In this document: positions 1-64,000 of the stretch, in pieces
How the letters are laid out: every line of letters begins with the position of its first letter
Numbering within the stretch: position 1 is the first letter of the stretch
NCBI RefSeq assembly: GCF_900291465.1
Contig: NZ_LT985808.1
Coordinates: 1,543,912 to 1,607,911 of the forward strand
Direction of reading: 5' to 3'
Source: Bacteroides sp. Marseille-P3684
GTDB lineage: Bacteria; Bacteroidota; Bacteroidia; Bacteroidales; Bacteroidaceae
DNA: 64,000 nucleotides
Notes under the pieces: generated by a model
What the model saw: the letters and a program-made list of their open reading frames with translations, nothing else
What the model was told of the DNA's origin: nothing
Databases searched by the model: none
Position numbers and translations under genes: made by a program

Positions 1-2
1 CG

Positions 3-2198
3 CTGAAGGCGTTGCAGCACCTCGCCGAACTGCACCGCAAGGAGTTCGATGTCCCCGTGGTGGGCATCACCGGAAGCAACGGGAAAACCGTGGTGAAGGA
101 ATGGCTCTACCAGCTCATCTCGCCCGACAAGAACGTGACACGCTCCCCACGGAGCTACAATTCGCAAATCGGTGTTCCGCTTTCCGTGTGGCTCATGAAC
201 GAGCAGACTGAAGTGGGCATCTTCGAAGCCGGCATCTCCGAAATGGGAGAGATGGATGCCCTGCGCACCATCATCAATCCGACCATCGGCGTACTGACCA
301 ACATCGGCGGCGCCCATCAGGAGAACTTCTTTTCGTTGCAGGACAAGTGCAGCGAGAAGCTGTCGCTCTTCAAGGATTGCGACGTCATCATCTATAACGG
401 TGACGACGAATTAATCTGTGACTGTGTGGCAAAGACCATCCCTTCCGCCCGTGAAATAGCGTGGTCGCAAAAGGACGACGAGAAACCCCTCTACATCCGT
501 TCCATCAAGAAGGACGATACCGGGACGACGGTCAACTACCGCTACCTCGGTATGGAGAACAGTTACCGGATTCCTTTCATTGACGACGCGTCGGTGGAAA
601 ATTCGCTCAACTGTCTGGCTGTGTGCCTTTACCTGATGATATCGCCCGAGGACATTGCCGTCCGCATGGCACGGTTGGAACCGGTAGCCATGCGCCTCGA
701 AGTGAAGGAAGGCAAGAACGGATGTACGCTTATCAATGACAGTTATAATTCAGACCTGGCTTCGCTCGACATAGCACTCGACTTCATGGCACGGCGTACC
801 GACACGAAGGGGCGCAAGCGTACGCTGATCCTTTCCGATATCCTGGAGACGGGACAGAGTGCGACCTTCCTCTATCGCAAGGTGGCGCAGCTGGTGCAGA
901 ACCGCGGTATCGAGAAAATCATCGGGGTAGGTCCCGACATCTCGGCTGCTGAGGCACGTTTCCCGATGGAGAAGTATTTCTTCCCCGACACTGCCTCCCT
1001 GCTGGCATCCGACGTGTTTGCGTCCCTGCGTAACGAAGCCATCCTGGTAAAAGGTTCGCGCAAGTTCCACTTCGATGAAGTGTCGGAACAGCTGGAACTG
1101 AAGGTGCATGAGACCATCCTCGAAATCAACCTGAACGCCATGGTGGACAACTTGAACTACTACCGCAGCTTCCTGATGCCCGACACGAAGATGGTGTGCA
1201 TGGTGAAGGCGTCCGCCTACGGTGCCGGGTCCTATGAGATAGCCAAGACCTTGCAGGACCACCGGGTGGACTATCTGGCCGTTGCCGTGGCAGATGAGGG
1301 GTCCGACCTGCGTAAGGCGGGCATTACGGCGTCCATCATCATCATGAATCCCGAGATGACGGCGTTCAAGACCCTGTTTGACTACAAGCTGGAGCCGGAA
1401 GTCTACAGCTTCCATCTGCTCGATGCGCTGATCAAGGCTGCCGAGAAACAGGGCATCACCAACTTCCCCATCCACATCAAGCTCGACACCGGGATGCACC
1501 GTCTGGGATTCATGCCCGAGGAGATTCCTGCCCTTATCCGTCGGTTGAAGAGCCAGACGGCTTTGTTGCCCCGTTCGGTGTTCTCCCATTTCGTGGGGAG
1601 CGATTCACCACAGTTTGATGACTTCACCCGTCAGCAGAATGAAATCTTTGCCAAGGCTTCTGCCGAGTTGCAGGCGGCATTCCCCCATAAAATCCTGCGC
1701 CACATCTGCAATTCGGCAGGGATTGAACGTTTCCCGCGTGCCCATTACGACATGGTACGTCTCGGCTTGGGACTCTATGGCATCAATCCGGTGAACAATG
1801 CATTTATCCATAATGTCAGCACCCTGAAGACCACCATCCTGCAAATCCACAATGTTCCTGCCGAGGACACCGTGGGCTACAGTCGGCGTGGTGTGTTGAC
1901 CCGTCCATCGCGCATTGCAGCTCTCCCTATCGGATACGCGGACGGGCTGGACCGTCACTTGGGTTGTGGGCATGGCTATTGCCTGGTCAACGGGCAGAAA
2001 GCTCCCTATGTGGGCAACATCTGCATGGATGTCTGCATGATTGACGTGACCGACATAGACTGCCAGGAAGGCGACCGTGTGGAAATCTTCGGCGACAATC
2101 TGCCGGTGAGTGTTTTGTCTGATATTTTGGAAACTATTCCTTATGAAATCCTGACAAGTGTGTCGGGACGAGTGAAGCGTGTCTACTTCCAGGACTAA
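3..2198 (+). CDS. murF-alr: Bifunctional MurF / alanine racemase (5' end outside window)
   Basis: A fusion of two cytoplasmic peptidoglycan-precursor enzymes. The N-terminal part is UDP-MurNAc-tripeptide:D-Ala-D-Ala ligase, with the ATP-binding loop GITGSNGKT near the start and DSYNSDLASLD in the middle. From about residue 370 it becomes a PLP-dependent alanine racemase: the lysine of MVKASAYGAG (about residue 400) is the expected PLP Schiff-base residue, GYSRRG carries the expected catalytic tyrosine, and the end SGRVKRVY is typical. The reading frame is open to base 3 without a convincing start; Bacteroidetes MurF-Alr fusions run to about 820 residues and 731 are visible, so roughly 90 residues lie outside. 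The fusion couples making D-alanine with using D-Ala-D-Ala. A strong terminator follows directly. Confidence 0.95.
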   Translation: MKALQHLAELHRKEFDVPVVGITGSNGKTVVKEWLYQLISPDKNVTRSPRSYNSQIGVPLSVWLMNEQTEVGIFEAGISEMGEMDALRTIINPTIGVLTNIGGAHQENFFSLQDKCSEKLSLFKDCDVIIYNGDDELICDCVAKTIPSAREIAWSQKDDEKPLYIRSIKKDDTGTTVNYRYLGMENSYRIPFIDDASVENSLNCLAVCLYLMISPEDIAVRMARLEPVAMRLEVKEGKNGCTLINDSYNSDLASLDIALDFMARRTDTKGRKRTLILSDILETGQSATFLYRKVAQLVQNRGIEKIIGVGPDISAAEARFPMEKYFFPDTASLLASDVFASLRNEAILVKGSRKFHFDEVSEQLELKVHETILEINLNAMVDNLNYYRSFLMPDTKMVCMVKASAYGAGSYEIAKTLQDHRVDYLAVAVADEGSDLRKAGITASIIIMNPEMTAFKTLFDYKLEPEVYSFHLLDALIKAAEKQGITNFPIHIKLDTGMHRLGFMPEEIPALIRRLKSQTALLPRSVFSHFVGSDSPQFDDFTRQQNEIFAKASAELQAAFPHKILRHICNSAGIERFPRAHYDMVRLGLGLYGINPVNNAFIHNVSTLKTTILQIHNVPAEDTVGYSRRGVLTRPSRIAALPIGYADGLDRHLGCGHGYCLVNGQKAPYVGNICMDVCMIDVTDIDCQEGDRVEIFGDNLPVSVLSDILETIPYEILTSVSGRVKRVYFQD

Positions 2199-2203
2199 AT
2201 AAT

Positions 2204-2262
2204 CATGCCGGCTCTCTTTCCCGTTTCTTGGGAAAGAAAAGCCGGCATGCCTCTCTTTTTTC
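2204..2262 (+). terminator. Rho-independent terminator after murF-alr
   Basis: CATGCCGGCT (2204-2213) pairs with AGCCGGCATG (2240-2249); an inner CTTTCCC/GGGAAAG extends the stem. A T-rich run (2251-2262) follows. Confidence 0.9.
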
Positions 2263-2423
2263 TAATGAAAAGCTGTCCAAGAAATTGTGAACCTGTTTGA
2301 ACTTGTGTAACCTGACTCGAAACCGTGAATCTAAAATTGCTTTAAAGACAATTGCTTAGCGGAAAATTCCGAAAAGATAAACATCTTTTAACCTCATGGG
2401 GGAGGGTAAAAATACTTTTTAAT

Positions 2424-2455
2424 CTTTTTCCCTTACAACATTTCCTATACCTTTG
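2424..2455 (+). promoter_or_regulatory. Promoter for the sugar transferase
   Basis: A Bacteroidetes-type -7 element TACCTTTG lies at 2448-2455 with a T-rich stretch about 20 bp upstream in place of the -33 element. The ATG follows 32 bp downstream. Confidence 0.6.
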
Positions 2456-2487
2456 TAATTACTTTACATAAAAATGGCAGAACTATT

Positions 2488-3897
2488 ATGCAACGGGAAT
2501 CTCAAAAAGTAACCTTATTGCGTTGGGCAGTCATCCTGAATGATCTGGTCATCCTCAATCTGTTGTTGACTGTTTTCTATTGGTTGAGTCCGGGGCTGTA
2601 TCCCGCACTGGCATCCACTGAATATCATTTGGTCTATTTCGTCTTCAACGTCATCTACCTCTTGTGTGTGTCGTGGAAGAAGCCTGTGGTGTATATGCGT
2701 AAGGTACGTCCCGAGGAGATTGTCGCCCGTTCGTTTGTCACCGTGTTCTGGTTTGGCGTCCTTTCGTTTCTGACCATTGATTACCTGGAGGGGCATCTCT
2801 TTTCGTGGGCATGGGTTTTCACGTTCTATCCGGCATTGTGGGTGGGCATCCTGGTGGGCCGTCTGGTTGCCCGCTATTTTATCCGGCGTTACCGCCGGTT
2901 GGGACGCAATCTCCGCAGTGTGATTTTTGTCGGCAGCGGATTGAACATGCTCGACCTTTACGGTGAGATGATGAACGACCCTTCGACCGGTTACCGCATC
3001 CTGGGATACTTTGACGACCAGCCGGTCGAGCACTTCCCCTTGCCCTATCTGGGGAAGGTGAACGAGGTGATTCCCTATCTGCGCAACATGCCCATTTCGC
3101 CGACAGCTCCGCCACGGCTCTACTGTTGCCTGCCTTCGGTTCGTGCGTCGGAGATTATGGAGCTGATCAACTATTGTGAAAACCACCTGATCCGTTTTTG
3201 CAGTGTTCCCAACGTACGCAACTACCTGCGCCGTACGATGCGTATGACGCTGATGGGAGATGTCCCCGTGCTGTATATGCGTGAAGAGCCCTTGCGTCAG
3301 CCCATCAACCGCTTTGTGAAGCGTCTGTTTGACATTGTGTTTTCGCTGACGTTCCTCTGCACGCTCTTCCCGTTCATCTATCTCTTTGTTGCCATTGTGA
3401 CCAAAATCACCTCTCCCGGTCCTGTCTTCTTCAAGCAGAAGCGGAACGGGCTGAACGGAAAGGAGTTCTACTGCTACAAGTTCCGCAGCATGAAGGTCAA
3501 CAAGGATGCCGACAGACTCCAGGCGACCAAGGATGACCCCCGCAAGACGAAGTTTGGCAATTTCCTTCGCAAGAGCAGCATCGATGAGTTGCCGCAGTTC
3601 ATCAATGTACTCCTGGGAGACATGTCGGTAGTCGGTCCTCGTCCGCACATGCTCAAACATACCGAGGAATATTCTGCACTGATAAACAAATACATGGTGC
3701 GCCATTTGCTGAAGCCGGGCATTACCGGTTGGGCACAGGTGAACGGTTGCCGTGGCGAGACCAAGGAACTCTATCAGATGGAAGACCGCATCCGTAAGGA
3801 CATCTGGTATGTGGAGAACTGGTCGTTCTGGCTCGACCTGCGCATCATCTACATGACCGTACGCAACGCCATCCGTGGCGAAGCCAATGCCTATTGA
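2488..3897 (+). CDS. Undecaprenyl-phosphate sugar-1-phosphate transferase (polyisoprenyl-phosphate hexose-1-P transferase family)
   Basis: Membrane enzyme that starts a capsule, exopolysaccharide or O-unit by moving a sugar-1-phosphate from a nucleotide sugar onto undecaprenyl phosphate. About four hydrophobic segments fill the first 135 residues. A CoA-binding-like Rossmann segment follows (VIFVGSGLNMLDLYGEMM). The C-terminal catalytic domain (about 275-465) starts with KRLFDIVFSL and contains the family signatures PVFFKQKRNG, YKFRSMK, SSIDELPQ and VVGPRPHM. The length of 469 is normal for the WcaJ type with a full N-terminal membrane domain. It stands alone with its own promoter and no glycosyltransferases next to it, so the sugar and the polymer cannot be told from context. 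The GDP-fucose genes 13 kb away could feed the same pathway. Confidence 0.9.
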   Translation: MQRESQKVTLLRWAVILNDLVILNLLLTVFYWLSPGLYPALASTEYHLVYFVFNVIYLLCVSWKKPVVYMRKVRPEEIVARSFVTVFWFGVLSFLTIDYLEGHLFSWAWVFTFYPALWVGILVGRLVARYFIRRYRRLGRNLRSVIFVGSGLNMLDLYGEMMNDPSTGYRILGYFDDQPVEHFPLPYLGKVNEVIPYLRNMPISPTAPPRLYCCLPSVRASEIMELINYCENHLIRFCSVPNVRNYLRRTMRMTLMGDVPVLYMREEPLRQPINRFVKRLFDIVFSLTFLCTLFPFIYLFVAIVTKITSPGPVFFKQKRNGLNGKEFYCYKFRSMKVNKDADRLQATKDDPRKTKFGNFLRKSSIDELPQFINVLLGDMSVVGPRPHMLKHTEEYSALINKYMVRHLLKPGITGWAQVNGCRGETKELYQMEDRIRKDIWYVENWSFWLDLRIIYMTVRNAIRGEANAY

Positions 3898-4018
3898 CGG
3901 AACCATTCGCTGCCGTCCGCTTCTGAAAAAACGCTAAGGAGACCGGACACGCAGGAACGGCGAACTAAAATAAGCTAAATGAGTGCCTTCCTTTGTGCGG
4001 ATGTATGTACTTTCTCCC

Positions 4019-4026
4019 TATTTTTG
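4019..4026 (+). promoter_or_regulatory. -7 element for the DUF4251 gene
   Basis: TATTTTTG matches TAnnTTTG, 30 bp before the ATG at 4057. Confidence 0.5.
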
Positions 4027-4056
4027 AGGCGATAAACCATCTAACACAATGAGCCT

Positions 4057-4575
4057 ATGAAAAAGAAACTGTTGTTATGGGCGGGATGGTGCCTGGCGTT
4101 GTCGGCCATCCCCGTATCTCTGTCGGCACAAAGCAAGACTGAGAAGAAGCAGGAACGCGCACAGATGGTGAAAGAGCGTATGGAGGCGAAGGATTTTGAA
4201 ATCGAAGTCCGTTCAGCCTTGACACAAGGTGGACACAGCATACAGTTGTCGCCTTACTATTCCCTCACGGTCAAAAATGACTCCGTCTTTTCCTATTTGC
4301 CTTATTATGGACGTGCCTACTCCATCCCTTACGGGGGAGGCGAGGGGCTGAACTTTGAAGCCGAGGTACTGGATTATGAACAGAAGCTGGGCAAGAAGGG
4401 CAATTACGAGATTGAGTTCTCTGCCCGTACCCGTGAAGACTATTACACCTTCCATGTCGATGTGTACGATAATGGTGCATCCAACATCCGTGTCAACATG
4501 CAACGGAAGCAGTCCATCGACTTCATCGGCGATCTGGTGACGGAAGAGAAGGAGCCGGTTTCGAAGAAGGAATGA
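4057..4575 (+). CDS. DUF4251 secreted/periplasmic protein
   Basis: Protein of 172 residues with a Sec signal peptide (KKKLLLWAGWCLALSAIPVSLSAQ, cleavage expected after SAQ) and then a charged helix (KTEKKQERAQMVKERMEAKDFEIEV). The remainder matches the pattern of the Bacteroidales DUF4251 family: alternating beta-strand segments with YSLTVKNDSVFSYLPYYGRAY, the glycine-rich SIPYGGGEGLNF and the closing strand YTFHVDVYDNGASNIRVNMQ. Family members are small exported proteins of unknown role; nothing here narrows it. It is a single-gene unit, with its own -7 element and a terminator immediately after it. Confidence 0.8.
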   Translation: MKKKLLLWAGWCLALSAIPVSLSAQSKTEKKQERAQMVKERMEAKDFEIEVRSALTQGGHSIQLSPYYSLTVKNDSVFSYLPYYGRAYSIPYGGGEGLNFEAEVLDYEQKLGKKGNYEIEFSARTREDYYTFHVDVYDNGASNIRVNMQRKQSIDFIGDLVTEEKEPVSKKE

Positions 4576-4593
4576 ATCGGTTCCCAGAATTAT

Positions 4594-4668
4594 AAAAGGC
4601 ACGGAAGCACAGAAGGACTATCCTGACTGTTTCAGGTAAGAATCCTCTTTGTGTTTCCGTGCCTTTTT
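4594..4668 (+). terminator. Terminator after DUF4251 (works on either strand)
   Basis: AAAAGGCACGGAA (4594-4606) pairs with TTCCGTGCCTTTT (4655-4667). A/T tails on both sides suggest a shared terminator between the DUF4251 gene and the convergent folE operon. Confidence 0.8.
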
Positions 4669-4743
4669 CCATCCTCATCGGGTTGAATGCCCTCAGAAAG
4701 CGAATTGTGGCGACACAACTTCAGATGACGCGTCTCCGACTGT

Positions 4744-5337
4744 TCAGTCGTGTTTGATCAGGTTCATGAACTCCTCGCGGGTCTTGGCCTGGTTGAAAGC
4801 TCCGGTGAAGTCGGAAGTGGTCGTGATGGAGTTCTGTTTCTCCACTCCACGCATCTGCATGCACATGTGCTTTGCTTCAACTACCACCATGACTCCCAAC
4901 GGATTGAGAGCTTCCTGGATACACTCTTTGATTTGCAGGGTCATGCGTTCCTGCACTTGCAGACGGTGGGAGAAGATGTCGACCACACGGGCTATCTTGC
5001 TCAGTCCCGTGATGTATCCGTTCGGGATATAAGCCACGTGTGCCTTGCCAAAGAAGGGCAGCATGTGGTGTTCGCAGAGCGAAAAGAAGTCGATGTCTTT
5101 CACGATGACCATCTGTCTGTAGTCTTCTTTAAACTTCGCCGACAGGAGCACTTCTCGTGCGTCCATGTGGTAGCCCCGGGTCAGTGTGAGCATGGCTTTT
5201 GCCACACGTTCGGGCGTTTTGAGCAGTCCTTCGCGTTCAGTGTCTTCACCCAGTAAGGTAAGCACCTCCCGGTAACAACCTTTCAGTGCTTCGATACGCT
5301 CGGGACTGGCAAATGCTTGTAGTTCTTCGTTCATCAA
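4744..5337 (-). CDS. folE: GTP cyclohydrolase I
   Basis: Cytoplasmic enzyme that opens and rearranges GTP to 7,8-dihydroneopterin triphosphate, the entry to folate and pterin synthesis. The 197-residue length is typical. Visible signatures are [15 protein letters not shown], then the zinc/active-site segment [20 protein letters not shown], with the second zinc cysteine in [10 protein letters not shown]. It is the last gene of the leftward operon DUF1599 > BT_3928-like > tpiA > SPOR > folE. Its start overlaps the stop of the SPOR gene by 4 bp (5334-5337), which favours translational coupling and supports the first ATG as start. Confidence 0.97.
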
Positions 5338-5789
5338 TACGGAATGTTTATTTGTGCACGCACGATGGATACCTCCTTGAAGTCGCCGGTCGCCTTGAGC
5401 TTGCGCATCACTACGTCGGCCTCTTCAATGCTGCGGAAGTCGCCCACCTGACAGAGCCAGCGCGGATTGACGAAGTGGGTATAGACCTGCAGTTCGGGGA
5501 ATGAAGTGCGTACTCTGGTTGCCATCAGGTTAGCCTCGCTACGTGCCTGGCGCGAGTTGTTGCCGGCATATACCTGTACTCGGAATCCGGCAGTTTTTGC
5601 CACCCGTTCGCCGTCGCTGTTCAACGTCGTGTTGATTCCTTCCTGCAACAAGGCATTCAGCCGGAGGTCCTGGTGGATGACTACGGTACCTTCGCCGGCT
5701 TTCTTTTCAGTCAAAGCCGACACGATGTCCTTCTGTGCCCATGTTGCCAGGCTGACAAAGGCGAACATCAGTAAAGTGATCAGTCTCAT
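5334..5789 (-). CDS. SPOR-domain exported protein
   Basis: Protein of 151 residues. The signal peptide is [19 protein letters not shown]; a linker of about 50 residues follows. The C-terminal SPOR domain (about 68-148) runs from [31 protein letters not shown] to [25 protein letters not shown] domains bind denuded glycan strands of peptidoglycan at division sites, so a periplasmic, septum-associated role is the likely reading; no enzymatic domain is present. It sits between tpiA and folE and overlaps the folE start by 4 bp. The link to glycolysis and folate genes is probably only shared transcription. Confidence 0.85.
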
Positions 5790-5879
5790 AGGAGGAGAGG
5801 TTAGGTGTTGGTTGAGTCGGCAAGTGAACAGGCTGACTCCTTGTCAATTCCCGTTCACTCGCCAACTGGTCAACTGATG

Positions 5880-6635
5880 TTATTTGAATGCGTCGATGAT
5901 GCCTTTGAAGTCGGCAACCTTCAATGATGCGCCGCCGATGAGGCCGCCATCCACGTCGGGATTGGCAAAAAGTTCCTTGGCATTCGAAGGCTTGCAGCTG
6001 CCGCCATAGAGGATAGACGTGTTGTCTGCCACTTCCTTGCCGTATTTCTCAGCTACGAGTGAGCGGATGTAAGCATGGATTTCCTGTGCCTGTTCGGGAG
6101 TAGCCGTCTTACCGGTGCCGATGGCCCATACCGGTTCGTAAGCAAGGATGATTTTCGAGAAGTCTTCAGCTGAAAGGGAGAAGACAGAAGCCAGCTGGGC
6201 AGCCACCACTTCGTTCTGCTTGTTGGCTTCACGCTCTTCGAGCACCTCACCGATGCAGAAGATAGGCTTCAGGTTGTTGGCAAGAGCCAGCTTCACTTTC
6301 TCGGTCAGGATTTCTACGGTCTCGTGGTAGTATGCACGACGCTCAGAGTGACCCAGGATGACATATTGAGCACCGGTGGATGCGACCATTTCAGCCGAAA
6401 CTTCACCTGTGTAAGCACCCGAAGCCTTGTCTGCGCAGTTCTCGGCACCTACACCGATAACCTTGGAGTCAACCAACGGAGTGACGGAAGCCAGGTGGAT
6501 GAACGGCGTGCAGATGATCACGTCGCAGTTGGGTTTATCGGCTGCCAGAGCCTCGTTCAGTTCTTTTGCCAAAGCAATACCTTCTTGCAGGTTCTTGTTC
6601 ATTTTCCAGTTGCCTGCTACGATGTTCTTTCTCAT
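5880..6635 (-). CDS. tpiA: Triosephosphate isomerase
   Basis: Interconverts glyceraldehyde-3-phosphate and dihydroxyacetone phosphate in the cytoplasm. All catalytic parts are present in 251 residues: NWKMN near the start (substrate-binding Asn and catalytic Lys), GHSERR with the electrophilic histidine, [10 protein letters not shown] with the catalytic glutamate as general base, and the phosphate-gripping [13 protein letters not shown] and GGLIGGASL. The ATG has a purine-rich stretch upstream. Third gene of the five-gene leftward operon; 90 bp separate its stop from the SPOR gene. Confidence 0.98.
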
Positions 6636-6679
6636 GATGATTTGTATGTAATTAAACTAAAGTTGATAATTCGGGTTTA

Positions 6680-7984
6680 TCAGGCACCCTGTGCCCGTCG
6701 GTTCTTGCGTACCTGGTAGAGGTGATACCAGTTGTCGAGCAGGGTGAATACCGCCAGCGGCACAATGAACCAGAGGAACACGATGCCCACACGGTGGGTG
6801 AGGGGCATCTGTTGGATTTGTCCCAGCGGAATCTCCTCCAGCCGTCCGTTGAGCGCATACTCGTCGGGCAGGTTCTGGAAGCTCCATTTGTTGATGATGG
6901 TACCTTCCTTGAGCAGCACCAGTCCCGGGTTGGAACGCACGACGGTCTTCAGTACGGTTTCATCACCGATCAGGTACGGATATTCAGCCCCGGTGCGGTC
7001 CTTCCACTGTTCCACTTCCTCTTCCGGCGAAGGGGTCACACAGTAGAAGGGGTAACCGTTCTCCATGCTGTAGTCATAAATCTCGTTGATGAGGTCTATC
7101 GAACCGTCGTCGGCATCTCCCAGTGATGGGGAAATCAGGAGGAATGTGTATCCCGGTTCGCTCAGGATGAAGTCCGTCACGTCGTCCCCCGTATCATAAA
7201 GGCGCAGGGAGAAGTCGGCAATCGGCGGCACGTAGCCCTCCTTCACCAGGTGGAGGCGGCTGTCGACGAACGTCCAGGTGCTGTCGGGGTAATTGTCCAG
7301 TGTGAATTCCTTCTGCACGCCGTCCTTTTCCAGGATGAACGTGGTGTCATAGACCGGAGGCTCCTCGCCTTCAGGGATGCTCATCTGTTCCTTGATGTTC
7401 GCACCGATGTAGTACGGACGGAAGTCGAAGATGGGCAGGTAGAAGATGCAGTAGGACACGATGGCAACGCTGTAGAGGATGCCGTACATGGAGATTATCC
7501 ATTGGTTCTTCTTGCTGATGAACTTCACCACCAGCCGGTAGTGCTTGAACAGCCACAGGGCGAACACCAGCAGCACGATGTTCTTCCAGAAGGTTTCCCA
7601 GTTGGTCAGCTTCAGTGCGTCGCCGAAGCAGCCGCAGTCTGACACCGGATTGGCGATGGCGAGGTAGAGTGTGAAAGGCGTCATGACCAGCATCACCAAC
7701 GCTACAGCGATGGAGGTCAGCCTCTTGCGGATTCCGAAGAAGAGATAGACACCCAGCGTGAACTCGAAGACAGCGAGCAGGCACGACAGGAAGAGGGGCA
7801 TGAAGGAAGGCATGAAGTCGGTCCATCCGAATGCCACGAAATAGTCCTGAAGCTTGTAGACCATGCCATAGGGGTCGTCCGCCTTGACAAAGCCGGAGAA
7901 GATGAACACGATGCCCAAGGCAAACCGGCAAAAGTTGGTCCACACTACGTTGGCACGATGCATTGTCTTACTCTCCATAGTCAA
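6680..7984 (-). CDS. BT_3928-like membrane protein with DoxX domain
   Basis: 434 residues. The first 160 residues carry about four membrane helices of the DoxX/MauE type (FCRFALGIVFIFSGFVKADDPYG opens it), with the conserved VSDCGCFGDALKLTNWETFWKN between helices. A fifth helix (IISMYGILYSVAIVSYCIFYLPI) precedes a roughly 200-residue extracytoplasmic part, and a last helix (VGIVFLWFIVPLAVFTLLDNWYHLY) ends it. The outside part reads like a degraded thioredoxin fold (FLLISPSLGDADDG, FYCVTPSPEEE) without a CxxC. MauE/DoxX relatives often work with thiol redox or electron transport; a quinone- or thiol-linked role is inference. The start overlaps the end of the DUF1599 gene by 17 bp. Confidence 0.8.
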   Translation of the reverse strand: MTMESKTMHRANVVWTNFCRFALGIVFIFSGFVKADDPYGMVYKLQDYFVAFGWTDFMPSFMPLFLSCLLAVFEFTLGVYLFFGIRKRLTSIAVALVMLVMTPFTLYLAIANPVSDCGCFGDALKLTNWETFWKNIVLLVFALWLFKHYRLVVKFISKKNQWIISMYGILYSVAIVSYCIFYLPIFDFRPYYIGANIKEQMSIPEGEEPPVYDTTFILEKDGVQKEFTLDNYPDSTWTFVDSRLHLVKEGYVPPIADFSLRLYDTGDDVTDFILSEPGYTFLLISPSLGDADDGSIDLINEIYDYSMENGYPFYCVTPSPEEEVEQWKDRTGAEYPYLIGDETVLKTVVRSNPGLVLLKEGTIINKWSFQNLPDEYALNGRLEEIPLGQIQQMPLTHRVGIVFLWFIVPLAVFTLLDNWYHLYQVRKNRRAQGA

Positions 7985-8510
7985 GCTTGATGAGTGCGAA
8001 TACCGAATAGTTTATCATGTCCATGTAGTTGGCATCGATGCCTTCCGACACCAAGGTCTGTCCCGACAAGGATTCAATCTGCTTCGTGCGGTAAATCTTC
8101 ATCAGGATGAGATCGGTATAGGACGTGATGCGCATGCTGCGCCATGCTTCGTCGTAGTCGTGGTTCTTGGCGATCATCAGGTCAAGTGCCGCCTTGGCAT
8201 ACTTGTCGTACAGTTCCAGTGCCCGGTCGGTGCTCAGGTCGTCACGGTCGCAGTAACCCAGCTCAAGCTGAATCAGACCGATGATGCCATAGTTGACAAT
8301 GCCGATAAACTCCGGGCGGATGCCTTCGCCCACCAGGGATACCCCTTTGATTTCCAGACTGCGTATGCGGTTCGCCTTGATAAGTATCTGGTCGGTCACG
8401 GAGGAGGGACGCATGATGCGCCATGCCGCGCCGTAGTCATGCAGCTTCTTGGCAAAAAGGTCGCGACACACCGTCATGACCTGTTGGAATTGCTGATTCG
8501 TATCGTTCAT
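7968..8510 (-). CDS. DUF1599 domain protein
   Basis: About 180 residues. The protein is an internal duplication: a first half with DLFAKKLHDYGAAWRIMRPSSVTDQILIKANRIRSLE and a second half with LMIAKNHDYDEAWRSMRITSYTDLILMKIYRTKQIE. This is the DUF1599 arrangement, a family linked to nucleotide modification. The start was placed at the ATG at 8510, because the upstream in-frame TTG at 8537 falls in the promoter. First gene of the operon DUF1599 > BT_3928-like > tpiA > SPOR > folE. The substrate is unknown. Confidence 0.8.
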   Translation of the reverse strand: MNDTNQQFQQVMTVCRDLFAKKLHDYGAAWRIMRPSSVTDQILIKANRIRSLEIKGVSLVGEGIRPEFIGIVNYGIIGLIQLELGYCDRDDLSTDRALELYDKYAKAALDLMIAKNHDYDEAWRSMRITSYTDLILMKIYRTKQIESLSGQTLVSEGIDANYMDMINYSVFALIKLDYGE

Positions 8511-8534
8511 AAGTTCATTTATGTCTAGCGTGCA

Positions 8535-8542
8535 CAAAGATA
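8535..8542 (-). promoter_or_regulatory. -7 element of the DUF1599-folE operon
   Basis: On the minus strand this reads TATCTTTG, 24 bp before the DUF1599 ATG. It is the only good promoter seen upstream of the five leftward genes. Confidence 0.6.
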
Positions 8543-8616
8543 CACAATCTCGCTGAAAAGCCCATCTATTCTGTAGAAGAGCTTCCGGACAGGAACGAAA
8601 AACGGCTGTTCCCGTC

Positions 8617-9636
8617 TCATTGCGGCAGGAAGAAGTCTGCCCGGATGGGCAAATGGTCGCTGTAGCCGCCGTTGTAACGCATGCCGTTGTAGGTCCGTGC
8701 CGGACGGAGTCCGCCGTATCGCTTTTCTCTTTCCAGCAGATAGGGGAAGGTCACGATGGCTGCTGCATCGCTGCGGGTATGGAAGCCTGCGCTTTCGTCC
8801 AGCAATAACCCGGAGACCAGCAGGTGGTCGATGGTGCTCCACTCACCCCGGTAGCGGTAGGTCCCCGGACGTTTCCCTGCCATCAGGTTGTAGAGGCGGT
8901 GAGGTGAGGGGGTGTTGTCCGGTGCTCCTGCCTGCATCACTCCCTGCACGACGTCTCCCTCCGGTGTGTCGTTGAAGTCGCCGGTTACCAGCAGACGCGG
9001 TTCCCGACGGACGTGCATCAGTGAGTCGCAACACCTCTTCAGGACCTCTGCTGCCCGTTGCCGTCGCAGTCTGCCCCGTCGTGCCCCTGTGATGCGTGAA
9101 GGCAGGTGGCAGACAATCACGTCGAGTGTGTCCCCGGTGGCAATGCGTCCGCTCACGTGGAGCAGGTCACGCGTCGGTCTTTCATCGGAAGGCAAAGGGA
9201 TGGGGATGCTGTGGTGTGACAGGACCCTGAAGCGTGCCCGCTGGTAGAGCAGGGCGACGTCGATGCCCCGTTCGTCGGGCGAATGGGTGATGATGAAGCG
9301 GTAGTCCAATGTTCTCAGGGGAGTATGTTGGGTCAGTTTGATGAGCACGGAGTCGTTTTCCACCTCGCATAGGGCGATGAGGTCCGGTGCCTGTTCTTTG
9401 CCGACGGCGGCTATCAGACGTCCCAGCTTCAGCAGTTTGTTGTGGAGACGATAGGGAGTCCAGTGTCGTGTGGCTTCCGGCAGGTAGGCGAGGTCGTCCT
9501 TCAGGGTGTCGTGTCGGCAGTCAAAGAGGTTCTCTGTGTTGTACTCCATCACCCGGAAGCGGTTGGTTTGTGCCGGACTGGTGGTCATGCCCAGGCTCCA
9601 GATGACGCCCCAGGCAAGCAGACGGAAGATGTTCAT
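8617..9636 (-). CDS. Endonuclease/exonuclease/phosphatase (EEP) family protein, exported
   Basis: 339 residues with a signal peptide (MNIFRLLAWGVIWSLGMTTSPAQ) and one EEP domain. Metal and catalytic signatures in order: MEYNTENLFD, ALCEVEND (metal-binding Glu), VICHLPSR, VTGDFNDTPEGD (catalytic Asp/Asn) and YSDHLPIRADF with the terminal catalytic His. The fold is shared by DNases and by phosphatases of lipids and nucleotides, so the substrate is open; export argues against a DNA-repair role inside the cell and for scavenging extracellular DNA or phosphoesters. It is separated from its neighbours by 80 to 190 bp and appears to be its own unit. Confidence 0.85.
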   Translation of the reverse strand: MNIFRLLAWGVIWSLGMTTSPAQTNRFRVMEYNTENLFDCRHDTLKDDLAYLPEATRHWTPYRLHNKLLKLGRLIAAVGKEQAPDLIALCEVENDSVLIKLTQHTPLRTLDYRFIITHSPDERGIDVALLYQRARFRVLSHHSIPIPLPSDERPTRDLLHVSGRIATGDTLDVIVCHLPSRITGARRGRLRRQRAAEVLKRCCDSLMHVRREPRLLVTGDFNDTPEGDVVQGVMQAGAPDNTPSPHRLYNLMAGKRPGTYRYRGEWSTIDHLLVSGLLLDESAGFHTRSDAAAIVTFPYLLEREKRYGGLRPARTYNGMRYNGGYSDHLPIRADFFLPQ

Positions 9637-9707
9637 GGTCCAATGCGTCAGTTAAGGGAAGGAATGGTTGGCGGACGGAAGGTCGTGTTGTCCCCATCCA
9701 GATACAC

Positions 9708-9782
9708 ACAACGCGGATGACACGGGGATACTCATTCATCCCGGGTGTGGCGATGAAGAGAAGTCCGCGTCATCCGCGTTGT
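9708..9782. repeat. Perfect 14-bp inverted repeat, hairpin between two leftward genes
   Basis: ACAACGCGGATGAC (9708-9721) and GTCATCCGCGTTGT (9769-9782) are perfect complements with a 47-bp loop. No T-run follows on either strand, so it may be a REP-like element or an mRNA-end hairpin rather than a classic terminator. Confidence 0.7.
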
Positions 9783-9826
9783 CTATGTCTATCAGTTTAA
9801 ATACGAGGTTCTATCCCCGGGTCTTG

Positions 9827-10693
9827 TCAGGAGAAGCGCAGCACTTGTCCGATGCGCAGTGTCGTACGGGTCGTGATGCCGTTCAGCTGACACAAGCGGC
9901 GTACGGAGACACCTTGACGTGCAGCAATCTTCGACAGCGTGTCGCCTTTCCGTACACGATAATAGCGGATTTCCGAACTGCTGTTGCTGTCTTCTGTCTT
10001 GCTTCCTTTCCGGCTGCCCGGTTTGTAGTAGGTATAAGTGTCTGCAACAATATCCTGATTGGGGAAGTCAAACATTCTCGTCGGGTCGATGTCCTGTCCG
10101 AGGAAGCGGGTCTCGAAGTGGAGGTGTGACCCCGTGGAACGTCCGGTGTTTCCACCCAGTCCGATGGGTTCTCCCGCTTTGACTATCTGGTTTTCACCTA
10201 CCAGCTGCTTCGACAAGTGTCCGTAGATGGTCTCCAACCCGTTGTCGTGACGAATGACCACGTATTTGCCATAACCGCGACGTTCATATTGCACCACGCG
10301 TACCTTTCCGTCAAAAGCCGAGCGGATGGTGTCGCCGATGTAGACTTTCACGTCCACCCCTTTGTGCATGCGTCGGCGTCGGGGACCATACTTGGAGGTT
10401 ATCTTACGGTTGTCAGTGGGCATGCAGAAACCCTTCAGGTCGATGGTGAACGAGTCAGGCATGGCAACGTTGCCATACACATGAACGCGCTCGTTTGTCC
10501 AGTTCGGATACAGGGCAAAGCCCGGGTATTCCATTTTCTCCTTTTGGATCTGGCGTTGGAGAGCCACTGAGTCGATTGCCCGCATTTTCTTGTCGATGGG
10601 CGCTTGGCTTGCGAGCAGGTCTTGTGCGGAGGCTGTCACACCGACCATTGCCAAGAGCGCCACAGTTGCAGTTCTGATAGTCCTTAATATCAT
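9827..10693 (-). CDS. M23 family peptidoglycan endopeptidase with C-terminal LysM
   Basis: 288 residues. Signal peptide MILRTIRTATVALLAMVGVTASAQ, then an M23 (lysostaphin-type) zinc peptidase domain at about 95-205: HKGVDVKVYIGD supplies the HxxxD zinc ligands and SHLHFETRF the catalytic and zinc histidines. A low-complexity linker (GSRKGSKTEDSNSSSE) leads to one LysM domain (YRVRKGDTLSKIAARQGVSVRRLCQLNG...LRIGQVLRF) at the C-terminus. It is therefore a periplasmic or outer-membrane-facing enzyme that binds glycan through LysM and either cuts peptide cross-links or acts as a non-cutting activator; with the metal ligands intact, cutting is more likely. Its start lies 15 bp after the stop of ndk, which may be co-transcribed. 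Confidence 0.92.
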   Translation of the reverse strand: MILRTIRTATVALLAMVGVTASAQDLLASQAPIDKKMRAIDSVALQRQIQKEKMEYPGFALYPNWTNERVHVYGNVAMPDSFTIDLKGFCMPTDNRKITSKYGPRRRRMHKGVDVKVYIGDTIRSAFDGKVRVVQYERRGYGKYVVIRHDNGLETIYGHLSKQLVGENQIVKAGEPIGLGGNTGRSTGSHLHFETRFLGQDIDPTRMFDFPNQDIVADTYTYYKPGSRKGSKTEDSNSSSEIRYYRVRKGDTLSKIAARQGVSVRRLCQLNGITTRTTLRIGQVLRFS

Positions 10694-10708
10694 TCCTCTA
10701 AAAAACTT

Positions 10709-11170
10709 TTAGTACTCGTCGTTTGCATACAGGTACCCGAAGGTAGCCTGTTTGTATTCGAAGATTTCTTCTGGTTTAAAAAAACGGTTTAACTCAATCT
10801 CCGCGTTTTCAGGGGAATCTGAGGTGTGGACAATGTTTTCCTGGAAGCTCATCGAGTAGTCACCTCGAATGGTTCCGGGGGCAGCCAAACGACCATTCGT
10901 CACACCTGCCATTGCGCGTACGGTCTGCACGGCATCGACGCCTTCATAGCAGCACACAATCACAGGAGTCACCATCATCGAGTCTTTCACCCGCTGAAAA
11001 AACGGTTTTGCACTCAGGTGCGCGTAGTGTTGATTTAGTATCTCGTCTGTTAGTTGTATCATTTTCATGCCTGCCAGACGCAAGCCCTTGCGTTCAAACC
11101 GGTTGGTGATTTCACCCACCAATCCGCGTTGCAGCGTACATGGTTTCAATATGACCAGTGTTTTTTCCAT
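10709..11170 (-). CDS. ndk: Nucleoside diphosphate kinase
   Basis: Moves the terminal phosphate of ATP onto nucleoside diphosphates to balance (d)NTP pools. 153 residues. It opens with the standard MEKTLVILKPCTLQRGLVGEI; the active-site histidine sits in NIVHTSDSPENAEIE, and GTIRGDYS precedes it. The C-terminus FKPEEIFEYKQATFGYLYANDEY is slightly longer than in the E. coli enzyme, as usual in Bacteroidales. It has its own -7 element upstream and is followed at 15 bp by the M23 peptidase gene. Confidence 0.97.
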   Translation of the reverse strand: MEKTLVILKPCTLQRGLVGEITNRFERKGLRLAGMKMIQLTDEILNQHYAHLSAKPFFQRVKDSMMVTPVIVCCYEGVDAVQTVRAMAGVTNGRLAAPGTIRGDYSMSFQENIVHTSDSPENAEIELNRFFKPEEIFEYKQATFGYLYANDEY

Positions 11171-11212
11171 AATTTCATGTTATTAGACGTTCATACTAAA
11201 TTCAAAAACGCC

Positions 11213-11220
11213 CAAAGATA
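11213..11220 (-). promoter_or_regulatory. -7 element for ndk
   Basis: Minus-strand TATCTTTG, 42 bp before the ndk ATG. Confidence 0.55.
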
Positions 11221-11411
11221 CAGCTTATTCCTTAATAAGCGAAAGTCTGCACTCCCTTTTTTGAGAAAAAACTAAGATTATTAACGCTTTTAACTCAAAT
11301 GCCTTTCGGAAACTTTGCTCTGATTTTTGACAATCGGAGGCGGAGCGTTGCCGGGTCACCAGGGAACAGAGGTTCATCAGGGAGGACTGACAGCAGGTTG
11401 GCAGGCAGGAG

Positions 11412-11462
11412 TTTCCTTTTTTGAAGGAAACATTCTCTGATTTTTTCCTTCAAAAAAGGAAA
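11412..11462. repeat. 19-bp perfect inverted repeat whose arms are themselves hairpins
   Basis: TTTCCTTTTTTGAAGGAAA (11412-11430) and its exact complement (11444-11462) are separated by 13 bp. Each arm also folds alone (TTTCCTT/AAGGAAA), so one large or two small hairpins are possible. It lies in the 428-bp non-coding stretch between ndk and the HU-HIG gene; the rest of that stretch shows only the HU terminator and the ndk promoter. Confidence 0.8.
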
Positions 11463-11513
11463 GATATTCATTGTGCCTGTCGGTTTACTACAAAAGAAGG
11501 GGGGATGATATGC

Positions 11514-11557
11514 AAAGACACCGCGTATGCAGAGGGCCTGCATGCTCCGGTGTCTTT
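11514..11557 (-). terminator. Terminator after the HU-HIG gene
   Basis: AAAGACACCG (11514-11523) pairs with CGGTGTCTTT (11548-11557); an inner ATGCAG/CTGCAT pair extends the stem. It is 42 bp past the HU-HIG stop in the leftward direction. Confidence 0.75.
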
Positions 11558-11598
11558 TGCTGTCAGATTATTGTGCGATTCGGGTCTGAGACCGTTGC

Positions 11599-12084
11599 TC
11601 AGAAGTCTTGGTTCGTCTCTTCCTTCTTCTCCCTATCCGATTCCGGGAAGGCTTGAGGGGGCGTACTGCCCTGTAGTTGGTCGATGTGTCGGTATCCCAA
11701 GTTCTCGAGCAGTGCCCACAGTGCGGTACTACGGGTGGTGCTGCGTTTGGCAGCCGTACGGAAATAGAGTCTGGGGACAGACTGTTGGGGAAAGACCTCA
11801 TCCGGGGTCTCCGCCCCATTGCCTTGCGACCTCAGCCGAATCCGGAAAGTCCCGATACCGTCGAGTTCCACCACTTCGGAGGCAACCAGATGCTTCCGCA
11901 TGACGGTGATGAGGTTGTCGATGGTGCTTTTGACGTCACCTGCCGTGAGCGAAGAATACTCCGCGATTTCTTTTGCCAGTTGGGCAGTGGTTACGATTCC
12001 CATGCTGATGATGGACGGATGGTAGAGCTTCTTGCCTTCCTTCGTTGCCCTGCTCGCTTGTTTTACCTTGTAGATTAGAGCCAT
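11599..12084 (-). CDS. HU-HIG type DNA-binding protein
   Basis: 161 residues, close to the Bacteroidales HU-HIG pattern: an N-terminal part MALIYKVKQASRATKEGKKLYHPSIIS followed by an HU-like core, TTAQLAKEIAEYSSLTAGDVKSTIDNLITVMRKHLVASEVVELDGIGTFRIRLRSQG, which ends in the strand where HU proteins enter the DNA-binding arm. The C-terminal 40 residues are low-complexity and charged. These proteins are nucleoid-associated; most genomes of the order have many paralogues. It is a monocistron with a terminator close behind. A 1-kb non-coding stretch lies upstream. Confidence 0.85.
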   Translation of the reverse strand: MALIYKVKQASRATKEGKKLYHPSIISMGIVTTAQLAKEIAEYSSLTAGDVKSTIDNLITVMRKHLVASEVVELDGIGTFRIRLRSQGNGAETPDEVFPQQSVPRLYFRTAAKRSTTRSTALWALLENLGYRHIDQLQGSTPPQAFPESDREKKEETNQDF

Positions 12085-12292
12085 GTGATTTGTTGTTGAT
12101 TTTAGTTAGACGTTTGTGATTTCTTCCGTGGTTCTTCTCCGTCCGTTACCGGGATGTGCGTCCGTCGTTGAATCACTTTGTAAAGGTAGTCCTTGTTGCA
12201 GACTCCGGAAAGCGAAATGCACCGTTTGCGTTCATTCTTGCGTTCACACCGGATGCGGGGAGTGTTTCGCAACTATCCGATTCAGGGGCAAA

Positions 12293-12323
12293 TGTAGGGG
12301 CGAGCGGTCTGCTCGCCCGGTCC
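12293..12323. repeat. REP-like hairpin, copy 1
   Basis: The core GGGCGAGC...GCTCGCCC folds around GGTCT. It differs from the copy at 46776-46806 by paired substitutions that keep the stem. A tandem CCGGTCCTCATAAT pair follows. Confidence 0.75.
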
Positions 12324-12422
12324 TCATAATCCGGTCCTCATAATATAATAAGGTATAGTGTGGCTCCTGGTTAGGTTCTCTTTTTACACCCCTCTCTATC
12401 AAATTGTCATTCTCCCGTCCAC

Positions 12423-12960
12423 TTTGTCTTTTTGTCAAACGAATCGCTCCAGACGGGCTTCTTTCGGAGCAAAATACTTGGCGGTGGATTTGGAGGGCAT
12501 TCTCAGGCGATTCGCAAAATACACAATGATGAAGATTGGGTGATTGTCTTGTCAATGGAGTAGGCGTTGTGCACTTGTTGTGTTCTTTTCGTCAGATGAA
12601 AGGTAGTTCCTATGAGCACATTCATAGTTGGAAAAATGGGCGTATGATAAGCAAACTGGAAGTAAATGAGTGTGAAATTCAGTTTATTATTGTTGCTTGT
12701 CAGCAAAAACAAATGTTCGAATCACGAAACAATATTGTTTCACTTGCCAAACAATATTGTTTGACGGATGAAACACTTGTGTTTGACGAGCCAAACAATA
12801 TTGTTTGCGTGAATAAACATGCAACTTTGAGCCTTGAATGGAATGTTTATGCGTTAGGAAACGTATGTTTATTCTTAAAATAACCTACTTTGCTCCGTTT
12901 CTCAAAAATATGCGTTAGCTGGAAATGGCAATAGGACTAGATCTGTCAAGCAAATCTTCT
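12423..12960 (-). repeat. Composite intergenic element, copy 1 (inverted)
   Basis: Read on the minus strand, this stretch repeats the order found at 31526-32092 and 46193-46760: a CTTGACAGAT / GCTAACGC block, the palindrome array, then a block GTGTATTTTGCGAATCGCC...GATTCGTTTGACA. Spacing differs from the other two copies by about 10 to 20 bp, so this copy has small indels. It fills the non-coding gap between the HU-HIG gene and the RloB gene. No convincing reading frame crosses it. Confidence 0.7.
12727..12806. repeat. Palindrome array 1, 22-bp period
   Basis: Units at 12727, 12749, 12771 and 12793, each 14 bp: AAACAATATTGTTT three times and AAACACTTGTGTTT once (third position). The 8-bp spacers (CACTTGCC, GACGGATG, GACGAGCC) are GC-richer and differ from one another. 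No T-run follows. Confidence 0.9.
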
Positions 12961-13128
12961 GTTTTGCTTTCTTTCTGTTCGGTGAAATGTTTACAGGAGA
13001 GGTAGGTTGGGCTGCCGGAGGTCAGGCACTCGTGTATTTGTTTTTAGTCAGCTGCCGGTTCACTTACTTTCCTGATTGCTTTATAAATCTCGCTATAGGA
13101 ATCACGACCTCTATATTTCTCAGCCAAT

Positions 13129-13629
13129 TCACATGCCTTGTTCATCTTTTTCGTCTGCAAGCATGTCTCTGACCCATTTGTCTTTTTCAAGATATTTGCG
13201 TGTCTTGTCGTATGCAGGCAGATAGTGTTTCAAAGCCTTTTCTGTTGCTGCTGAATCCTTGAAATGGCGACACGTATCTTCAAAGTGCAGTAAGAACCAG
13301 TATTCTATGGACTGCAAGCTGTCGCATAGAATCACATTTTTATTCTTTTCATATTTGTTTTTGAGTGCTACCATCTTTTTGTTTTCTGCCTCAGAGCGTC
13401 TGCTGACATCGGCATCAAAAACACAGATGACAAAAACATCTTCATCAAGCAGCTCCTTGATTTTCTTCTCAATCTTCTCGATACTGTTGTTCTCGAACAG
13501 GCGTGGGGAGATGGAGTATCTATAATCAAGTAGTTTCTTCAGGTGGCTGAAATAGAACAACTCCGTCAGTCCTTCACCTACAATATGAATGACTTGTCGG
13601 GTGGCAGTGTGTTTGCTGGCTTTTCTCAT
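13129..13629 (-). CDS. rloB: RloB-like TOPRIM protein, frameshifted near the C-terminus
   Basis: 166 residues as read. RloB/AbiLii proteins carry a TOPRIM-like nuclease fold; here VGEGLTELFYF provides the conserved glutamates and VCVFDADVSRR the DxD. They act with a preceding SMC-like ATPase in phage defence (AbiL/RloAB); the present gene follows RloA by 12 bp on the same strand. The frame ends abruptly (LADEKDEQGM). One base fewer in the A5 run (plus-strand T5, 13147-13151) would continue as KMNKACELAEKYRGRDSYS to a stop at 13044, giving 194 residues, nearer to family length. So the gene has either lost its last 33 residues by a 1-base insertion or the base is a sequence error. GC content is lower than in the flanking genes. 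Confidence 0.82.
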   Translation of the reverse strand: MRKASKHTATRQVIHIVGEGLTELFYFSHLKKLLDYRYSISPRLFENNSIEKIEKKIKELLDEDVFVICVFDADVSRRSEAENKKMVALKNKYEKNKNVILCDSLQSIEYWFLLHFEDTCRHFKDSAATEKALKHYLPAYDKTRKYLEKDKWVRDMLADEKDEQGM

Positions 13630-13641
13630 GAGACTGGTTGA

Positions 13642-14850
13642 TTATAAGTTAGGGACTGCACCGAATTTACCGAATTTATAGGCTTTCCGGAGAGAACTGA
13701 TCCGGTTCAGTCCCTTGAAATCTGTCAAAGGATAAAGGACACTGGAGCCGTCTGTATTTTTTTCCGTAAACCAGATGGTGTCTTTCCGAAGTAAATCGTC
13801 CTCCTCCAACAGACCGTCATAATGTGTGGTGAGCAACAGTTGTGCTTGTTCGGATTCTTTCAGGAAGCGTTCGATGATGTATTCGATGAGCTTGGGATGT
13901 AGGGAGGATTCAATCTCATCGACAGCAAGGAAAGCATTGTTTTCAAGGGCCTTTTGCACTTGGGCTGCCAGTCCGAAAGTTCGGATGGTGCCATCTGACT
14001 CAAACATCTCCGGAAATTCATAAAAATCGGATGCCCCATCGTCTGAAAAGACCTGATGCTGATAGATGGTGGCATTGACCGTACCTCTTTTTGTCTTCTG
14101 CTCTTTGGAGCTAATGTTGGAGATGTTGAAATCGGCTTCCTGCAAGTATCTCAGTATATACTCTTTCGCCGATTCATCCTTAATCGATTCTTCCGCATAC
14201 CGGTTCAGTGGTGAGGTCGGAACGACGGCAGGCATGATCCGTCCTGTCAGATACTGAAGTACGGTTTCCAATTCCGCAAGGTGGCTATTTACCTGCATGT
14301 AGGCAGCAAACACAGACATGTTTTGCAGGCATTTCAGGGTTATCTCTTCTTTGACGGCTTGTGTAGCTTTGATTCGTTGTCCGAATCTGATGACAGACAC
14401 GCCGTTCTCCGTACTTCTTTCAAAGATGGTAGCAGGCTGTTGGCTGGGGTAATAGGCCAGTGTCTCTTTTGCCACATGTGTGTGGTCCAAAGCAACGGAA
14501 TAGACATAACGGGTGGTTTTTCTGTCTGTTGTCAGGTAGAATGAAATGGAATATTCGGACAGGAGCTTCCGGTTGTCTGAATTCAGGAGGAAGGGGAGCA
14601 CCGGTATCTGTTCAGCCTTGTTTAGAGGGGTATAGGTGATGAATGATTTCAGGAAGTCACAGATTTTGATGATGTTGCTTTTGCCGGAAGCATTTGCTCC
14701 ATAGACTACGGCGATTTTTAAGAGTCTGACATTTTTGTCCAGCTCTATTACATGATAGGCTTCCATGTCTTTGCTCTTGTCAGCCTCGAAGCTCAATACG
14801 GTCTCATCCCTGAACGAAAAGAGGTTTTTGAACTTAATCTCTGCTATCAT
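13642..14850 (-). CDS. rloA: RloA-like AAA (ABC/SMC-type) ATPase
   Basis: 402 residues. MIAEIKFKNLFSFRDETVLSFEA opens like other AAA15/AAA21 ATPases; the Walker A is VVYGANASGKSNIIK (about 48-62), the Walker B AFLAVDEIESSLHPKLIEYI (about 305-324) and the switch histidine TTHYDGLLEEDDLL. The middle portion is the variable insert. In defence systems such as AbiL, PARIS and RloAB, an ATPase of this kind senses infection and releases a partner nuclease; the RloB partner follows at once. It has its own -7 element. Both genes are visibly poorer in GC than manA or the HU-HIG gene, which fits arrival by horizontal transfer. The specific trigger is not deducible. Confidence 0.87.
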   Translation of the reverse strand: MIAEIKFKNLFSFRDETVLSFEADKSKDMEAYHVIELDKNVRLLKIAVVYGANASGKSNIIKICDFLKSFITYTPLNKAEQIPVLPFLLNSDNRKLLSEYSISFYLTTDRKTTRYVYSVALDHTHVAKETLAYYPSQQPATIFERSTENGVSVIRFGQRIKATQAVKEEITLKCLQNMSVFAAYMQVNSHLAELETVLQYLTGRIMPAVVPTSPLNRYAEESIKDESAKEYILRYLQEADFNISNISSKEQKTKRGTVNATIYQHQVFSDDGASDFYEFPEMFESDGTIRTFGLAAQVQKALENNAFLAVDEIESSLHPKLIEYIIERFLKESEQAQLLLTTHYDGLLEEDDLLRKDTIWFTEKNTDGSSVLYPLTDFKGLNRISSLRKAYKFGKFGAVPNL

Positions 14851-14867
14851 AGTTCTTTTGTTTTTGA

Positions 14868-14875
14868 CAAAAGTA
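14868..14875 (-). promoter_or_regulatory. -7 element of the rloA-rloB unit
   Basis: Minus-strand TACTTTTG, 17 bp before the rloA ATG, in an AT-rich stretch. Confidence 0.5.
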
Positions 14876-15026
14876 ATTGGAACTTTCGTATTAAACTAAT
14901 ATTAGTATTGAAAATTTGCAGCTTTTGTGCGATTTCATGAAACTAATAGTGCTCGTTGCTTTCCCTTGTACTGCATCTCTTAAGTAATTTAACATACAAA
15001 CAGTCTTATTTCTTATATTTACTCCG

Positions 15027-15190
15027 TATCTTTGCCGCGCAATCCCGTCCATCGTTGCGGCTGTGGCACCCCGGTAGGTGCTAGACGGAAGTATTTTTTC
15101 GGCAAAGACTTCTGGACCGGATTCAGGAGGCAGCTGAATGGAGAGCCAATGACGGAGGAGTAATTTTCCCTGGGGGAAAACGGTCTTTTC
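15027..15190 (+). ncRNA. Possible small RNA between rloA and manA
   Basis: A -7-like TATCTTTG (15027-15034) follows an AT-rich stretch. The next 150 bp are GC-rich and lack a plausible reading frame. Hairpins appear in series: CCGTC...GACGG enclosing GCACC/GGTGC, GAAGT...ACTTC, ATTCAG...CTGAAT, and finally TTTTCCC...GGGAAAA followed by CGGTCTTTTC, which could end transcription. I do not recognise it as 6S, SRP, RNase P or tmRNA. It could also be two unrelated hairpins beside a chance promoter match. Confidence 0.35.
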
Positions 15191-15194
15191 CCAA

Positions 15195-15271
15195 ACAAAT
15201 GACGCCGGTGAAACGGATGCCCGATGCGCCTCGGAAGGAGGACGGGGCTTCGTTTCACCGGTGTCATTTGT
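15195..15271. terminator. 21-bp hairpin after manA
   Basis: The arms 15195-15215 and 15251-15271 are complementary over 21 bp with one G:T pair and a 35-bp loop. It is 24 bp past the manA stop. Tails are only mildly T-rich. Confidence 0.7.
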
Positions 15272-15295
15272 GTCCGGACTTGTGACCGGTTGGGG

Positions 15296-16264
15296 TTAAG
15301 TCCAGCTTTCCAGCAAGGTGACGTGACCTTCGGGCCGTATGTCCACCCAGCGTGTACAGGCAGGGACGAGTACGGTCTCGCCTTGGCTGATGGGCAGCGA
15401 ATGGCCTCCGTAGCTGTGCAGGGTGGCTGCTCCGGCCGTGCAGACATAGATGATGAAGGTGTCCAGGTCGGAATAGTCGCAACACATCGGCTCGGTCAGG
15501 TCGTAGAGCGAGGTGGTAAACTGGGGCGATGTCACCAGTTCCACCGGTTCGTTGGCGTGCGGCGTGTAGTGGGAACGGTAGTCGGCGAGTACGCGGTAGT
15601 CGATGGCATCCTTTGCCAGCTCGGTGTGCAGTTCGCGCAGGTTCCCGTTGTCATCGCGGCGGTTGAAGTCATAGATACGGTAGGTGATGTCGCTCGTCTG
15701 TTGAATCTCGGCGAGGAACGTCCCGGCACCGATGCTGTGTACCCGTCCGGCAGGGATGTGGAAGACATCTCCGGCATGCAGGTCGTGGAAACAGAGCACC
15801 TCTTCGATGGTGCCTTCCCGGACGCGGCGTTCGTATTCGTCGGCATCAATGGTCTGTGACAGTCCGGCACAGAGGCGTGCACCGGGTTCGGCGGCAATGA
15901 CATACCACATTTCGTTCTTTCCGGGACAGCCGTGGCGTTCGTGTGCCAGGCGGTCATCGGGATGTACTTGGATGGAAAGGTCTAGGCGGGCATCGATGAA
16001 TTTCACCAGAAGTGGGAAGAGATTGCCGTGTCGGGCAAGGTTGTCGGCGCCGACAAGGTCGGCTCCCAGGTGACCGATGAGGTCGGGCAGCAGGGTGCCT
16101 TTCCATTCGCCATTGGCCACGACAGACTCATGCCCGGGGACTCCGGACAGTTCCCAGCTTTCGCCCACATGGGGCAGGGTGTTGTGCAGGTGTTTGTACG
16201 TCCTGATTTTGTCACCGCCCCAAAGGGTCTGCTTCAGCAGAGGTTCGAATTTAAATAAATACAT
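15296..16264 (-). CDS. manA: Mannose-6-phosphate isomerase (class I)
   Basis: Zinc enzyme that interconverts fructose-6-phosphate and mannose-6-phosphate, supplying the GDP-mannose route. I chose the ATG at 16264 (322 residues), because MYLFKFEPLLKQTLWGGDKIRTYKHL is the family start; the frame extends 23 codons upstream without homology. Signatures: SIQVHPDD with the metal-binding Gln/His, GKNEMWYVIAAEPGA, and the C-terminal cupin HIPAGRVHSIGAGTFLAEIQQTSDITYRIYDFNR. It lies back to back with gmd and fcl, which turn GDP-mannose into GDP-L-fucose, so three of the steps from fructose-6-P to GDP-fucose are here; phosphomannomutase and the guanylyltransferase are not in the window. Confidence 0.95.
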   Translation of the reverse strand: MYLFKFEPLLKQTLWGGDKIRTYKHLHNTLPHVGESWELSGVPGHESVVANGEWKGTLLPDLIGHLGADLVGADNLARHGNLFPLLVKFIDARLDLSIQVHPDDRLAHERHGCPGKNEMWYVIAAEPGARLCAGLSQTIDADEYERRVREGTIEEVLCFHDLHAGDVFHIPAGRVHSIGAGTFLAEIQQTSDITYRIYDFNRRDDNGNLRELHTELAKDAIDYRVLADYRSHYTPHANEPVELVTSPQFTTSLYDLTEPMCCDYSDLDTFIIYVCTAGAATLHSYGGHSLPISQGETVLVPACTRWVDIRPEGHVTLLESWT

Positions 16265-16376
16265 TACGAAAACAATCTTGATGGACATCGGCTGGTGTGC
16301 TTCCGTGACTGGCTCTTCAGCCGGGCGGGACACGGCGGATGTGCATCCTTCTTACTTACGGTTAGTTTGTGAGTTG

Positions 16377-16384
16377 CAAAGGTA
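16377..16384 (-). promoter_or_regulatory. -7 element for manA
   Basis: Minus-strand TACCTTTG, about 113 bp before the manA ATG. The 290-bp plus-strand stretch on to gmd shows no comparably clear element for gmd. Confidence 0.5.
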
Positions 16385-16680
16385 GCCATAGATTTGATAG
16401 GGCTCTATAAAAAATGGGAATTATTTGTAGGAAGGCGGGAGGATTTAGCTTTTCTTTCCACAAGACGGGAATACGCGGAAGGGTTTGGAGGAGGAATGGC
16501 ATGTCAGTTCGACTCCGGATGAGCGGGCGAGATTTAAAAAATGGGAAGGATTTCTTGCGATTTTGGCAGAATATGTATTCCTTTGACTCGTTTTAGCGGA
16601 CGGATGATGCCGGCAGGCGTGCGGCCACTGTTCATTCCGGCATTCCGCCCATTCATTAGGACTGAATACATAGTAAATAG

Positions 16681-17757
16681 ATGAAAAAAGTAGCATTAAT
16701 TTCAGGAATCACCGGTCAGGACGGTTCGTTCTTGGCCGAGTATCTGTTGGAGAAAGGGTATGAGGTGCATGGCATTCTGCGCCGTTCCTCATCGTTTAAC
16801 ACCGGACGCATCGAGCATCTGTACTTGGACGAGTGGGTGCGCGACATGAAGAAAAGCCGGCTCGTGAACTTGCATTGGGGCGACATGACGGATTCCAGTT
16901 CGCTCATCCGCATCATTGCGCAGGTGAAACCCGATGAAATTTATAACCTGGCTGCACAGAGTCATGTGAAAGTCAGCTTTGACGTACCTGAATATACGGC
17001 AGAGGCGGATGCACTCGGGACGTTGCGTCTGCTGGAGGCAGTGCGCATCTGCGGACTGGAGAAGACCTGCCGCATCTACCAGGCATCCACTTCCGAGCTT
17101 TTCGGTAAGGTGCAGGAAATTCCCCAGCGCGAGACGACTCCTTTCTATCCGCGTTCTCCCTATGGAGTGGCCAAGCAGTATGGTTTCTGGATAACGAAGA
17201 ACTACCGCGAGAGCTATGGCATGTATTGCGTGAACGGCATCCTGTTCAACCACGAGAGTGAACGTCGCGGCGAGAACTTCGTCACACGTAAGATTACCTT
17301 GGCGGCAGCCCGCATCGCCCAGGGACATCAGGACAAACTCTATCTGGGTAACCTCGACGCACGCCGCGACTGGGGCTATGCCAAGGACTATGTGGAGTGC
17401 ATGTGGTTGATTCTCCAGCACGAGACTCCCGAGGACTTTGTCATTGCAACCGGTGAGATGCACACCGTGCGTGAGTTCTGTACCCTGGCATTCCACGAGG
17501 TCGGCATCGACTTGCGTTGGGAAGGCGAAGGGGTGGACGAGAAGGGCATCGACACGGCTACCGGACGGGTGCTGGTGGAGGTCGACCCGAAGTATTTCCG
17601 TCCCTGCGAAGTCGAGCAGCTGTTGGGTGACCCGACCAAGGCAAAGACACTCCTGGGCTGGAATCCGCAAAAGACGTCCTTTGCCGAACTGGTGCGTATC
17701 ATGGTTGCCCATGACATGCGTTTCGTAAAGAAGCTGCACCTGAAGGCGAACCTGTGA
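16681..17757 (+). CDS. gmd: GDP-mannose 4,6-dehydratase
   Basis: Cytoplasmic short-chain dehydrogenase/reductase that makes GDP-4-keto-6-deoxymannose. 358 residues. The NADP-binding loop is [23 protein letters not shown]; the catalytic triad is visible as the STSELFG segment and the [13 protein letters not shown] Tyr-Lys pair. [17 protein letters not shown] and [18 protein letters not shown] are family signatures of substrate binding. It is followed by fcl 24 bp later, so the two act in sequence and are probably one transcript. In Bacteroides, GDP-fucose decorates capsules and O-glycosylated proteins. Confidence 0.98.
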
Positions 17758-17781
17758 TTTGGATAATTGGAAATCGTAAAA

Positions 17782-18855
17782 ATGGATAAGAACACAAAGA
17801 TATACGTGGCAGGACATCGCGGACTGGTGGGTTCTGCCATCTGGAACAACCTGAAGCAAAAAGGGTATACCCGGCTGGTGGGGCGCACTCATGCCGAGCT
17901 AGATTTGCTTGACGTGGCTGCTGTGCGCCGTTTCTTTGATGAAGAACAGCCGGAAGCCGTCATCCTGGCTGCCGCTCATGTGGGAGGTATCTGGGCAAAC
18001 CTGCATCAGCGTGCCGACTTTATCTGGCAGAACCTGCAGATTCAGCAGAATGTCATCGGTGAGAGCTATCGTCACGGGGTGAAGAAGCTGGTCTTCCTGG
18101 GCAGCACTTGCATCTATCCGCGGGAGGCTCCGCAACCGATCAAGGAGGAAGCCCTGCTCACCTCACCGCTGGAGTACACCAACGAGCCGTATGCCATCGC
18201 CAAGATTGCCGGACTGAAGATGTGCGAGAGCTTTAACTTGCAATACGGGACCAACTACATCGCCGTGATGCCTACCAACCTCTACGGTCCGAACGACAAC
18301 TTCCATCTGGAAAACAGCCATGTGCTGCCTGCCATGGTACGGAAGATTCACCTGGCGCATTGCCTGTCGGAAGGCAACTGGGAGGCTGTACGGCACGACC
18401 TGAATCTCCGTCCGGTGGAGGGTGTCGACGGTTCTGCTGCCGACGCAGAGATACTCGAAGTGCTGGCACACTATGGCATAGCTCCCGGCGTGGTGACGCT
18501 GTGGGGAACGGGGACGCCGCTGCGTGAGTTCCTGTGGAGCGAAGAGATGGCAGATGCCACGGTCTTCGTGATGGAGCATGTCGATTTTGCAGATACGTAT
18601 GCACCCGGTTCACAAGAGGTGCGCAACTGCCACATCAACATTGGTACAGGCAAGGAGATTACCATCCGCCGGTTGGCTGAGCTGATTGCCGGTACGGTGG
18701 GCTTCAAGGGTGAAATCCGTTGGGATGCGTCGAAGCCGGACGGTACCCTGCGCAAGCTGACCGACGTGAGCAAGCTGCATGCCCTCGGCTGGCACCACAC
18801 CATCGAGATTGAGGAAGGTGTCCGCCGTATGTACGACTGGTATCTGGGACGATAA
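17782..18855 (+). CDS. fcl: GDP-L-fucose synthase
   Basis: Performs the epimerisation and NADPH reduction of GDP-4-keto-6-deoxymannose to GDP-L-fucose. The start at ATG 17782 gives 357 residues, beginning MDKNTKIYVAGHRGLVGSAI; an in-frame TTG at 17767 is less likely. Signatures: GHRGLVGSAIWNNL (NADP loop), LGSTCIYPREAPQPI, the YTNEPYAIAKIAG Tyr-Lys pair and MPTNLYGPNDNFHLENSHVLPA. At 357 it is longer than the E. coli enzyme (321) because of an insert around LNLRPVEGVDGSAADAEILEVL, a form common in Bacteroidales. Directly downstream of gmd. Confidence 0.97.
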   Translation: MDKNTKIYVAGHRGLVGSAIWNNLKQKGYTRLVGRTHAELDLLDVAAVRRFFDEEQPEAVILAAAHVGGIWANLHQRADFIWQNLQIQQNVIGESYRHGVKKLVFLGSTCIYPREAPQPIKEEALLTSPLEYTNEPYAIAKIAGLKMCESFNLQYGTNYIAVMPTNLYGPNDNFHLENSHVLPAMVRKIHLAHCLSEGNWEAVRHDLNLRPVEGVDGSAADAEILEVLAHYGIAPGVVTLWGTGTPLREFLWSEEMADATVFVMEHVDFADTYAPGSQEVRNCHINIGTGKEITIRRLAELIAGTVGFKGEIRWDASKPDGTLRKLTDVSKLHALGWHHTIEIEEGVRRMYDWYLGR

Positions 18856-18875
18856 GTACGAGCTGACTAATAAAG

Positions 18876-18931
18876 AAAGGGGACAAGCTGATGAGGTCTG
18901 GAGTGATTCGCCTCGTCTGCTTGTCCCCTTT
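18876..18931. terminator. Shared terminator between fcl and the NADH dehydrogenase
   Basis: AAAGGGGACAAGC (18876-18888) pairs with GCTTGTCCCCTTT (18919-18931). It lies between two convergent genes, with A/T tails on both sides. Confidence 0.85.
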
Positions 18932-18936
18932 GTTTC

Positions 18937-20262
18937 CTATTTCAGGTGTACGGTGGCTTCCCGTTGTTCACGGTCGATGACCACTTTCGCCTTCTTGGCA
19001 TAGATGATGGAGCGTAACGAGTGCTCGTAGGTGAAGTAGTTCCACATCCAGTTGAGCAGCACGTTCATCTTGTTGCGCACGCCCAGGATGGAACGCAGAT
19101 GCACGACCAGCCAGAGCACCCAGGCGAACCATCCCTGGAACTTCATCGCTCCCAGCTCCACCACGGCTTTGTTTCGTCCGACGGTCGCCATGGTGCCCAG
19201 ATTCCGGTAGGCGAACGGTTGCATTGGTTCACCTTTAGCCAGCCGTTTCAGGTTGCGTGCCAACAGACGTCCTTGCTGGATGGCGACTTGTGCCAGCTGC
19301 GGATGTCCGTTGGGATAGCGGGTGTCGGCTGTCATGAGTGCCTGGTCGCCGATGCAGAACACGTCGTCCATGCCTTCCACCCGGTTGAACGCGTCAACCT
19401 TGATTCGTCTTCCTCTGCCGAGACAGTCGGCAGGCATGTTCTCCACGATGTTTGCCTGGATTCCGCTGACCCAGATGAACGTACGGCTCGGGATGGACTC
19501 TCCGCCTTCGAGGCACACGCGGTAGTCCTTGTAGTCCAGCACGCGGGTGTTCACCCTCACCTCCACACCCATCTGTTCCAAGAACTTCCGGGCTTTCTCC
19601 GATGACACCGACGACATGGCTGCCAGCAGACGGCTGCCTGCTTCAATCAGGATGACGCGCACCTCGCTCATGTCCATCTCCGGATAATCCTTCGGGAAGA
19701 TGTAACGCTTCATTTCCGCCAGTGCACCGGCAATCTCCACACCGGTGGCACCGCCTCCCACAATCACGATGGTGCGCAGTTCCCGACGTTCTTCAGCCGT
19801 TGCGCAGGTGATGCTCCGTTCGAAGTTGCCCAACAAGGCATTGCGCAGGCCCATGGCCTCGGAGAGTGTCTTCATTGGGATGGCTTCCCGTTCCACGGCC
19901 TGGTTGCCGAAGAAGTTGGATGTAGCGCCGGCTGCCAGCACTAGGTAGTCATATTCCACCTTGCCGATGGAAGTCTGCAACAGCTTCTTTTCGGGCCAGA
20001 TGACCCTTGCTTCCGCCAGGCGGAAGTAGATATCCTTGTTTCGTTTGAAAAGCTTACGGAAGGGGAACGCGATGGAGCTGGGTTCCAGTCCCGATGCCGC
20101 CACCTGGTAAATCAGGGGAGGGAACTGGTGGTAGTTGTTGCGGTCAATCAGGATTACCTGGAACCCGGAGTTATGCAACTCATTGGCAAGCTTCAGACCG
20201 CCGAAGCCGCCACCTACAATGACCACACGTTTGCGGTCGGTTCGTTCAATGTTTAAACTCAT
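18937..20262 (-). CDS. Type II NADH:quinone oxidoreductase
   Basis: Peripheral membrane flavoprotein passing electrons from NADH to quinone without proton pumping. The ATG at 20262 (441 residues) is preferred over the 55-codon extension, as MSLNIERTDRKRVVIVGGGFGG begins the FAD-binding fold. Signatures: GGGFGGLKLANEL (FAD), TIVIVGGGATGVEIAGALAEM (NAD) and CIGDQALMTADTRYPNGHPQLAQVAIQQGRLLARN (FAD again). After GTMATVGRNKAVVEL the C-terminal amphipathic/membrane portion (FAWVLWLVVHLRSILGVRNKMNVLLNWMWNYFTY) anchors it. It shares a terminator with fcl and is divergent from the ECF sigma gene. Confidence 0.93.
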   Translation of the reverse strand: MSLNIERTDRKRVVIVGGGFGGLKLANELHNSGFQVILIDRNNYHQFPPLIYQVAASGLEPSSIAFPFRKLFKRNKDIYFRLAEARVIWPEKKLLQTSIGKVEYDYLVLAAGATSNFFGNQAVEREAIPMKTLSEAMGLRNALLGNFERSITCATAEERRELRTIVIVGGGATGVEIAGALAEMKRYIFPKDYPEMDMSEVRVILIEAGSRLLAAMSSVSSEKARKFLEQMGVEVRVNTRVLDYKDYRVCLEGGESIPSRTFIWVSGIQANIVENMPADCLGRGRRIKVDAFNRVEGMDDVFCIGDQALMTADTRYPNGHPQLAQVAIQQGRLLARNLKRLAKGEPMQPFAYRNLGTMATVGRNKAVVELGAMKFQGWFAWVLWLVVHLRSILGVRNKMNVLLNWMWNYFTYEHSLRSIIYAKKAKVVIDREQREATVHLK

Positions 20263-20494
20263 AGTCGGTTGGTTATGATTGCGCAGCGAAGTTACGGCAA
20301 AAACGACGGAATATCCGCTGAATTTCGACAGATTTAACAGTCCCTTCAGACAGACTGGTGTATCCCTTGTTGCGCTCTGGTCCGTCCATGGGATAGTATA
20401 CCGTCGAGGAGGGAGTTCAAGGGGCAAATGGAAGAAAATGAAGGGACGGGTTGTTTTTCAGGGCATCGGATGCAGGTCGGTTGCAGTAAATACG

Positions 20495-20502
20495 TATATT
20501 TG
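20495..20502 (+). promoter_or_regulatory. -7 element for the ECF sigma gene
   Basis: TATATTTG, 38 bp before the ATG at 20541. No better start signal is seen in the 278 bp between the divergent genes. Confidence 0.55.
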
Positions 20503-20540
20503 TTGCTCCCTTAACTTATAACCTTCTTTAATCTTGATCG

Positions 20541-21065
20541 ATGCGGGACAAATCAAACGATAGACATACTTTCGAACAAGAGTTTGAGGCCTTGTTCAGG
20601 AAGAATTACGACAGACTCTACTACACGGCGTGCGATTGGGTCGAAGATGCCGAAGTGGCGCGTGATGTGGTGAGTGATGTATTCGGCGAATTGTGGGTGC
20701 ACTATGAACGGTTGCGCAATGAGAACTTGGACGCTTACCTGTTTCGGAGTGTACGGAATCGTTGTATGAACCACCTGCGCCATAAGGTCATAGAAGGTAA
20801 GTATCAGGATTATTTTCTGGCTATGAAAGTGGAAGCCATGGATGAGGATGAGGCTGAGAGGGAAGCACGGCTGCGGGAGATTGACCGGGTTATGGACAGC
20901 TTTACCAGTCAGACCCGTTTCATCTTTGAACAGTGCTACTTCGAAGGTCGGAAATACAAGGAGGTGGGCGATGAACTGAACATCAGTGTCAGCGCGGTTC
21001 ACAAGCACATGAACAAAGCTTTTGCAATGTTAAGAGCTGTTTTTAATAAGAAAAAGACAGACTGA
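20541..21065 (+). CDS. ECF-type sigma-70 factor
   Basis: 174 residues. Region 2 covers about 15-85: EFEALFRKNYDRLYYTACDWVEDAEVARDVVSDVFGELW, with LRNENLDAYLFRSVRNRCMNHLRHK as the next element. Region 4 is the C-terminal helix-turn-helix: RFIFEQCYFEGRKYKEVGDELNISVSAVHKHMNKAFAMLRAVF. Such Bacteroidetes family-1 sigma factors are held by a FecR-type anti-sigma factor at the inner membrane and freed when a TonB-dependent SusC with an extra N-terminal domain binds its ligand. Here the FecR gene follows at 51 bp and a SusC bearing that domain lies 9 kb away, convergent. Confidence 0.93.
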   Translation: MRDKSNDRHTFEQEFEALFRKNYDRLYYTACDWVEDAEVARDVVSDVFGELWVHYERLRNENLDAYLFRSVRNRCMNHLRHKVIEGKYQDYFLAMKVEAMDEDEAEREARLREIDRVMDSFTSQTRFIFEQCYFEGRKYKEVGDELNISVSAVHKHMNKAFAMLRAVFNKKKTD

Positions 21066-21116
21066 CCGGGTGTCTCTTCCGGTGAATGGGGTGTTTTATA
21101 GATAAATCTGATTAGT

Positions 21117-22262
21117 ATGGATACAGACGATAAAAAGGAACAGGCAGGCAGACTGACAATACAGCCTGTCGGAAACGGCTCAGATGAGGCGGAGCGTCAG
21201 TTGACAGAGGAGGATGCCCGTAGCGTGGTGTGGGCTCGCATGGCTCACGACAGGCATACGCGTCCCCGTCCGGATGCTGAGGCTGCCTGGCAACAGTTCC
21301 GGAGCGAGAGACAGCCGGTTCGTCCGAAAGTCGGGAAACGCACGTGGCAGATATGGGTGGCTGCGCTGGCTGGAGCGGCGGCAATGTGGATGGGTATGAT
21401 GGTCTATGATGCCTGGGTAGAACCTCGCTTGCAGGCTGTGCATGAGGTGATTGCCATGCAGCATGAGCAGACGCCCCAACAAGTGGTCTTGCACGATGCA
21501 GACGGAGTGGTGGACCTGACGGGACACGACTCGCTGTCGTACCGACTGGCGTCGTCAGTCGATGTAGAGCAGCCGAAGGAAGAAGCCGGAGCAGCAGGAT
21601 GGCTTCGGGTGCAACCTGTGACCTTGCAGAAGTTGTCCACTCCCCGGGGAATGGACTTTAAGGTGATTCTTCCCGATGGTTCGGAGGTATGGCTGAATGC
21701 CGAGAGTACCATCGAATTCCCGTCAGCATTCACGGAGAAGGAGCGTCGGGTAGTCTTGCACGGAGAGGCCTTCTTCAAGGTGGCACACGATAAACGTGCG
21801 CCGTTCTATGTGGAGACGGACCGCCTGAAGGTGCGTGTGCTGGGTACGGAATTCAACTTCCGGAATTACCGGGACGAGGAGGCACATGTGTCGCTGGTCA
21901 AAGGTAGTGTGGAAGTGATGCAGCCCGGAACGGATGAGGCTGTGGCGCGTCTGCAACCCGGACAGGAGGCTTGCTGGAACGAAGCCGGTCAGGTGGTCGA
22001 TGTGCATGCGGTTGACACGTTTGCAGTGACTCAGTGGGTGCAAGGCTTCTTCTATTTTGATGATGCGCCTCTCAAGACCATCTTGCGTGAGGTCGGACGC
22101 TGGTACAACCTGGGTGTCGTGTTCCGCAATGCGTCATACCTGGATTACCGGGTACACTTCAGCGCTTCGCGCAACGAGGAGGTGGAGCAGCTGGTCGACT
22201 ATCTGAACCGCTTGCGCAAATTCAAGGTCCGGAAGGAGGGAGTGAACCTGGTGGTCGAGTGA
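21117..22262 (+). CDS. FecR-type anti-sigma factor
   Basis: 381 residues, one transmembrane helix at about 79-100 (WQIWVAALAGAAAMWMGMMVYDAWV). The first 75 residues are cytoplasmic and would hold the sigma factor. The periplasmic part carries a FecR domain (about 165-265: TLQKLSTPRGMDFKVILPDGSEVWLNAESTIEFPSAF...GEAFFKVAHDKRAPFYVETDRLKVRVLGTEFNFR) and a C-terminal DUF4974 domain (about 305-381, APLKTILREVGRWYNLGVVF). The partner signal is expected from the STN domain of the SusC-like protein. A terminator follows at once, so sigma and FecR form a two-gene unit. Confidence 0.93.
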   Translation: MDTDDKKEQAGRLTIQPVGNGSDEAERQLTEEDARSVVWARMAHDRHTRPRPDAEAAWQQFRSERQPVRPKVGKRTWQIWVAALAGAAAMWMGMMVYDAWVEPRLQAVHEVIAMQHEQTPQQVVLHDADGVVDLTGHDSLSYRLASSVDVEQPKEEAGAAGWLRVQPVTLQKLSTPRGMDFKVILPDGSEVWLNAESTIEFPSAFTEKERRVVLHGEAFFKVAHDKRAPFYVETDRLKVRVLGTEFNFRNYRDEEAHVSLVKGSVEVMQPGTDEAVARLQPGQEACWNEAGQVVDVHAVDTFAVTQWVQGFFYFDDAPLKTILREVGRWYNLGVVFRNASYLDYRVHFSASRNEEVEQLVDYLNRLRKFKVRKEGVNLVVE

Positions 22263-22286
22263 CGGCTCTCTTATCAGTCAGATACA

Positions 22287-22344
22287 ACAAGACACCCGCA
22301 CAGGAGGTTTGCCGGAAGGTTTGCCCGATGTGTGGGTGTCTTGT
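22287..22344. terminator. Shared terminator between fecR and the TlpA gene
   Basis: ACAAGACACCCGCACA (22287-22302) pairs with TGTGTGGGTGTCTTGT (22329-22344), one G:T pair. T and A tails make it usable in both directions. Confidence 0.85.
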
Positions 22345-22369
22345 TTATATAGAGCTTCAGAACTGTTGC

Positions 22370-23476
22370 TTATTTCAGAAGTGTGGGAAGGAGGGTCATC
22401 AGACTGTCGCCCCGCAGGTCACGGGCTACAATCTTGCCGTCCTTGATAAGTACGGTGGCAGGGATGGCACTGACTCCGTAGAGCCGGGCGCCTTCACAGT
22501 CCCAACCTTTCAGGTCAGACATTTGCGGCCAGGACAGTTTGAGTTGGTCAATGGCTTTCTTCCAAGCCTCGGCATTGTCGTCCAATGAGACTCCTACGAT
22601 TTCAAAGCCTTGGTTGTGGAACTTCTCATAGGCTGTTTTTACGTGAGGCATCTCTGCCCGGCACGGTCCGCACCAGCTTGCCCAGAAGTCAATCATGGTT
22701 ACTTTGTGTGCCTTTACGACATCGGCAAGAGAGAGCTTCTCTCCATTGGAAGTCTGTAGGGTGAAGTCGGTGAATGGCTGTCCGATGGCGGTGCGTTGCA
22801 TCCGTTCATATTGTTCCTTGATACCTTGCAGCTCCGCCGTCATGTACATGGGTGGAACTTGACCGATGAGGTTCACGAATGTGGTATCCGGGAAGCGGTC
22901 GCCGAACATTTGCAGCGTATAGGCACCGGCTACTGTCTGAATCTCCTTCCGTGCGAAGTCGATGCGTAGCTTTTCAATCCTGGCGGACAGGTCCCGGTCC
23001 TGCTGTTCCAGTTCGGCACGTTTGTCAGGTGTCAGTGTCGAGTCTTGCAAGGCATGGTAGATGTCCATGGATTGTCCGCAGAGCTGTTCGTCTTCGTTGT
23101 GGAAGGCTGCCCACCGTTCATTGGCAGGAGACCCCTTGATGTCATATTGGTAGGTGCCCGGAGTAAGATGGACGCTGAGTCGGGCATTTTCCAACACGAG
23201 TTCCACGGACGTGCCTTCTCCCTTTATCGGACGATAGGACAGGTAGCGCATGGCAGCCGTATCCTGTTTTCCTTCCAGTACGAACTTCCCTTCCTCGACG
23301 AATGTGGTTTGCTGAACTTGTGGTTGCATGCCATCAAAGTAAATCAGTTCTACGGTGTCGCCGTCGGCGGCATTGTCTACGGTGCCTTCAAGGATGTATC
23401 CTTTGGACGATTGGCACCCTGTCCAGGTCAGCAGTCCGATGCAGGCTGCTGCGCCTAATAACTTTTTATTTCTCAT
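22370..23476 (-). CDS. TlpA-type thioredoxin lipoprotein with DUF4369
   Basis: 368 residues. Lipoprotein signal MRNKKLLGAAACIGLLTWTGCQ, then a DUF4369 domain (about 28-120), a helical linker, and a C-terminal AhpC/TSA-TlpA thioredoxin domain (about 230-368) with the active site WASWCGPCRAEMPH. It would reduce or form disulfides in periplasmic clients. It is the last gene of the leftward SusC operon, separated by 30 bp from a second TlpA gene that carries a different active-site dipeptide (GM). Confidence 0.88.
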   Translation of the reverse strand: MRNKKLLGAAACIGLLTWTGCQSSKGYILEGTVDNAADGDTVELIYFDGMQPQVQQTTFVEEGKFVLEGKQDTAAMRYLSYRPIKGEGTSVELVLENARLSVHLTPGTYQYDIKGSPANERWAAFHNEDEQLCGQSMDIYHALQDSTLTPDKRAELEQQDRDLSARIEKLRIDFARKEIQTVAGAYTLQMFGDRFPDTTFVNLIGQVPPMYMTAELQGIKEQYERMQRTAIGQPFTDFTLQTSNGEKLSLADVVKAHKVTMIDFWASWCGPCRAEMPHVKTAYEKFHNQGFEIVGVSLDDNAEAWKKAIDQLKLSWPQMSDLKGWDCEGARLYGVSAIPATVLIKDGKIVARDLRGDSLMTLLPTLLK

Positions 23477-23506
23477 AAGTTTATGTGATAAGAGTCTGTT
23501 CTGAGT

Positions 23507-24592
23507 TTAGTGGATGTACTCGCTGAGCAGGCGTTCGATGTCCTGCGGGTTGGAGGCTGCCTGTACCACCTTTCCGTCGGGGGCGATGAAGAGCAGGTAG
23601 GGCACGCCGTTCCCGACCTGATACTTGTGGAAGAAGTCATCGAATCCCTGTTTGGTGAGGCGGTACTGTTGCCAGGGCATGTGCTTTTTGGCAACTGCAT
23701 TGCGCCATGCTGCCTCTTTTTCGTCACAGGAGACGGCGAGGACGGTCAATCCCCGGTCGGCATACTGTCGCTCCACAGCCTGTAGCTCGGGCATGGCAGC
23801 CAGACACATGCCGCACCATGATGCCCAGAAATCCACGATGACCCATTTCCCCTTGGGGAGAATGTCTTTCAGAGTCGTCGTCTTGCCTTGCAGGTCGGTC
23901 AGGTCCAGATTGACCAATGTTGCACCCCGGGTGGTATGCCGGGCATATTGCAGCTTTTCGTTGAACTCTCTCATCCGTTCTGGTGCTTCCGGAACACGGA
24001 TGTGTGCAGCCAGGTAATCCACCTGTTCCGTAGTGAGCTTATATCCCCGTTCCAGCAGTTGGTTGGCCAGGTAGACGGCGATTAGCGAGGTCGGGTTCGT
24101 ACGGATGAACTCCCATTGTGCCTGTTCTTCTTCCTCCGGACGGTAGTTAGCCAGCAAGCGCTGGTACGCTGTGAAGTCGGCTTGTGGCTTTCCGCCCACG
24201 ATGTCAAACGTGAAGTCGTAGTTCTTCTCACCGGCATACGGATAGCGTTCCGCTCGGACCTGCTGTTCCGGGGCAGTCAGGAAGAAGGAGGTGTAGCTCC
24301 ACTGGATGGAGTCGTTGCTCCATCCTCGTCGCTCTATCTGTTTCAGGTTGTTGGTGATGAGCGTGCACAGCTGGGGACGGTTGATGGTACCCGTCAGGCG
24401 GAAATGTCCGTCCTTTGCCGTGGTTGTGGCAAGAGTCTTGCTGGGCATTGTCTCTCCAGTAAGAATGGATACTTCCACCCCGTCGGGCAGATTTGTGATG
24501 TTGCCCTCTACCACGAATGTCTTTTCTTGAGCCTGAAGGACGGAGAGACTCAGCAGTCCGCCCAGCAAGCCTGCATGGATTCTTTTGTTCAT
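23507..24592 (-). CDS. TlpA-type thioredoxin protein (CGMC active site)
   Basis: 361 residues with a signal peptide (MNKRIHAGLLGGLLSLSVLQAQ), an N-terminal beta-rich DUF4369-like part and a C-terminal thioredoxin domain at about 220-361. The active site reads WASWCGMCLAAMPELQ, whereas the neighbouring paralogue has CGPC; the dipeptide tunes redox potential, so the two may serve different oxidation states or clients. It follows FISUMP at 8 bp and precedes the other TlpA gene at 30 bp. The role within a SusCD unit is not established. Confidence 0.85.
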   Translation of the reverse strand: MNKRIHAGLLGGLLSLSVLQAQEKTFVVEGNITNLPDGVEVSILTGETMPSKTLATTTAKDGHFRLTGTINRPQLCTLITNNLKQIERRGWSNDSIQWSYTSFFLTAPEQQVRAERYPYAGEKNYDFTFDIVGGKPQADFTAYQRLLANYRPEEEEQAQWEFIRTNPTSLIAVYLANQLLERGYKLTTEQVDYLAAHIRVPEAPERMREFNEKLQYARHTTRGATLVNLDLTDLQGKTTTLKDILPKGKWVIVDFWASWCGMCLAAMPELQAVERQYADRGLTVLAVSCDEKEAAWRNAVAKKHMPWQQYRLTKQGFDDFFHKYQVGNGVPYLLFIAPDGKVVQAASNPQDIERLLSEYIH

Positions 24593-24600
24593 GATTGTCT

Positions 24601-25290
24601 TTATTGTGCGTCGCGCACGAAACGGACGCTCAGGTAGTAATTCTGGATATTGATACTTTCTCGGTAAACTTGTGGACGGTTGTACATGATTTTGCGGTAG
24701 AAGTAGTATTCGCCCGCCTTGCTGGCATCCTTCGTCTGACTCCAGAAATAGCCGAAGCTGCCCATATGGCGGTAGTTCGCGCCATCTCCGTTGGCATCGA
24801 AATAGGTGTTGTAGTAGCCGCCCATGAGGAGGTTGAGTCCACTGCCGGCCTCATCCTGTTGCATGACGAGTCCGGCTGCGCCTCTCCAACCGTATTGCTG
24901 GAGTTCATCGGAGGAGGAGTTCAGGGCTGCCTCCAGGCGGTTCCAGTCTTCATCCGTCGGGAGGCGCCATCCTTTCGGAACAGCTTCTTTAGCTCCTTCG
25001 AAGGTGTACAGGTAACCGTACTTGGGGAGGTTGGCTTCCGAGTAGGTTACCGAGCTTCCGTGAGTCTCCGGATAGATGAAGCAGGAGCCTTCCCCGGTAT
25101 CATAGTGTGCATTCTCTACGGTCCAATCGAGTCCGTTGAAGCGTACCCAGTGATATTCATACTGGTCCCGAGGGTCCACGAAAGTACCGGAAGTCTCAGG
25201 CTTTACATTCGGCAGGTATTCTTCCTTGTCGTCCTGACAGGCTGCAAGCAGAACGGTCAGGCAGAGACAACTGATTTGTAGTAGTTTCAT
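24601..25290 (-). CDS. FISUMP-domain lipoprotein
   Basis: 229 residues. Lipoprotein signal MKLLQISCLCLTVLLAACQD. From about residue 40 it follows the Fibrobacter succinogenes major paralogous (FISUMP, TIGR02145-like) pattern: YEYHWVRFNGLDWTVENAHYDTGEG, YLYTFEGAKEAVPKGWRLPTDEDWNRLEAAL, a glycine-rich segment and the closing YYLSVRFVRDAQ. These surface or periplasmic proteins have no agreed activity. The gene lies 14 bp past the lipoprotein gene and 8 bp before the CGMC TlpA gene, within the SusC operon. Confidence 0.85.
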   Translation of the reverse strand: MKLLQISCLCLTVLLAACQDDKEEYLPNVKPETSGTFVDPRDQYEYHWVRFNGLDWTVENAHYDTGEGSCFIYPETHGSSVTYSEANLPKYGYLYTFEGAKEAVPKGWRLPTDEDWNRLEAALNSSSDELQQYGWRGAAGLVMQQDEAGSGLNLLMGGYYNTYFDANGDGANYRHMGSFGYFWSQTKDASKAGEYYFYRKIMYNRPQVYRESINIQNYYLSVRFVRDAQ

Positions 25291-25304
25291 AATCGGTCGA
25301 TAAA

Positions 25305-26213
25305 TTATTCAGGGATGTATCCCAATTGATAAATGAGTGCGTTGATAATCTCGAACTTTTGCAGGACCAAAGGATAGTCGGCATACTGCCGGTGCACATC
25401 TTCGGGGGTAGAACTCAGGCAGAGCTGGACGTAAGAAGTCACGTCTTGTACCTGCTTGGGATAAATCCCGTTGGCTTCGGCATTGCTCCAGATGCTGATT
25501 CCACGTACGAGGAAACCGTGTTGCAAAAGGGTCTCCATATTGTCCTCGTCGGTTTCGTAGTCGAAGTAATTTCCGTAGAGCCCGTTGCCCGGTTCATAGA
25601 ACGGAGCCATGGGCTTGTCGACGCCCGAGAGGATGTTGCCCACGACGGTTGTCATGATTTCCCGGGACAGGGACAGCTTGTCTTCGTCCGTGGCGGTTGA
25701 GATGTCTCCCACGGCAATGGCGGTCGCTCTTTCTCCGGCAAAGGTCTTCAGGTCGGTCAGGGTGTCCCAGAAATCCTCGGTCAGTGTCTTCAGGACAAAC
25801 CAGGAGTAGGGACGTAGCCGGGTGCTGAGGTGGGGAAGTACATAGGCTTGCAGGAACTTGACTGCATCCTGCTTTTCACGGTCGGTGCTCAGGAACACGA
25901 AGTGATACTTCTTGGAGGAACGCACACCGCCGATGACATAGTCCAGGTCAAGCTTTTCGAGGAGGTATTGCGTCTCTCCGTAGCGGTCGACGCCCAACGG
26001 TTCGTAGCGCAGGGTGTCGTTGAAGAGCAGGTAGCTCCCCTCCTTGGCAAAGAACTGCCTGCGGAGTTCGGCTTCGGCGCTGGTGTCTTGCTCATCGGGC
26101 ATAAAGTAGGAGCTGCGGGGGTCGGTCTCTCCGGAGAGAACGTCGTCATCGCTGCAGGAGGCCAGTGCTCCCAAGGTCAGCAGACCGGCCAGGTAGAAGG
26201 TATATGGTTTCAT
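25305..26213 (-). CDS. SusCD-operon lipoprotein, resembles Mx1-type putative metallopeptidases but lacks the zinc motif
   Basis: 302 residues. Lipoprotein signal MKPYTFYLAGLLTLGALASCSDD. In order, FAKEGSYLLFNDTLRYEPLG, a central helical part, and a repeated pattern of acidic linkers resemble the Bacteroidetes putative zinc-binding metallopeptidase (Mx1-like) that often sits next to SusCD pairs. No HExxH or other complete zinc-binding motif can be seen, so if related it is probably a non-cutting binding protein. The family link is from overall pattern only and is uncertain. Third gene of the operon, 18 bp after SusD. Confidence 0.6.
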   Translation of the reverse strand: MKPYTFYLAGLLTLGALASCSDDDVLSGETDPRSSYFMPDEQDTSAEAELRRQFFAKEGSYLLFNDTLRYEPLGVDRYGETQYLLEKLDLDYVIGGVRSSKKYHFVFLSTDREKQDAVKFLQAYVLPHLSTRLRPYSWFVLKTLTEDFWDTLTDLKTFAGERATAIAVGDISTATDEDKLSLSREIMTTVVGNILSGVDKPMAPFYEPGNGLYGNYFDYETDEDNMETLLQHGFLVRGISIWSNAEANGIYPKQVQDVTSYVQLCLSSTPEDVHRQYADYPLVLQKFEIINALIYQLGYIPE

Positions 26214-26231
26214 ACGGATGGTCTTCTAGGG

Positions 26232-27812
26232 TTAATGGATAGGGATGAGTGTGTAGTCACGACGGGGATGTTCGTTGTTCTGCATGCCGGTGTTGAACTC
26301 CAGCACCTCGTTGGGGATAGGCAGGGTGTAGGCGGGATCATTCGCCTTCAGCACATAGCGTCGCCGTTCTGTCATGGTGGTGGAGTTGCGGCTCTCGAAC
26401 AGTGTGTATTCATGCACGATTTCTTTCGATTGGGGATGCACGGCGCACACGGCATAGCGGCGTAAGTCGAACCAGCGATGCCCCTCCAGTGCCAGTTCCC
26501 GGCGGCGTTCGTCGCGGATGGCTTCAATCAGCTTGTTGCCACTCTCTGTCAGCTGGTAGTCGCAGCCTGTCTTGTAACGGTTCATGCGCAACCGGTTGAT
26601 GATGTCCCGGGCGATGCCGTCGTGTCCCAGGTAAGCTTCTGCTTCCGCCTTGTTCAGATAAGCTTCGGCGGTGCGGAACAGGAAGCGGTCGGACACTTCT
26701 GCCAAGGCTCCCTTTGAAGCCCAGTTGTAGCCGTAATAGTAGTATTCCTGACTTGTCGTTTCAACGGTTGCCTTGTAGGGCATTTTCGGTTTGATGTCAC
26801 CCACGAAGTCTTCATACGTCCACCACCACTGCGTCTTGCGCAGGTCTTCGTCGGCATACGTTTGGTAGAGGTCTTGCGACACGCGGAAGCTCTTCCAGCT
26901 GTTGCACATGGTGCAGGTCACGTCCGAGCCGCCCATGGAGAAGAGGACTTCCGGATTGTCTTTACGCAGGAAGGCTTCTTCGGTTGTATTCAGGTTCTCC
27001 AGCTGGGTGTGGGGCGCCCGGAGGACTTTGTCGGCGTAGCGGCTGGCATCTTCCCACCGTTGCATGTAGAGGTAGACACGGCTCAGCAACAGGTTGACCG
27101 CCGTGCTGTCTGCCCGGTAGATGGTCTTGCGGGGTTCCGACTGGCTCAGGCTGCTTTCAGCCACCTGCAGGTCGGCAAGTATCTGGTCGTAGACTTCCTG
27201 CACGGTATTGCGGCGGAAGCGTTGGTCCTTCACTTCAGGGAATATCTTGATGGGGACTCCCAAGTCCGTTCGGGCGGAAGAGGGTTGGTATGGCTTGGCG
27301 TAGAGGTTGACGAGCCAGAAGTAGTACAAGGCACGCAGGAAGTGTGCTTCGCCGTTGACGCGGAGAGCGCCGGCTTTCTCCTGTGCGGTTGCCTGGGGAA
27401 TCTTGGGTACTTCGTTGATGATGTTATTGGCTACGTTGATAAGGCGGTAGGTCTCTTTCCACGTACCATTCTCCTGCTTGAAGCCGGAATCGTCTTCCGT
27501 CGCACCCACACGGTCCTGCCAGGTGAAGTAGCCGAAGATGGATTCATGGTCGTCGAACGTCTGTGTGAAGGTGCCGTTCTGCTCTTCGATTTCGTCACAG
27601 ATATATGGCAGGAAGTAGCCGATGTCGGGCGACGAGGCGAGGGGTTGGGACGCTTTGGTCCGGAGGTAGCAGTCGCCGATGAGCAGCTCGTCCAGGTCTG
27701 CATGGGAAGAAATGTAATATTTGTCTTGCGACTGTTCCTCCAGGAAGTCGGAGCAGTCGGAGAACGTGCCACAGCTCAGGAGAGCCAGGAGGCAACAGAT
27801 ATAGTGTTTCAT
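26232..27812 (-). CDS. SusD/RagB-type surface lipoprotein
   Basis: 526 residues counted from the ATG at 27812, which starts MKHYICCLLALLSCGTFSDCSDFLEEQSQ; an in-frame ATG four codons earlier is possible. The lipidated Cys is likely one of those near position 14-20. The N-terminal helical (TPR-like) part includes ALRVNGEAHFLRALYYFWLVNLYAKPYQP and DSTAVNLLLSRVYLYMQRWEDASRYADKVL, and the C-terminal end AIRDERRRELALEGHRWFDLRRYAV is the SusD signature. SusD proteins form the lid of the SusC pore and bind the ligand. The ligand here is unknown. It is 18 bp from the SusC stop. Confidence 0.95.
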   Translation of the reverse strand: MKHYICCLLALLSCGTFSDCSDFLEEQSQDKYYISSHADLDELLIGDCYLRTKASQPLASSPDIGYFLPYICDEIEEQNGTFTQTFDDHESIFGYFTWQDRVGATEDDSGFKQENGTWKETYRLINVANNIINEVPKIPQATAQEKAGALRVNGEAHFLRALYYFWLVNLYAKPYQPSSARTDLGVPIKIFPEVKDQRFRRNTVQEVYDQILADLQVAESSLSQSEPRKTIYRADSTAVNLLLSRVYLYMQRWEDASRYADKVLRAPHTQLENLNTTEEAFLRKDNPEVLFSMGGSDVTCTMCNSWKSFRVSQDLYQTYADEDLRKTQWWWTYEDFVGDIKPKMPYKATVETTSQEYYYYGYNWASKGALAEVSDRFLFRTAEAYLNKAEAEAYLGHDGIARDIINRLRMNRYKTGCDYQLTESGNKLIEAIRDERRRELALEGHRWFDLRRYAVCAVHPQSKEIVHEYTLFESRNSTTMTERRRYVLKANDPAYTLPIPNEVLEFNTGMQNNEHPRRDYTLIPIH

Positions 27813-27830
27813 AAGGTCAGTCATTAGAAG

Positions 27831-30800
27831 TTAGAAGTTGATGTTGAGTCCCAGCGTGTAGGTCGGGGTGTCGGTGAGCTGCACTTCGCTGAAACCGCCC
27901 TGGGTCGGTGTCTGTCCTTTCAGTCGGCTGTCGCAGAAGGTGTAGAGGTTGGTAGCCTCCAGTGTCAGGGCGACGCGCTGCATCTTCCAGGCATCAAGGA
28001 TACGTTTGGGCAGTTCGTAGGTCAGCGAGAGGCTTTGCACTTTCAGGTAGTTGCCGCTTGCCACACGGGCATTGGAGTAGTCATACATGTCCCAGAGCAC
28101 TTCATGGAACCGGGCGCCGGAATACAGCGAGCTCCAGTGACGCCAGTAGTCGTAGTAGCCGTTGGATGCCTTGCCCATGACGGCGGGAATCTGCGTGTAC
28201 GCTTCGTCGCCGGGTTTCTGCCAGGCGGACAGCAGGACGCGGTTCATGTTCTTTTCCGACGAGTAGCCGTTGACATAGTTGTCGAACACACGGAACAGGC
28301 GAGTCTTGGCACCCATGCTGTAATACAGCCCGATGTTCAGCCTCCAGGCTTTGTAGGTGAAGGTGTTGTTGATGCTGCCGGTGACCGTCGGCTCGCGTGG
28401 ACCGGAGGGTTCCAGGATGGTCGTATAGGTCTCATAGGGCGACATGGTTTCCAGCTCGCTGATGCGCTCTTCTCCGTCATCGAACAACGGACCTCCGTTC
28501 AGGGGATTCAGTCCCAGAAAGCGGTAAGACCAGAAGGTTCCGATGGCATACCCCTTGACGACAGCTTCTCCGGAGAGGAACGAATCCAGCGTATAGGCTT
28601 GGGAGCCCGGAGCCGTCAGCATCTCATTGGTCACGTGGGAGAGGGAGCCCGACAGCACCCAGTTGAATGACGGGGTACGGACGGGGACGAAGGTCGCGTT
28701 GAAGTTGTAGCCGCGGTTCACCATCGTGCCGGAGTTGATGACGTAGGAGTCAAAGCCGTTGACATCGGAAATCACCTTGTTCATGAAAGCGTCGTCCGTA
28801 CGCTTGTGGTAATACTCGAATTGCAGCTGTACGCGGTTCCGGAAGAAGGAGCCTTCGAGCGAGAGGTTGACTGTGCGCGTCTTTTCCCACCGCAGGTCGG
28901 GGTTGGCAAAGGTGGAGATGGTCGAGGTCAGTTCGTTGTAATAGGAGTTCATGGAACCTTTCTTCAGGATGGGTTCGGGGCTTTGCCCGTTGAGCATGTT
29001 TCCCTGTTCACCGTAGGAAGCTTTGAAAGTGAGTCCGTCTATCTGGTCCCACACTTTCTTCAGGGGGAAGACTTCGCTCAGGTCGACCATGCCGGACACG
29101 GACCATACCGGGAGCAGCTTCTCGTTGCTCCGGCTGCCGAACTGGTTGGAGCCGTCGTACCGTGCATTGGCGTTCAGGGTAAAATAGTTGCGGAAACTGT
29201 AGGATGCAGTCGCATAGGCAGCCACCAGGTTCGTCCGGGTATCGGTGAGGGTCGGATGGTTCGCGAGCAGCCAGGCGTTGTACTCGGTATAGTCCGTCGT
29301 GAGGTCCTCCACGAAGCTGCGTCCACGGTCGGGATAGTAACCCCGTTCCGTACGGGAGTAGGAGTTGTAGTGGGAGGACTGTGCCTCAGCTCCCAGGGCG
29401 ATGTTCAGGTAGTGTTGTCCCTCGTCGCCGAGTGCCTTGCTGATGTTGCCTTGCAGACGGGCGGTGTAACTCTTGTTGGAGGTGGATTGTGTGCTCAGCT
29501 CGCCGCCGTAGGGCAGTTCGCTCCGGTCTTTGGGCGGCACTTCTCCATACTCACACTTGCGTAAGGCTGCCACGTGGAACGAGCGTTCGCCCCAGTAGCC
29601 TTCCAGACCGGCGCGTGTGGTCGTTCCGGACAGGATGGCGTTGATGAATGCCCAGTCGGTCATGTCGTAGCGCAGGTTCAGTGTGGTGGTCAGTCCGTTG
29701 GTGCTCTGGCTCTGTCCGCTGTTGGCCAGCTCGTTCAGGATGTTGAAGTTCAGGTAGCTGGTGTCGCTTGCAGGCTTCTTGTAGAAGGCGTACGAGCCAT
29801 CCTCGTTGTATGCCGGGATGGCGCGGCTGGTGTTGTAGGCATAATCGATGGGGTTGAGGCTCGTCTGGGGATACTTCTTGTCGTTCTGGTATCCGCTCAG
29901 GCTGAACTCTGCCTGAAACTTGGGGCTGAGCACCATGTTCAGCTTGATGTTGCCCGTATAGCGTCGGTTGGTCGTTCCCTTCACGACATCATCCTCGTCG
30001 GTATATCCCACCGAGCCGTAGTAGCGGATGTTGTTGGAGCCGCCGGAGATGCTCACGTTGTGGTTCTGTGAGAAGGAGTTGTGTGTCAGGATGTCAAACC
30101 AGTCGGTGTTCATCGTCTGCAGGCGTGCCACCTCAGCTTGGAACTCCTCTTCCGTGTAGTTCCTGTTGTAGAGTTTCTTCAGGGCTGCCTCATAGCCGAC
30201 GAGAGGCATGTTCGACGGATAGTCGTAGTGGATGTCGACGAGGTGTTGCGAGAACCCGATGCGCTCCCTGGAGTCCATCAGGTCGATGTGTGGGTCGCTG
30301 TAGTAGGGGCGACGGCGGAAGGTCGCCTGTCCGCTGTAGGACACTGTCGGCTTTCCTACCCGTCCTTTCTTGGTTGTGATGACGATGACGCCGTTGGCGG
30401 CTTTCGTTCCATAGAGTGCCGTGGCAGCGGCATCCTTCAGCACGTCGAGGCGTTCGATGTCCTGCGGGTTGATGCCCGAGATGGCATTACCGATACGGTT
30501 CACATAGTCCGGGTCGTTGAGTACGTCGGGCGAGAGTTCCACCGGGTCTGTCACGATGATGCCGTCGACCACCCACAGCGGTTCCCGATTTCCGATGATG
30601 GTCGACGTGCCCCGGATGCGCAGCCGGGGAGTGGCATTGATGTCGCTGCTGTTGGTGCTGACAATCATGTCCGGAATCTTCCCTTCCAGCATTTGCGACA
30701 GGTTGCTGGTACCGAGCACCCGTATGTCGTCCATCTTGACGGAAGTCACCGCGCTGGTCAGGTGGCGGCGGTCCAGCTGTTGGTATCCGGTGACGACCAC

Positions 30801-31406
30801 TTCGTCCATCAGTTGGGAGTCATCCTCCAGGACCAGTTTCACCTCTTCGCCCCGGCGCACCTTGCGCGTCACGGTCTTTTTGCCGATGAACGTCGCTTCC
30901 AGGATGGCTTGTCCTGTGGAAAGCGGCAGGGTGAAGTGCCCGTCGAGGTCGGTGACAACCCCGTCCTTGCTACCCTGTCTGCGGATGGCAACTCCCACCA
31001 TGGGCGTACCCGTCTCATCGACGACCGTACCGCTCACGGCGTTCTCCTGTCCCGCCTTGGGCGGTTGCTTCCGGTATACCTGGATAAACCGTCCCTCCAC
31101 ACCGAATTTCAGCTCTGTCCCTTGCAGGGCTGCCTGCAGCGCTTCGCTCATGGTGACTTTGTTCAGCGTAAGGCTGGTCCGGTAGTCTGCCACATCCTCA
31201 TACGTGAATTGCAGACGGTAGAAGTCCGACAGGCGTTCCAGCTGACGGAGGGCATCAGCCAGGTTTTCGTCTTTACAAGAATAGGTGATGGGATTCCCCT
31301 GGTCGAGAGACTGTCCGTAGGCTGCTGCCTGGAACAGGATGAGGCAGACCCACGTCAGCAGACGGACGTGTAGCCGTTTCCTCCTCTTTCTAAAAATTAA
31401 TTGCAT
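27831..31406 (-). CDS. SusC/RagA-type TonB-dependent transporter with signalling STN domain
   Basis: 1191 residues. Signal peptide to about 32, then an STN domain (about 38-105: ITYSCKDENLADALRQLERLSDFYRLQFTYEDVADYRTSLTLNKVTMSEALQAAL), a carboxypeptidase-regulatory-like domain (about 122-195), the TonB-box-like DEVVVTGY (about 206), a plug with GTSTIIGNREPLWVVDGI, VLKDAAATALYGTKAANGVIVITTKKG, and a 22-strand barrel to the terminal YTLGLNINF. The STN domain marks it as a sensor as well as importer, matching the ECF sigma/FecR pair nearby. No glycoside hydrolase or peptidase accompanies it, so the cargo is unknown; RagAB relatives import peptides. First gene of the six-gene leftward operon. Confidence 0.97.
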   Translation of the reverse strand: MQLIFRKRRKRLHVRLLTWVCLILFQAAAYGQSLDQGNPITYSCKDENLADALRQLERLSDFYRLQFTYEDVADYRTSLTLNKVTMSEALQAALQGTELKFGVEGRFIQVYRKQPPKAGQENAVSGTVVDETGTPMVGVAIRRQGSKDGVVTDLDGHFTLPLSTGQAILEATFIGKKTVTRKVRRGEEVKLVLEDDSQLMDEVVVTGYQQLDRRHLTSAVTSVKMDDIRVLGTSNLSQMLEGKIPDMIVSTNSSDINATPRLRIRGTSTIIGNREPLWVVDGIIVTDPVELSPDVLNDPDYVNRIGNAISGINPQDIERLDVLKDAAATALYGTKAANGVIVITTKKGRVGKPTVSYSGQATFRRRPYYSDPHIDLMDSRERIGFSQHLVDIHYDYPSNMPLVGYEAALKKLYNRNYTEEEFQAEVARLQTMNTDWFDILTHNSFSQNHNVSISGGSNNIRYYGSVGYTDEDDVVKGTTNRRYTGNIKLNMVLSPKFQAEFSLSGYQNDKKYPQTSLNPIDYAYNTSRAIPAYNEDGSYAFYKKPASDTSYLNFNILNELANSGQSQSTNGLTTTLNLRYDMTDWAFINAILSGTTTRAGLEGYWGERSFHVAALRKCEYGEVPPKDRSELPYGGELSTQSTSNKSYTARLQGNISKALGDEGQHYLNIALGAEAQSSHYNSYSRTERGYYPDRGRSFVEDLTTDYTEYNAWLLANHPTLTDTRTNLVAAYATASYSFRNYFTLNANARYDGSNQFGSRSNEKLLPVWSVSGMVDLSEVFPLKKVWDQIDGLTFKASYGEQGNMLNGQSPEPILKKGSMNSYYNELTSTISTFANPDLRWEKTRTVNLSLEGSFFRNRVQLQFEYYHKRTDDAFMNKVISDVNGFDSYVINSGTMVNRGYNFNATFVPVRTPSFNWVLSGSLSHVTNEMLTAPGSQAYTLDSFLSGEAVVKGYAIGTFWSYRFLGLNPLNGGPLFDDGEERISELETMSPYETYTTILEPSGPREPTVTGSINNTFTYKAWRLNIGLYYSMGAKTRLFRVFDNYVNGYSSEKNMNRVLLSAWQKPGDEAYTQIPAVMGKASNGYYDYWRHWSSLYSGARFHEVLWDMYDYSNARVASGNYLKVQSLSLTYELPKRILDAWKMQRVALTLEATNLYTFCDSRLKGQTPTQGGFSEVQLTDTPTYTLGLNINF

Positions 31407-31525
31407 ATCGGTAGCGTTTAAAGATTAAAAATTCTCGGATATTTACTCATAAAACACTCCGTACGGGCAAATGGATACCCTCTCCCCGAATCTTTTTTTG
31501 CGGAAGGACAGCCTGTCGCTTGCCT

Positions 31526-32092
31526 TTGTCAAAAAGCAACCATTTTCCTCCTTCCGCTTGACAGATTTTGTTCAATCGTCCTTTTCTGCTAACGCGTACT
31601 TTTCAAAAATCCGATAAGCTGGAGACGAAACGTGAATGATTGCAAACGAAACGCACGGAAAAAGCCTTTGATTTTAGAAAACTATACATTTCATTTCCGG
31701 AATATGGACAAAACGTGCCCGGAACAATATTGTTTCGCGCGCCAAACAATATAGTTTGAGGCGTCAAACAATATAGTTTCACCTGCCAAACTCTATTGTT
31801 TCGTGCCCGGAAGTCAAATCTTTGGAAAATGAAACGCAAAAACACCGGGTTTCACTCTCCAGAAGGAGTGCCGTGTCAACAAATTGGAAGGTAATAAAAT
31901 GTGTTGGATTGGGAGCAGGGGATGTTCGCGTGGAAGCCGGATGCCCTCTGAATGCCCTATCAGGATAGCTTTTCCGGTGAATCGGTAGCAAGGTGTATTT
32001 TGCGAATCACCCGAGAAGGGCCTCGGAATCCACCCAATCGTATTTTGGTGCGAGCAGGCTCTCTGTGGAGCGATTCGTTTGACATTTTGTCA
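31526..32092 (+). repeat. Composite intergenic element, copy 2
   Basis: Starts with TTGTCAAAAAGCAACCATT (31526-31544) and ends with GTTTGACATTTTGTCA (to 32092). Distances from the first palindrome to both ends match those of copy 3 to within 1 bp over 567 bp. Blocks include GCTAACGC, the palindrome array, AACACCGGGTTTCACTCTCC and the TGTATTTTGCGAATC segment. It lies between the divergent SusC and leuA operons. No reading frame is shared by the copies. Confidence 0.75.
31722..31823. repeat. Palindrome array 2, 22-bp period
   Basis: 14-bp units start at 31722, 31744, 31766 and 31788 (GAACAATATTGTTT, AAACAATATAGTTT twice, AAACTCTATTGTTT), and a degenerate fifth at 31810 (GAAGTCAAATCTTT). Every step is exactly 22 bp. 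Spacers are 8 bp and GC-rich (CGCGCGCC, GAGGCGTC, CACCTGCC). Confidence 0.9.
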
Positions 32093-32172
32093 GAAGGGAA
32101 GGGAATGTTGGTGAAAAAACAATACGTTCTGACAGAATTAAAGAAAATGCGATAAAAAAGTAACATATTATT

Positions 32173-32202
32173 TTTGATATATCAAATAAACCGTTACTTT
32201 TG
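32173..32202 (+). promoter_or_regulatory. Promoter of the leucine operon
   Basis: TTTG (32173-32176) and TACTTTTG (32195-32202) form a -33/-7 pair with 18 bp between them, the best Bacteroidetes promoter in the window. The leader ATG lies 23 bp after the -7 element. Confidence 0.75.
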
Positions 32203-32224
32203 CATCCGTAAAACAAAAAAAAGT

Positions 32225-32311
32225 ATGATACAGAACAGTCTGCATATTCTAGGTCTGAACATTTCCATTATTCTACTGGCGAAGGTCGGCGGAAGTGGGT
32301 GTTGCGCTTAG
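32225..32311 (+). CDS. Ile/Leu-rich leader peptide of the leucine operon
   Basis: A 28-codon frame: MIQNSLHILGLNISIILL and then AKVGGSGCCA. It has five leucine, five isoleucine and one valine codons, with ATT ATT CTA CTG in a row, and lies between the operon promoter and a hairpin terminator. This is the arrangement of amino acid attenuators: slow translation when charged Leu- or Ile-tRNA is scarce would leave GGAAGTG (32291-32297) free to pair with CACTTCC (32350-32356), breaking the terminator. Too short to be called by normal gene finding. Function inferred from position and composition. Confidence 0.8.
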   Translation: MIQNSLHILGLNISIILLAKVGGSGCCA

Positions 32312-32338
32312 AATCGTGTATGACGATGAAGATACATG

Positions 32339-32374
32339 AAAGCCTTTCTCACTTCCGGGTGCGAAAGGCTTTTT
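32339..32374 (+). terminator. Attenuator terminator ahead of leuA
   Basis: AAAGCCTTTC (32339-32348) pairs with GAAAGGCTTT (32363-32372), with a CAC/GTG extension in the loop; a T-run follows. It ends about 42 bp before the leuA ATG. Confidence 0.85.
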
Positions 32375-32415
32375 GATTTTGTGAGCTGTGCGAAACTTAA
32401 AAAAACAAATACACT

Positions 32416-33912
32416 ATGAGTGACAGACTTTTTATTTTCGATACCACCCTTCGCGATGGTGAACAGGTGCCCGGCTGTCAGTTGAACACCGTGGAAAAGA
32501 TTCAGGTGGCTCGCCAGTTGGAAGCACTGGGAGTGGATATCATCGAGGCAGGATTCCCCATCTCCAGTCCCGGTGACTTCAATTCAGTGGTGGAAATATC
32601 CAAGGCAGTGACCTGGCCCACCATCTGTGCACTGACGCGTGCGGTGGAGAAGGACATCGACGTGGCTGCCGAGGCGCTGAAGTACGCCAAGCGCAAACGT
32701 ATCCACACCGGCATCGGCACGTCCGACTCACACATCCGTTACAAGTTCAACTCCAACCGGGAAGAAATCATCGAGCGTGCGGTGGCTGCCGTGAAGTATG
32801 CACGTCGTTTTGTCGACGATGTGGAGTTCTATGCCGAGGATGCCGGACGGACGGAGAACGAATACCTCGCCCGGGTGGTGGAGGCGGTCATCAAGGCAGG
32901 TGCTACGGTGGTCAACATCCCCGACACGACGGGTTACTGTCTGCCGGGCGAGTATGGTGAAAAGATCAAGTACCTCATGGAGCATGTCGACGGCATCGAC
33001 CGCGCCATCCTCTCCACCCACTGTCACAACGACCTCGGCATGGCGACTGCCAACACCATCAGCGGTGTGCTTAACGGGGCACGTCAGGTGGAGGTGACCA
33101 TCAACGGTATCGGCGAGCGTGCCGGAAACACTTCGCTCGAGGAGATTGCCATGATTGTGAAGTGCCACAAGGACATCGACATCGAGACCAACATCAACAC
33201 CCAGAAGATATACCCCACGAGCCGCATGGTCTCCAGCCTGATGAACATGCCCGTGCAGCCCAACAAGGCGATTGTCGGACGCAACGCCTTCGCACACTCG
33301 TCGGGCATCCACCAGGACGGTGTGCTGAAGAACGTGCAGACCTACGAGATTATCGACCCCAAGGATGTGGGCATCGACGACAATGCCATCGTGCTCACCG
33401 CCCGCAGCGGACGTGCTGCCTTGAAACACCGTCTGCAGGTGATGGGCGTGGAGCTGGCACCAGAGAAGCTCGACAAAGTGTATGACGCCTTCCTGAAGCT
33501 GGCGGACAAGAAGAAGGAAATCAACGACGACGATGTGCTCATGCTGGCAGGGGCTGACCGTTCGGAGAACCACCGCATCAAGTTGGAATACCTTCAGGTG
33601 ACCAGTGGTGTGGGGGTACGCTCCGTGGCAAGCCTCGGGGTAAACATCTCCGGAGAGAAGTTTGAAGCTGCCGCTACGGGCAACGGTCCGGTAGATGCCG
33701 CTATCCGTGCACTGAAGAAAATCATCGATCGCCAGATGGTGCTGAAGGAGTTCACCATCCAGGCTATCAGCAAGGGCAGCGACGATGTGGGCAAGGTGCA
33801 CATGCAGGTGGAGTATGACGGACACGTCTACTACGGCTTCGGTGCGAACACCGACATCGTGGCGGCTTCGGTAGAGGCTTACATCGACTGTATCAACAAG
33901 TTCAAACACTAG
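32416..33912 (+). CDS. leuA: 2-isopropylmalate synthase
   Basis: First committed step of leucine synthesis: acetyl-CoA plus 2-oxoisovalerate to 2-isopropylmalate. 498 residues: a TIM-barrel starting [18 protein letters not shown], with metal-binding [39 protein letters not shown], the central [17 protein letters not shown], and the C-terminal regulatory domain (about 385-498) where leucine inhibits. Behind the attenuator and first of five genes. A hairpin GGACGCAC/GTGCGTCC (33927-33947) lies in the gap to leuC. Confidence 0.97.
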
Positions 33913-33926
33913 GATTTTCAAGAACC

Positions 33927-33947
33927 GGACGCACTGCCTGTGCGTCC
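33927..33947. repeat. Hairpin between leuA and leuC
   Basis: GGACGCAC (33927-33934) and GTGCGTCC (33940-33947) with a 5-bp loop. No T-run; more likely an mRNA-stability or processing hairpin. Confidence 0.6.
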
Positions 33948-33965
33948 CCCTACAAACATACCTCA

Positions 33966-35360
33966 ATGAATACATTATTCGACAAAATCTGGGACGCACA
34001 CGTGGTGCAGCAAGTTGCCGACGGTCCCACACAGTTATACATCGACCGCTTGTACTGTCACGAGGTGACCAGTCCGCAGGCCTTTGCCGGGTTGCGGGCA
34101 CGCGGTCTGAAACCTTTCCGTCCCGAACGTATCTATTGCATGCCCGACCATAACACGCCGACGCACGACCAGGACAAGCCCATCGAGGACCCCGTGTCGC
34201 GCACCCAGGTGGACACGCTGGCAAAGAATGCCGCAGAATTCGGGCTGACACACTTCGGCATGATGAATCCCAGGAACGGCATCATCCACGTCGTCGGTCC
34301 GGAACGCGGACTGACCCTGCCCGGCATGACCATCGTCTGTGGAGACTCCCACACCTCGACGCACGGAGCCATGGGAGCCGTGGCATTCGGCATCGGGACG
34401 AGTGAGGTCGAGATGGTGCTCGCCTCGCAGTGCATCCTTCAGACGCGTCCCAAGACCATGCGCATCACCGTCGACGGACGTCTGGGACGGGGTGTCACGG
34501 CAAAGGACCTGGCACTCTACATGATGTCCCGGATGACCACCAGTGGAGCCACCGGCTACTTTGTGGAGTATGCCGGCGAGGCGGTGCGCAGCCTGACGAT
34601 GGAGGGACGCCTCACGTTGTGCAACCTCTCCATCGAGATGGGAGCACGGGGCGGCATGGTCGCTCCCGACGAGACGACGTTCGCCTACATCCGCGGACGT
34701 GAATATGCACCGAAGGGTGCCGACTGGGACAAGGCGCTGGCCTACTGGCGGACGCTGAAGAGCGATGAGGATGCCGTGTTTGACAAGGAGGTGCGCTTTG
34801 ATGCGGCGGACATCGAGCCGATGATTACCTACGGGACCAACCCCGGCATGGGTATGGGCATCACCGGCCACATCCCCACGACCGACACGATGAGCGAGGT
34901 GGAGAAGGCTTCGTTCGAGAAGTCGATGCACTACATGGGCTTCCAACCCGGCGAACAGCTGTTGGGCAAGCCGGTCGACTACGTCTTCCTGGGAGCCTGC
35001 ACCAACGGACGCATCGAGGACTTCCGTGCGTTCGCCTCATTGGTGAAGGGACGGCACAAGGCGGCACACATCACGGCGTGGCTGGTGCCCGGTTCGTGGA
35101 TGGTGGCTGAGCAGATACGCGAGGAAGGACTTGACCGGGTGCTCGAGGAGGCAGGTTTTGCCATCCGTCAGCCGGGCTGTTCCGCCTGTCTCGCCATGAA
35201 CGACGACAAGATTCCGGCAGGGAAATATGCCGTGTCGACCAGCAACCGTAACTTCGAGGGACGGCAGGGTCCCGGTTCGCGGACGTTGCTTGCCAGTCCG
35301 CTGGTAGCAGCCGCAGCCGCAGTGACCGGCGTCATCACCGACCCGCGCGAACTGCTTTAG
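33966..35360 (+). CDS. leuC: 3-isopropylmalate dehydratase, large subunit
   Basis: Iron-sulfur hydro-lyase that isomerises 2- to 3-isopropylmalate, together with LeuD. 464 residues. It begins with [38 protein letters not shown]. The 4Fe-4S cysteines are visible as [15 protein letters not shown] and [48 protein letters not shown] is another family signature. leuD follows after 37 bp. Confidence 0.97.
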
Positions 35361-35397
35361 CCCAAGTCCCCAATCGGTCATTTAAAAGTATACAACA

Positions 35398-35985
35398 ATG
35401 AAACAGAAATTCAATATCATCACCAGCACGTGCGTGCCCCTTCCGTTGGAGAATGTCGATACCGACCAGATTATCCCCGCACGTTTCCTCAAAGCCACGA
35501 CGCGCGAAGGGTTCGGCGACAATCTCTTCCGCGACTGGCGTTACCGTGCCGACGGCACTCCCAACCCCGACTTTGTGTTGAACGACCCGACCTACGGCGG
35601 ACAAATCCTCGTGGCAGGCAAGAACTTCGGTTCCGGTTCCAGCCGCGAGCATGCAGCCTGGGCCATTGCCGACTATGGCTTCCGCGTGGTCGTTTCGAGT
35701 TTCTTTGCCGACATCCACAAGAACAACGAGCTGAACAATTTCGTCCTCCCCGTGGTCGTGAGCGAACCCTTCCTGAAGGAGCTGTTCGACAGCATCTATG
35801 CCGACCCGAAGACGGAAGTCGTGGTCGATCTTCCCGCGCAGACCATCACCAACCGGGCAACGGGCAAGAGCGAACCGTTTGAAATCAATGCCTACAAGAA
35901 GCATTGTCTGATGAACGGCTTGGACGACATCGACTTCCTGGTGGAGAGCCGGGACAAGATTGAAGCGTGGGAGAAGAAACAGTAA
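35398..35985 (+). CDS. leuD: 3-isopropylmalate dehydratase, small subunit
   Basis: Swivelling small subunit that completes the LeuC active site. 195 residues, the usual length. LENVDTDQIIPARFLK and FGSGSSREHAAWAIADYGFRVVVSSFFADIHKNNELNN are the signature substrate loops. It ends 10 bp before the next gene, which suggests coupled expression within the operon. Confidence 0.97.
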   Translation: MKQKFNIITSTCVPLPLENVDTDQIIPARFLKATTREGFGDNLFRDWRYRADGTPNPDFVLNDPTYGGQILVAGKNFGSGSSREHAAWAIADYGFRVVVSSFFADIHKNNELNNFVLPVVVSEPFLKELFDSIYADPKTEVVVDLPAQTITNRATGKSEPFEINAYKKHCLMNGLDDIDFLVESRDKIEAWEKKQ

Positions 35986-35995
35986 ACCGACATAC

Positions 35996-37537
35996 ATGGA
36001 AAATCATCCTCAAATAGAAATCATGGACACGACGCTGCGCGACGGCGAACAGACCAGCGGCGTATCGTTCATGCCCCATGAGAAACTGATGATTGCGCGG
36101 CTGTTGCTTGAGGAGGTAAAGGTGGACCGCATCGAGGTGGCTTCCGCCCGGGTGTCTGACGGCGAGATGAAAGCCGTGCATGGCATTTGCGAGTGGGCGG
36201 CACGCCACGGCATGCTCGACCGGGTGGAGGTGCTGGGCTTTGTCGACGGTGGGACGTCGTTGCGTTGGATTCGTCAGGCAGGCGGAAAGGTCATCAACCT
36301 GCTCACCAAGGGGTCGCTCAAGCATTGCCGCGGGCAGTTGGGCAAGACGCCTGAAGAGCACATTGCCGACATCCGTGCCGTGGTCCGTATGGCGGACGAG
36401 ATGGGCATCGCCGTCAACATCTACCTGGAGGACTGGAGCAACGGCATGAAGGATTCGCCCGACTATGTGTTCCAACTGATGGACGGACTGACCGGGACCA
36501 GCATCCGCCGCTACATGCTGCCCGACACGTTGGGCATTCTCAACCCCTTGCAGGTCATCGAGTATTTCCGCAAGATGAAGAAGCGTTACCCCGACCTGCA
36601 CTTCGACTTCCACGCGCACAATGACTACGACCTGGCGGTGAGCAATGTGCTGGCTGCCGTCCTGAGCGGTGCCAAGGGACTCCACACGACCATCAACGGA
36701 CTGGGCGAGCGGGCAGGCAATGCGCCACTTGCCAGCGTGCAGGCGATTCTGAAGGACCATTTCAGTGCCGTCACGAACATCCATGAAGAGAAGCTCAACG
36801 ATGTGAGCCGGGTGGTGGAGTCGTACTCCGGCATCTCCATCCCGCCCAACCAGCCCATCGTCGGCGAGAACGTCTTCACGCAGGTGGCAGGAGTGCATGC
36901 CGACGGCGACAACAAGAACAACCTCTACTGCAACGACCTTCTGCCCGAGCGTTTCGGACGCAAGCGCGAATATGCCCTGGGCAAGACCAGCGGCAAGGCG
37001 AACATCCGCAAGAACCTCGAAGACCTGGGACTGGAGCTGGACGAAGAGTCGATGCGCAAGGTGACGGAACGCATCATCGAGCTGGGCGACAAGAAGGAGC
37101 TGGTCACACAGGAGGACCTGCCCTACATCGTGAGCGATGTGCTGAAGCACGGCGTGAAGGGCGACCGCGTGAAGCTGAAGAGCTACATCGTCAACCTCGC
37201 CTACGGGCTGAAGCCGATGGCGACCATCAAGATGGAAATCGACGGACGCGAATACGAAGAGAGCTCCAGCGGAGACGGACAGTATGACGCCTTTGTGCGT
37301 GCCTTGCGCAAGATATATAAGGTAACGCTGGGACGCACCTTCCCCATGTTGACCAACTATGCCGTCAGCATCCCGCCCGGTGGACGGACCGATGCCTTTG
37401 TGCAGACAGTCATCACCTGGAGCTACAACGGCAAGGTGTTCCGTACCCGTGGCTTTGATGCCGACCAGACGGAGGCTGCCATCAAGGCGACGGTCAAGAT
37501 GCTGAACCTGATTGAAGGGGACCAGGGAATGAGTTGA
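35996..37537 (+). CDS. Second LeuA-family synthase (2-isopropylmalate or citramalate synthase)
   Basis: 513 residues from the ATG at 35996; the frame is open upstream into leuD but that part has no homology. It opens with [23 protein letters not shown], the same fold as LeuA, with HAHNDYDLAVSNVLAAVLSGAKGLHTTINGLGERAGNAPLA and a C-terminal regulatory domain. It is clearly diverged from the leuA gene 3.5 kb upstream and lies inside the same operon. Paralogues of this kind in Bacteroidetes could be (R)-citramalate synthases, giving a threonine-independent route to isoleucine; this would fit a leader that contains isoleucine as well as leucine codons. The substrate cannot be fixed from the sequence. 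Confidence 0.88.
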   Translation: MENHPQIEIMDTTLRDGEQTSGVSFMPHEKLMIARLLLEEVKVDRIEVASARVSDGEMKAVHGICEWAARHGMLDRVEVLGFVDGGTSLRWIRQAGGKVINLLTKGSLKHCRGQLGKTPEEHIADIRAVVRMADEMGIAVNIYLEDWSNGMKDSPDYVFQLMDGLTGTSIRRYMLPDTLGILNPLQVIEYFRKMKKRYPDLHFDFHAHNDYDLAVSNVLAAVLSGAKGLHTTINGLGERAGNAPLASVQAILKDHFSAVTNIHEEKLNDVSRVVESYSGISIPPNQPIVGENVFTQVAGVHADGDNKNNLYCNDLLPERFGRKREYALGKTSGKANIRKNLEDLGLELDEESMRKVTERIIELGDKKELVTQEDLPYIVSDVLKHGVKGDRVKLKSYIVNLAYGLKPMATIKMEIDGREYEESSSGDGQYDAFVRALRKIYKVTLGRTFPMLTNYAVSIPPGGRTDAFVQTVITWSYNGKVFRTRGFDADQTEAAIKATVKMLNLIEGDQGMS

Positions 37538-37590
37538 ACTGAAATAATACGTATTTTTGCAATCCAAAACACTCACAAACTTACAACAGT

Positions 37591-38655
37591 ATGGAATTTA
37601 AAATAGCAGTATTGGCCGGCGACGGCATTGGCCCTGAGATATCCGTGCAGGGTGTGAACGTGATGACAGCCGTGTGCGAGAAGTTCGGGCACAGCGTGAA
37701 CTATGAATATGCACTCTGCGGAGCCGATGCCATCGACAAGGTGGGCGACCCCTTCCCCGAGGCGACCTACGAGGCGTGCCGGCGTGCCGATGCCGTGCTC
37801 TTCTCTGCTGTCGGACACCCGAAGTTCGACAATGACCCCACGGCAAAGGTTCGTCCGGAACAGGGGCTGCTGGCAATGCGTAAGAAGCTGGGGCTTTTCG
37901 CCAACATCCGTCCCGTGCAGACGTTCAAGTGCCTGCTCCATAAATCGCCCTTGCGCAAGGAGCTGGTCGAGGGGGCCGACTTCATCTGCATCCGCGAGCT
38001 CACCGGAGGCATGTACTTCGGTGAGAAGTATCAGGACAATGACAAAGCCTACGATACGAACTACTACACCCGTCCCGAGATTGAACGCATCCTGAAAGTC
38101 GGCTTTGAGTATGCCATGAAGCGCCGCCGCCACCTCACTGTGGTCGACAAGGCGAACGTGCTGGCATCCTCCCGTCTGTGGCGTCAGATAGCCCAGGAGA
38201 TGGCACCCGCCTATCCTGAAGTGACCACGGACTACATGTATGTCGACAACGCCGCCATGCGCATGATTCAGGAACCGACCTTCTTTGACGTGATGGTGAC
38301 GGAGAACACCTTCGGCGACATCCTGACCGATGAAGGCTCCGTCATCAGCGGTTCGATGGGATTGCTGCCGTCGGCATCGACCGGAGAGAGCACACCGGTC
38401 TTTGAACCCATCCACGGTTCGTGGCCGCAGGCAGCCGGACTGAACATTGCCAATCCGGTGGCACAAATCCTTTCGGTGGCGATGCTCTTTGAGTATTTTG
38501 ACCGGAAGGAAGAAGGCGCGCTCATCCGCCGTGCCGTCGATGCTTCCCTGGATGCCAACGTGCGCACACCCGAAATCCAGGTGGAAGGTGGAGCCCGATA
38601 CGGCACGAAGGAAGTGGGCGAGTGGATTATCGACTACATCCGCCGCGAGGCATAG
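37591..38655 (+). CDS. leuB: 3-isopropylmalate dehydrogenase
   Basis: NAD-dependent oxidative decarboxylation giving 2-oxoisocaproate, the precursor of leucine. 354 residues starting [25 protein letters not shown]. Substrate arginines occur in NIRPVQ and [15 protein letters not shown]; the lysine/tyrosine and metal-binding residues appear in [62 protein letters not shown]. Last gene of the leucine operon, 53 bp after the second synthase. Confidence 0.97.
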
Positions 38656-38704
38656 AACCCGCAGGAGATTGGACGGACGGAGGGACTTGTCCCTCTTCCA
38701 ACAC

Positions 38705-38837
38705 AGGGACAGACCTGGAACAAGCCGGCCTTAGACAGACCAAAGTATTATACTTAGCCTGCCTAAGTATTATACTTAGGGTGCCAAAGTATTATACTTA
38801 GGTCTGTCTAAGTGGCGGTTTAACCGGGTCTGTCCCT
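38705..38837. repeat. Palindrome array 4: different core, 22-bp period, nested inverted repeats
   Basis: Three 13-bp palindromes AAGTATTATACTT start at 38743, 38765 and 38787, exactly 22 bp apart. Around them CTTAGACAGACC (38730-38741) is the exact complement of GGTCTGTCTAAG (38801-38812), and further out AGGGACAGACC (38705-38715) matches GGTCTGTCCCT (38827-38837). It lies between leuB and the TlpA gene. It shares no obvious sequence with the AAACAATATTGTTT arrays beyond the period. Confidence 0.9.
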
Positions 38838-38959
38838 TACTTTGATGCGATGGATGTACGCCAAGGACGCGATGGAAAGAAAAAACGTGCCTCAAAATGC
38901 TTTGAGATGTCATATTTTTTTGTTCCTTTACAGCCGCAAAAATAAAACATGAAGCAACC

Positions 38960-40117
38960 ATGAAACGATTATTCAGCTATTTGATGGGAGGATGCCTGCT
39001 CGCAGCCTGTGCAGCTCCCCAACACGATGAAATCAGTGGTGAACTGACCGACTTGGATGCCGACAGCATCATCGTCTATTCCTACCCGTTCGGTTCACGC
39101 AGCCAGGACGATGTAAAGATGGATACGATTGCCGCTCCGCAAGGCAAGTTCGTCGTCAATGTGGGCGACAGCGTGGTGAAGGGTGTCACCATCCGTCCGT
39201 GGAAGACCCCGGTGCCCGATGCCGATGGCAAGATTCGTCCGGTAATGATGAAGGGTGTCAACTTTATTCTTGTTCCGGGTGCTCCCCTGACGCTGACCGG
39301 AACGCTGGATAACTATACATTGGGCGGTTCCCCCGTCTATGAAGCTTACAATACCCTGCTGACTCAGCTGAAGCCTTATGAAGCCAAGATTGACTCCGTG
39401 AGCAAGCTGTGCAGGGATATGGGCAAGCAGGGTGTAGGACGCGACTCCATTATGCAGGCTTATGCTCCGGTGGAAGGATGGCAGGACGAGATGGAGCAAA
39501 TCCATGTGGACTTCGTGAAGCAACATGCCGACCAGGATGCAGCGCTGTTGGCGTTGCTCAACGTACGTTCGGCAAAGAGCATCCATGAACTGCTGGGCGC
39601 AATCGCCGAACCGGTACGTACGGGTGTCTTGTCGTCCCTCTATGACGTCATGAAGACGAACAATGACAAGGCGATGGCACGCGAGGCTGCCAAAGAGAAA
39701 ATCAAGGAGGGCGCCGAAGCTCCCGACTTCACCCTGAAGGATATCAACGGCAAGGACTTTACGCTCTCTTCGTTGCGCGGCAACAAGTATGTCGTGCTCG
39801 ACTTCTGGGGAAGCTGGTGCGGATGGTGCATCAAGGGCATGCCCGACATGAAGAAGTACTATGAGAAGTATAAGAACAAGCTGGAGATTGTCGGCATCGA
39901 CTGCAATGACACCGAAGACTCCTGGAAGGCTGCCGTCGAGACCCATGCACTCCCGTGGATTCACGTACGCAATGCCGGCGACCCGGACATCAGCGTGATG
40001 TATGCCATCGAAGGCTATCCCACCAAGATTGTGCTCGACAAGGAAGGCAAGATTGCCAAAGTCGTTGTCGGCGAAGATCCCGAGTTCTATAAGTACCTGG
40101 ACAGCCTGTTGAAGTAA
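38960..40117 (+). CDS. TlpA-type thioredoxin lipoprotein with DUF4369 (CGWC)
   Basis: 385 residues. Lipoprotein signal MKRLFSYLMGGCLLAACAAPQ, a DUF4369-like N-terminal half, and a thioredoxin domain (about 240-385) with LDFWGSWCGWCIKGMPDMKKYY. The active-site dipeptide GW is the third variant among the three TlpA proteins in this window (others GP and GM). It is downstream of the leucine operon but separated by the palindrome array, and ends in its own hairpin terminator. Confidence 0.88.
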   Translation: MKRLFSYLMGGCLLAACAAPQHDEISGELTDLDADSIIVYSYPFGSRSQDDVKMDTIAAPQGKFVVNVGDSVVKGVTIRPWKTPVPDADGKIRPVMMKGVNFILVPGAPLTLTGTLDNYTLGGSPVYEAYNTLLTQLKPYEAKIDSVSKLCRDMGKQGVGRDSIMQAYAPVEGWQDEMEQIHVDFVKQHADQDAALLALLNVRSAKSIHELLGAIAEPVRTGVLSSLYDVMKTNNDKAMAREAAKEKIKEGAEAPDFTLKDINGKDFTLSSLRGNKYVVLDFWGSWCGWCIKGMPDMKKYYEKYKNKLEIVGIDCNDTEDSWKAAVETHALPWIHVRNAGDPDISVMYAIEGYPTKIVLDKEGKIAKVVVGEDPEFYKYLDSLLK

Positions 40118-40148
40118 GCTGTCCGTAGCCCGGAACGGGAAAAGAAGG

Positions 40149-40186
40149 CGACGCAGGGTGAACATGACCGCTCATCCTGCGTCGTC
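40149..40186 (+). terminator. Hairpin after the CGWC TlpA gene
   Basis: GCGACGCAGGGTGA (40149-40162) pairs with TCATCCTGCGTCGT (40173-40186), allowing G:T pairs. Only a weak T-rich tail. Confidence 0.55.
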
Positions 40187-40208
40187 TGTGTATATACGGG
40201 TCACGAAA

Positions 40209-40240
40209 GTTGCATCTTCTCCCGCAGTTGCCTACTTTTG
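40209..40240 (+). promoter_or_regulatory. Promoter of the GH28 gene
   Basis: TACTTTTG (40233-40240) is the -7 element with a TTGC-like -33 element at about 40210. It leaves a long untranslated leader of about 160 bases before the ATG at 40406. Confidence 0.55.
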
Positions 40241-40250
40241 TCCCGTCAAA

Positions 40251-40327
40251 CCCGAATCGGTCATTAGACTTTGAGTAGATTGTTCGCATCTGGAGAGAAC
40301 TTTGAGCGGTCTGATGACCGATTCGGG
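40251..40327 (+). promoter_or_regulatory. 19-bp hairpin in the leader of the GH28 gene
   Basis: CCCGAATCGGTCAT (40251-40264) pairs perfectly with ATGACCGATTCGGG (40314-40327), and the pairing continues through AGAC/GTCT with one T:G pair to 19 bp. The loop contains two copies of ACTTTGAG. GTTAACC is repeated just after it. Could be a structured leader or a protein-binding site. Confidence 0.6.
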
Positions 40328-40405
40328 GTTAACCTTATGATTATTCTCTACTGAATTGTTAACCACAACTGGAGCTTGCGACAGTTGCATAAAACTATCG
40401 AAAAC

Positions 40406-42001
40406 ATGAAACCGACAATCCCTTTCCGTACGCCGATGCGTGCGCTGCGGGCGATGGTAGTCGCCGCCTGTCTGTGGGCAGGAGCCTGCCTCCCGTTGCC
40501 TGCACAGACCCGGGCTGTCATCCCGACTGCCGACCAGGTGGGCGCAGACTGTATGCCCGACACCCTGGCACCCATCCGTGCCCCGTTTGAGATGCCCCAA
40601 CTCACACGCCCCGTCTTTCCGGACCATACGCGGACGCTGACCGCACAGGAACTGCAACAGCACCGGCTGGCATCCGTTGCCATCCAACAGGCCATCGACG
40701 AGACCAGCCGACGGGGAGGAGGGACGGTCATCGTGCCGTCCGGTGTGTGGAACGTGGGACGCATCGAACTGAAAAGCCGCGTCAACCTGCATCTGTCTGA
40801 AGGAGCCGAGCTGCACTTCAGCGGACGGGTGGAAGATTATCTGCCCGTGGTCTTCACCCGTAGTGCGGGCGTCGAGGGAATGTCGCTCGGCAGCTTCGTT
40901 TATGCCTGCGGACAGGAGAACATCGCCTTGACCGGAAAGGGACGGCTCATCGGTCCCGAGCGCGACTGCCCCATCCTGAAACAGAACATCGGCTATGGCG
41001 ACTTTGACCGCTACATTGCCTATGACAAGCCTGCCACCGAACGCATCTATGACGGGCATGACGGCACGGCGGTCTTCCTGCCGACCTTCATCGGACCAGT
41101 CAACTGCCGCAATGTCCTCATCGAAGGCGTGAGCCTCGAACGTTCGGTGTTCTGGAACATCGTGCCTACCTACTGCGACGGGGTCATCATCCGTGGCGTG
41201 ACGGTGAACTCCGCCGGCATCCCTACGGGCGACGGCATGGACATCGAGTCGTGCCGCAACGTGCTGATCGAGTACAACACGATTTCAGCCGGCGACGACT
41301 GTTTCACGCTGAAGGCAGGACGGGGAATAGACGGTCTGCGGGTGAACCGTCCGAGTGAGAACATCGTCTTGCGCTACAACCTCGCGCTGACCGGTCACGG
41401 CGGCATCACCTGTGGCAGCGAGACTGCCGGAGTGATACGCAACGTGTATGCCCACGACTGTGTGTTCCAGGGCACGGACGTCGGTCTGCGCTTCAAGACA
41501 CGACGTCCGCGGGGCGGAGGAGGCGAACAGCTCTACTATGAGCGCATCCGCATGAACCTGCATGCCACTGCCATCCACTTTGACATGCTGGGCTCCAGTC
41601 AGTACGTCGGTTCACTGGCAGGACGTGCGTGGGTCGAGCCGGACCGTTTCACGCCGTTCTACCGTCAGGTCCGCATCAGCGATGTCGTGGTGGAGGACGC
41701 GACCCACTTCCTCAAGGTCAGCGGCATCCCCGAATCGCCGGCAACGGACGTACGCATCTCGCGTGCCACCTCGAACTCCGGACAGCTCATCCGCATTCAC
41801 GACATGGACGGGCTGGTGCTGGAAGATGCCGAACTGACTTCGCCTGACAATACCGTGGAGATATCCGACGGACGCAACCTCCGCTTCGAACGTGTGTCGT
41901 TCAAGGTGGACGGCGGACGGGTGTACCGGCAGATTGACGGCAAGCTCTCGTCACACATCGACTTCGTGGACTGTACACCCGAGGTGGAGGTCAAGCCGTG
42001 A
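40406..42001 (+). CDS. Polygalacturonase (glycoside hydrolase family 28)
   Basis: 531 residues from the ATG at 40406, which opens a signal peptide (MKPTIPFRTPMRALRAMVVAACLWAGACLPLPAQ); the frame is open 10 codons upstream. The domain is a right-handed beta-helix with all GH28 catalytic features: GDGMDIESC, AGDDCFTLKAG (two Asp), GHGGITCGSE (His) and RFKTRRPRGGGGE (Arg-Lys). It would cut alpha-1,4-galacturonan in the periplasm or at the surface. It is immediately upstream of a pectinesterase/pectate lyase fusion, so the two form a small pectin-degrading unit. Confidence 0.93.
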   Translation: MKPTIPFRTPMRALRAMVVAACLWAGACLPLPAQTRAVIPTADQVGADCMPDTLAPIRAPFEMPQLTRPVFPDHTRTLTAQELQQHRLASVAIQQAIDETSRRGGGTVIVPSGVWNVGRIELKSRVNLHLSEGAELHFSGRVEDYLPVVFTRSAGVEGMSLGSFVYACGQENIALTGKGRLIGPERDCPILKQNIGYGDFDRYIAYDKPATERIYDGHDGTAVFLPTFIGPVNCRNVLIEGVSLERSVFWNIVPTYCDGVIIRGVTVNSAGIPTGDGMDIESCRNVLIEYNTISAGDDCFTLKAGRGIDGLRVNRPSENIVLRYNLALTGHGGITCGSETAGVIRNVYAHDCVFQGTDVGLRFKTRRPRGGGGEQLYYERIRMNLHATAIHFDMLGSSQYVGSLAGRAWVEPDRFTPFYRQVRISDVVVEDATHFLKVSGIPESPATDVRISRATSNSGQLIRIHDMDGLVLEDAELTSPDNTVEISDGRNLRFERVSFKVDGGRVYRQIDGKLSSHIDFVDCTPEVEVKP

Positions 42002-42117
42002 GGCAGGGCAGCGTCGGCGCAGCGTGAAAAAGAGGTTAAATCTCAGGCGTGAGACTAAGCTTCGGACACCACGCCGCGTCTTAGATACAATCAAAAGAAC
42101 AGTAACAGAACATCCTT

Positions 42118-44763
42118 ATGAAAATGAATATCCTATGCGTGGGACTGCTCGTCTGCTGGTGGGCAGCCCCGTTGGAGGCCCGCTCGTTCGTCACGGTTGT
42201 GGCAGCGGACGGGAGTGGAGACTACCGTACCCTGCAGGAAGCCGTGAATGCCTGTCCGGCGGACGGAGACCGGCACCTCATCTTTGTGAAGAACGGGGTC
42301 TATGCTGAGCGGGTAAACCTGCCCAAGGGCAAGCTCATCAGTCTGCTGGGAGAAAGCCGCGACGGAGTGGTCCTCACCAACGACCGTAACCGGGGCAAGA
42401 ACAGCCCTTACCGGAACTTCCGCGACATCACGACCTTGCAATGCTACGGCGACGACTTCTACATGGAGAACCTCACCGTGCGCAATACGGCAGGCAATGT
42501 CGGGCAGGCGGAGGCGCACTTCATCGCCGGGGCACGTCAGGTCTACCGCGACTGCCGCTTCACCGGATACCAGGACACGCAGCGCACGAAGAACGGTGCG
42601 TACGCCTACTTGCAGAACTGCCGCATCGAGGGGGCTGTCGACTTTATTTATGGCGACGGGCTGATGTATTACGACCATTGCACGATTCATTCCGTGAAGG
42701 GAGGAGGATACCTGACGGCTCCTGCCGAGTGTGCCCATACGACGGAACCGGCTGCTGACGGCAAACCTCTTCATTATGGCTACATCTTCCGCAACTGCAA
42801 CCTTACGGCGGACCGAGACGTGCCTGCCGGAAGTTACTACCTGGGACGTCCGTGGAAGGAGCAGGCGGCTTCCTATTTCATCGGTTGCCGGCTGGGTGCG
42901 CACATCCATGCCAAGGGCTGGCGCGAGTGGAACGGTAACGAGGCGACTGCTGACTTTGCCGAGTCCGGCAGCCTGGATGCAAAAGGTGCTCCGGCAGATG
43001 TCAGCGGACGGGTGGCATGGAGCCGTCAGCTGTCCGAGGAGGACGCACGTCGGCTGACTCCCGAGACCGTGTTTGCCGTGATGCCCGGCGGAACAGACTT
43101 CCGTGTGAACGACTACTACCGTCCGGTGGAAGGTCCGGCGTGGGCAGAGCAGACGGGAAACGACCTGACTTGGGCTGCCGTACCCGATGCAGCGGGTTAC
43201 CTGGTGTTCTGCGACGGCAACTACCTGACCGCCGTCGAGGGGACTTCATGCCGGGTGGACCAGGCAGAAGGACATATCTATACGGTGAAAGCCGTCTCGG
43301 CTGTGGGAGCGACGAGCCGTGCCGTGCGTGCACTGACTGCGGGAGAACGGACGCTGAAGGCATTCCCGACGGCGGAGGGCTTCGGCAAGTATGCGTCCGG
43401 TGGAAGAGGAGGCAAGGTCGTCACGGTGACCAACCTGCAAGACGATGCCGAAGGGAAGACCGTCGGTTCGCTGCGGTGGGCGTTGAACCGCTATCCGAGT
43501 GACTTCACGGTGGTCTTTGCCGTGTCGGGCACCATCGACCTGGTGGCGCCGTTGCGCTGCAACAAGCAGAACTTCACCATCGCCGGACAGACGGCACCGG
43601 GCGACGGCATCTGCATCTCGAAGAACAAGGTGAACCTGGGAGGCTCGCGGAACTTCATCATCCGCCACGTACGTTTCCGGGTGGGCAATCAGGATGCCGG
43701 CGGACATCAGCTGTCTGCCAATGCCCTCGGTGCGGAGAACTGCACGAACTTCATCATCGACCACTGCTCGTTCAGCTGGTCGGCGGAAGAGAACCTCAAC
43801 ACCTTCGACGACCACTTCCACACCGTGCAGTGGTGCATCGTCAGCGAAGGACTGTACCGTGCCGGACATGTGAAAGGCGTACGCGGCTACGGATGCCAGT
43901 GGGGCGGTTCGTCGGCGACCTACCATCACAACCTGCTGGCGAACAACTCGTCGCGTTCCTGTCGCTTCAACGGTGCACGGGGCAAGGACGTGGGGCAGGA
44001 CCTCTCAGTCTACCTGGAATACATCAACAACGTAAACTACAACTGGGGTCGTGTCGCCTCCTGCTATGGTGCAGAGAACTCCTCGCAGCACCCCGACTAC
44101 TACGGCTATGAGTCGAACTTTGTGAACAACTACTACAAGCCCGGTCCTGCCACGCCGGAGTCGCTGCTCTTCTTCTTCGAGCAGTCAATGGCACGGAAGG
44201 GGGCTGTCTCGCGCGGCCCTTCGGTCTGGTACCTGAATGGGAATGTGATGGAAGGCGATGCGTCGGTGACGGCAGACAACTGGAAGGGCGTACGTCCCGG
44301 GAAAGGCATGACCTACACGGTGGAGGAGATGAAGTCCGACACGACGGTCGTCCCCTCCGGTCGGCGTGATGCACCGCAGTACCAGTATGACTGGCACCGG
44401 TATGCCTATCAGGATTATCAGCCTGCCGACGCGGCTTACGAAGCAGTGCTCAACGGGGCAGGAGCTTTCCCGCGCGATGCTGTCGACAGCCGTCTCATCG
44501 GTGACGTGCGCAGCGGAAGGGCTACGTACGGCAATGCCGGCATCATTGACTTGCCGACGGATGCCGAGGGCTTCCGTCCTTACCTGACGTATGGTTCCTG
44601 TTCGGATCAGGATGGTGACGGCATGGACGATGCCTGGGAGCTGGCACACGGACTGGACCCTGCCAATCCCGATGACGGCAACCGGCTGACCCCCTCCGGT
44701 TACACGATGCTGGAGGTTTATCTGAACAGCCTTGTCGGCGAGAACATACGCCTCTCCGATTAA
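42118..44763 (+). CDS. Pectinesterase (CE8)-pectate lyase (PL1-like) fusion
   Basis: 881 residues. Signal peptide MKMNILCVGLLVCWWAAPLEARS. CE8 domain (about 22-320): GDYRTLQEAVNACP, TGYQDTQRTKNGAY (catalytic region), GAVDFIYGDGLMYYD (catalytic Asp), YYLGRPWKEQ. A fibronectin-like link (about 335-408: LTWAAVPDAAGYLVFC...YTVKAVSAVG). Then a PL1-like beta-helix (about 413-760): AFPTAEGFGKYASGGRGGKVVTVTNLQDD, IIDHCSFSWSAEENLNTFDDHF, NRNFR-like sites and WGRVASCYGAENSSQHPDYYG. The C-terminus has a DQDGDGMDDAWE calcium-like loop. One chain would de-esterify pectin and cut it by beta-elimination, following GH28. The stop codon overlaps that of the opposite-strand GNAT gene. Confidence 0.93.
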   Translation: MKMNILCVGLLVCWWAAPLEARSFVTVVAADGSGDYRTLQEAVNACPADGDRHLIFVKNGVYAERVNLPKGKLISLLGESRDGVVLTNDRNRGKNSPYRNFRDITTLQCYGDDFYMENLTVRNTAGNVGQAEAHFIAGARQVYRDCRFTGYQDTQRTKNGAYAYLQNCRIEGAVDFIYGDGLMYYDHCTIHSVKGGGYLTAPAECAHTTEPAADGKPLHYGYIFRNCNLTADRDVPAGSYYLGRPWKEQAASYFIGCRLGAHIHAKGWREWNGNEATADFAESGSLDAKGAPADVSGRVAWSRQLSEEDARRLTPETVFAVMPGGTDFRVNDYYRPVEGPAWAEQTGNDLTWAAVPDAAGYLVFCDGNYLTAVEGTSCRVDQAEGHIYTVKAVSAVGATSRAVRALTAGERTLKAFPTAEGFGKYASGGRGGKVVTVTNLQDDAEGKTVGSLRWALNRYPSDFTVVFAVSGTIDLVAPLRCNKQNFTIAGQTAPGDGICISKNKVNLGGSRNFIIRHVRFRVGNQDAGGHQLSANALGAENCTNFIIDHCSFSWSAEENLNTFDDHFHTVQWCIVSEGLYRAGHVKGVRGYGCQWGGSSATYHHNLLANNSSRSCRFNGARGKDVGQDLSVYLEYINNVNYNWGRVASCYGAENSSQHPDYYGYESNFVNNYYKPGPATPESLLFFFEQSMARKGAVSRGPSVWYLNGNVMEGDASVTADNWKGVRPGKGMTYTVEEMKSDTTVVPSGRRDAPQYQYDWHRYAYQDYQPADAAYEAVLNGAGAFPRDAVDSRLIGDVRSGRATYGNAGIIDLPTDAEGFRPYLTYGSCSDQDGDGMDDAWELAHGLDPANPDDGNRLTPSGYTMLEVYLNSLVGENIRLSD

Positions 44764-45263
44764 CCCTCTTCCCCCGTCAGCTGCAGGGTGAGATCCTCCA
44801 CGTCGAGCCAGCGTCCGAATTTGCGTCCTACCTCGCTGAAGTGGGATGCCCGGCTGAATCCCAGCGCCCGGTGCAGGGCGACGCTCGCCTCGTTGGGGAC
44901 GGTGATGCAGGCCACCAGCACATGGTAGCCCCGCTCGCGGCATGCCCCGATGAGCCGCTCCATCAGGGCACGTCCGTATCCGTGGTGCGTGTGGTCGGGG
45001 TGCAGGTAGATGGTGGTCTCCACCGTCAGCCGGTAAGCCTCCTTGGTCTTCCACGGATGCACGTAGGCATAACCGACGAGCACTTCATCCTTCAGGCAGA
45101 CGAAGGCAGGTTGGGATTCGATGACGGGGAGCAGCAGGCGGCGCATCTCTTCAGCGGAAGGGACCGCCGTGTCGAAGGTTACCACCGTGTGCTGCACATA
45201 GTGGGCGTAAATCGCTCGGACGGCTGCGAGGTCGTCCTCTCTCATGGGACGTATCTGTATCAT
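44760..45263 (-). CDS. GNAT acetyltransferase of the phosphinothricin-acetyltransferase type
   Basis: 167 residues from the ATG at 45263; the frame is open 8 codons further. Begins MIQIRPMREDDLAAVRAIYAHYVQHTVVTFDTAVPSAEEM, as PAT/Bar-like N-acetyltransferases do; the acetyl-CoA loop is HPDHTHHGYGRALMERLIGACRERGYH and the end HRALGFSRASHFSEVGRKFGRWLDVEDLTLQL is also typical. It would acetylate a small amine, such as an amino-acid-like toxin or polyamine. It is convergent with the pectin genes and overlaps the stop of the fusion gene by 3 bp. Confidence 0.9.
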   Translation of the reverse strand: MIQIRPMREDDLAAVRAIYAHYVQHTVVTFDTAVPSAEEMRRLLLPVIESQPAFVCLKDEVLVGYAYVHPWKTKEAYRLTVETTIYLHPDHTHHGYGRALMERLIGACRERGYHVLVACITVPNEASVALHRALGFSRASHFSEVGRKFGRWLDVEDLTLQLTGEEG

Positions 45264-45284
45264 GCTTTTTTCAAATCTTTTAGG

Positions 45285-45292
45285 CAAAGGTA
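45285..45292 (-). promoter_or_regulatory. -7 element for the GNAT gene
   Basis: Minus-strand TACCTTTG, 21 bp before the ATG at 45263. Confidence 0.55.
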
Positions 45293-45306
45293 AGGAAAAT
45301 AGCTCC

Positions 45307-45314
45307 TATCTTTG
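45307..45314 (+). promoter_or_regulatory. -7 element for the TPR gene
   Basis: TATCTTTG, 29 bp before the ATG at 45344. Together with 45285-45292 it forms back-to-back promoters. Confidence 0.6.
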
Positions 45315-45343
45315 TCCGCACATTCGTAAAACATCCGACCGAC

Positions 45344-46165
45344 ATGAAGAAACTCATTGCAGGGGCTTTCGCAGCTCTCTTCCCCTTGTGCGCCGGGGCG
45401 CAGACCTATCAGGAACTGGCGGAACATGCCTTCCGCTGTGTGGAGGCCGACAGCCTCGACCGGGCAGTCGTCCTGTTTCAGGAGGCGCTGAAGAAAGAGC
45501 CCGGCAACGCCTTCAACGCTTCGCTCTTTGCCGGAGTGGGAGAGATTTACCACCGTCAGGGACGTCAGCAGGAAGCCATCGAGCAGTACAGCCTCTCGCT
45601 TAACCTCCGTCCGAAGTCCGTCCCGACGTTGCTTGCCCGTGCGGGAGTCTATATGGAAGTGGGCGATGAACGCCGTGCATACACGGACTATTGCGATGTG
45701 CTCGACCTGGACAAGGACAACCGCGAAGCCCTCTTCTTCCGTGCCTACATCAATATGGAGCAACGCGACTACCGTGCCGCCCGTGTCGACTATGAACGCT
45801 TGCTGTTGCTCGATGCCAATCACTTCAATGCCCGCCTCGGTCTGGCTATCCTCAACCAGAAAGAAGGTCGCCTGAAGGAGGCCAATGACCAACTGTCCAC
45901 ACTCCTCACAGCCCATCCGCAAGAAGCTTCCCTCTATGCAGCCCGTGCCGATGTCGAGAAGGAACTGAAGGCTTATGACCTTGCCCTGCTCGACATGAGC
46001 GAGGCCATCCGCCTGCAACCTTCACAGGCGCAACATTACCTCATCCGTGCCGCCATCTATGTGAAGTTGGGCAGGAAGAAGGACGCGCGTGCCGACCTGG
46101 AGCGTGCCGTCGAACTGGGTGTTCCCCGTGTTTCGCTGAAGGATTTTATCCGGGATAATGAGTGA
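45344..46165 (+). CDS. Exported TPR-repeat protein
   Basis: 273 residues. Signal peptide MKKLIAGAFAALFPLCAGAQ, then about seven tetratricopeptide repeats (for example ASLFAGVGEIYHRQGRQQEAIEQYSLSLNLRPKS and HYLIRAAIYVKLGRKKDARADLERAVELG). TPRs make helical scaffolds for protein partners; no catalytic domain is present. Single gene with its own promoter, followed by the third composite element. Confidence 0.85.
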   Translation: MKKLIAGAFAALFPLCAGAQTYQELAEHAFRCVEADSLDRAVVLFQEALKKEPGNAFNASLFAGVGEIYHRQGRQQEAIEQYSLSLNLRPKSVPTLLARAGVYMEVGDERRAYTDYCDVLDLDKDNREALFFRAYINMEQRDYRAARVDYERLLLLDANHFNARLGLAILNQKEGRLKEANDQLSTLLTAHPQEASLYAARADVEKELKAYDLALLDMSEAIRLQPSQAQHYLIRAAIYVKLGRKKDARADLERAVELGVPRVSLKDFIRDNE

Positions 46166-46192
46166 GTGGGGGAGATGATGGGTGGCGTGTGG

Positions 46193-46760
46193 TTGTCAAA
46201 AAGCAACCATTCCCACTGTTTCCTCTTGACAAATTTGCGGAAATGCACCTTTTGTGCTAACTCGTCTTTTCTCAAATCCGCTTAAACTAGCGTTCAATTG
46301 CAAATGAATACAAACGAAAATGCTCTAAAAAGCCTCTTGTTTTAGAAAACTATACAGTTGAATTTCGGAATCCTTACGTTTTAACGTCCAAACAATGTTG
46401 TTTCACGCGTCAAACAATATTGTTTGGCGAGTCAAACACATTAGTTTCACCTCTCAAACAATATTGTTTCGTCCGCGAAAGTCCAATCTTTGGAAAATGG
46501 AATGCAAAAACACCGGGTTTCACTCTCCAGAAGGTGAGTGGTGTAAACAAATCGGAAGGTTTCGTTATGCGTGGTGTATGTATCTTCCGATGTCTGTCGG
46601 GAAAGGTCCTGTGTCTGTAAGGTTTCAGAATAATGCCATTCCGTGTACATCTGCATCCATGTGTATTTTGCGAATCGCCCGAGAAGGGCCTTGGAATCCA
46701 CCAAACTGTATTTTGGTGCGAGGAAAGGCACTGTGGAAGGCTTCGTTTGACAAAATGTCA
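46193..46760 (+). repeat. Composite intergenic element, copy 3
   Basis: Starts with the 19 bp identical to copy 2 (TTGTCAAAAAGCAACCATT, 46193-46211) and ends with GTTTGACAAAATGTCA (to 46760). First palindrome to the right end is 370 bp, identical to copy 2. The right end carries TGACA-AAA-TGTCA where copy 2 has TGACA-TTT-TGTCA: the 3-bp centre changed and the palindrome arms did not. It fills the non-coding space after the TPR gene. Confidence 0.75.
46390..46491. repeat. Palindrome array 3, 22-bp period
   Basis: 14-bp units at 46390, 46412, 46434 and 46456 (AAACAATGTTGTTT, AAACAATATTGTTT, AAACACATTAGTTT, AAACAATATTGTTT) and a degenerate fifth at 46478 (AAAGTCCAATCTTT). The spacers are CACGCGTC, GGCGAGTC, CACCTCTC and CGTCCGCG. 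Confidence 0.9.
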
Positions 46761-46775
46761 AAAGTGATTTGGAAA

Positions 46776-46806
46776 TGTAGGGGCGACCGGTCTGGTCGCC
46801 CGGTCC
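46776..46806. repeat. REP-like hairpin, copy 2
   Basis: GGGCGACC...GGTCGCCC around GGTCT, inside the same 31-bp frame as the copy at 12293-12323. The stem differs at one base pair on each arm, C:G here against G:C there, so the pairing is kept. Confidence 0.8.
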
Positions 46807-46948
46807 AACCAAGTTCCGTTTTTAATCGGATAAGTGGAATGTTGGCTTCAATGTGAACCGGGAATTATATGTGAAGCCGGACATGAAACAGGTCTTTCCC
46901 TCCACTCCCTTTCCAAAATAGTTTCTAACTTTGTGGCATGACCATTGA

Positions 46949-47254
46949 GAACTGGGTGACGGACATAGTCATCTCACGGAGGTCTATGCGGTCAAAGAGG
47001 AGCCGTCCGATGAATGGAGTGCCTTCGGCTACATCGACGGATTTGAGTTTGAACCGGGATACGAGTACAGGATAAGGATAAGCAGGACCAGTTACCTGGA
47101 TTACAGCATGGGGCAACCGGCTTGGGACGAACAGAAATTGCTGGAGGTAATCTCCAAGGACAAGAAGGACTCGGAAGGCTTGCCGTTGCACTTGATTCCG
47201 GAAGCGGGAGTGAAATCGGTCGTGGTGGCCTATAAACTTTCGTCAATAGGATGA
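46949..47254 (+). pseudogene. Remnant of a DUF4377-like gene
   Basis: An open frame without a usable start codon, from the stop at 46946 to TGA at 47252-47254, contains HLTEVYAVKEEPSDEW, AFGYIDGFEFEPGYEYRIRI and a tail KLLEVISKDKKDSEG. This pattern (VK-E, an IEGFxYExGYEY turn, then LLEVISKxK) looks like the C-terminal half of DUF4377. A TAACTTTG (46926-46933) sits next to an out-of-frame ATG at 46938. The N-terminal half and signal peptide are missing, so this is probably a deletion or frameshift relic. Family assignment is moderate. Confidence 0.5.
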
Positions 47255-47344
47255 ACTCTTTCGTCAACTTGGACCGGATGGTCCAGAATACATCGGGAAA
47301 CAGTTGAGTGGTACTTCAATTTTTGCTATCTTGTCGCCGCTTTA

Positions 47345-47381
47345 CAGCCCCGCTTTGCTCCGGATGAGGAACAAGGGGCTG
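47345..47381 (+). promoter_or_regulatory. Hairpin in front of the beta-galactosidase gene
   Basis: CAGCCCC (47345-47351) pairs with GGGGCTG (47375-47381). It lies 34 bp before the GH2 ATG. No clear TAnnTTTG element is visible in this gap. Confidence 0.4.
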
Positions 47382-47411
47382 GAATCCGAATACAACAATC
47401 AAACCCTATAA

Positions 47412-50513
<3,102 letters not shown>

Positions 50514-50556
50514 GGGGCAATGAACCGATAGGACAGTCCTGTTGAGATAAAAATAA

Positions 50557-50599
50557 ACATCCCCGTCGTGATTTCATGTCATCGGCGGGGATGTTTTTT
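50557..50599 (+). terminator. Terminator after the beta-galactosidase gene
   Basis: ACATCCCCG (from 50557) pairs with CGGGGATGT (to 50594), with a CG/CG continuation towards the loop; TTTTTTC follows. Confidence 0.85.
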
Positions 50600-50652
50600 C
50601 GTTTCTTCCTACCCGGAAGCTTACGGGGTTGACGGTCGGAATCTCAGGATGC

Positions 50653-52476
50653 TCACTGCTTCTTCAGGTACTTCCGGATGAGGCTGACGAAGCCATCGCC
50701 GTATTTCTCCCGTTTAAAGTCCCCGATGCCGCTGATGTTCCCGAACGCCTCTACCGTTGTCGGACGAATACTGCACAGCAGGTGCAGCACTTTGTCAGAA
50801 AGGACAATGTATGCGGGGTAGCCTTGCTCGTCGGCTAATTTCTTACGGTGAGCACGGAGTATTTCAAACAAATCGTCGTCCTCTTCCCGCAGCTCGGGCT
50901 TGAGCAGCGGACGTTCTTTCTCGACACTCTTCTTCCGTTGTCCTTTTTTCTTGGTTTCTTCCTTGTCGCGCCGGATGACTACCAGCATGGCTTTCTCCTG
51001 TCCGAAGAGAATCTTGCGCCCGCTTTCCGTCACCTTCAGGTGATTGTCCTCGTTGTAGGCAATCTCGAAATAGCCCAGCTGCAGCATTTGCAGCAGATAG
51101 TCCTGCCAGTCGCGTGCCGGTACGTCGCGTCCGGCTCCGAAGGTCTTCAACCGGTCGAAGCCGTTGGAGGTAATCTCATGGGTGTAGTTTCCTCGCAGGA
51201 CATCGACCAGCAGGTGGGTACTGATGCGTTCATTGGCACGGACGATAGCACTCAATGCTTTCTGCACCAGGATGGTCCCGTCAAAGCGTTGGGGAGGATT
51301 CAGGCAGACGTCGCAATGTCCGCAGTCATATTCGCGATTCTCTCCGAAATAGTTGAGCAGGATGCGTCTCCGGCAGATGTCGGCTTCGGCATATTGCTGC
51401 ATGCGGTGGAGCTTGTCGAGGTTGATTTCCTGTTGCGAGCTTTCGTTGGCAAATTTGGACAGCAGGATGATGTCCCCCAACGAGTAGAACAGCAGTGTGT
51501 CCGACTCCAGTCCGTCTCGTCCGGCGCGGCCTATCTCCTGGTAGAAGTTCTCCATGCTCTTGGGCAGGTTGTAGTGGATGACCCAACGTACGTTCGACTT
51601 GTCGATGCCCATGCCGAATGCGATGGTCGCACACACCACCTGTACCCGGTCGTTGATGAAGTCCTCCTGTGCACGGTCCCGTGCTGCGGGACTGAGTCCG
51701 GCATGGTACATGGTGGCGGAGATTCCATGCCGTTGCAGGGCGGCTGCGACTATTTCCGTCTTGTTCCGGCTCATGCAGTAGATGATGCCGCATTGCCCCC
51801 GGTGACGGTCGATGAAGTCAAGGATGGCGCGCATCTTCTCCTTCTGTTGGTATCCCCGTTTCACGGTCAGGCTCAGGTTCGGACGGTCGAACGAGGAAAT
51901 GAAGATACGCGGGTCTTTCAGTTGCAGCTGGTCGAGGATGTCCTGCCGCGTGATTTTGTCGGCAGTGGCAGTGAGAGCAATCATCGGTATGCGTGGAAAT
52001 TCCTTGCGCAGGACCTTGAGCTGGGTATATTCCGGACGGAAGTCATGTCCCCACTGGGAGATGCAATGCGCCTCGTCGATGGCAAAGAGGGATACGTTGA
52101 TGTCTTTCAGCAGGAAATTCACTTCGCCCATCAGGCGTTCGGGAGAGATATAGAGCAGCTTGATGCGTCCTTGCAGGCAATTCTTGCGTAGCAGGGCATT
52201 CTCTGCCTCCGAGTTGCCGCTGTTGAGTGCTGCGGCAGCGATACCGTTGGCGCGCAGTGCCTCCACCTGGTCTTTCATGAGGGAGATGAGCGGCGATATC
52301 ACCACCGTTGTTCCCTCCATCAGCAGGGCGGGCAGCTGGTAACAGATGGATTTTCCTCCACCGGTCGGCATGAGCACCAGGGTGTCTCTGCGGGCAAGGA
52401 CATTGCGTATGATTTCTTCTTGGAGAGGTCGGAACGAGTCGTATCCGAAGTAAGTTTTCAGTGTCTGTAACATCAT
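50653..52476 (-). CDS. recQ: RecQ-type ATP-dependent DNA helicase
   Basis: 607 residues from the ATG at 52476; a second ATG lies one codon on, and the -7 element at 52506-52513 rules out the much longer open frame. Helicase signatures: TYFGYDSFRPLQEEI, MPTGGGKSICYQLP (Walker A), FAIDEAHCISQWGHDFRPEY (DEAH), IALTATAD, GIIYCMSRNKTE, MGIDKSNVRWVIHYNLPKSMENFYQEIGRAGRDG. RQC zinc-binding cysteines follow (CRRRILLNYFG, DCGHCDVCLNPP) and a C-terminal HRDC domain (about 530-607). Acts in recombination repair and restart of forks. A lysine-rich insert (KEETKKKGQRKKSVEKER) precedes the HRDC domain. Confidence 0.96.
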   Translation of the reverse strand: MMLQTLKTYFGYDSFRPLQEEIIRNVLARRDTLVLMPTGGGKSICYQLPALLMEGTTVVISPLISLMKDQVEALRANGIAAAALNSGNSEAENALLRKNCLQGRIKLLYISPERLMGEVNFLLKDINVSLFAIDEAHCISQWGHDFRPEYTQLKVLRKEFPRIPMIALTATADKITRQDILDQLQLKDPRIFISSFDRPNLSLTVKRGYQQKEKMRAILDFIDRHRGQCGIIYCMSRNKTEIVAAALQRHGISATMYHAGLSPAARDRAQEDFINDRVQVVCATIAFGMGIDKSNVRWVIHYNLPKSMENFYQEIGRAGRDGLESDTLLFYSLGDIILLSKFANESSQQEINLDKLHRMQQYAEADICRRRILLNYFGENREYDCGHCDVCLNPPQRFDGTILVQKALSAIVRANERISTHLLVDVLRGNYTHEITSNGFDRLKTFGAGRDVPARDWQDYLLQMLQLGYFEIAYNEDNHLKVTESGRKILFGQEKAMLVVIRRDKEETKKKGQRKKSVEKERPLLKPELREEDDDLFEILRAHRKKLADEQGYPAYIVLSDKVLHLLCSIRPTTVEAFGNISGIGDFKREKYGDGFVSLIRKYLKKQ

Positions 52477-52505
52477 GGACGGATGTCTGTTTTTAGTATG
52501 GTCTG

Positions 52506-52513
52506 CAAAGATA
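52506..52513 (-). promoter_or_regulatory. -7 element for recQ
   Basis: Minus-strand TATCTTTG, 29 bp before the recQ ATG. Confidence 0.6.
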
Positions 52514-53133
52514 CATAAATAGGTTGAAGGGGCAAGACGGCCTCTTCTCGAATTGAGTCGTTGGGGATGAAGGAGTCTCCCGATGTTTTCAAGAAGCCTT
52601 TTCCGATGGGGCTTATTGTTTACAATACAAGTTACTTGATTTATTCTTAATTCTTTACAAATGGAAGTGCTTTTAAAATTCCTGATTCTTGTATACTCGA
52701 AAATGTTTTTGTTAATTATTGAATAAGATTTTCCCCTTTTAAGACGAATTCCTAGAAAGAATGATAACGTGGATTTCACCTATATATAATAGGTATAGTC
52801 AAGTTTCATTTGGGCGTCCGATGGGAAATAATCTCATTTCATTCCGTAACAGACGGTACCCGCCCCGAAACTCACAAATCGACTTTGGTTTCTTGCATTT
52901 AAGCGTGCGTTATACATCAAATGAACCCCCGACATGGTTTCAAATGAAATTTAAAGTAAAACAATCAGGTGTTTCAGTTTTTTTATTTCGTAAGTCTCCG
53001 AAAAGGATTAATCGGGTTAATATTCTTTTTGAAAAAAAAAAGATTAAAGATGTATTGTTTACAGAAAAAAATATATGTACTTTGTGTGAATCCAAGGAAA
53101 AGAGAATTAATGTAAAAATTTCTACAAGAACTT
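52514..53133. other. AT-rich non-coding stretch between recQ and the AraC-type gene
   Basis: About 620 bp much richer in A/T than the flanking genes. It contains one short palindrome, ACCTATATATAATAGGT (52778-52794), and repeated TTTCATTTG/TTTCAAATG motifs, but no array with a 22-bp period and no credible gene. Probably the regulatory region of the AraC-type gene, or a spacer. Confidence 0.5.
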
Positions 53134-53598
53134 ATGACAAAAATGGCGAAGGATGTTGAAGGAGGAGAGGTACGTCGCCCCTACAACATTAGAGAAAGAA
53201 AGGAAAAGGATGCTGCTTATCGGTCCTTGATCCGCGCTGAACTGGCGGACGAACTGTATGATAAGATTGTGAACATCATCGTTGCTCAGAAGAAGTACAA
53301 AGATCCTGACTATTCTGCCAAGGAGCTGGCGTCGGACTTGAAGACCAATACCCGCTACCTGTCAGCAGTCATCAACTCACGCTTCGGTATGAACTACTCG
53401 TGTCTGGTCAATGAATACCGCATCCGCGAAGCGGCACACCTGTTGATTGACCGGCGTTATCTGGACAAGAACGTGGAAGAAATCAGTACGATGGTAGGCT
53501 TTGCCAACCGTCAGTCGTTCTATGCCGCATTCTATAAGTTGAAAGGGGAGACTCCCCGCAACTATAGACGGAGACATCTGGAGAAGAACAGCAAGTAA
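53134..53598 (+). CDS. AraC-family DNA-binding regulator (HTH only)
   Basis: 154 residues. The first 50 are a charged helical lead-in; the rest is a two-helix-turn-helix AraC domain (about 52-150): DPDYSAKELASDLKTNTRYLSAVINSRFGMNYSCLVNEYRIREAAHLL and EISTMVGFANRQSFYAAFYKLKGETPRNYRR. No sensor domain is present, so this is a bare regulator of the kind found at the end of hybrid histidine kinases or alone. It faces the same way as the M49 peptidase gene 170 bp downstream and could control it or the upstream AT-rich region. The target is unknown. Confidence 0.88.
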   Translation: MTKMAKDVEGGEVRRPYNIRERKEKDAAYRSLIRAELADELYDKIVNIIVAQKKYKDPDYSAKELASDLKTNTRYLSAVINSRFGMNYSCLVNEYRIREAAHLLIDRRYLDKNVEEISTMVGFANRQSFYAAFYKLKGETPRNYRRRHLEKNSK

Positions 53599-53773
53599 CT
53601 TCACACGATAGCTTGAAATTGGGAAGGTTGTCTGGAAAGTCTGCTTTGACGTTGGGCTAGGGAAGGGGAGGGGACTCCTGCTTTCTGAATTGAGAGAATG
53701 GGTGCCCGGACGCTGAAGCGCTTTGCAGACAACCTTCATTTGTTGATACCATGAATTCAAAATAATAGTGATT

Positions 53774-55822
53774 ATGAAGAAAAGAATGATGCAAATGGCT
53801 ATGACTACAATGTTATTGACAGCTTGTGGCACGGCAAATAAGGAGGCTGTGCCGGCTGACGATTTTAAGTACACCGTGGAGCAGTTTGCCGACTTGCAGA
53901 TTCTGCGTTACAAGGTGAAGGACTTTGACAAGCTCACCTTGAAGCAGAAAGAGCTGGTCTACTACCTGTCGCAGGCTGCCCTCGAAGGTCGGGACATCCT
54001 GTACGACCAGAATGGCAAATACAACCTGACCATCCGCAAGATGCTGGAGACGGTCTACACCGACTATCAGGGAGACCGGGCGGACAGTAACTTCGTCAAC
54101 ATGGAGACTTACCTGAAACGGGTGTGGTTCTCCAACGGTATCCACCATCACTATGCAACCGACAAGTTTGTGCCGGGCTTCACGCAGGAGTTCTTCCGGG
54201 AAGCACTGAAGGGGGTCGATGCAGCCAAACTTCCGTTGGCGGAAGGACAGACCGTGGACCAGTTGTGCGACGAGGTGTTCCCCGTCATCTTCGATCCGGA
54301 TGTGATGAAGAAACGGGTCAATCAGGCTGATGGCGAAGACCTGATACTCACATCCGCCTGCAACTATTACGAAGGCGTGACTCAGGCTGAAGCCGAGGCG
54401 TTCTATAATAAGATGAAGAACCCTGCCGATACCATGCCGGTGATGTTCGGCATGAACAGCCGACTGGTGAAGGAGAACGGCAAAATCCATGAAAAGGTCT
54501 GGAAGGTCGGAGGGCTGTATGGCAAGGCTATCGAACGCATCGTCTACTGGTTGCGCAAAGCCGAGACCGTAGCGGAGGATGACCAGCAGAAGGCTGTCAT
54601 CGACAAGCTGATTGCGTTCTATACCACCGGAGACCTGAAGACGTTTGACGAGTACTCCATCCTGTGGGTGAACGAGCAGAATGCCAAGGTGGACTTTGTC
54701 AACGGCTTCATCGAAAGCTATGGAGACCCTCTCGGACTGAAGGCAAGCTGGGAGTCCATCGTCAACTTCAAGGATGAAGAGGCGACCAAGCGGACCGAAA
54801 CACTGAGTGCCAACGCCAAGTGGTTTGAGGAACACTCGCCGGTAGACAACCGCTTCAAGAAGGATACCGTGAACGGCATTACCGCCAAGGTCATCACGGC
54901 AGCCATCCTGGGTGGCGACCTCTATCCGTCGACAGCCATCGGAATCAACCTGCCCAACTCCAACTGGATCCGCAGTGTACACGGTTCGAAGTCGGTGACC
55001 ATCGGAAACCTGACCGATGCCTACAACAAGGCTGCCCACGGCAACGGGTTCAACGAGGAGTTCGTGTACAGCGATACCGAGCGCGCCTTGCTCGACAAGT
55101 ATGCCGACCTGACCAACGACCTGCATACTGACTTGCACGAATGCCTGGGACACGGTTCGGGACAATTGTTGCCGGGTGTTGACCAGGATGCCCTGAAAGC
55201 ATACGGGTCGACCATTGAGGAGGCACGTGCCGACCTCTTCGGTCTGTATTACCTGCCTGATGCCAAGATGGTGGAACTGGGACTGACTCCGGATGCGGAA
55301 GCTTACAAGGCGGAATATTACACCTACATGATGAACGGACTCATGACGCAGCTCGTGCGCATCGAACCGGGAAACAATGTGGAGGAAGCACACATGCGCA
55401 ACCGTCAGCTGATCGCCCGCTGGGCCTTCGAAAACGGCAAGGCGGACAACGTGGTGGAACTGGTTAAGAAGGACGGAAAAACCTATGTGAAGGTGAACGA
55501 CTATGAGAAGTTGCGTGCCCTCTTCGGCAAGCTCCTGGGAGAAATCCAACGCATCAAGTCGGAAGGTGACTTCGATGCAGCCCGCAACCTCGTGGAGACG
55601 TATGCCGTGAAGGTAGACCCTGAGTTGCACAAGGAGGTGCTTGCCCGCTATGAGAAACTTCACCTGGCTCCTTATAAGGGCTTTGTCAATCCGGTATACA
55701 CACCGGTGACCGACAAGGACGGCAACATCACCGACGTGAAGATTTCCTATGAGGAAGGTTATGCCGAGCAGATGTTGCGCTACAGCAAGGAGTATGCCAA
55801 CCTGCCTTACCGCAACGAATAA
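53774..55822 (+). CDS. M49-type dipeptidyl peptidase (DPP III-like) lipoprotein
   Basis: 682 residues from the ATG at 53774 (a GTG two codons earlier is also open). Lipoprotein signal KKRMMQMAMTTMLLTACGT. The zinc site is the M49 HExxxH form: LHTDLHECLGHGSGQLLPG (about 454-459), with EEARADLFGLYYLPD providing the further glutamate about 50 residues on. M49 enzymes remove dipeptides from the N-terminus of oligopeptides; lipidation would put it in the periplasm or at the outer membrane, where it could trim imported peptides. 170 bp after the AraC-type gene and 12 bp before the alkylation-repair gene. Confidence 0.93.
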   Translation: MKKRMMQMAMTTMLLTACGTANKEAVPADDFKYTVEQFADLQILRYKVKDFDKLTLKQKELVYYLSQAALEGRDILYDQNGKYNLTIRKMLETVYTDYQGDRADSNFVNMETYLKRVWFSNGIHHHYATDKFVPGFTQEFFREALKGVDAAKLPLAEGQTVDQLCDEVFPVIFDPDVMKKRVNQADGEDLILTSACNYYEGVTQAEAEAFYNKMKNPADTMPVMFGMNSRLVKENGKIHEKVWKVGGLYGKAIERIVYWLRKAETVAEDDQQKAVIDKLIAFYTTGDLKTFDEYSILWVNEQNAKVDFVNGFIESYGDPLGLKASWESIVNFKDEEATKRTETLSANAKWFEEHSPVDNRFKKDTVNGITAKVITAAILGGDLYPSTAIGINLPNSNWIRSVHGSKSVTIGNLTDAYNKAAHGNGFNEEFVYSDTERALLDKYADLTNDLHTDLHECLGHGSGQLLPGVDQDALKAYGSTIEEARADLFGLYYLPDAKMVELGLTPDAEAYKAEYYTYMMNGLMTQLVRIEPGNNVEEAHMRNRQLIARWAFENGKADNVVELVKKDGKTYVKVNDYEKLRALFGKLLGEIQRIKSEGDFDAARNLVETYAVKVDPELHKEVLARYEKLHLAPYKGFVNPVYTPVTDKDGNITDVKISYEEGYAEQMLRYSKEYANLPYRNE

Positions 55823-55834
55823 AGGAGTATACCC

Positions 55835-56500
55835 ATGATGGATTTGCAAGAAACGCTGAAGGACATCAAGACCCAGTTCCGCATGGGAATGAACGGTGTC
55901 ACTTCGAAAAGCATGCGCGACAAGGGGCTGGACTACAAACTCAACTTCGGTGTGGAAGTCCCCCGGTTGAAAGAGATCGCCGCCCGCTATGCGAAAGACC
56001 ATCAGCTGGCGCAGGCTCTCTGGAAAGAGAACATCCGCGAATCGAAGATACTGGCAGCCATGCTCCAGCCCGTCGACACCTTTTATCCCGAGATTGCGGA
56101 GATATGGGTGGAGGATATGCACTATCCCGAGCTGGCGGAACTGACTTGTCAGCACCTGTTCCAGTATCTGCCCTACGCTTCTGAAAAGGCGTTCGAGTGG
56201 ATTGCTGACGAACGTGAATACTTTGCAGCCTGCGGTTACCTGATTCTGGCGCGTCTGTTTACCCGCCACCAGGCACTCAGCGAACGTTCGGCAAACGAGT
56301 ATCTCGACCAGGTGGTTGCCGCACTTCAGTCCGGAACACCTTTCGTCCGTCGGTGTGCCTACGCTTCGCTGCTGAAATACGTACAGCAAGGGCAGGATGC
56401 AGGCAAAAAGGCCCTGGCAGCCCTGGCACCCCTGCAAGAGTCAGCCGATGAGACGCTGCGCAACCTTTATGAGGAAGTAAAACTTGAGACGGAGGGTTGA
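55835..56500 (+). CDS. DNA alkylation repair-type HEAT-repeat protein
   Basis: 221 residues, all helical: DLQETLKDIKTQFRMGMNGVTSKSMRDKGLDYKLNFGVEVPRLKEIA, LWKENIRESKILAAMLQPVDTFYPEIAEIWVEDMHYPELAELTCQHL and AFEWIADEREYFAACGYLILARL. This is the AlkC/AlkD-like DNA alkylation repair superfamily of HEAT repeats, usually 210-240 residues. Members of the group often are glycosylases that remove alkylated bases without flipping them; here the gene follows a peptidase at 12 bp, an operon of unrelated functions. Enzymatic activity is likely but not provable from sequence. Confidence 0.8.
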   Translation: MMDLQETLKDIKTQFRMGMNGVTSKSMRDKGLDYKLNFGVEVPRLKEIAARYAKDHQLAQALWKENIRESKILAAMLQPVDTFYPEIAEIWVEDMHYPELAELTCQHLFQYLPYASEKAFEWIADEREYFAACGYLILARLFTRHQALSERSANEYLDQVVAALQSGTPFVRRCAYASLLKYVQQGQDAGKKALAALAPLQESADETLRNLYEEVKLETEG

Positions 56501-56527
56501 ACTGCCGTCTGCATGACCTGACATATT

Positions 56528-56590
56528 CCGGCGAGCCGATGAAGGAGGACAGTACCGCTCCGTCCCCCTTTCGGCTCGCCGGCTTGTCTT
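56528..56590 (+). terminator. Hairpin after the alkylation-repair gene
   Basis: CCGGCGAGCCGA (56528-56539) pairs perfectly with TCGGCTCGCCGG (56571-56582). An internal GGAC/GTCC pair adds to the loop. The tail is only CTTGTCTTT, so release may need help. Confidence 0.65.
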
Positions 56591-56670
56591 TCCGACGGAC
56601 GATTCCGTCTTTTTTGCATCCGTCTCTTTCAAATATTCACAGGTTTCTTTTCTGTTTCAGCGAAAAGGCG

Positions 56671-56678
56671 TAATTTTG
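56671..56678 (+). promoter_or_regulatory. -7 element for the Fur-family gene
   Basis: TAATTTTG, 28 bp before the GTG at 56707. Confidence 0.55.
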
Positions 56679-56706
56679 CGCGTAAACCCTATGAGTTTGT
56701 TAAGAC

Positions 56707-57183
56707 GTGGACAATGTAAAAGATAGAGTCAAACAACTGTTTACCGAGTATCTTCGTGTCAATAAGCATCGCAAGACACCCGAGCGTTTTGCCATACTCG
56801 ATGCTATCTATTCCATTGACGGACATTTTGACATCGAAACCCTCTACGGCATCATGCTGAGCAAGGAGAACTTCCGTGTCAGCCGTGCCACGCTTTATAA
56901 CACCATCGTGCTGCTTCTCGACGCCAAGCTGCTCATCAAACATGCTTTCGGCAACACCGCCCAATACGAGAAGTCGTTCAATATCGAGACCCACCACCAC
57001 CTTATTTGTACCACTTGCGGACGAGTGTCTGAATTCCAGGACGAGGACCTGCAGACCCACATTGCACAGATGGACCTGAAGAAGTTCCAGATGTCGCACT
57101 ATTCGCTCTATATTTACGGGACATGCGGACGGTGTGCGGCTGCGGCGCGACGGAGGAAAAAACAAACCCCGGACAAGAAATGA
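56707..57183 (+). CDS. Fur-family transcriptional regulator
   Basis: 158 residues starting with GTG (the upstream codon in frame is a stop, TAA at 56701). Winged-helix portion: HRKTPERFAILDAIYSIDGHFDIETLYGIMLSKENFRVSRATLYNTIVLLLDAKLLIKHAFG. Metal portion: THHHLICTTCGRVSEFQDEDL and a second Cys pair in YGTCGRC, as in Fur, PerR and Zur. The number of cysteines fits a structural zinc site; which metal or peroxide it senses is not clear, so no gene symbol is given. purA starts 30 bp after its stop. Confidence 0.92.
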   Translation: MDNVKDRVKQLFTEYLRVNKHRKTPERFAILDAIYSIDGHFDIETLYGIMLSKENFRVSRATLYNTIVLLLDAKLLIKHAFGNTAQYEKSFNIETHHHLICTTCGRVSEFQDEDLQTHIAQMDLKKFQMSHYSLYIYGTCGRCAAAARRRKKQTPDKK

Positions 57184-57212
57184 CACAACATACTATAAAA
57201 AACAAAAAGATC

Positions 57213-58487
57213 ATGAAAGTAGACGTCTTGCTAGGACTCCAATGGGGAGACGAAGGCAAAGGTAAAGTTGTCGACGTGCTGACCCCGAACTATGACGTAG
57301 TAGCTCGTTTCCAAGGCGGACCGAATGCCGGTCATACGCTTGAGTTTGAAGGACAGAAATATGTGCTCCGCTCCATTCCCTCCGGAATCTTCCAGGGTGA
57401 CAAGGTGAACATCATCGGCAACGGTGTAGTGCTCGACCCGGCCCTCTTCAAGGCGGAAGCCGAGGCGCTCGAAGCGTCGGGACACGACCTGAAGGAACGC
57501 CTTCACATTTCAAAGAAAGCCCATCTCATATTGCCTACCCACCGCATTCTCGATGCTGCCTATGAGGCTGCCAAGGGAGCTGCCAAGGTGGGAACCACCG
57601 GAAAGGGTATCGGACCGACCTACACCGACAAGGTGAGCCGGAACGGATTGCGCGTGGGGGACATCCTGCATGATTTCGAGAAGAAGTATGCAGCAGCCAA
57701 GGCACGTCACGAACAGATTCTCAAGAGCCTGAACTATGAGTACGACATCACCCAGCTGGAAAAGGAATGGATGGAAGGTATCGAATACCTGAAGCGTTTC
57801 CACCTGGTGGACAGCGAGCATGAAATCAACAACCTCTTGAAAGACGGGAAGTCAGTGCTTTGTGAAGGAGCACAGGGAACGATGCTCGATGTGGACTTCG
57901 GTTCCTATCCTTTCGTGACTTCCTCCAATACGGTGTGTGCAGGCGCCTGCACGGGTCTCGGTGTGGCTCCGAACAAAATCGGCGAAGTCTTCGGCATCAT
58001 GAAGGCCTATTGTACCCGTGTGGGTAGCGGTCCGTTCCCTACGGAGCTGTTTGACGAGACGGGAAAGACCATCCGTGCCATCGGCCACGAATATGGCGCC
58101 GTGACCGGACGTGAACGTCGTTGCGGCTGGATTGACCTGGTTGCCCTGAAGTATGCCATTATGGTCAACGGGGTGACCCAGCTCATCATGATGAAGAGCG
58201 ATGTGCTCGACGGATTCGACACCGTGAAGGCATGCGTGTCCTACAAGGTGAACGGCGAAGAAATCGATTACTTCCCCTATGACATCAACGAGGGTATCGA
58301 GCCGGTTTATGTGGAGATGCCGGGATGGAAGACCGACATGACGAAGATGACCAGTGAAGACGAGTTCCCCGAGGAATTCAATGCCTACATGTCGTTCCTG
58401 GAGTCGGAACTGGAGACACCCATCAAGATTGTCTCCGTGGGTCCTGACCGCGAACAGACCATCGTACGTTATACGGAAAAAGACTGA
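57213..58487 (+). CDS. purA: Adenylosuccinate synthetase
   Basis: GTP-dependent joining of IMP and aspartate, the first step from IMP to AMP. The ATG at 57213 gives 424 residues starting MKVDVLLGLQWGDEGKGKVVDVL, with the catalytic Asp and the phosphate loop in GDEGKGK. Others: GPNAGHTLEFEGQKYVL (His of the active site), TGKGIGPTYTDKVSRNGLRVGD, EGAQGTMLDVDFGSYPFVTSSNT and GRERRCGWIDLV. The frame runs 30 codons upstream into the end of the Fur-family gene, but without homology. The two genes are 30 bp apart and may be one transcript. Confidence 0.98.
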   Translation: MKVDVLLGLQWGDEGKGKVVDVLTPNYDVVARFQGGPNAGHTLEFEGQKYVLRSIPSGIFQGDKVNIIGNGVVLDPALFKAEAEALEASGHDLKERLHISKKAHLILPTHRILDAAYEAAKGAAKVGTTGKGIGPTYTDKVSRNGLRVGDILHDFEKKYAAAKARHEQILKSLNYEYDITQLEKEWMEGIEYLKRFHLVDSEHEINNLLKDGKSVLCEGAQGTMLDVDFGSYPFVTSSNTVCAGACTGLGVAPNKIGEVFGIMKAYCTRVGSGPFPTELFDETGKTIRAIGHEYGAVTGRERRCGWIDLVALKYAIMVNGVTQLIMMKSDVLDGFDTVKACVSYKVNGEEIDYFPYDINEGIEPVYVEMPGWKTDMTKMTSEDEFPEEFNAYMSFLESELETPIKIVSVGPDREQTIVRYTEKD

Positions 58488-58564
58488 ACCGCCCACGATG
58501 GAGGGTAGCAACCGGGTGCTTGCTGACACCGGCTGTGCCCCGTCGGTGCGGATACCAAGAAACG

Positions 58565-58618
58565 AAGACACGGAGGAAACAGGGGAAGCCCGGGTTTCAT
58601 CCGTGTCTTTTACTTTTT
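58565..58618 (+). terminator. Terminator after purA
   Basis: AAGACACGGA (58565-58574) pairs with TCCGTGTCTT (58600-58609); TTTACTTTTTTT follows. Confidence 0.85.
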
Positions 58619-58674
58619 TTACTAAAACATTCCCAAAAAGCCTCTGTATAAATGGCAGTTCCTGCCTGAATTCC

Positions 58675-58682
58675 TATCTTTG
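58675..58682 (+). promoter_or_regulatory. -7 element for the zinc metallopeptidase gene
   Basis: TATCTTTG, 54 bp before the ATG at 58737. Confidence 0.6.
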
Positions 58683-58736
58683 GCACATCGTTTGCTTTTC
58701 CTTAAACAGATTAATCATTAAACACATAGAAACATT

Positions 58737-59420
58737 ATGATTGGATATTGGATATTGTTTGGTGCCATTGCCGTCATCAGCTACCTGGTGCAGGCAAATT
58801 TGAAGAACAAGTTTGAACGCTACTCGAAGATTCCCACCGAGAACGGAATGACCGGGCGCGAGATTGCCCTGAAGATGCTTCACGACAACGGCATCTATGA
58901 CGTGCAGGTGACTCATACGCCAGGCATGTTGACCGACCACTACAATCCGATGAACAAGACGGTCAACCTCAGTGAAGGCGTCTATGCCAGCAACAGTGTG
59001 GCTGCCGCTGCGGTGGCTGCCCATGAATGCGGACACGCCGTGCAGCATGCCCGTGCCTATGCTCCGTTGCGGCTGCGTTCGGCATTGGTACCCATCGTGC
59101 AGTTTTCGTCAGGCATCGTACCTTGGATTCTGCTCATCGGCATGCTCACCCTTCAGGTGTTTAAGGGACTGATGTTGTTGGGCATCATCCTGTTTGCCAT
59201 GACGACGCTGTTCAGCTTTGTTACCCTTCCGGTGGAGATTGACGCCAGCCGACGTGCCTTGGCATGGCTCAACAGTGCCGGCATCACGACTGTCCGCACC
59301 CACGACAAGGCTACGGATGCATTGCGGTCTGCCGCTTATACCTACGTCATTGCCGCACTCAGCTCGCTTGCCACATTACTTTATTACGTGATGATTTACC
59401 TGGGCGGACGTCGCGAATAA
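58737..59420 (+). CDS. YugP-like membrane zinc metallopeptidase
   Basis: 227 residues. One membrane helix at the N-terminus (MIGYWILFGAIAVISYLVQ), the zinc motif AAHECGHAVQH (about 95-105) in a soluble stretch, then two helices (IVPWILLIGMLTLQVFKGLMLLGIILFAMTTLF) and a last one near the end (YVIAALSSLATLLYYVMIYLG). This is the Zn_peptidase_2/YugP pattern, a family of unknown substrate. It has its own promoter and a terminator shared with the following gene. Confidence 0.88.
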   Translation: MIGYWILFGAIAVISYLVQANLKNKFERYSKIPTENGMTGREIALKMLHDNGIYDVQVTHTPGMLTDHYNPMNKTVNLSEGVYASNSVAAAAVAAHECGHAVQHARAYAPLRLRSALVPIVQFSSGIVPWILLIGMLTLQVFKGLMLLGIILFAMTTLFSFVTLPVEIDASRRALAWLNSAGITTVRTHDKATDALRSAAYTYVIAALSSLATLLYYVMIYLGGRRE

Positions 59421-59449
59421 GTCCTCCCTGATACAGACTTTGATACAGG

Positions 59450-59524
59450 AAGCTGTTTTGAATCCTTGCCTGTTTGCGTCCCGGAGTCGGATGCAGGAGG
59501 AAGGGGATTCAAAACGGCTTTTTT
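59450..59524. terminator. Bidirectional terminator between the YugP-like and GT51 genes
   Basis: AAGCTGTTTTGAATCC (59450-59465) pairs with GGATTCAAAACGGCTT (59505-59520), one mismatch or wobble. A T-run follows at 59518-59525 on the plus strand. The stop codon of the GT51 gene (59509-59511) lies inside the right arm. Confidence 0.8.
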
Positions 59525-61482
59525 ATTTCCGGTTCCGTCAGAGAGACCGAATCGCGTGCAATGATGTCCTTGGCAGGACCGGTCACCTGGATGACGGGAC
59601 GGATCTGTTCGGCTTCAGCTTCCGTGATAAGTCCCTTTTTGGCCAATCGGTCGGCAATGAGGTGGTAGTAGCCGGAGAGACTCTCACGCAGGTTGCCTTC
59701 CGCATCAAACGAACTGCGGAAGTGCTTGGGCTTGGGGACGATGGATGCCAGGAAGATGGCTTCTTCCGTACTGAGTTCGGAGGGACGCTTGTTGAAGTAG
59801 AAGTGTGAAGCCTCGGCGGCTCCGTAGACCAGCGGTCCCCATTCGATGATGTTCATGTAGACTTCATACATACGCTCCTTCGAGGTCAGTCCCTGGTTTT
59901 CGATGAGCCACACGATGAGTGCTTCCTCCAGCTTGCGGGTGATGTTCTTCTGACGGTTGAGAAACACATTCTTCACCAGTTGCATGCTGATGGTGCTGCC
60001 TCCTCGGGCGAACTTCCGCTTCTTCAAGTCCTCGATGAGCGCCTCGCGCAGGGCATCGATCAGGAAGCCGCGGTGGTAGAAGAAGGCCCCGTCTTCACTC
60101 TGCATCACTGCCATTTGCAGCAAGGGGGAGATTTGGCTGAGGGGTATGAAGTGCTCCCACGACGGACCGATGGGGAAGGTGCGGACGGGACGCCCGTTCT
60201 CGTAAGCCGTGTATTCGAACTCGCCGTTCATCTTGCTCAGGTTGGCGTTGCCGTAACGGACGATGCGGAAATTCTTCTTTTGCAGCTCCGACTCCAGCTT
60301 CAGGCTGTCAAGGCAGGCAAAGTCGACGTCGAGCAATCCGTGGTACGCCAGTTCGCCTTCCGTCTGGATGCCGTCGAGGGTGTCAAAGAGTCCTTTGGGC
60401 AGGGAGCCGAAGAGGTCCTGCGAGGGGAACCACGGACGGTTGACCGATGCCCGGACATGCCACCGTTCCAGGGGCGAGAGCCGTGTGTCGGACCGATGGG
60501 TGAGGCAGAGGTAGGGATGGAACGTCAGCCGGTTGAAACGCACGGTGCTGGTGCTGTCCAGCTCGATGTCCTGCGGACGGAAGTTCAGGCGGCAGTCCAG
60601 TGTGCCGCGGTCGAGGCGAACGGTATCAGGCGACAGTGCCGGATGGAACACCTGCAGTCCGGCGACGTGTGTCCGTCCGTTGAGTTGCGTGAGGCTGCTT
60701 CCGCCACTTGTCTCCGTCAGTCGGCAGGTCAGGGTGTCGAGCCGGATGTCTGCCCCAATGCGGCGTTGCAGGTAGGGCAGTCGCAGAGGCTGGCGTCCGT
60801 CAGCTGACAGACAGACGTCGATGTTGCGTTCCGAGGGGGACAGCTGTCCGCTCAAGGTCCATTGCTGGGTGGGGAGGGAGTCTTCCGTGATGGAGAGGTG
60901 AGTCCGGAAGCGGTTGTTCTCGATGAGCAGTTCGGGCAGACGGAGGGTGACACCGTGGGTGTTGTGCCGTTCGCGGATGCAGACGTTGCTGATGCGTCCG
61001 TTGTCGGGCACCCGTCCGTAGAGCCAGCTCAGGAGTGTGTGCATGCGGGTGGCATAGTTGGCTGTCCGGTCGGACGATTCCTGTGTGCCGCTGTCGGTTC
61101 CACGGAAGAGGAAGTCATAGTTGGCGGTGGAGTCGTTCTTCAACAGGTTGGCGGACAGTCCGTCCAGGGTGACTGTCTTGACCCATATCTCTCCTTGGAT
61201 GAGTTTCCACAAGCTGAGTTTCAGGTCGAGCTGTTGCAGGGTGAGCAGGGTGTCTCGTCCGTCAGGGACGACCGTCAAGCCACGGAGACAGACCGTGTTG
61301 AGCCCTTCGAGACCCAGCGATTGGTAGCCGACGTGCAGACCGTAGTGCTGTTCCAGAGCAGAGATGTGCTGTCCTGCCATACGTCGGAGGAAGGAATCCT
61401 TGGCGGCAAAGAGCACACCGACGCCAATCACGATTGCCGCTCCGGCTATCCCGGCAGCAATCTTCCAATGTCGTTGAAGCAT
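59509..61482 (-). CDS. GT51 peptidoglycan glycosyltransferase with a long AsmA-like N-terminal part
   Basis: 657 residues. One N-terminal membrane helix (IAAGIAGAAIVIGVGVLFAA), then about 400 residues of beta-rich sequence like AsmA-type proteins (GLHVGYQSLGLEGLNTVCLRGLTVVPDGRDTLLTLQQLDLKLSLWKLIQGEIWVKTVTLDGLSANLL). From about 440 it becomes a GT51 transglycosylase: LLQMAVMQSEDGAFFYHRG (catalytic Glu), FARGGSTISMQLVKNVFLNRQKN and EALIVWLIENQGLTSKERMYEVYMNIIEWGPLVYGAAEASHFYF. It has no transpeptidase domain. It would extend glycan strands at the outer face of the inner membrane; the AsmA-like part may reach or scaffold in the periplasm. This arrangement is far from the usual 240-residue MtgA. 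Confidence 0.88.
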   Translation of the reverse strand: MLQRHWKIAAGIAGAAIVIGVGVLFAAKDSFLRRMAGQHISALEQHYGLHVGYQSLGLEGLNTVCLRGLTVVPDGRDTLLTLQQLDLKLSLWKLIQGEIWVKTVTLDGLSANLLKNDSTANYDFLFRGTDSGTQESSDRTANYATRMHTLLSWLYGRVPDNGRISNVCIRERHNTHGVTLRLPELLIENNRFRTHLSITEDSLPTQQWTLSGQLSPSERNIDVCLSADGRQPLRLPYLQRRIGADIRLDTLTCRLTETSGGSSLTQLNGRTHVAGLQVFHPALSPDTVRLDRGTLDCRLNFRPQDIELDSTSTVRFNRLTFHPYLCLTHRSDTRLSPLERWHVRASVNRPWFPSQDLFGSLPKGLFDTLDGIQTEGELAYHGLLDVDFACLDSLKLESELQKKNFRIVRYGNANLSKMNGEFEYTAYENGRPVRTFPIGPSWEHFIPLSQISPLLQMAVMQSEDGAFFYHRGFLIDALREALIEDLKKRKFARGGSTISMQLVKNVFLNRQKNITRKLEEALIVWLIENQGLTSKERMYEVYMNIIEWGPLVYGAAEASHFYFNKRPSELSTEEAIFLASIVPKPKHFRSSFDAEGNLRESLSGYYHLIADRLAKKGLITEAEAEQIRPVIQVTGPAKDIIARDSVSLTEPEIKKPF

Positions 61483-61508
61483 GTTTGTTTCTATACGTTT
61501 TGCGGCTG

Positions 61509-61516
61509 CAAAAGTA
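61509..61516 (-). promoter_or_regulatory. -7 element for the GT51 gene
   Basis: Minus-strand TACTTTTG, 26 bp before the GT51 ATG at 61482. Confidence 0.55.
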
Positions 61517-61569
61517 GTCTAAAGCAAGGACTTGGACGAATGATTGGGAGGGAAATCGAATATTTTGCC

Positions 61570-61577
61570 TACCTTTG
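61570..61577 (+). promoter_or_regulatory. -7 element for the HD-domain gene
   Basis: TACCTTTG, 18 bp before the ATG at 61596. Confidence 0.55.
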
Positions 61578-61595
61578 CGCAAACAACGAACATCT

Positions 61596-62132
61596 ATGAA
61601 TGCATTAGCCCTCATCGACAAATACTATCCCGTTGAAAACGAGTTGAAACACATCCTGTTGGTGCATAGCCGTTCGGTGGCAGACAAGGCGTTGCAGGTG
61701 GCGGACCGCCATCCCGAGCTTCTGTTGGACCGCCAATTCCTGGAAGAAGCCTCCCTGCTTCATGACATCGGTATTTTCCTGACGCATGCCCCCGGTATCT
61801 GTTGCCTGGGTGACAAGCCCTACATCTGCCACGGTTCGTTGGGAGCGGACCTGGTGCGTGCCGAGGGGTTCCCCCGCCATGCTTTGGTATGCGAACGCCA
61901 TACCGGAACCGGACTCTCGCTGGAGCAGATTGTGCGCGAACAGTTGCCCGTTCCCCATCGCGACATGCTCCCCGTCAGTCTGGAGGAGCAGGTCATCTGC
62001 TTTGCCGATAAATTCTTCTCAAAGACCCATTTGGACCGGGAGAAAAGCGTAGAAAAAGTCTTACGTAGCCTGGCTCCTTTCGGGGAGGAAGGAGTGGAGC
62101 GTTTCAAGGAGTGGTGCGAGCGCTTTCTTTAA
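61596..62132 (+). CDS. HD-domain phosphohydrolase
   Basis: 178 residues from the ATG at 61596; the frame is open 7 codons upstream, but that falls in the promoter. The HD signatures are LVHSRSVADKAL (first His), EEASLLHDIGIF (His-Asp pair), and the later His in CERHTGTGLS and Asp in VICFADKFFS. HD proteins cut phosphoester bonds in nucleotides or related molecules; it resembles small uncharacterised hydrolases, and the substrate is unknown. It is 89 bp upstream of the LptD-like gene, whose own promoter lies in the gap. Confidence 0.88.
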   Translation: MNALALIDKYYPVENELKHILLVHSRSVADKALQVADRHPELLLDRQFLEEASLLHDIGIFLTHAPGICCLGDKPYICHGSLGADLVRAEGFPRHALVCERHTGTGLSLEQIVREQLPVPHRDMLPVSLEEQVICFADKFFSKTHLDREKSVEKVLRSLAPFGEEGVERFKEWCERFL

Positions 62133-62189
62133 CACCTAAAAATCAATAAAATTAGAAGCTCTCATTTCTTACCATTGGTGGATAATATG

Positions 62190-62197
62190 TAATTTTG
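62190..62197 (+). promoter_or_regulatory. -7 element for the LptD-like gene
   Basis: TAATTTTG, 24 bp before the ATG at 62222. Confidence 0.55.
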
Positions 62198-62221
62198 CCG
62201 ACCAACTGTAATAAGGGATTG

Positions 62222-64000
62222 ATGAAATCGTTAAGAAACTGTTTATATATACCTCTTCTGTTTATCATGATGCTGTCGCTCATTCCGCAGAGTACGGATG
62301 CGCAGCGTCGGCGTTCCAAGGGAAATCCGACTTTCGACTCGCTGGTCACAGACTCCCTGTCGCTGCCGAAAGATTCGCTGTTGCTCGACTCGCTGGCTGT
62401 TGATACACTGAAGACAGATACCACTGCCAAGAAGAAGGATGCCCTCGAAGCGCCTGTCACTTTCTCTTCGACAGACTCCACGGTCATGACAGCCGTCGAC
62501 GGCTTTGCCCGCATGTATGGCAATGCGAAAATCAATTACCAGACCATCGAGCTGACTGCCGCCGTCGTGGCGATGAACATGGACAGCAGCATTGTCCACG
62601 CCAACGGAGTGAAGGACACCACGGGAACCATCCAGGGCAAACCGGTGTTCAAGGACGGCGAGACTCCTTATGAGTCGGAGAAGATGAGCTACAACTTCAA
62701 GTCGAAGCGCGGTTTCATCAACAACATCACCACCGAACAGGGGGAAGGATACATCACCAGCGAGAGTGCCAAGAAGGGCAACGACGAGGAGTACTACATG
62801 GAGCACGGACGCTACACCACGTGCGACGACCACGAGCATCCGCACTTCTACCTGGCATTGAGCCGTGCGAAAGTCCGTCCGAAGAAGAATGTCGTGTTCG
62901 GACCAGCTTGGCTGGTGCTGGCGGACGTTCCCCTTCCGCTTGCCATCCCCTTCGGTTTCTTCCCGTTCAGCAGCAGCTATTCGTCAGGCTTCCTCATGCC
63001 GAGTTACGGTGACGAGTCTACCCGTGGTTTCTACCTGCGTGACGGTGGTTACTATTTTGCCATCAACGACAACATTGACCTGCGTCTCACCGGAGGTATC
63101 TATACCAAAGGTTCCTGGGAGGCGAATGCAGCGTCAACCTATAACAAGCGCTATCGCTATTCCGGTAACTTCAGCTTCAACTATCAGGACATCAAGACGG
63201 GTGACAAGGGAATGCCCGACTACACGGAGACACGGAGCTTCCGCCTGCAATGGACGCACCGCCAGGATGCGAAGGCAAACCCGAACTCCAACTTCTCGGC
63301 GAGCATCAACTATTCGTCGACCAGCTATGACCGGAACAACCTCAACAGCCTCTATGACCCCAGCCTGTATGCACAGAGCACCAAGACTTCGAGTGTGAGC
63401 TATTCGCGCACGTTCCCCGACATTGGTCTGACGCTGTCGAGCACCTTCAACGTTTCGCAGAGTACGCGAGACTCCACCGTGTCGCTGACCTTGCCCGACC
63501 TGAACATCAACCTCAACCGTATCTTCCCCTTCAAGCGGAAGAAGGCGGCAGGCTCGGAACGTTGGTATGAGAAAATCTCCATCCAGTATACAGGACAGAT
63601 CAGCAACACCATCACGGCGAAGGAAGACTACATCCTGAAGTCAAACCTCGCACGTGACTGGCGCAACGGATGGCAGCACCGCATCCCCATCCAGGCGACT
63701 TTCTCCCTGTTCAACTACATCAACATCACTCCGTCGTTCAACTATACCGAGCGGTGGTACCTGTCGAAAATCAAGCGTTCGTGGGACCCGCAGACGCAGA
63801 CGGTGGTGCGCGACACCATCAACGGCTTCAACCGTGTCTACAACTACGACTTCAGTATCTCGGCAAACACGAAGCTCTACGGTTTCTACAAGCCGTCGCC
63901 TAAAATCTTCGGAGACAAGATTGAGATGATCCGCCACGTCTTCACGCCGAGTGTCAGCTACAGCATGTCGCCGGACTTCAGTAAGTCGCGCTACGGCTTC
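62222..64000 (+). CDS. lptD: LptD-like LPS-assembly outer-membrane protein (3' end outside window)
   Basis: An open frame of 593 codons that runs past the window edge. Signal peptide MKSLRNCLYIPLLFIMMLSLIPQ and beyond to DAQ; a low-complexity Ser/Asp/Leu linker (PTFDSLVTDSLSLPKDSLLLDSL), then an OstA/LptD N-terminal jelly-roll-like part (GFARMYGNAKINYQTIELTAA; NITTEQGEGYITSESAKKG) and the start of a barrel: VRPKKNVVFGPAWLVLADVPLPLAIPFGFFPFSSSYSSGFLMPSYGDES is the LptD signature. It inserts LPS in the outer leaflet. Bacteroidetes LptD is about 880-900 residues, so roughly a third is beyond the window. The four cysteines used in E. coli are not seen here. Confidence 0.87.
   Translation, partial: MKSLRNCLYIPLLFIMMLSLIPQSTDAQRRRSKGNPTFDSLVTDSLSLPKDSLLLDSLAVDTLKTDTTAKKKDALEAPVTFSSTDSTVMTAVDGFARMYGNAKINYQTIELTAAVVAMNMDSSIVHANGVKDTTGTIQGKPVFKDGETPYESEKMSYNFKSKRGFINNITTEQGEGYITSESAKKGNDEEYYMEHGRYTTCDDHEHPHFYLALSRAKVRPKKNVVFGPAWLVLADVPLPLAIPFGFFPFSSSYSSGFLMPSYGDESTRGFYLRDGGYYFAINDNIDLRLTGGIYTKGSWEANAASTYNKRYRYSGNFSFNYQDIKTGDKGMPDYTETRSFRLQWTHRQDAKANPNSNFSASINYSSTSYDRNNLNSLYDPSLYAQSTKTSSVSYSRTFPDIGLTLSSTFNVSQSTRDSTVSLTLPDLNINLNRIFPFKRKKAAGSERWYEKISIQYTGQISNTITAKEDYILKSNLARDWRNGWQHRIPIQATFSLFNYINITPSFNYTERWYLSKIKRSWDPQTQTVVRDTINGFNRVYNYDFSISANTKLYGFYKPSPKIFGDKIEMIRHVFTPSVSYSMSPDFSKSRYGF

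Follow-up and report, generated by a model that had tools for sequence, protein, structure and literature searches.

An array of short palindromes lies at 12727-12806 of the window, the whole 64,000-nucleotide stretch of the Bacteroides sp. Marseille-P3684 chromosome analysed here. A gene for a HU-HIG type DNA-binding protein (11599-12084) adjoins it, as a matter of neighbourhood only. Beside the array, at 13129-14850, a RloB-like gene adjoins a gene for an AAA (AbiEii-like) ATPase, and the two may form a defence pair of RloAB type. At 12294-12318 and again at 46777-46801 stands GTAGGGGCGASCGGTCTGSTCGCCC, a hairpin repeat with a GTAG foot, both arms of which have changed together between the copies; it looks to us like a canonical REP, although the source genome shows no match to a REP-associated tyrosine transposase (RAYT). 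Farther along, a short Ile/Leu-rich ORF followed by a hairpin-like stretch (32226-32370) precedes a leuA-like gene and appears similar in congeners by eye, and is presumably an attenuator leader. The arrays and element copies found in the window are the following.

12417-12985, minus strand: whole copy 1 (type A), with approximate ends, from the right-end block and the left-end motif
12423-12536, minus strand: right-end block of copy 1, GTGTATTTTGCGAATCGCC ... GATTCGTTTGACA, 204 bp from the array (within-window BLAST and pattern)
12727-12806, unstranded: reported array of four AAACN6GTTT units with cores AATATT, AATATT, ACTTGT and AATATT at a 22-bp step (pattern scan)
12815-12828, unstranded: degenerate in-phase unit AAACATGCAACTTT beside the reported array (three-palindrome scan)
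31526-32099, plus strand: copy 2 (type B) (BLAST)
31722-31801, unstranded: array of copy 2, GAACAATATTGTTT and three AAACN6GTTT units at a 22-bp step (pattern and palindrome scans)
31993-32099, plus strand: right-end block of copy 2 (BLAST and pattern)
38742-38799, unstranded: fourth 22-bp ladder of the window, with another palindrome, AAGTATTATACTT, three times (lag-22 detection)
46193-46767, plus strand: copy 3 (type B scaffold) (BLAST)
46390-46469, unstranded: array of copy 3, four AAACN6GTTT units at a 22-bp step (pattern scan)

The first-pass annotation had placed four palindromes with a 22-bp period at this locus, and the AAACN6GTTT units indeed start at exactly 12727, 12749, 12771 and 12793, separated by the 8-bp spacers CACTTGCC, GACGGATG and GACGAGCC. 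The third unit, AAACACTTGTGTTT, had been described as changed in both halves with its symmetry kept; it does show a symmetric change of one base pair, from A.T to C.G, but T.T now stands at its centre, which leaves an imperfect palindrome. In the whole window we found 11 AAACN6GTTT sites against 0.96 expected (at most 4 in 100 shuffles), and all 11 fall in three arrays of 22-bp step, at 12727-12806, 31744-31801 and 46390-46469; at 31722, one more unit, slightly degenerate, brings the second array to four. Among periods 16-29, only 22 gave loci in a three-palindrome scan of the window. The AAGTATTATACTT repeat of the ladder at 38742-38799 is the same one that forms the middle of the type C elements described below. 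The arrays are also, as had been stated, unlike CRISPR, since units of 14 bp with 8-bp spacers contrast with CRISPR repeats of about 23-50 bp and unique spacers of similar length.

The 22-bp step holds throughout the source genome (G000, 3.71 Mb; main contig 3,706,277), and the genome-wide scan that had been proposed gave 219 pairs and 120 triples of AAACN6GTTT. A backward-pattern control gave 25 pairs and 9 triples, and by reasoning it is not independent, as it reads the same arrays across their spacers.

Rather than being a lone regulatory site, the array occupies the centre of a copy of an element, non-coding and intergenic, that measures about 570 bp. Within-window BLAST aligned copies 2 and 3, arrays included, over 586 columns at 73.7% identity, and the first copy has the end block common to these two in the opposite direction; by eye against the consensus, its left-end motif TTTGCTTGACAG lies on the minus strand near 12950-12985. 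When the end-block pattern was searched with up to 3 mismatches, 87 matches were obtained in the source genome (45 and 42 on the two strands), against none for the control. We count about 92 element copies with an end block on the 3.7-Mb chromosome and 11 further arrays, of type C, without one. Among the 56 distinct arrays first extracted, 51 have the end block and the remaining 5 are of type C. None of 51 arrays falls inside a called gene (our own codon-bias gene caller); the ends of two genes reach 1-5 bp into the element at its right side, and in all 12 copies with a gene within 100 bp of that end, the 3' end of the gene points towards the element. It is near certain that the feature is an interspersed element without coding function that contains dyad sites in a helix-phased row.

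The copies fall into several types. Types A and B have in common about 90 bp of the left end and 105 bp of the right, while type D has the same ends and a middle of unrelated palindromes, TACGGACGCGTCCG/TACCGACGTGTCCG, again at 22 bp, and type C consists of arms of AAAC units beside a run of 22-bp AAGTATAATACTT repeats. The 15 end blocks lacking an exact array were sorted by eye into 12 of type D, a degenerate type A copy (L216), L212 and L204 (truncated), and no gene-bearing copy was recognised among them. In L212 (G000 C1:962300-968300), the end block, as read by eye, comes directly after an ORF resembling a transposase gene, which may have inserted into one copy.

Last unit and end block are separated by 192-195 bp in 39 of 55 copies, by 213-215 bp in 13 and by 202-204 bp in 3, three classes that differ by about one helix turn. 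The first array of the window belongs to the 202-204 class, whose three copies may share one origin. Between array and block lies a spacer of about 82 bp whose length is kept and whose sequence is not: it is near-random, with a divergence between copies of 0.67 against 0.74 for flanking DNA. In the same comparison, of 416 of the 435 pairs among 30 type B copies, the divergence is 0.14 for the array and 0.22 for both the middle and the end block. Twelve closer pairs show 0.20 for the spacer, 0.07 for the array, 0.11 for the middle and 0.12 for the end. L012, L016, L019 and L025 form a recent subfamily of similar copies with spacer divergences of 0.06-0.17; in the pairs of L012 with the other three, the middle (0.19-0.23) is more divergent than the spacer (0.06-0.12), which points to mosaic exchange between copies, and the conservation could be partly gene conversion. 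The 22-bp step and the distances of about 193, 203 and 214 bp between array and block agree with the earlier proposal that the phasing sets every site on the same face of DNA for cooperative binding, although they do not prove it. An RNA element was considered and rejected, as the window has no Rfam match and the variable spacer of 30 copies has no covarying helix. RNAalifold likewise gave no consensus structure for the right block of 51 copies; in type D copies, a long hairpin is seen by eye in that block.

We then consider the units themselves. In 35 four-unit arrays, 94 of the 140 N6 cores are perfectly palindromic and 33 are ACTTGT/ACAAGT, and the order of the cores in type A is largely position-specific. 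By eye, the whole array or one unit is inverted relative to its flanks in several copies (L044, L055 and L058; L060 and L061; L042 and L043). The 8-bp spacers of the same 35 arrays are more self-complementary than after shuffling of letters within each spacer (1.49 of 4 pairs against 0.99 +- 0.08), and spacers 1 and 3 pair with each other at 3.54 of 8 positions against 2.08 when shuffled, whereas pairing does not extend into the flanks beyond the array (2.14 of 8 against 2.00 shuffled). As single strands, the arrays fold well (z of -4.1, -2.7 and -5.9). An apparent avoidance of self-complementarity in the spacers (1.49 against 1.90 of 4 in a between-element permutation) was withdrawn: homologous copies occur in either orientation, which biases this control, and the sign reverses with within-spacer shuffles, so that self-complementarity no longer argues against a hairpin. 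The spacer symmetry and the folding are compatible both with extended dimer sites and with a hairpin.

Along the chromosome, the copies avoid one another at short distances. For 103 positions (87 end-block matches and 16 arrays without a block, 11 of them of type C, with the tandem pair at 3314272-3314969 entered once), there is one gap below 8 kb against 20.4 at random and none below 5 kb against 13.3. In the list of 89 arrays, 2 gaps are below 8 kb against 15.5. Beyond 2.97 Mb, the arrays derive from BLAST rows only and may be incomplete. A null restricted to intergenic sites, in which the 19 intergenic sites of the window were tiled over the chromosome, gave 20.4 +- 3.7 gaps below 8 kb, with 7 as the lowest of 4000 draws. 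The avoidance extends across subfamilies with different arrays, types C and D included. Since sparse stretches exist, the coefficient of variation (CV) of the gaps is not unusual for the whole chromosome (1.03 against 0.99); between 0.9 and 1.91 Mb it is 0.46 against 0.97. The copies show no origin/terminus pattern, as they flank dnaA and also occur near the opposite point, and no strand bias relative to the replichore (41/46). The short-gap avoidance is a non-random placement, as looked for in chromosome-organising sites of the MatP/SlmA kind. Selection against recombination between close copies could also produce such spacing, but neighbours closer than 20 kb (8 in the same and 12 in opposite orientation) have no clear bias towards the opposite one, and the avoidance holds between subfamilies too.

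The element is narrowly confined. AAACN6GTTT triples were found in one of the 41 genomes searched, the source genome, and element DNA in one of 151 genomes of the family, while the end block, with 84 matches in the source, is found in none of 14 congeners and as single matches in 2 of 236 other genomes of the family. Upstream of leuA, the element aligns in none of 13 congeners; because the left neighbour gene differs in G008, G003 and G010 (upstream sequence read by eye), this locus is no clean empty site. In an uncultured Bacteroides bin (E20__bin320), one locus (L113) appears by eye to carry a type C array and flanks nearly as those of L084, at about 335 kb in the source genome; it is the only array locus in the bin, and its contig may have strayed there from a closely related genome.

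Ladders of other sequences are more widespread. A scan of an 84,980-species collection returned 33 stretches with a triple, sorted by eye into 20 variable-spacer arrays, 10 plain minisatellites and 3 unclear cases; a viral collection, scanned with a viral origin in mind, returned 3. The palindromes of the 20 arrays are mostly species-specific, and the hosts include Parabacteroides massiliensis, Porphyromonas sp. COT-239, Prevotella UBA2746 and Reichenbachiella agariperforans, with 16, 16, 10 and 8 pairs, respectively, against 0 for the control; six further genomes have 4, 3, 2, 4, 2 and 2 pairs against 1, 0, 1, 0, 0 and 3. Ladders were also detected de novo as stretches of self-identity at lag 22 (44-bp window with at least 29 identities), which catches plain minisatellites as well; 28 of 57 such loci exceed all 20 symmetry controls and the remaining 29 do not. 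The congener G008 has 26 lag-22 loci in 318 kb, with 0-3 at the nine other lags tested, and their sequence (CATATG/GCTCGYGAGC) is unrelated to the AAACN6GTTT arrays. G010 has 14 loci at lag 22 and 8 at lag 21 in 480 kb, G023 has 6 in 40 kb, G017 has 3 in 25 kb, and G016, G019 and G022 have 1 each. The congener G006 (60 kb) shows no clear peak (2 at 22, 3 at 21 and 1-2 at 23, 25, 26 and 28), and lag 22 gave no locus in 120 kb of G009, 38 kb of G015, 160 kb from four genomes belonging to other families of the order or 50 kb of E. coli. The check in close relatives that had been suggested thus divides: the array itself is absent from 14 congeners, and some of the sampled congeners have a 21-22-bp step in other sequences. 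In G010, four loci (L291, L294, L296 and L297) belong to a 21-bp ladder family (TATCCTTAGNCTGAGGATATG), several copies of which end in AAAGTTTATCC and GGATAAACTTT, and whole copies look like inverted repeats.

The ladders of G008 are also set apart. With 39 of 43 lag-22 loci kept as one motif family, 452 kb contain 39 ladders with no gap below 4 kb against 10.7 at random and a CV of 0.60 against 0.96. Under an intergenic null (region midpoints, for the 36 of 39 ladders that lie in a called intergenic region; the other 3 lie in none), there is one gap below 4 kb against 6.2-8.2 (P of about 0.003 or less), and the CV is not unusual (P 0.24-0.27). Avoidance of the next intergenic region is seen only when regions of at least 60 bp are eligible (2 against 7.0) and is gone at 120 bp (9 against 10.3) and 200 bp (15 against 15.1). 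In both G008 and G010, tandem, divergent and convergent gaps appear to contain ladders alike. Ladders of the same 22-bp step in different letters, set apart on the chromosome, suggest a DNA-binding protein that forms rows.

We favour, tentatively, the possibility that the array copies anchor the chromosome at spaced positions, each as a row of double-stranded sites for protein dimers; a mobile family of MITE type comes next, and REP/RAYT hairpins third. Each 22-bp unit would be the double-stranded site for one dimer of a candidate protein, with three to five dimers side by side on one face of DNA, and the row would cooperate with another factor located on the right-end block, such that the distance from array to block has to fit the helix turn while the intervening sequence is free. 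Host-level selection would hold the copies as spaced anchors of loop, segregation or supercoil domains, and protein and sites would change together, giving each species its own palindromes. This anchor role draws on the exact genome-wide step, the unrelated type D palindromes at the same step between the same ends, a spacer far more divergent (0.67) than the array (0.14) and the end block (0.22), the helix-spaced distances, the exclusion of all 51 arrays from genes, the gap avoidance, that in G008 included, and the ladders of G008 and G010 in gene gaps of all three kinds. Against it, the analysis found no cognate protein and no origin/terminus pattern, the avoidance in G008 is weaker under the intergenic null, one tandem pair exists, some copies are recent duplicates, in three of the closest pairs the middle is more divergent than the spacer, and the spacer self-complementarity above chance is also predicted by a hairpin. 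Because the element is absent from 14 congeners, and the sampled 120 kb of G009 and 38 kb of G015 have no lag-22 ladder, such a role cannot be essential in the family.

Nearly as likely, the copies are a non-autonomous MITE-like family, with a transposase that binds array and ends, transposition immunity behind the spacing and a transpososome behind the geometry. The element is indeed shorter than 1 kb (about 570 bp), non-coding, multi-copy (87 end-block matches) and intergenic (0 of 51 in genes), as MITEs are, and TGTCA/TTGACA motifs are shared by both ends, of which the left is variable. Its restriction to one species, the recent subfamily of L012, L016, L019 and L025 and its absence upstream of leuA in 13 congeners agree with mobility, as does an array embedded in a repeat, like that of the Porphyromonas gingivalis BrickBuilt elements (PMC4596501). 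However, no target-site duplication was called in the flanks inspected, where the element ends are too soft to define one, no transposase partner was found, and the leuA locus is not a clean empty site. Furthermore, most pairs are near saturation in the spacer yet alike in array and ends, unlike dead copies, and the avoidance between subfamilies with different arrays is not what such a family predicts.

It is improbable that the arrays are REP elements which a RAYT of Bacteroidetes type recognises as single-stranded hairpins. Three of the 8 NF047646 matches of Reichenbachiella (G176), RAYT-like genes on C8, C5 and C14 (the C8 protein scores 106 bits), have a palindromic 22-bp ladder at a distance of about 0.25-0.5 kb, and a fourth is accompanied by a plain 22-bp repeat. 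This fits the report in PMC6006769 of a Bacteroidetes RAYT subclass (2.6) flanked by atypical structures with copies elsewhere, and the single-stranded folding of the arrays and their self-complementary spacers point in the same direction. On the other hand, G000, G008, G010 and nine others of 18 genomes have no RAYT match (PF01797 and NF047646 both give 0 in G000), G000 and G010 have no Y1 transposase, and the 1.5 kb on either side of the RAYTs in G003, G177 and G173, and of 4 of the 8 in G176, contain no ladder. Pairing within the arrays does not reach the flanks, and the GTAG foot (5' GT[AG]G) was not seen at the window arrays.

A purely mutational origin, in which template switching at quasi-palindromes makes or corrects dyads and inverts units with no selection, agrees with the units and whole arrays seen by eye to be inverted in several copies, but is highly improbable, as it leaves unexplained the 21-22-bp step of unrelated sequences, the fixed-length spacer and the avoidance between copies. 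Least credible are operators of an ordinary transcription regulator, which would have palindromes and same-face phasing, but hardly as many as some 92 copies, lying alike between tandem, divergent and convergent genes.

Taking the spaced anchor of dimer rows further, some Bacteroidales might possess a fast-evolving anchoring system, an intergenic dimer-site ladder every 10-40 kb whose geometry is kept and whose sequence is replaced across species and subfamilies. This geometry would comprise a dyad about every helix turn, the 21-22-bp step and the helix-phased distance to a second site. We regard this wider proposal as somewhat unlikely as a whole. Chromosome organisation in Bacteroidota is poorly known; about 92 spaced, helix-phased elements with a spacer fixed in length and free in sequence can be used directly as bait to identify the protein, and related species whose ladders keep the step in different letters are a natural experiment for reading the co-evolution of protein and site. 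If the copies are a mobile family, it would be of a MITE- or REP-like kind with copies that stay 4-9 kb from one another, which is also unusual. Our literature search recognised no description of 22-bp palindrome ladders, most subscription journals being outside its coverage.

The sites of matS/MatP, SlmA and parS/ParB are palindromic protein sites scattered over the chromosome, and the element resembles them in its dispersed palindromic sites; it differs in having 3-5 sites in a row at a fixed step, within a larger element and with no origin/terminus bias. With the REP elements of RAYT subclass 2.6, as described in PMC6006769, it has in common that both are short palindromic intergenic repeats of species-specific sequence, whereas the element is a row of loop-less palindromes in a larger unit, with no GTAG foot and no RAYT match in its genome. 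The closest described element to the ladders is BrickBuilt of P. gingivalis, as described in PMC4596501: both are intergenic and non-coding, have a limited host range and scattered copies, and place short-period repeats in their centre, flanked by a leader and a tail that are conserved. BrickBuilt is there given as 19 copies with 1 to 22.8 tandem 23-nt units each, without spacers and with the non-palindromic consensus AGAYCATARTATCCTCTCRTRTG. The element lies outside that definition by its 22-bp step and palindromic units, and is distinguished by having mostly 3-4 such units with position-specific cores, a fixed distance to the end block and about 92 copies that avoid one another.
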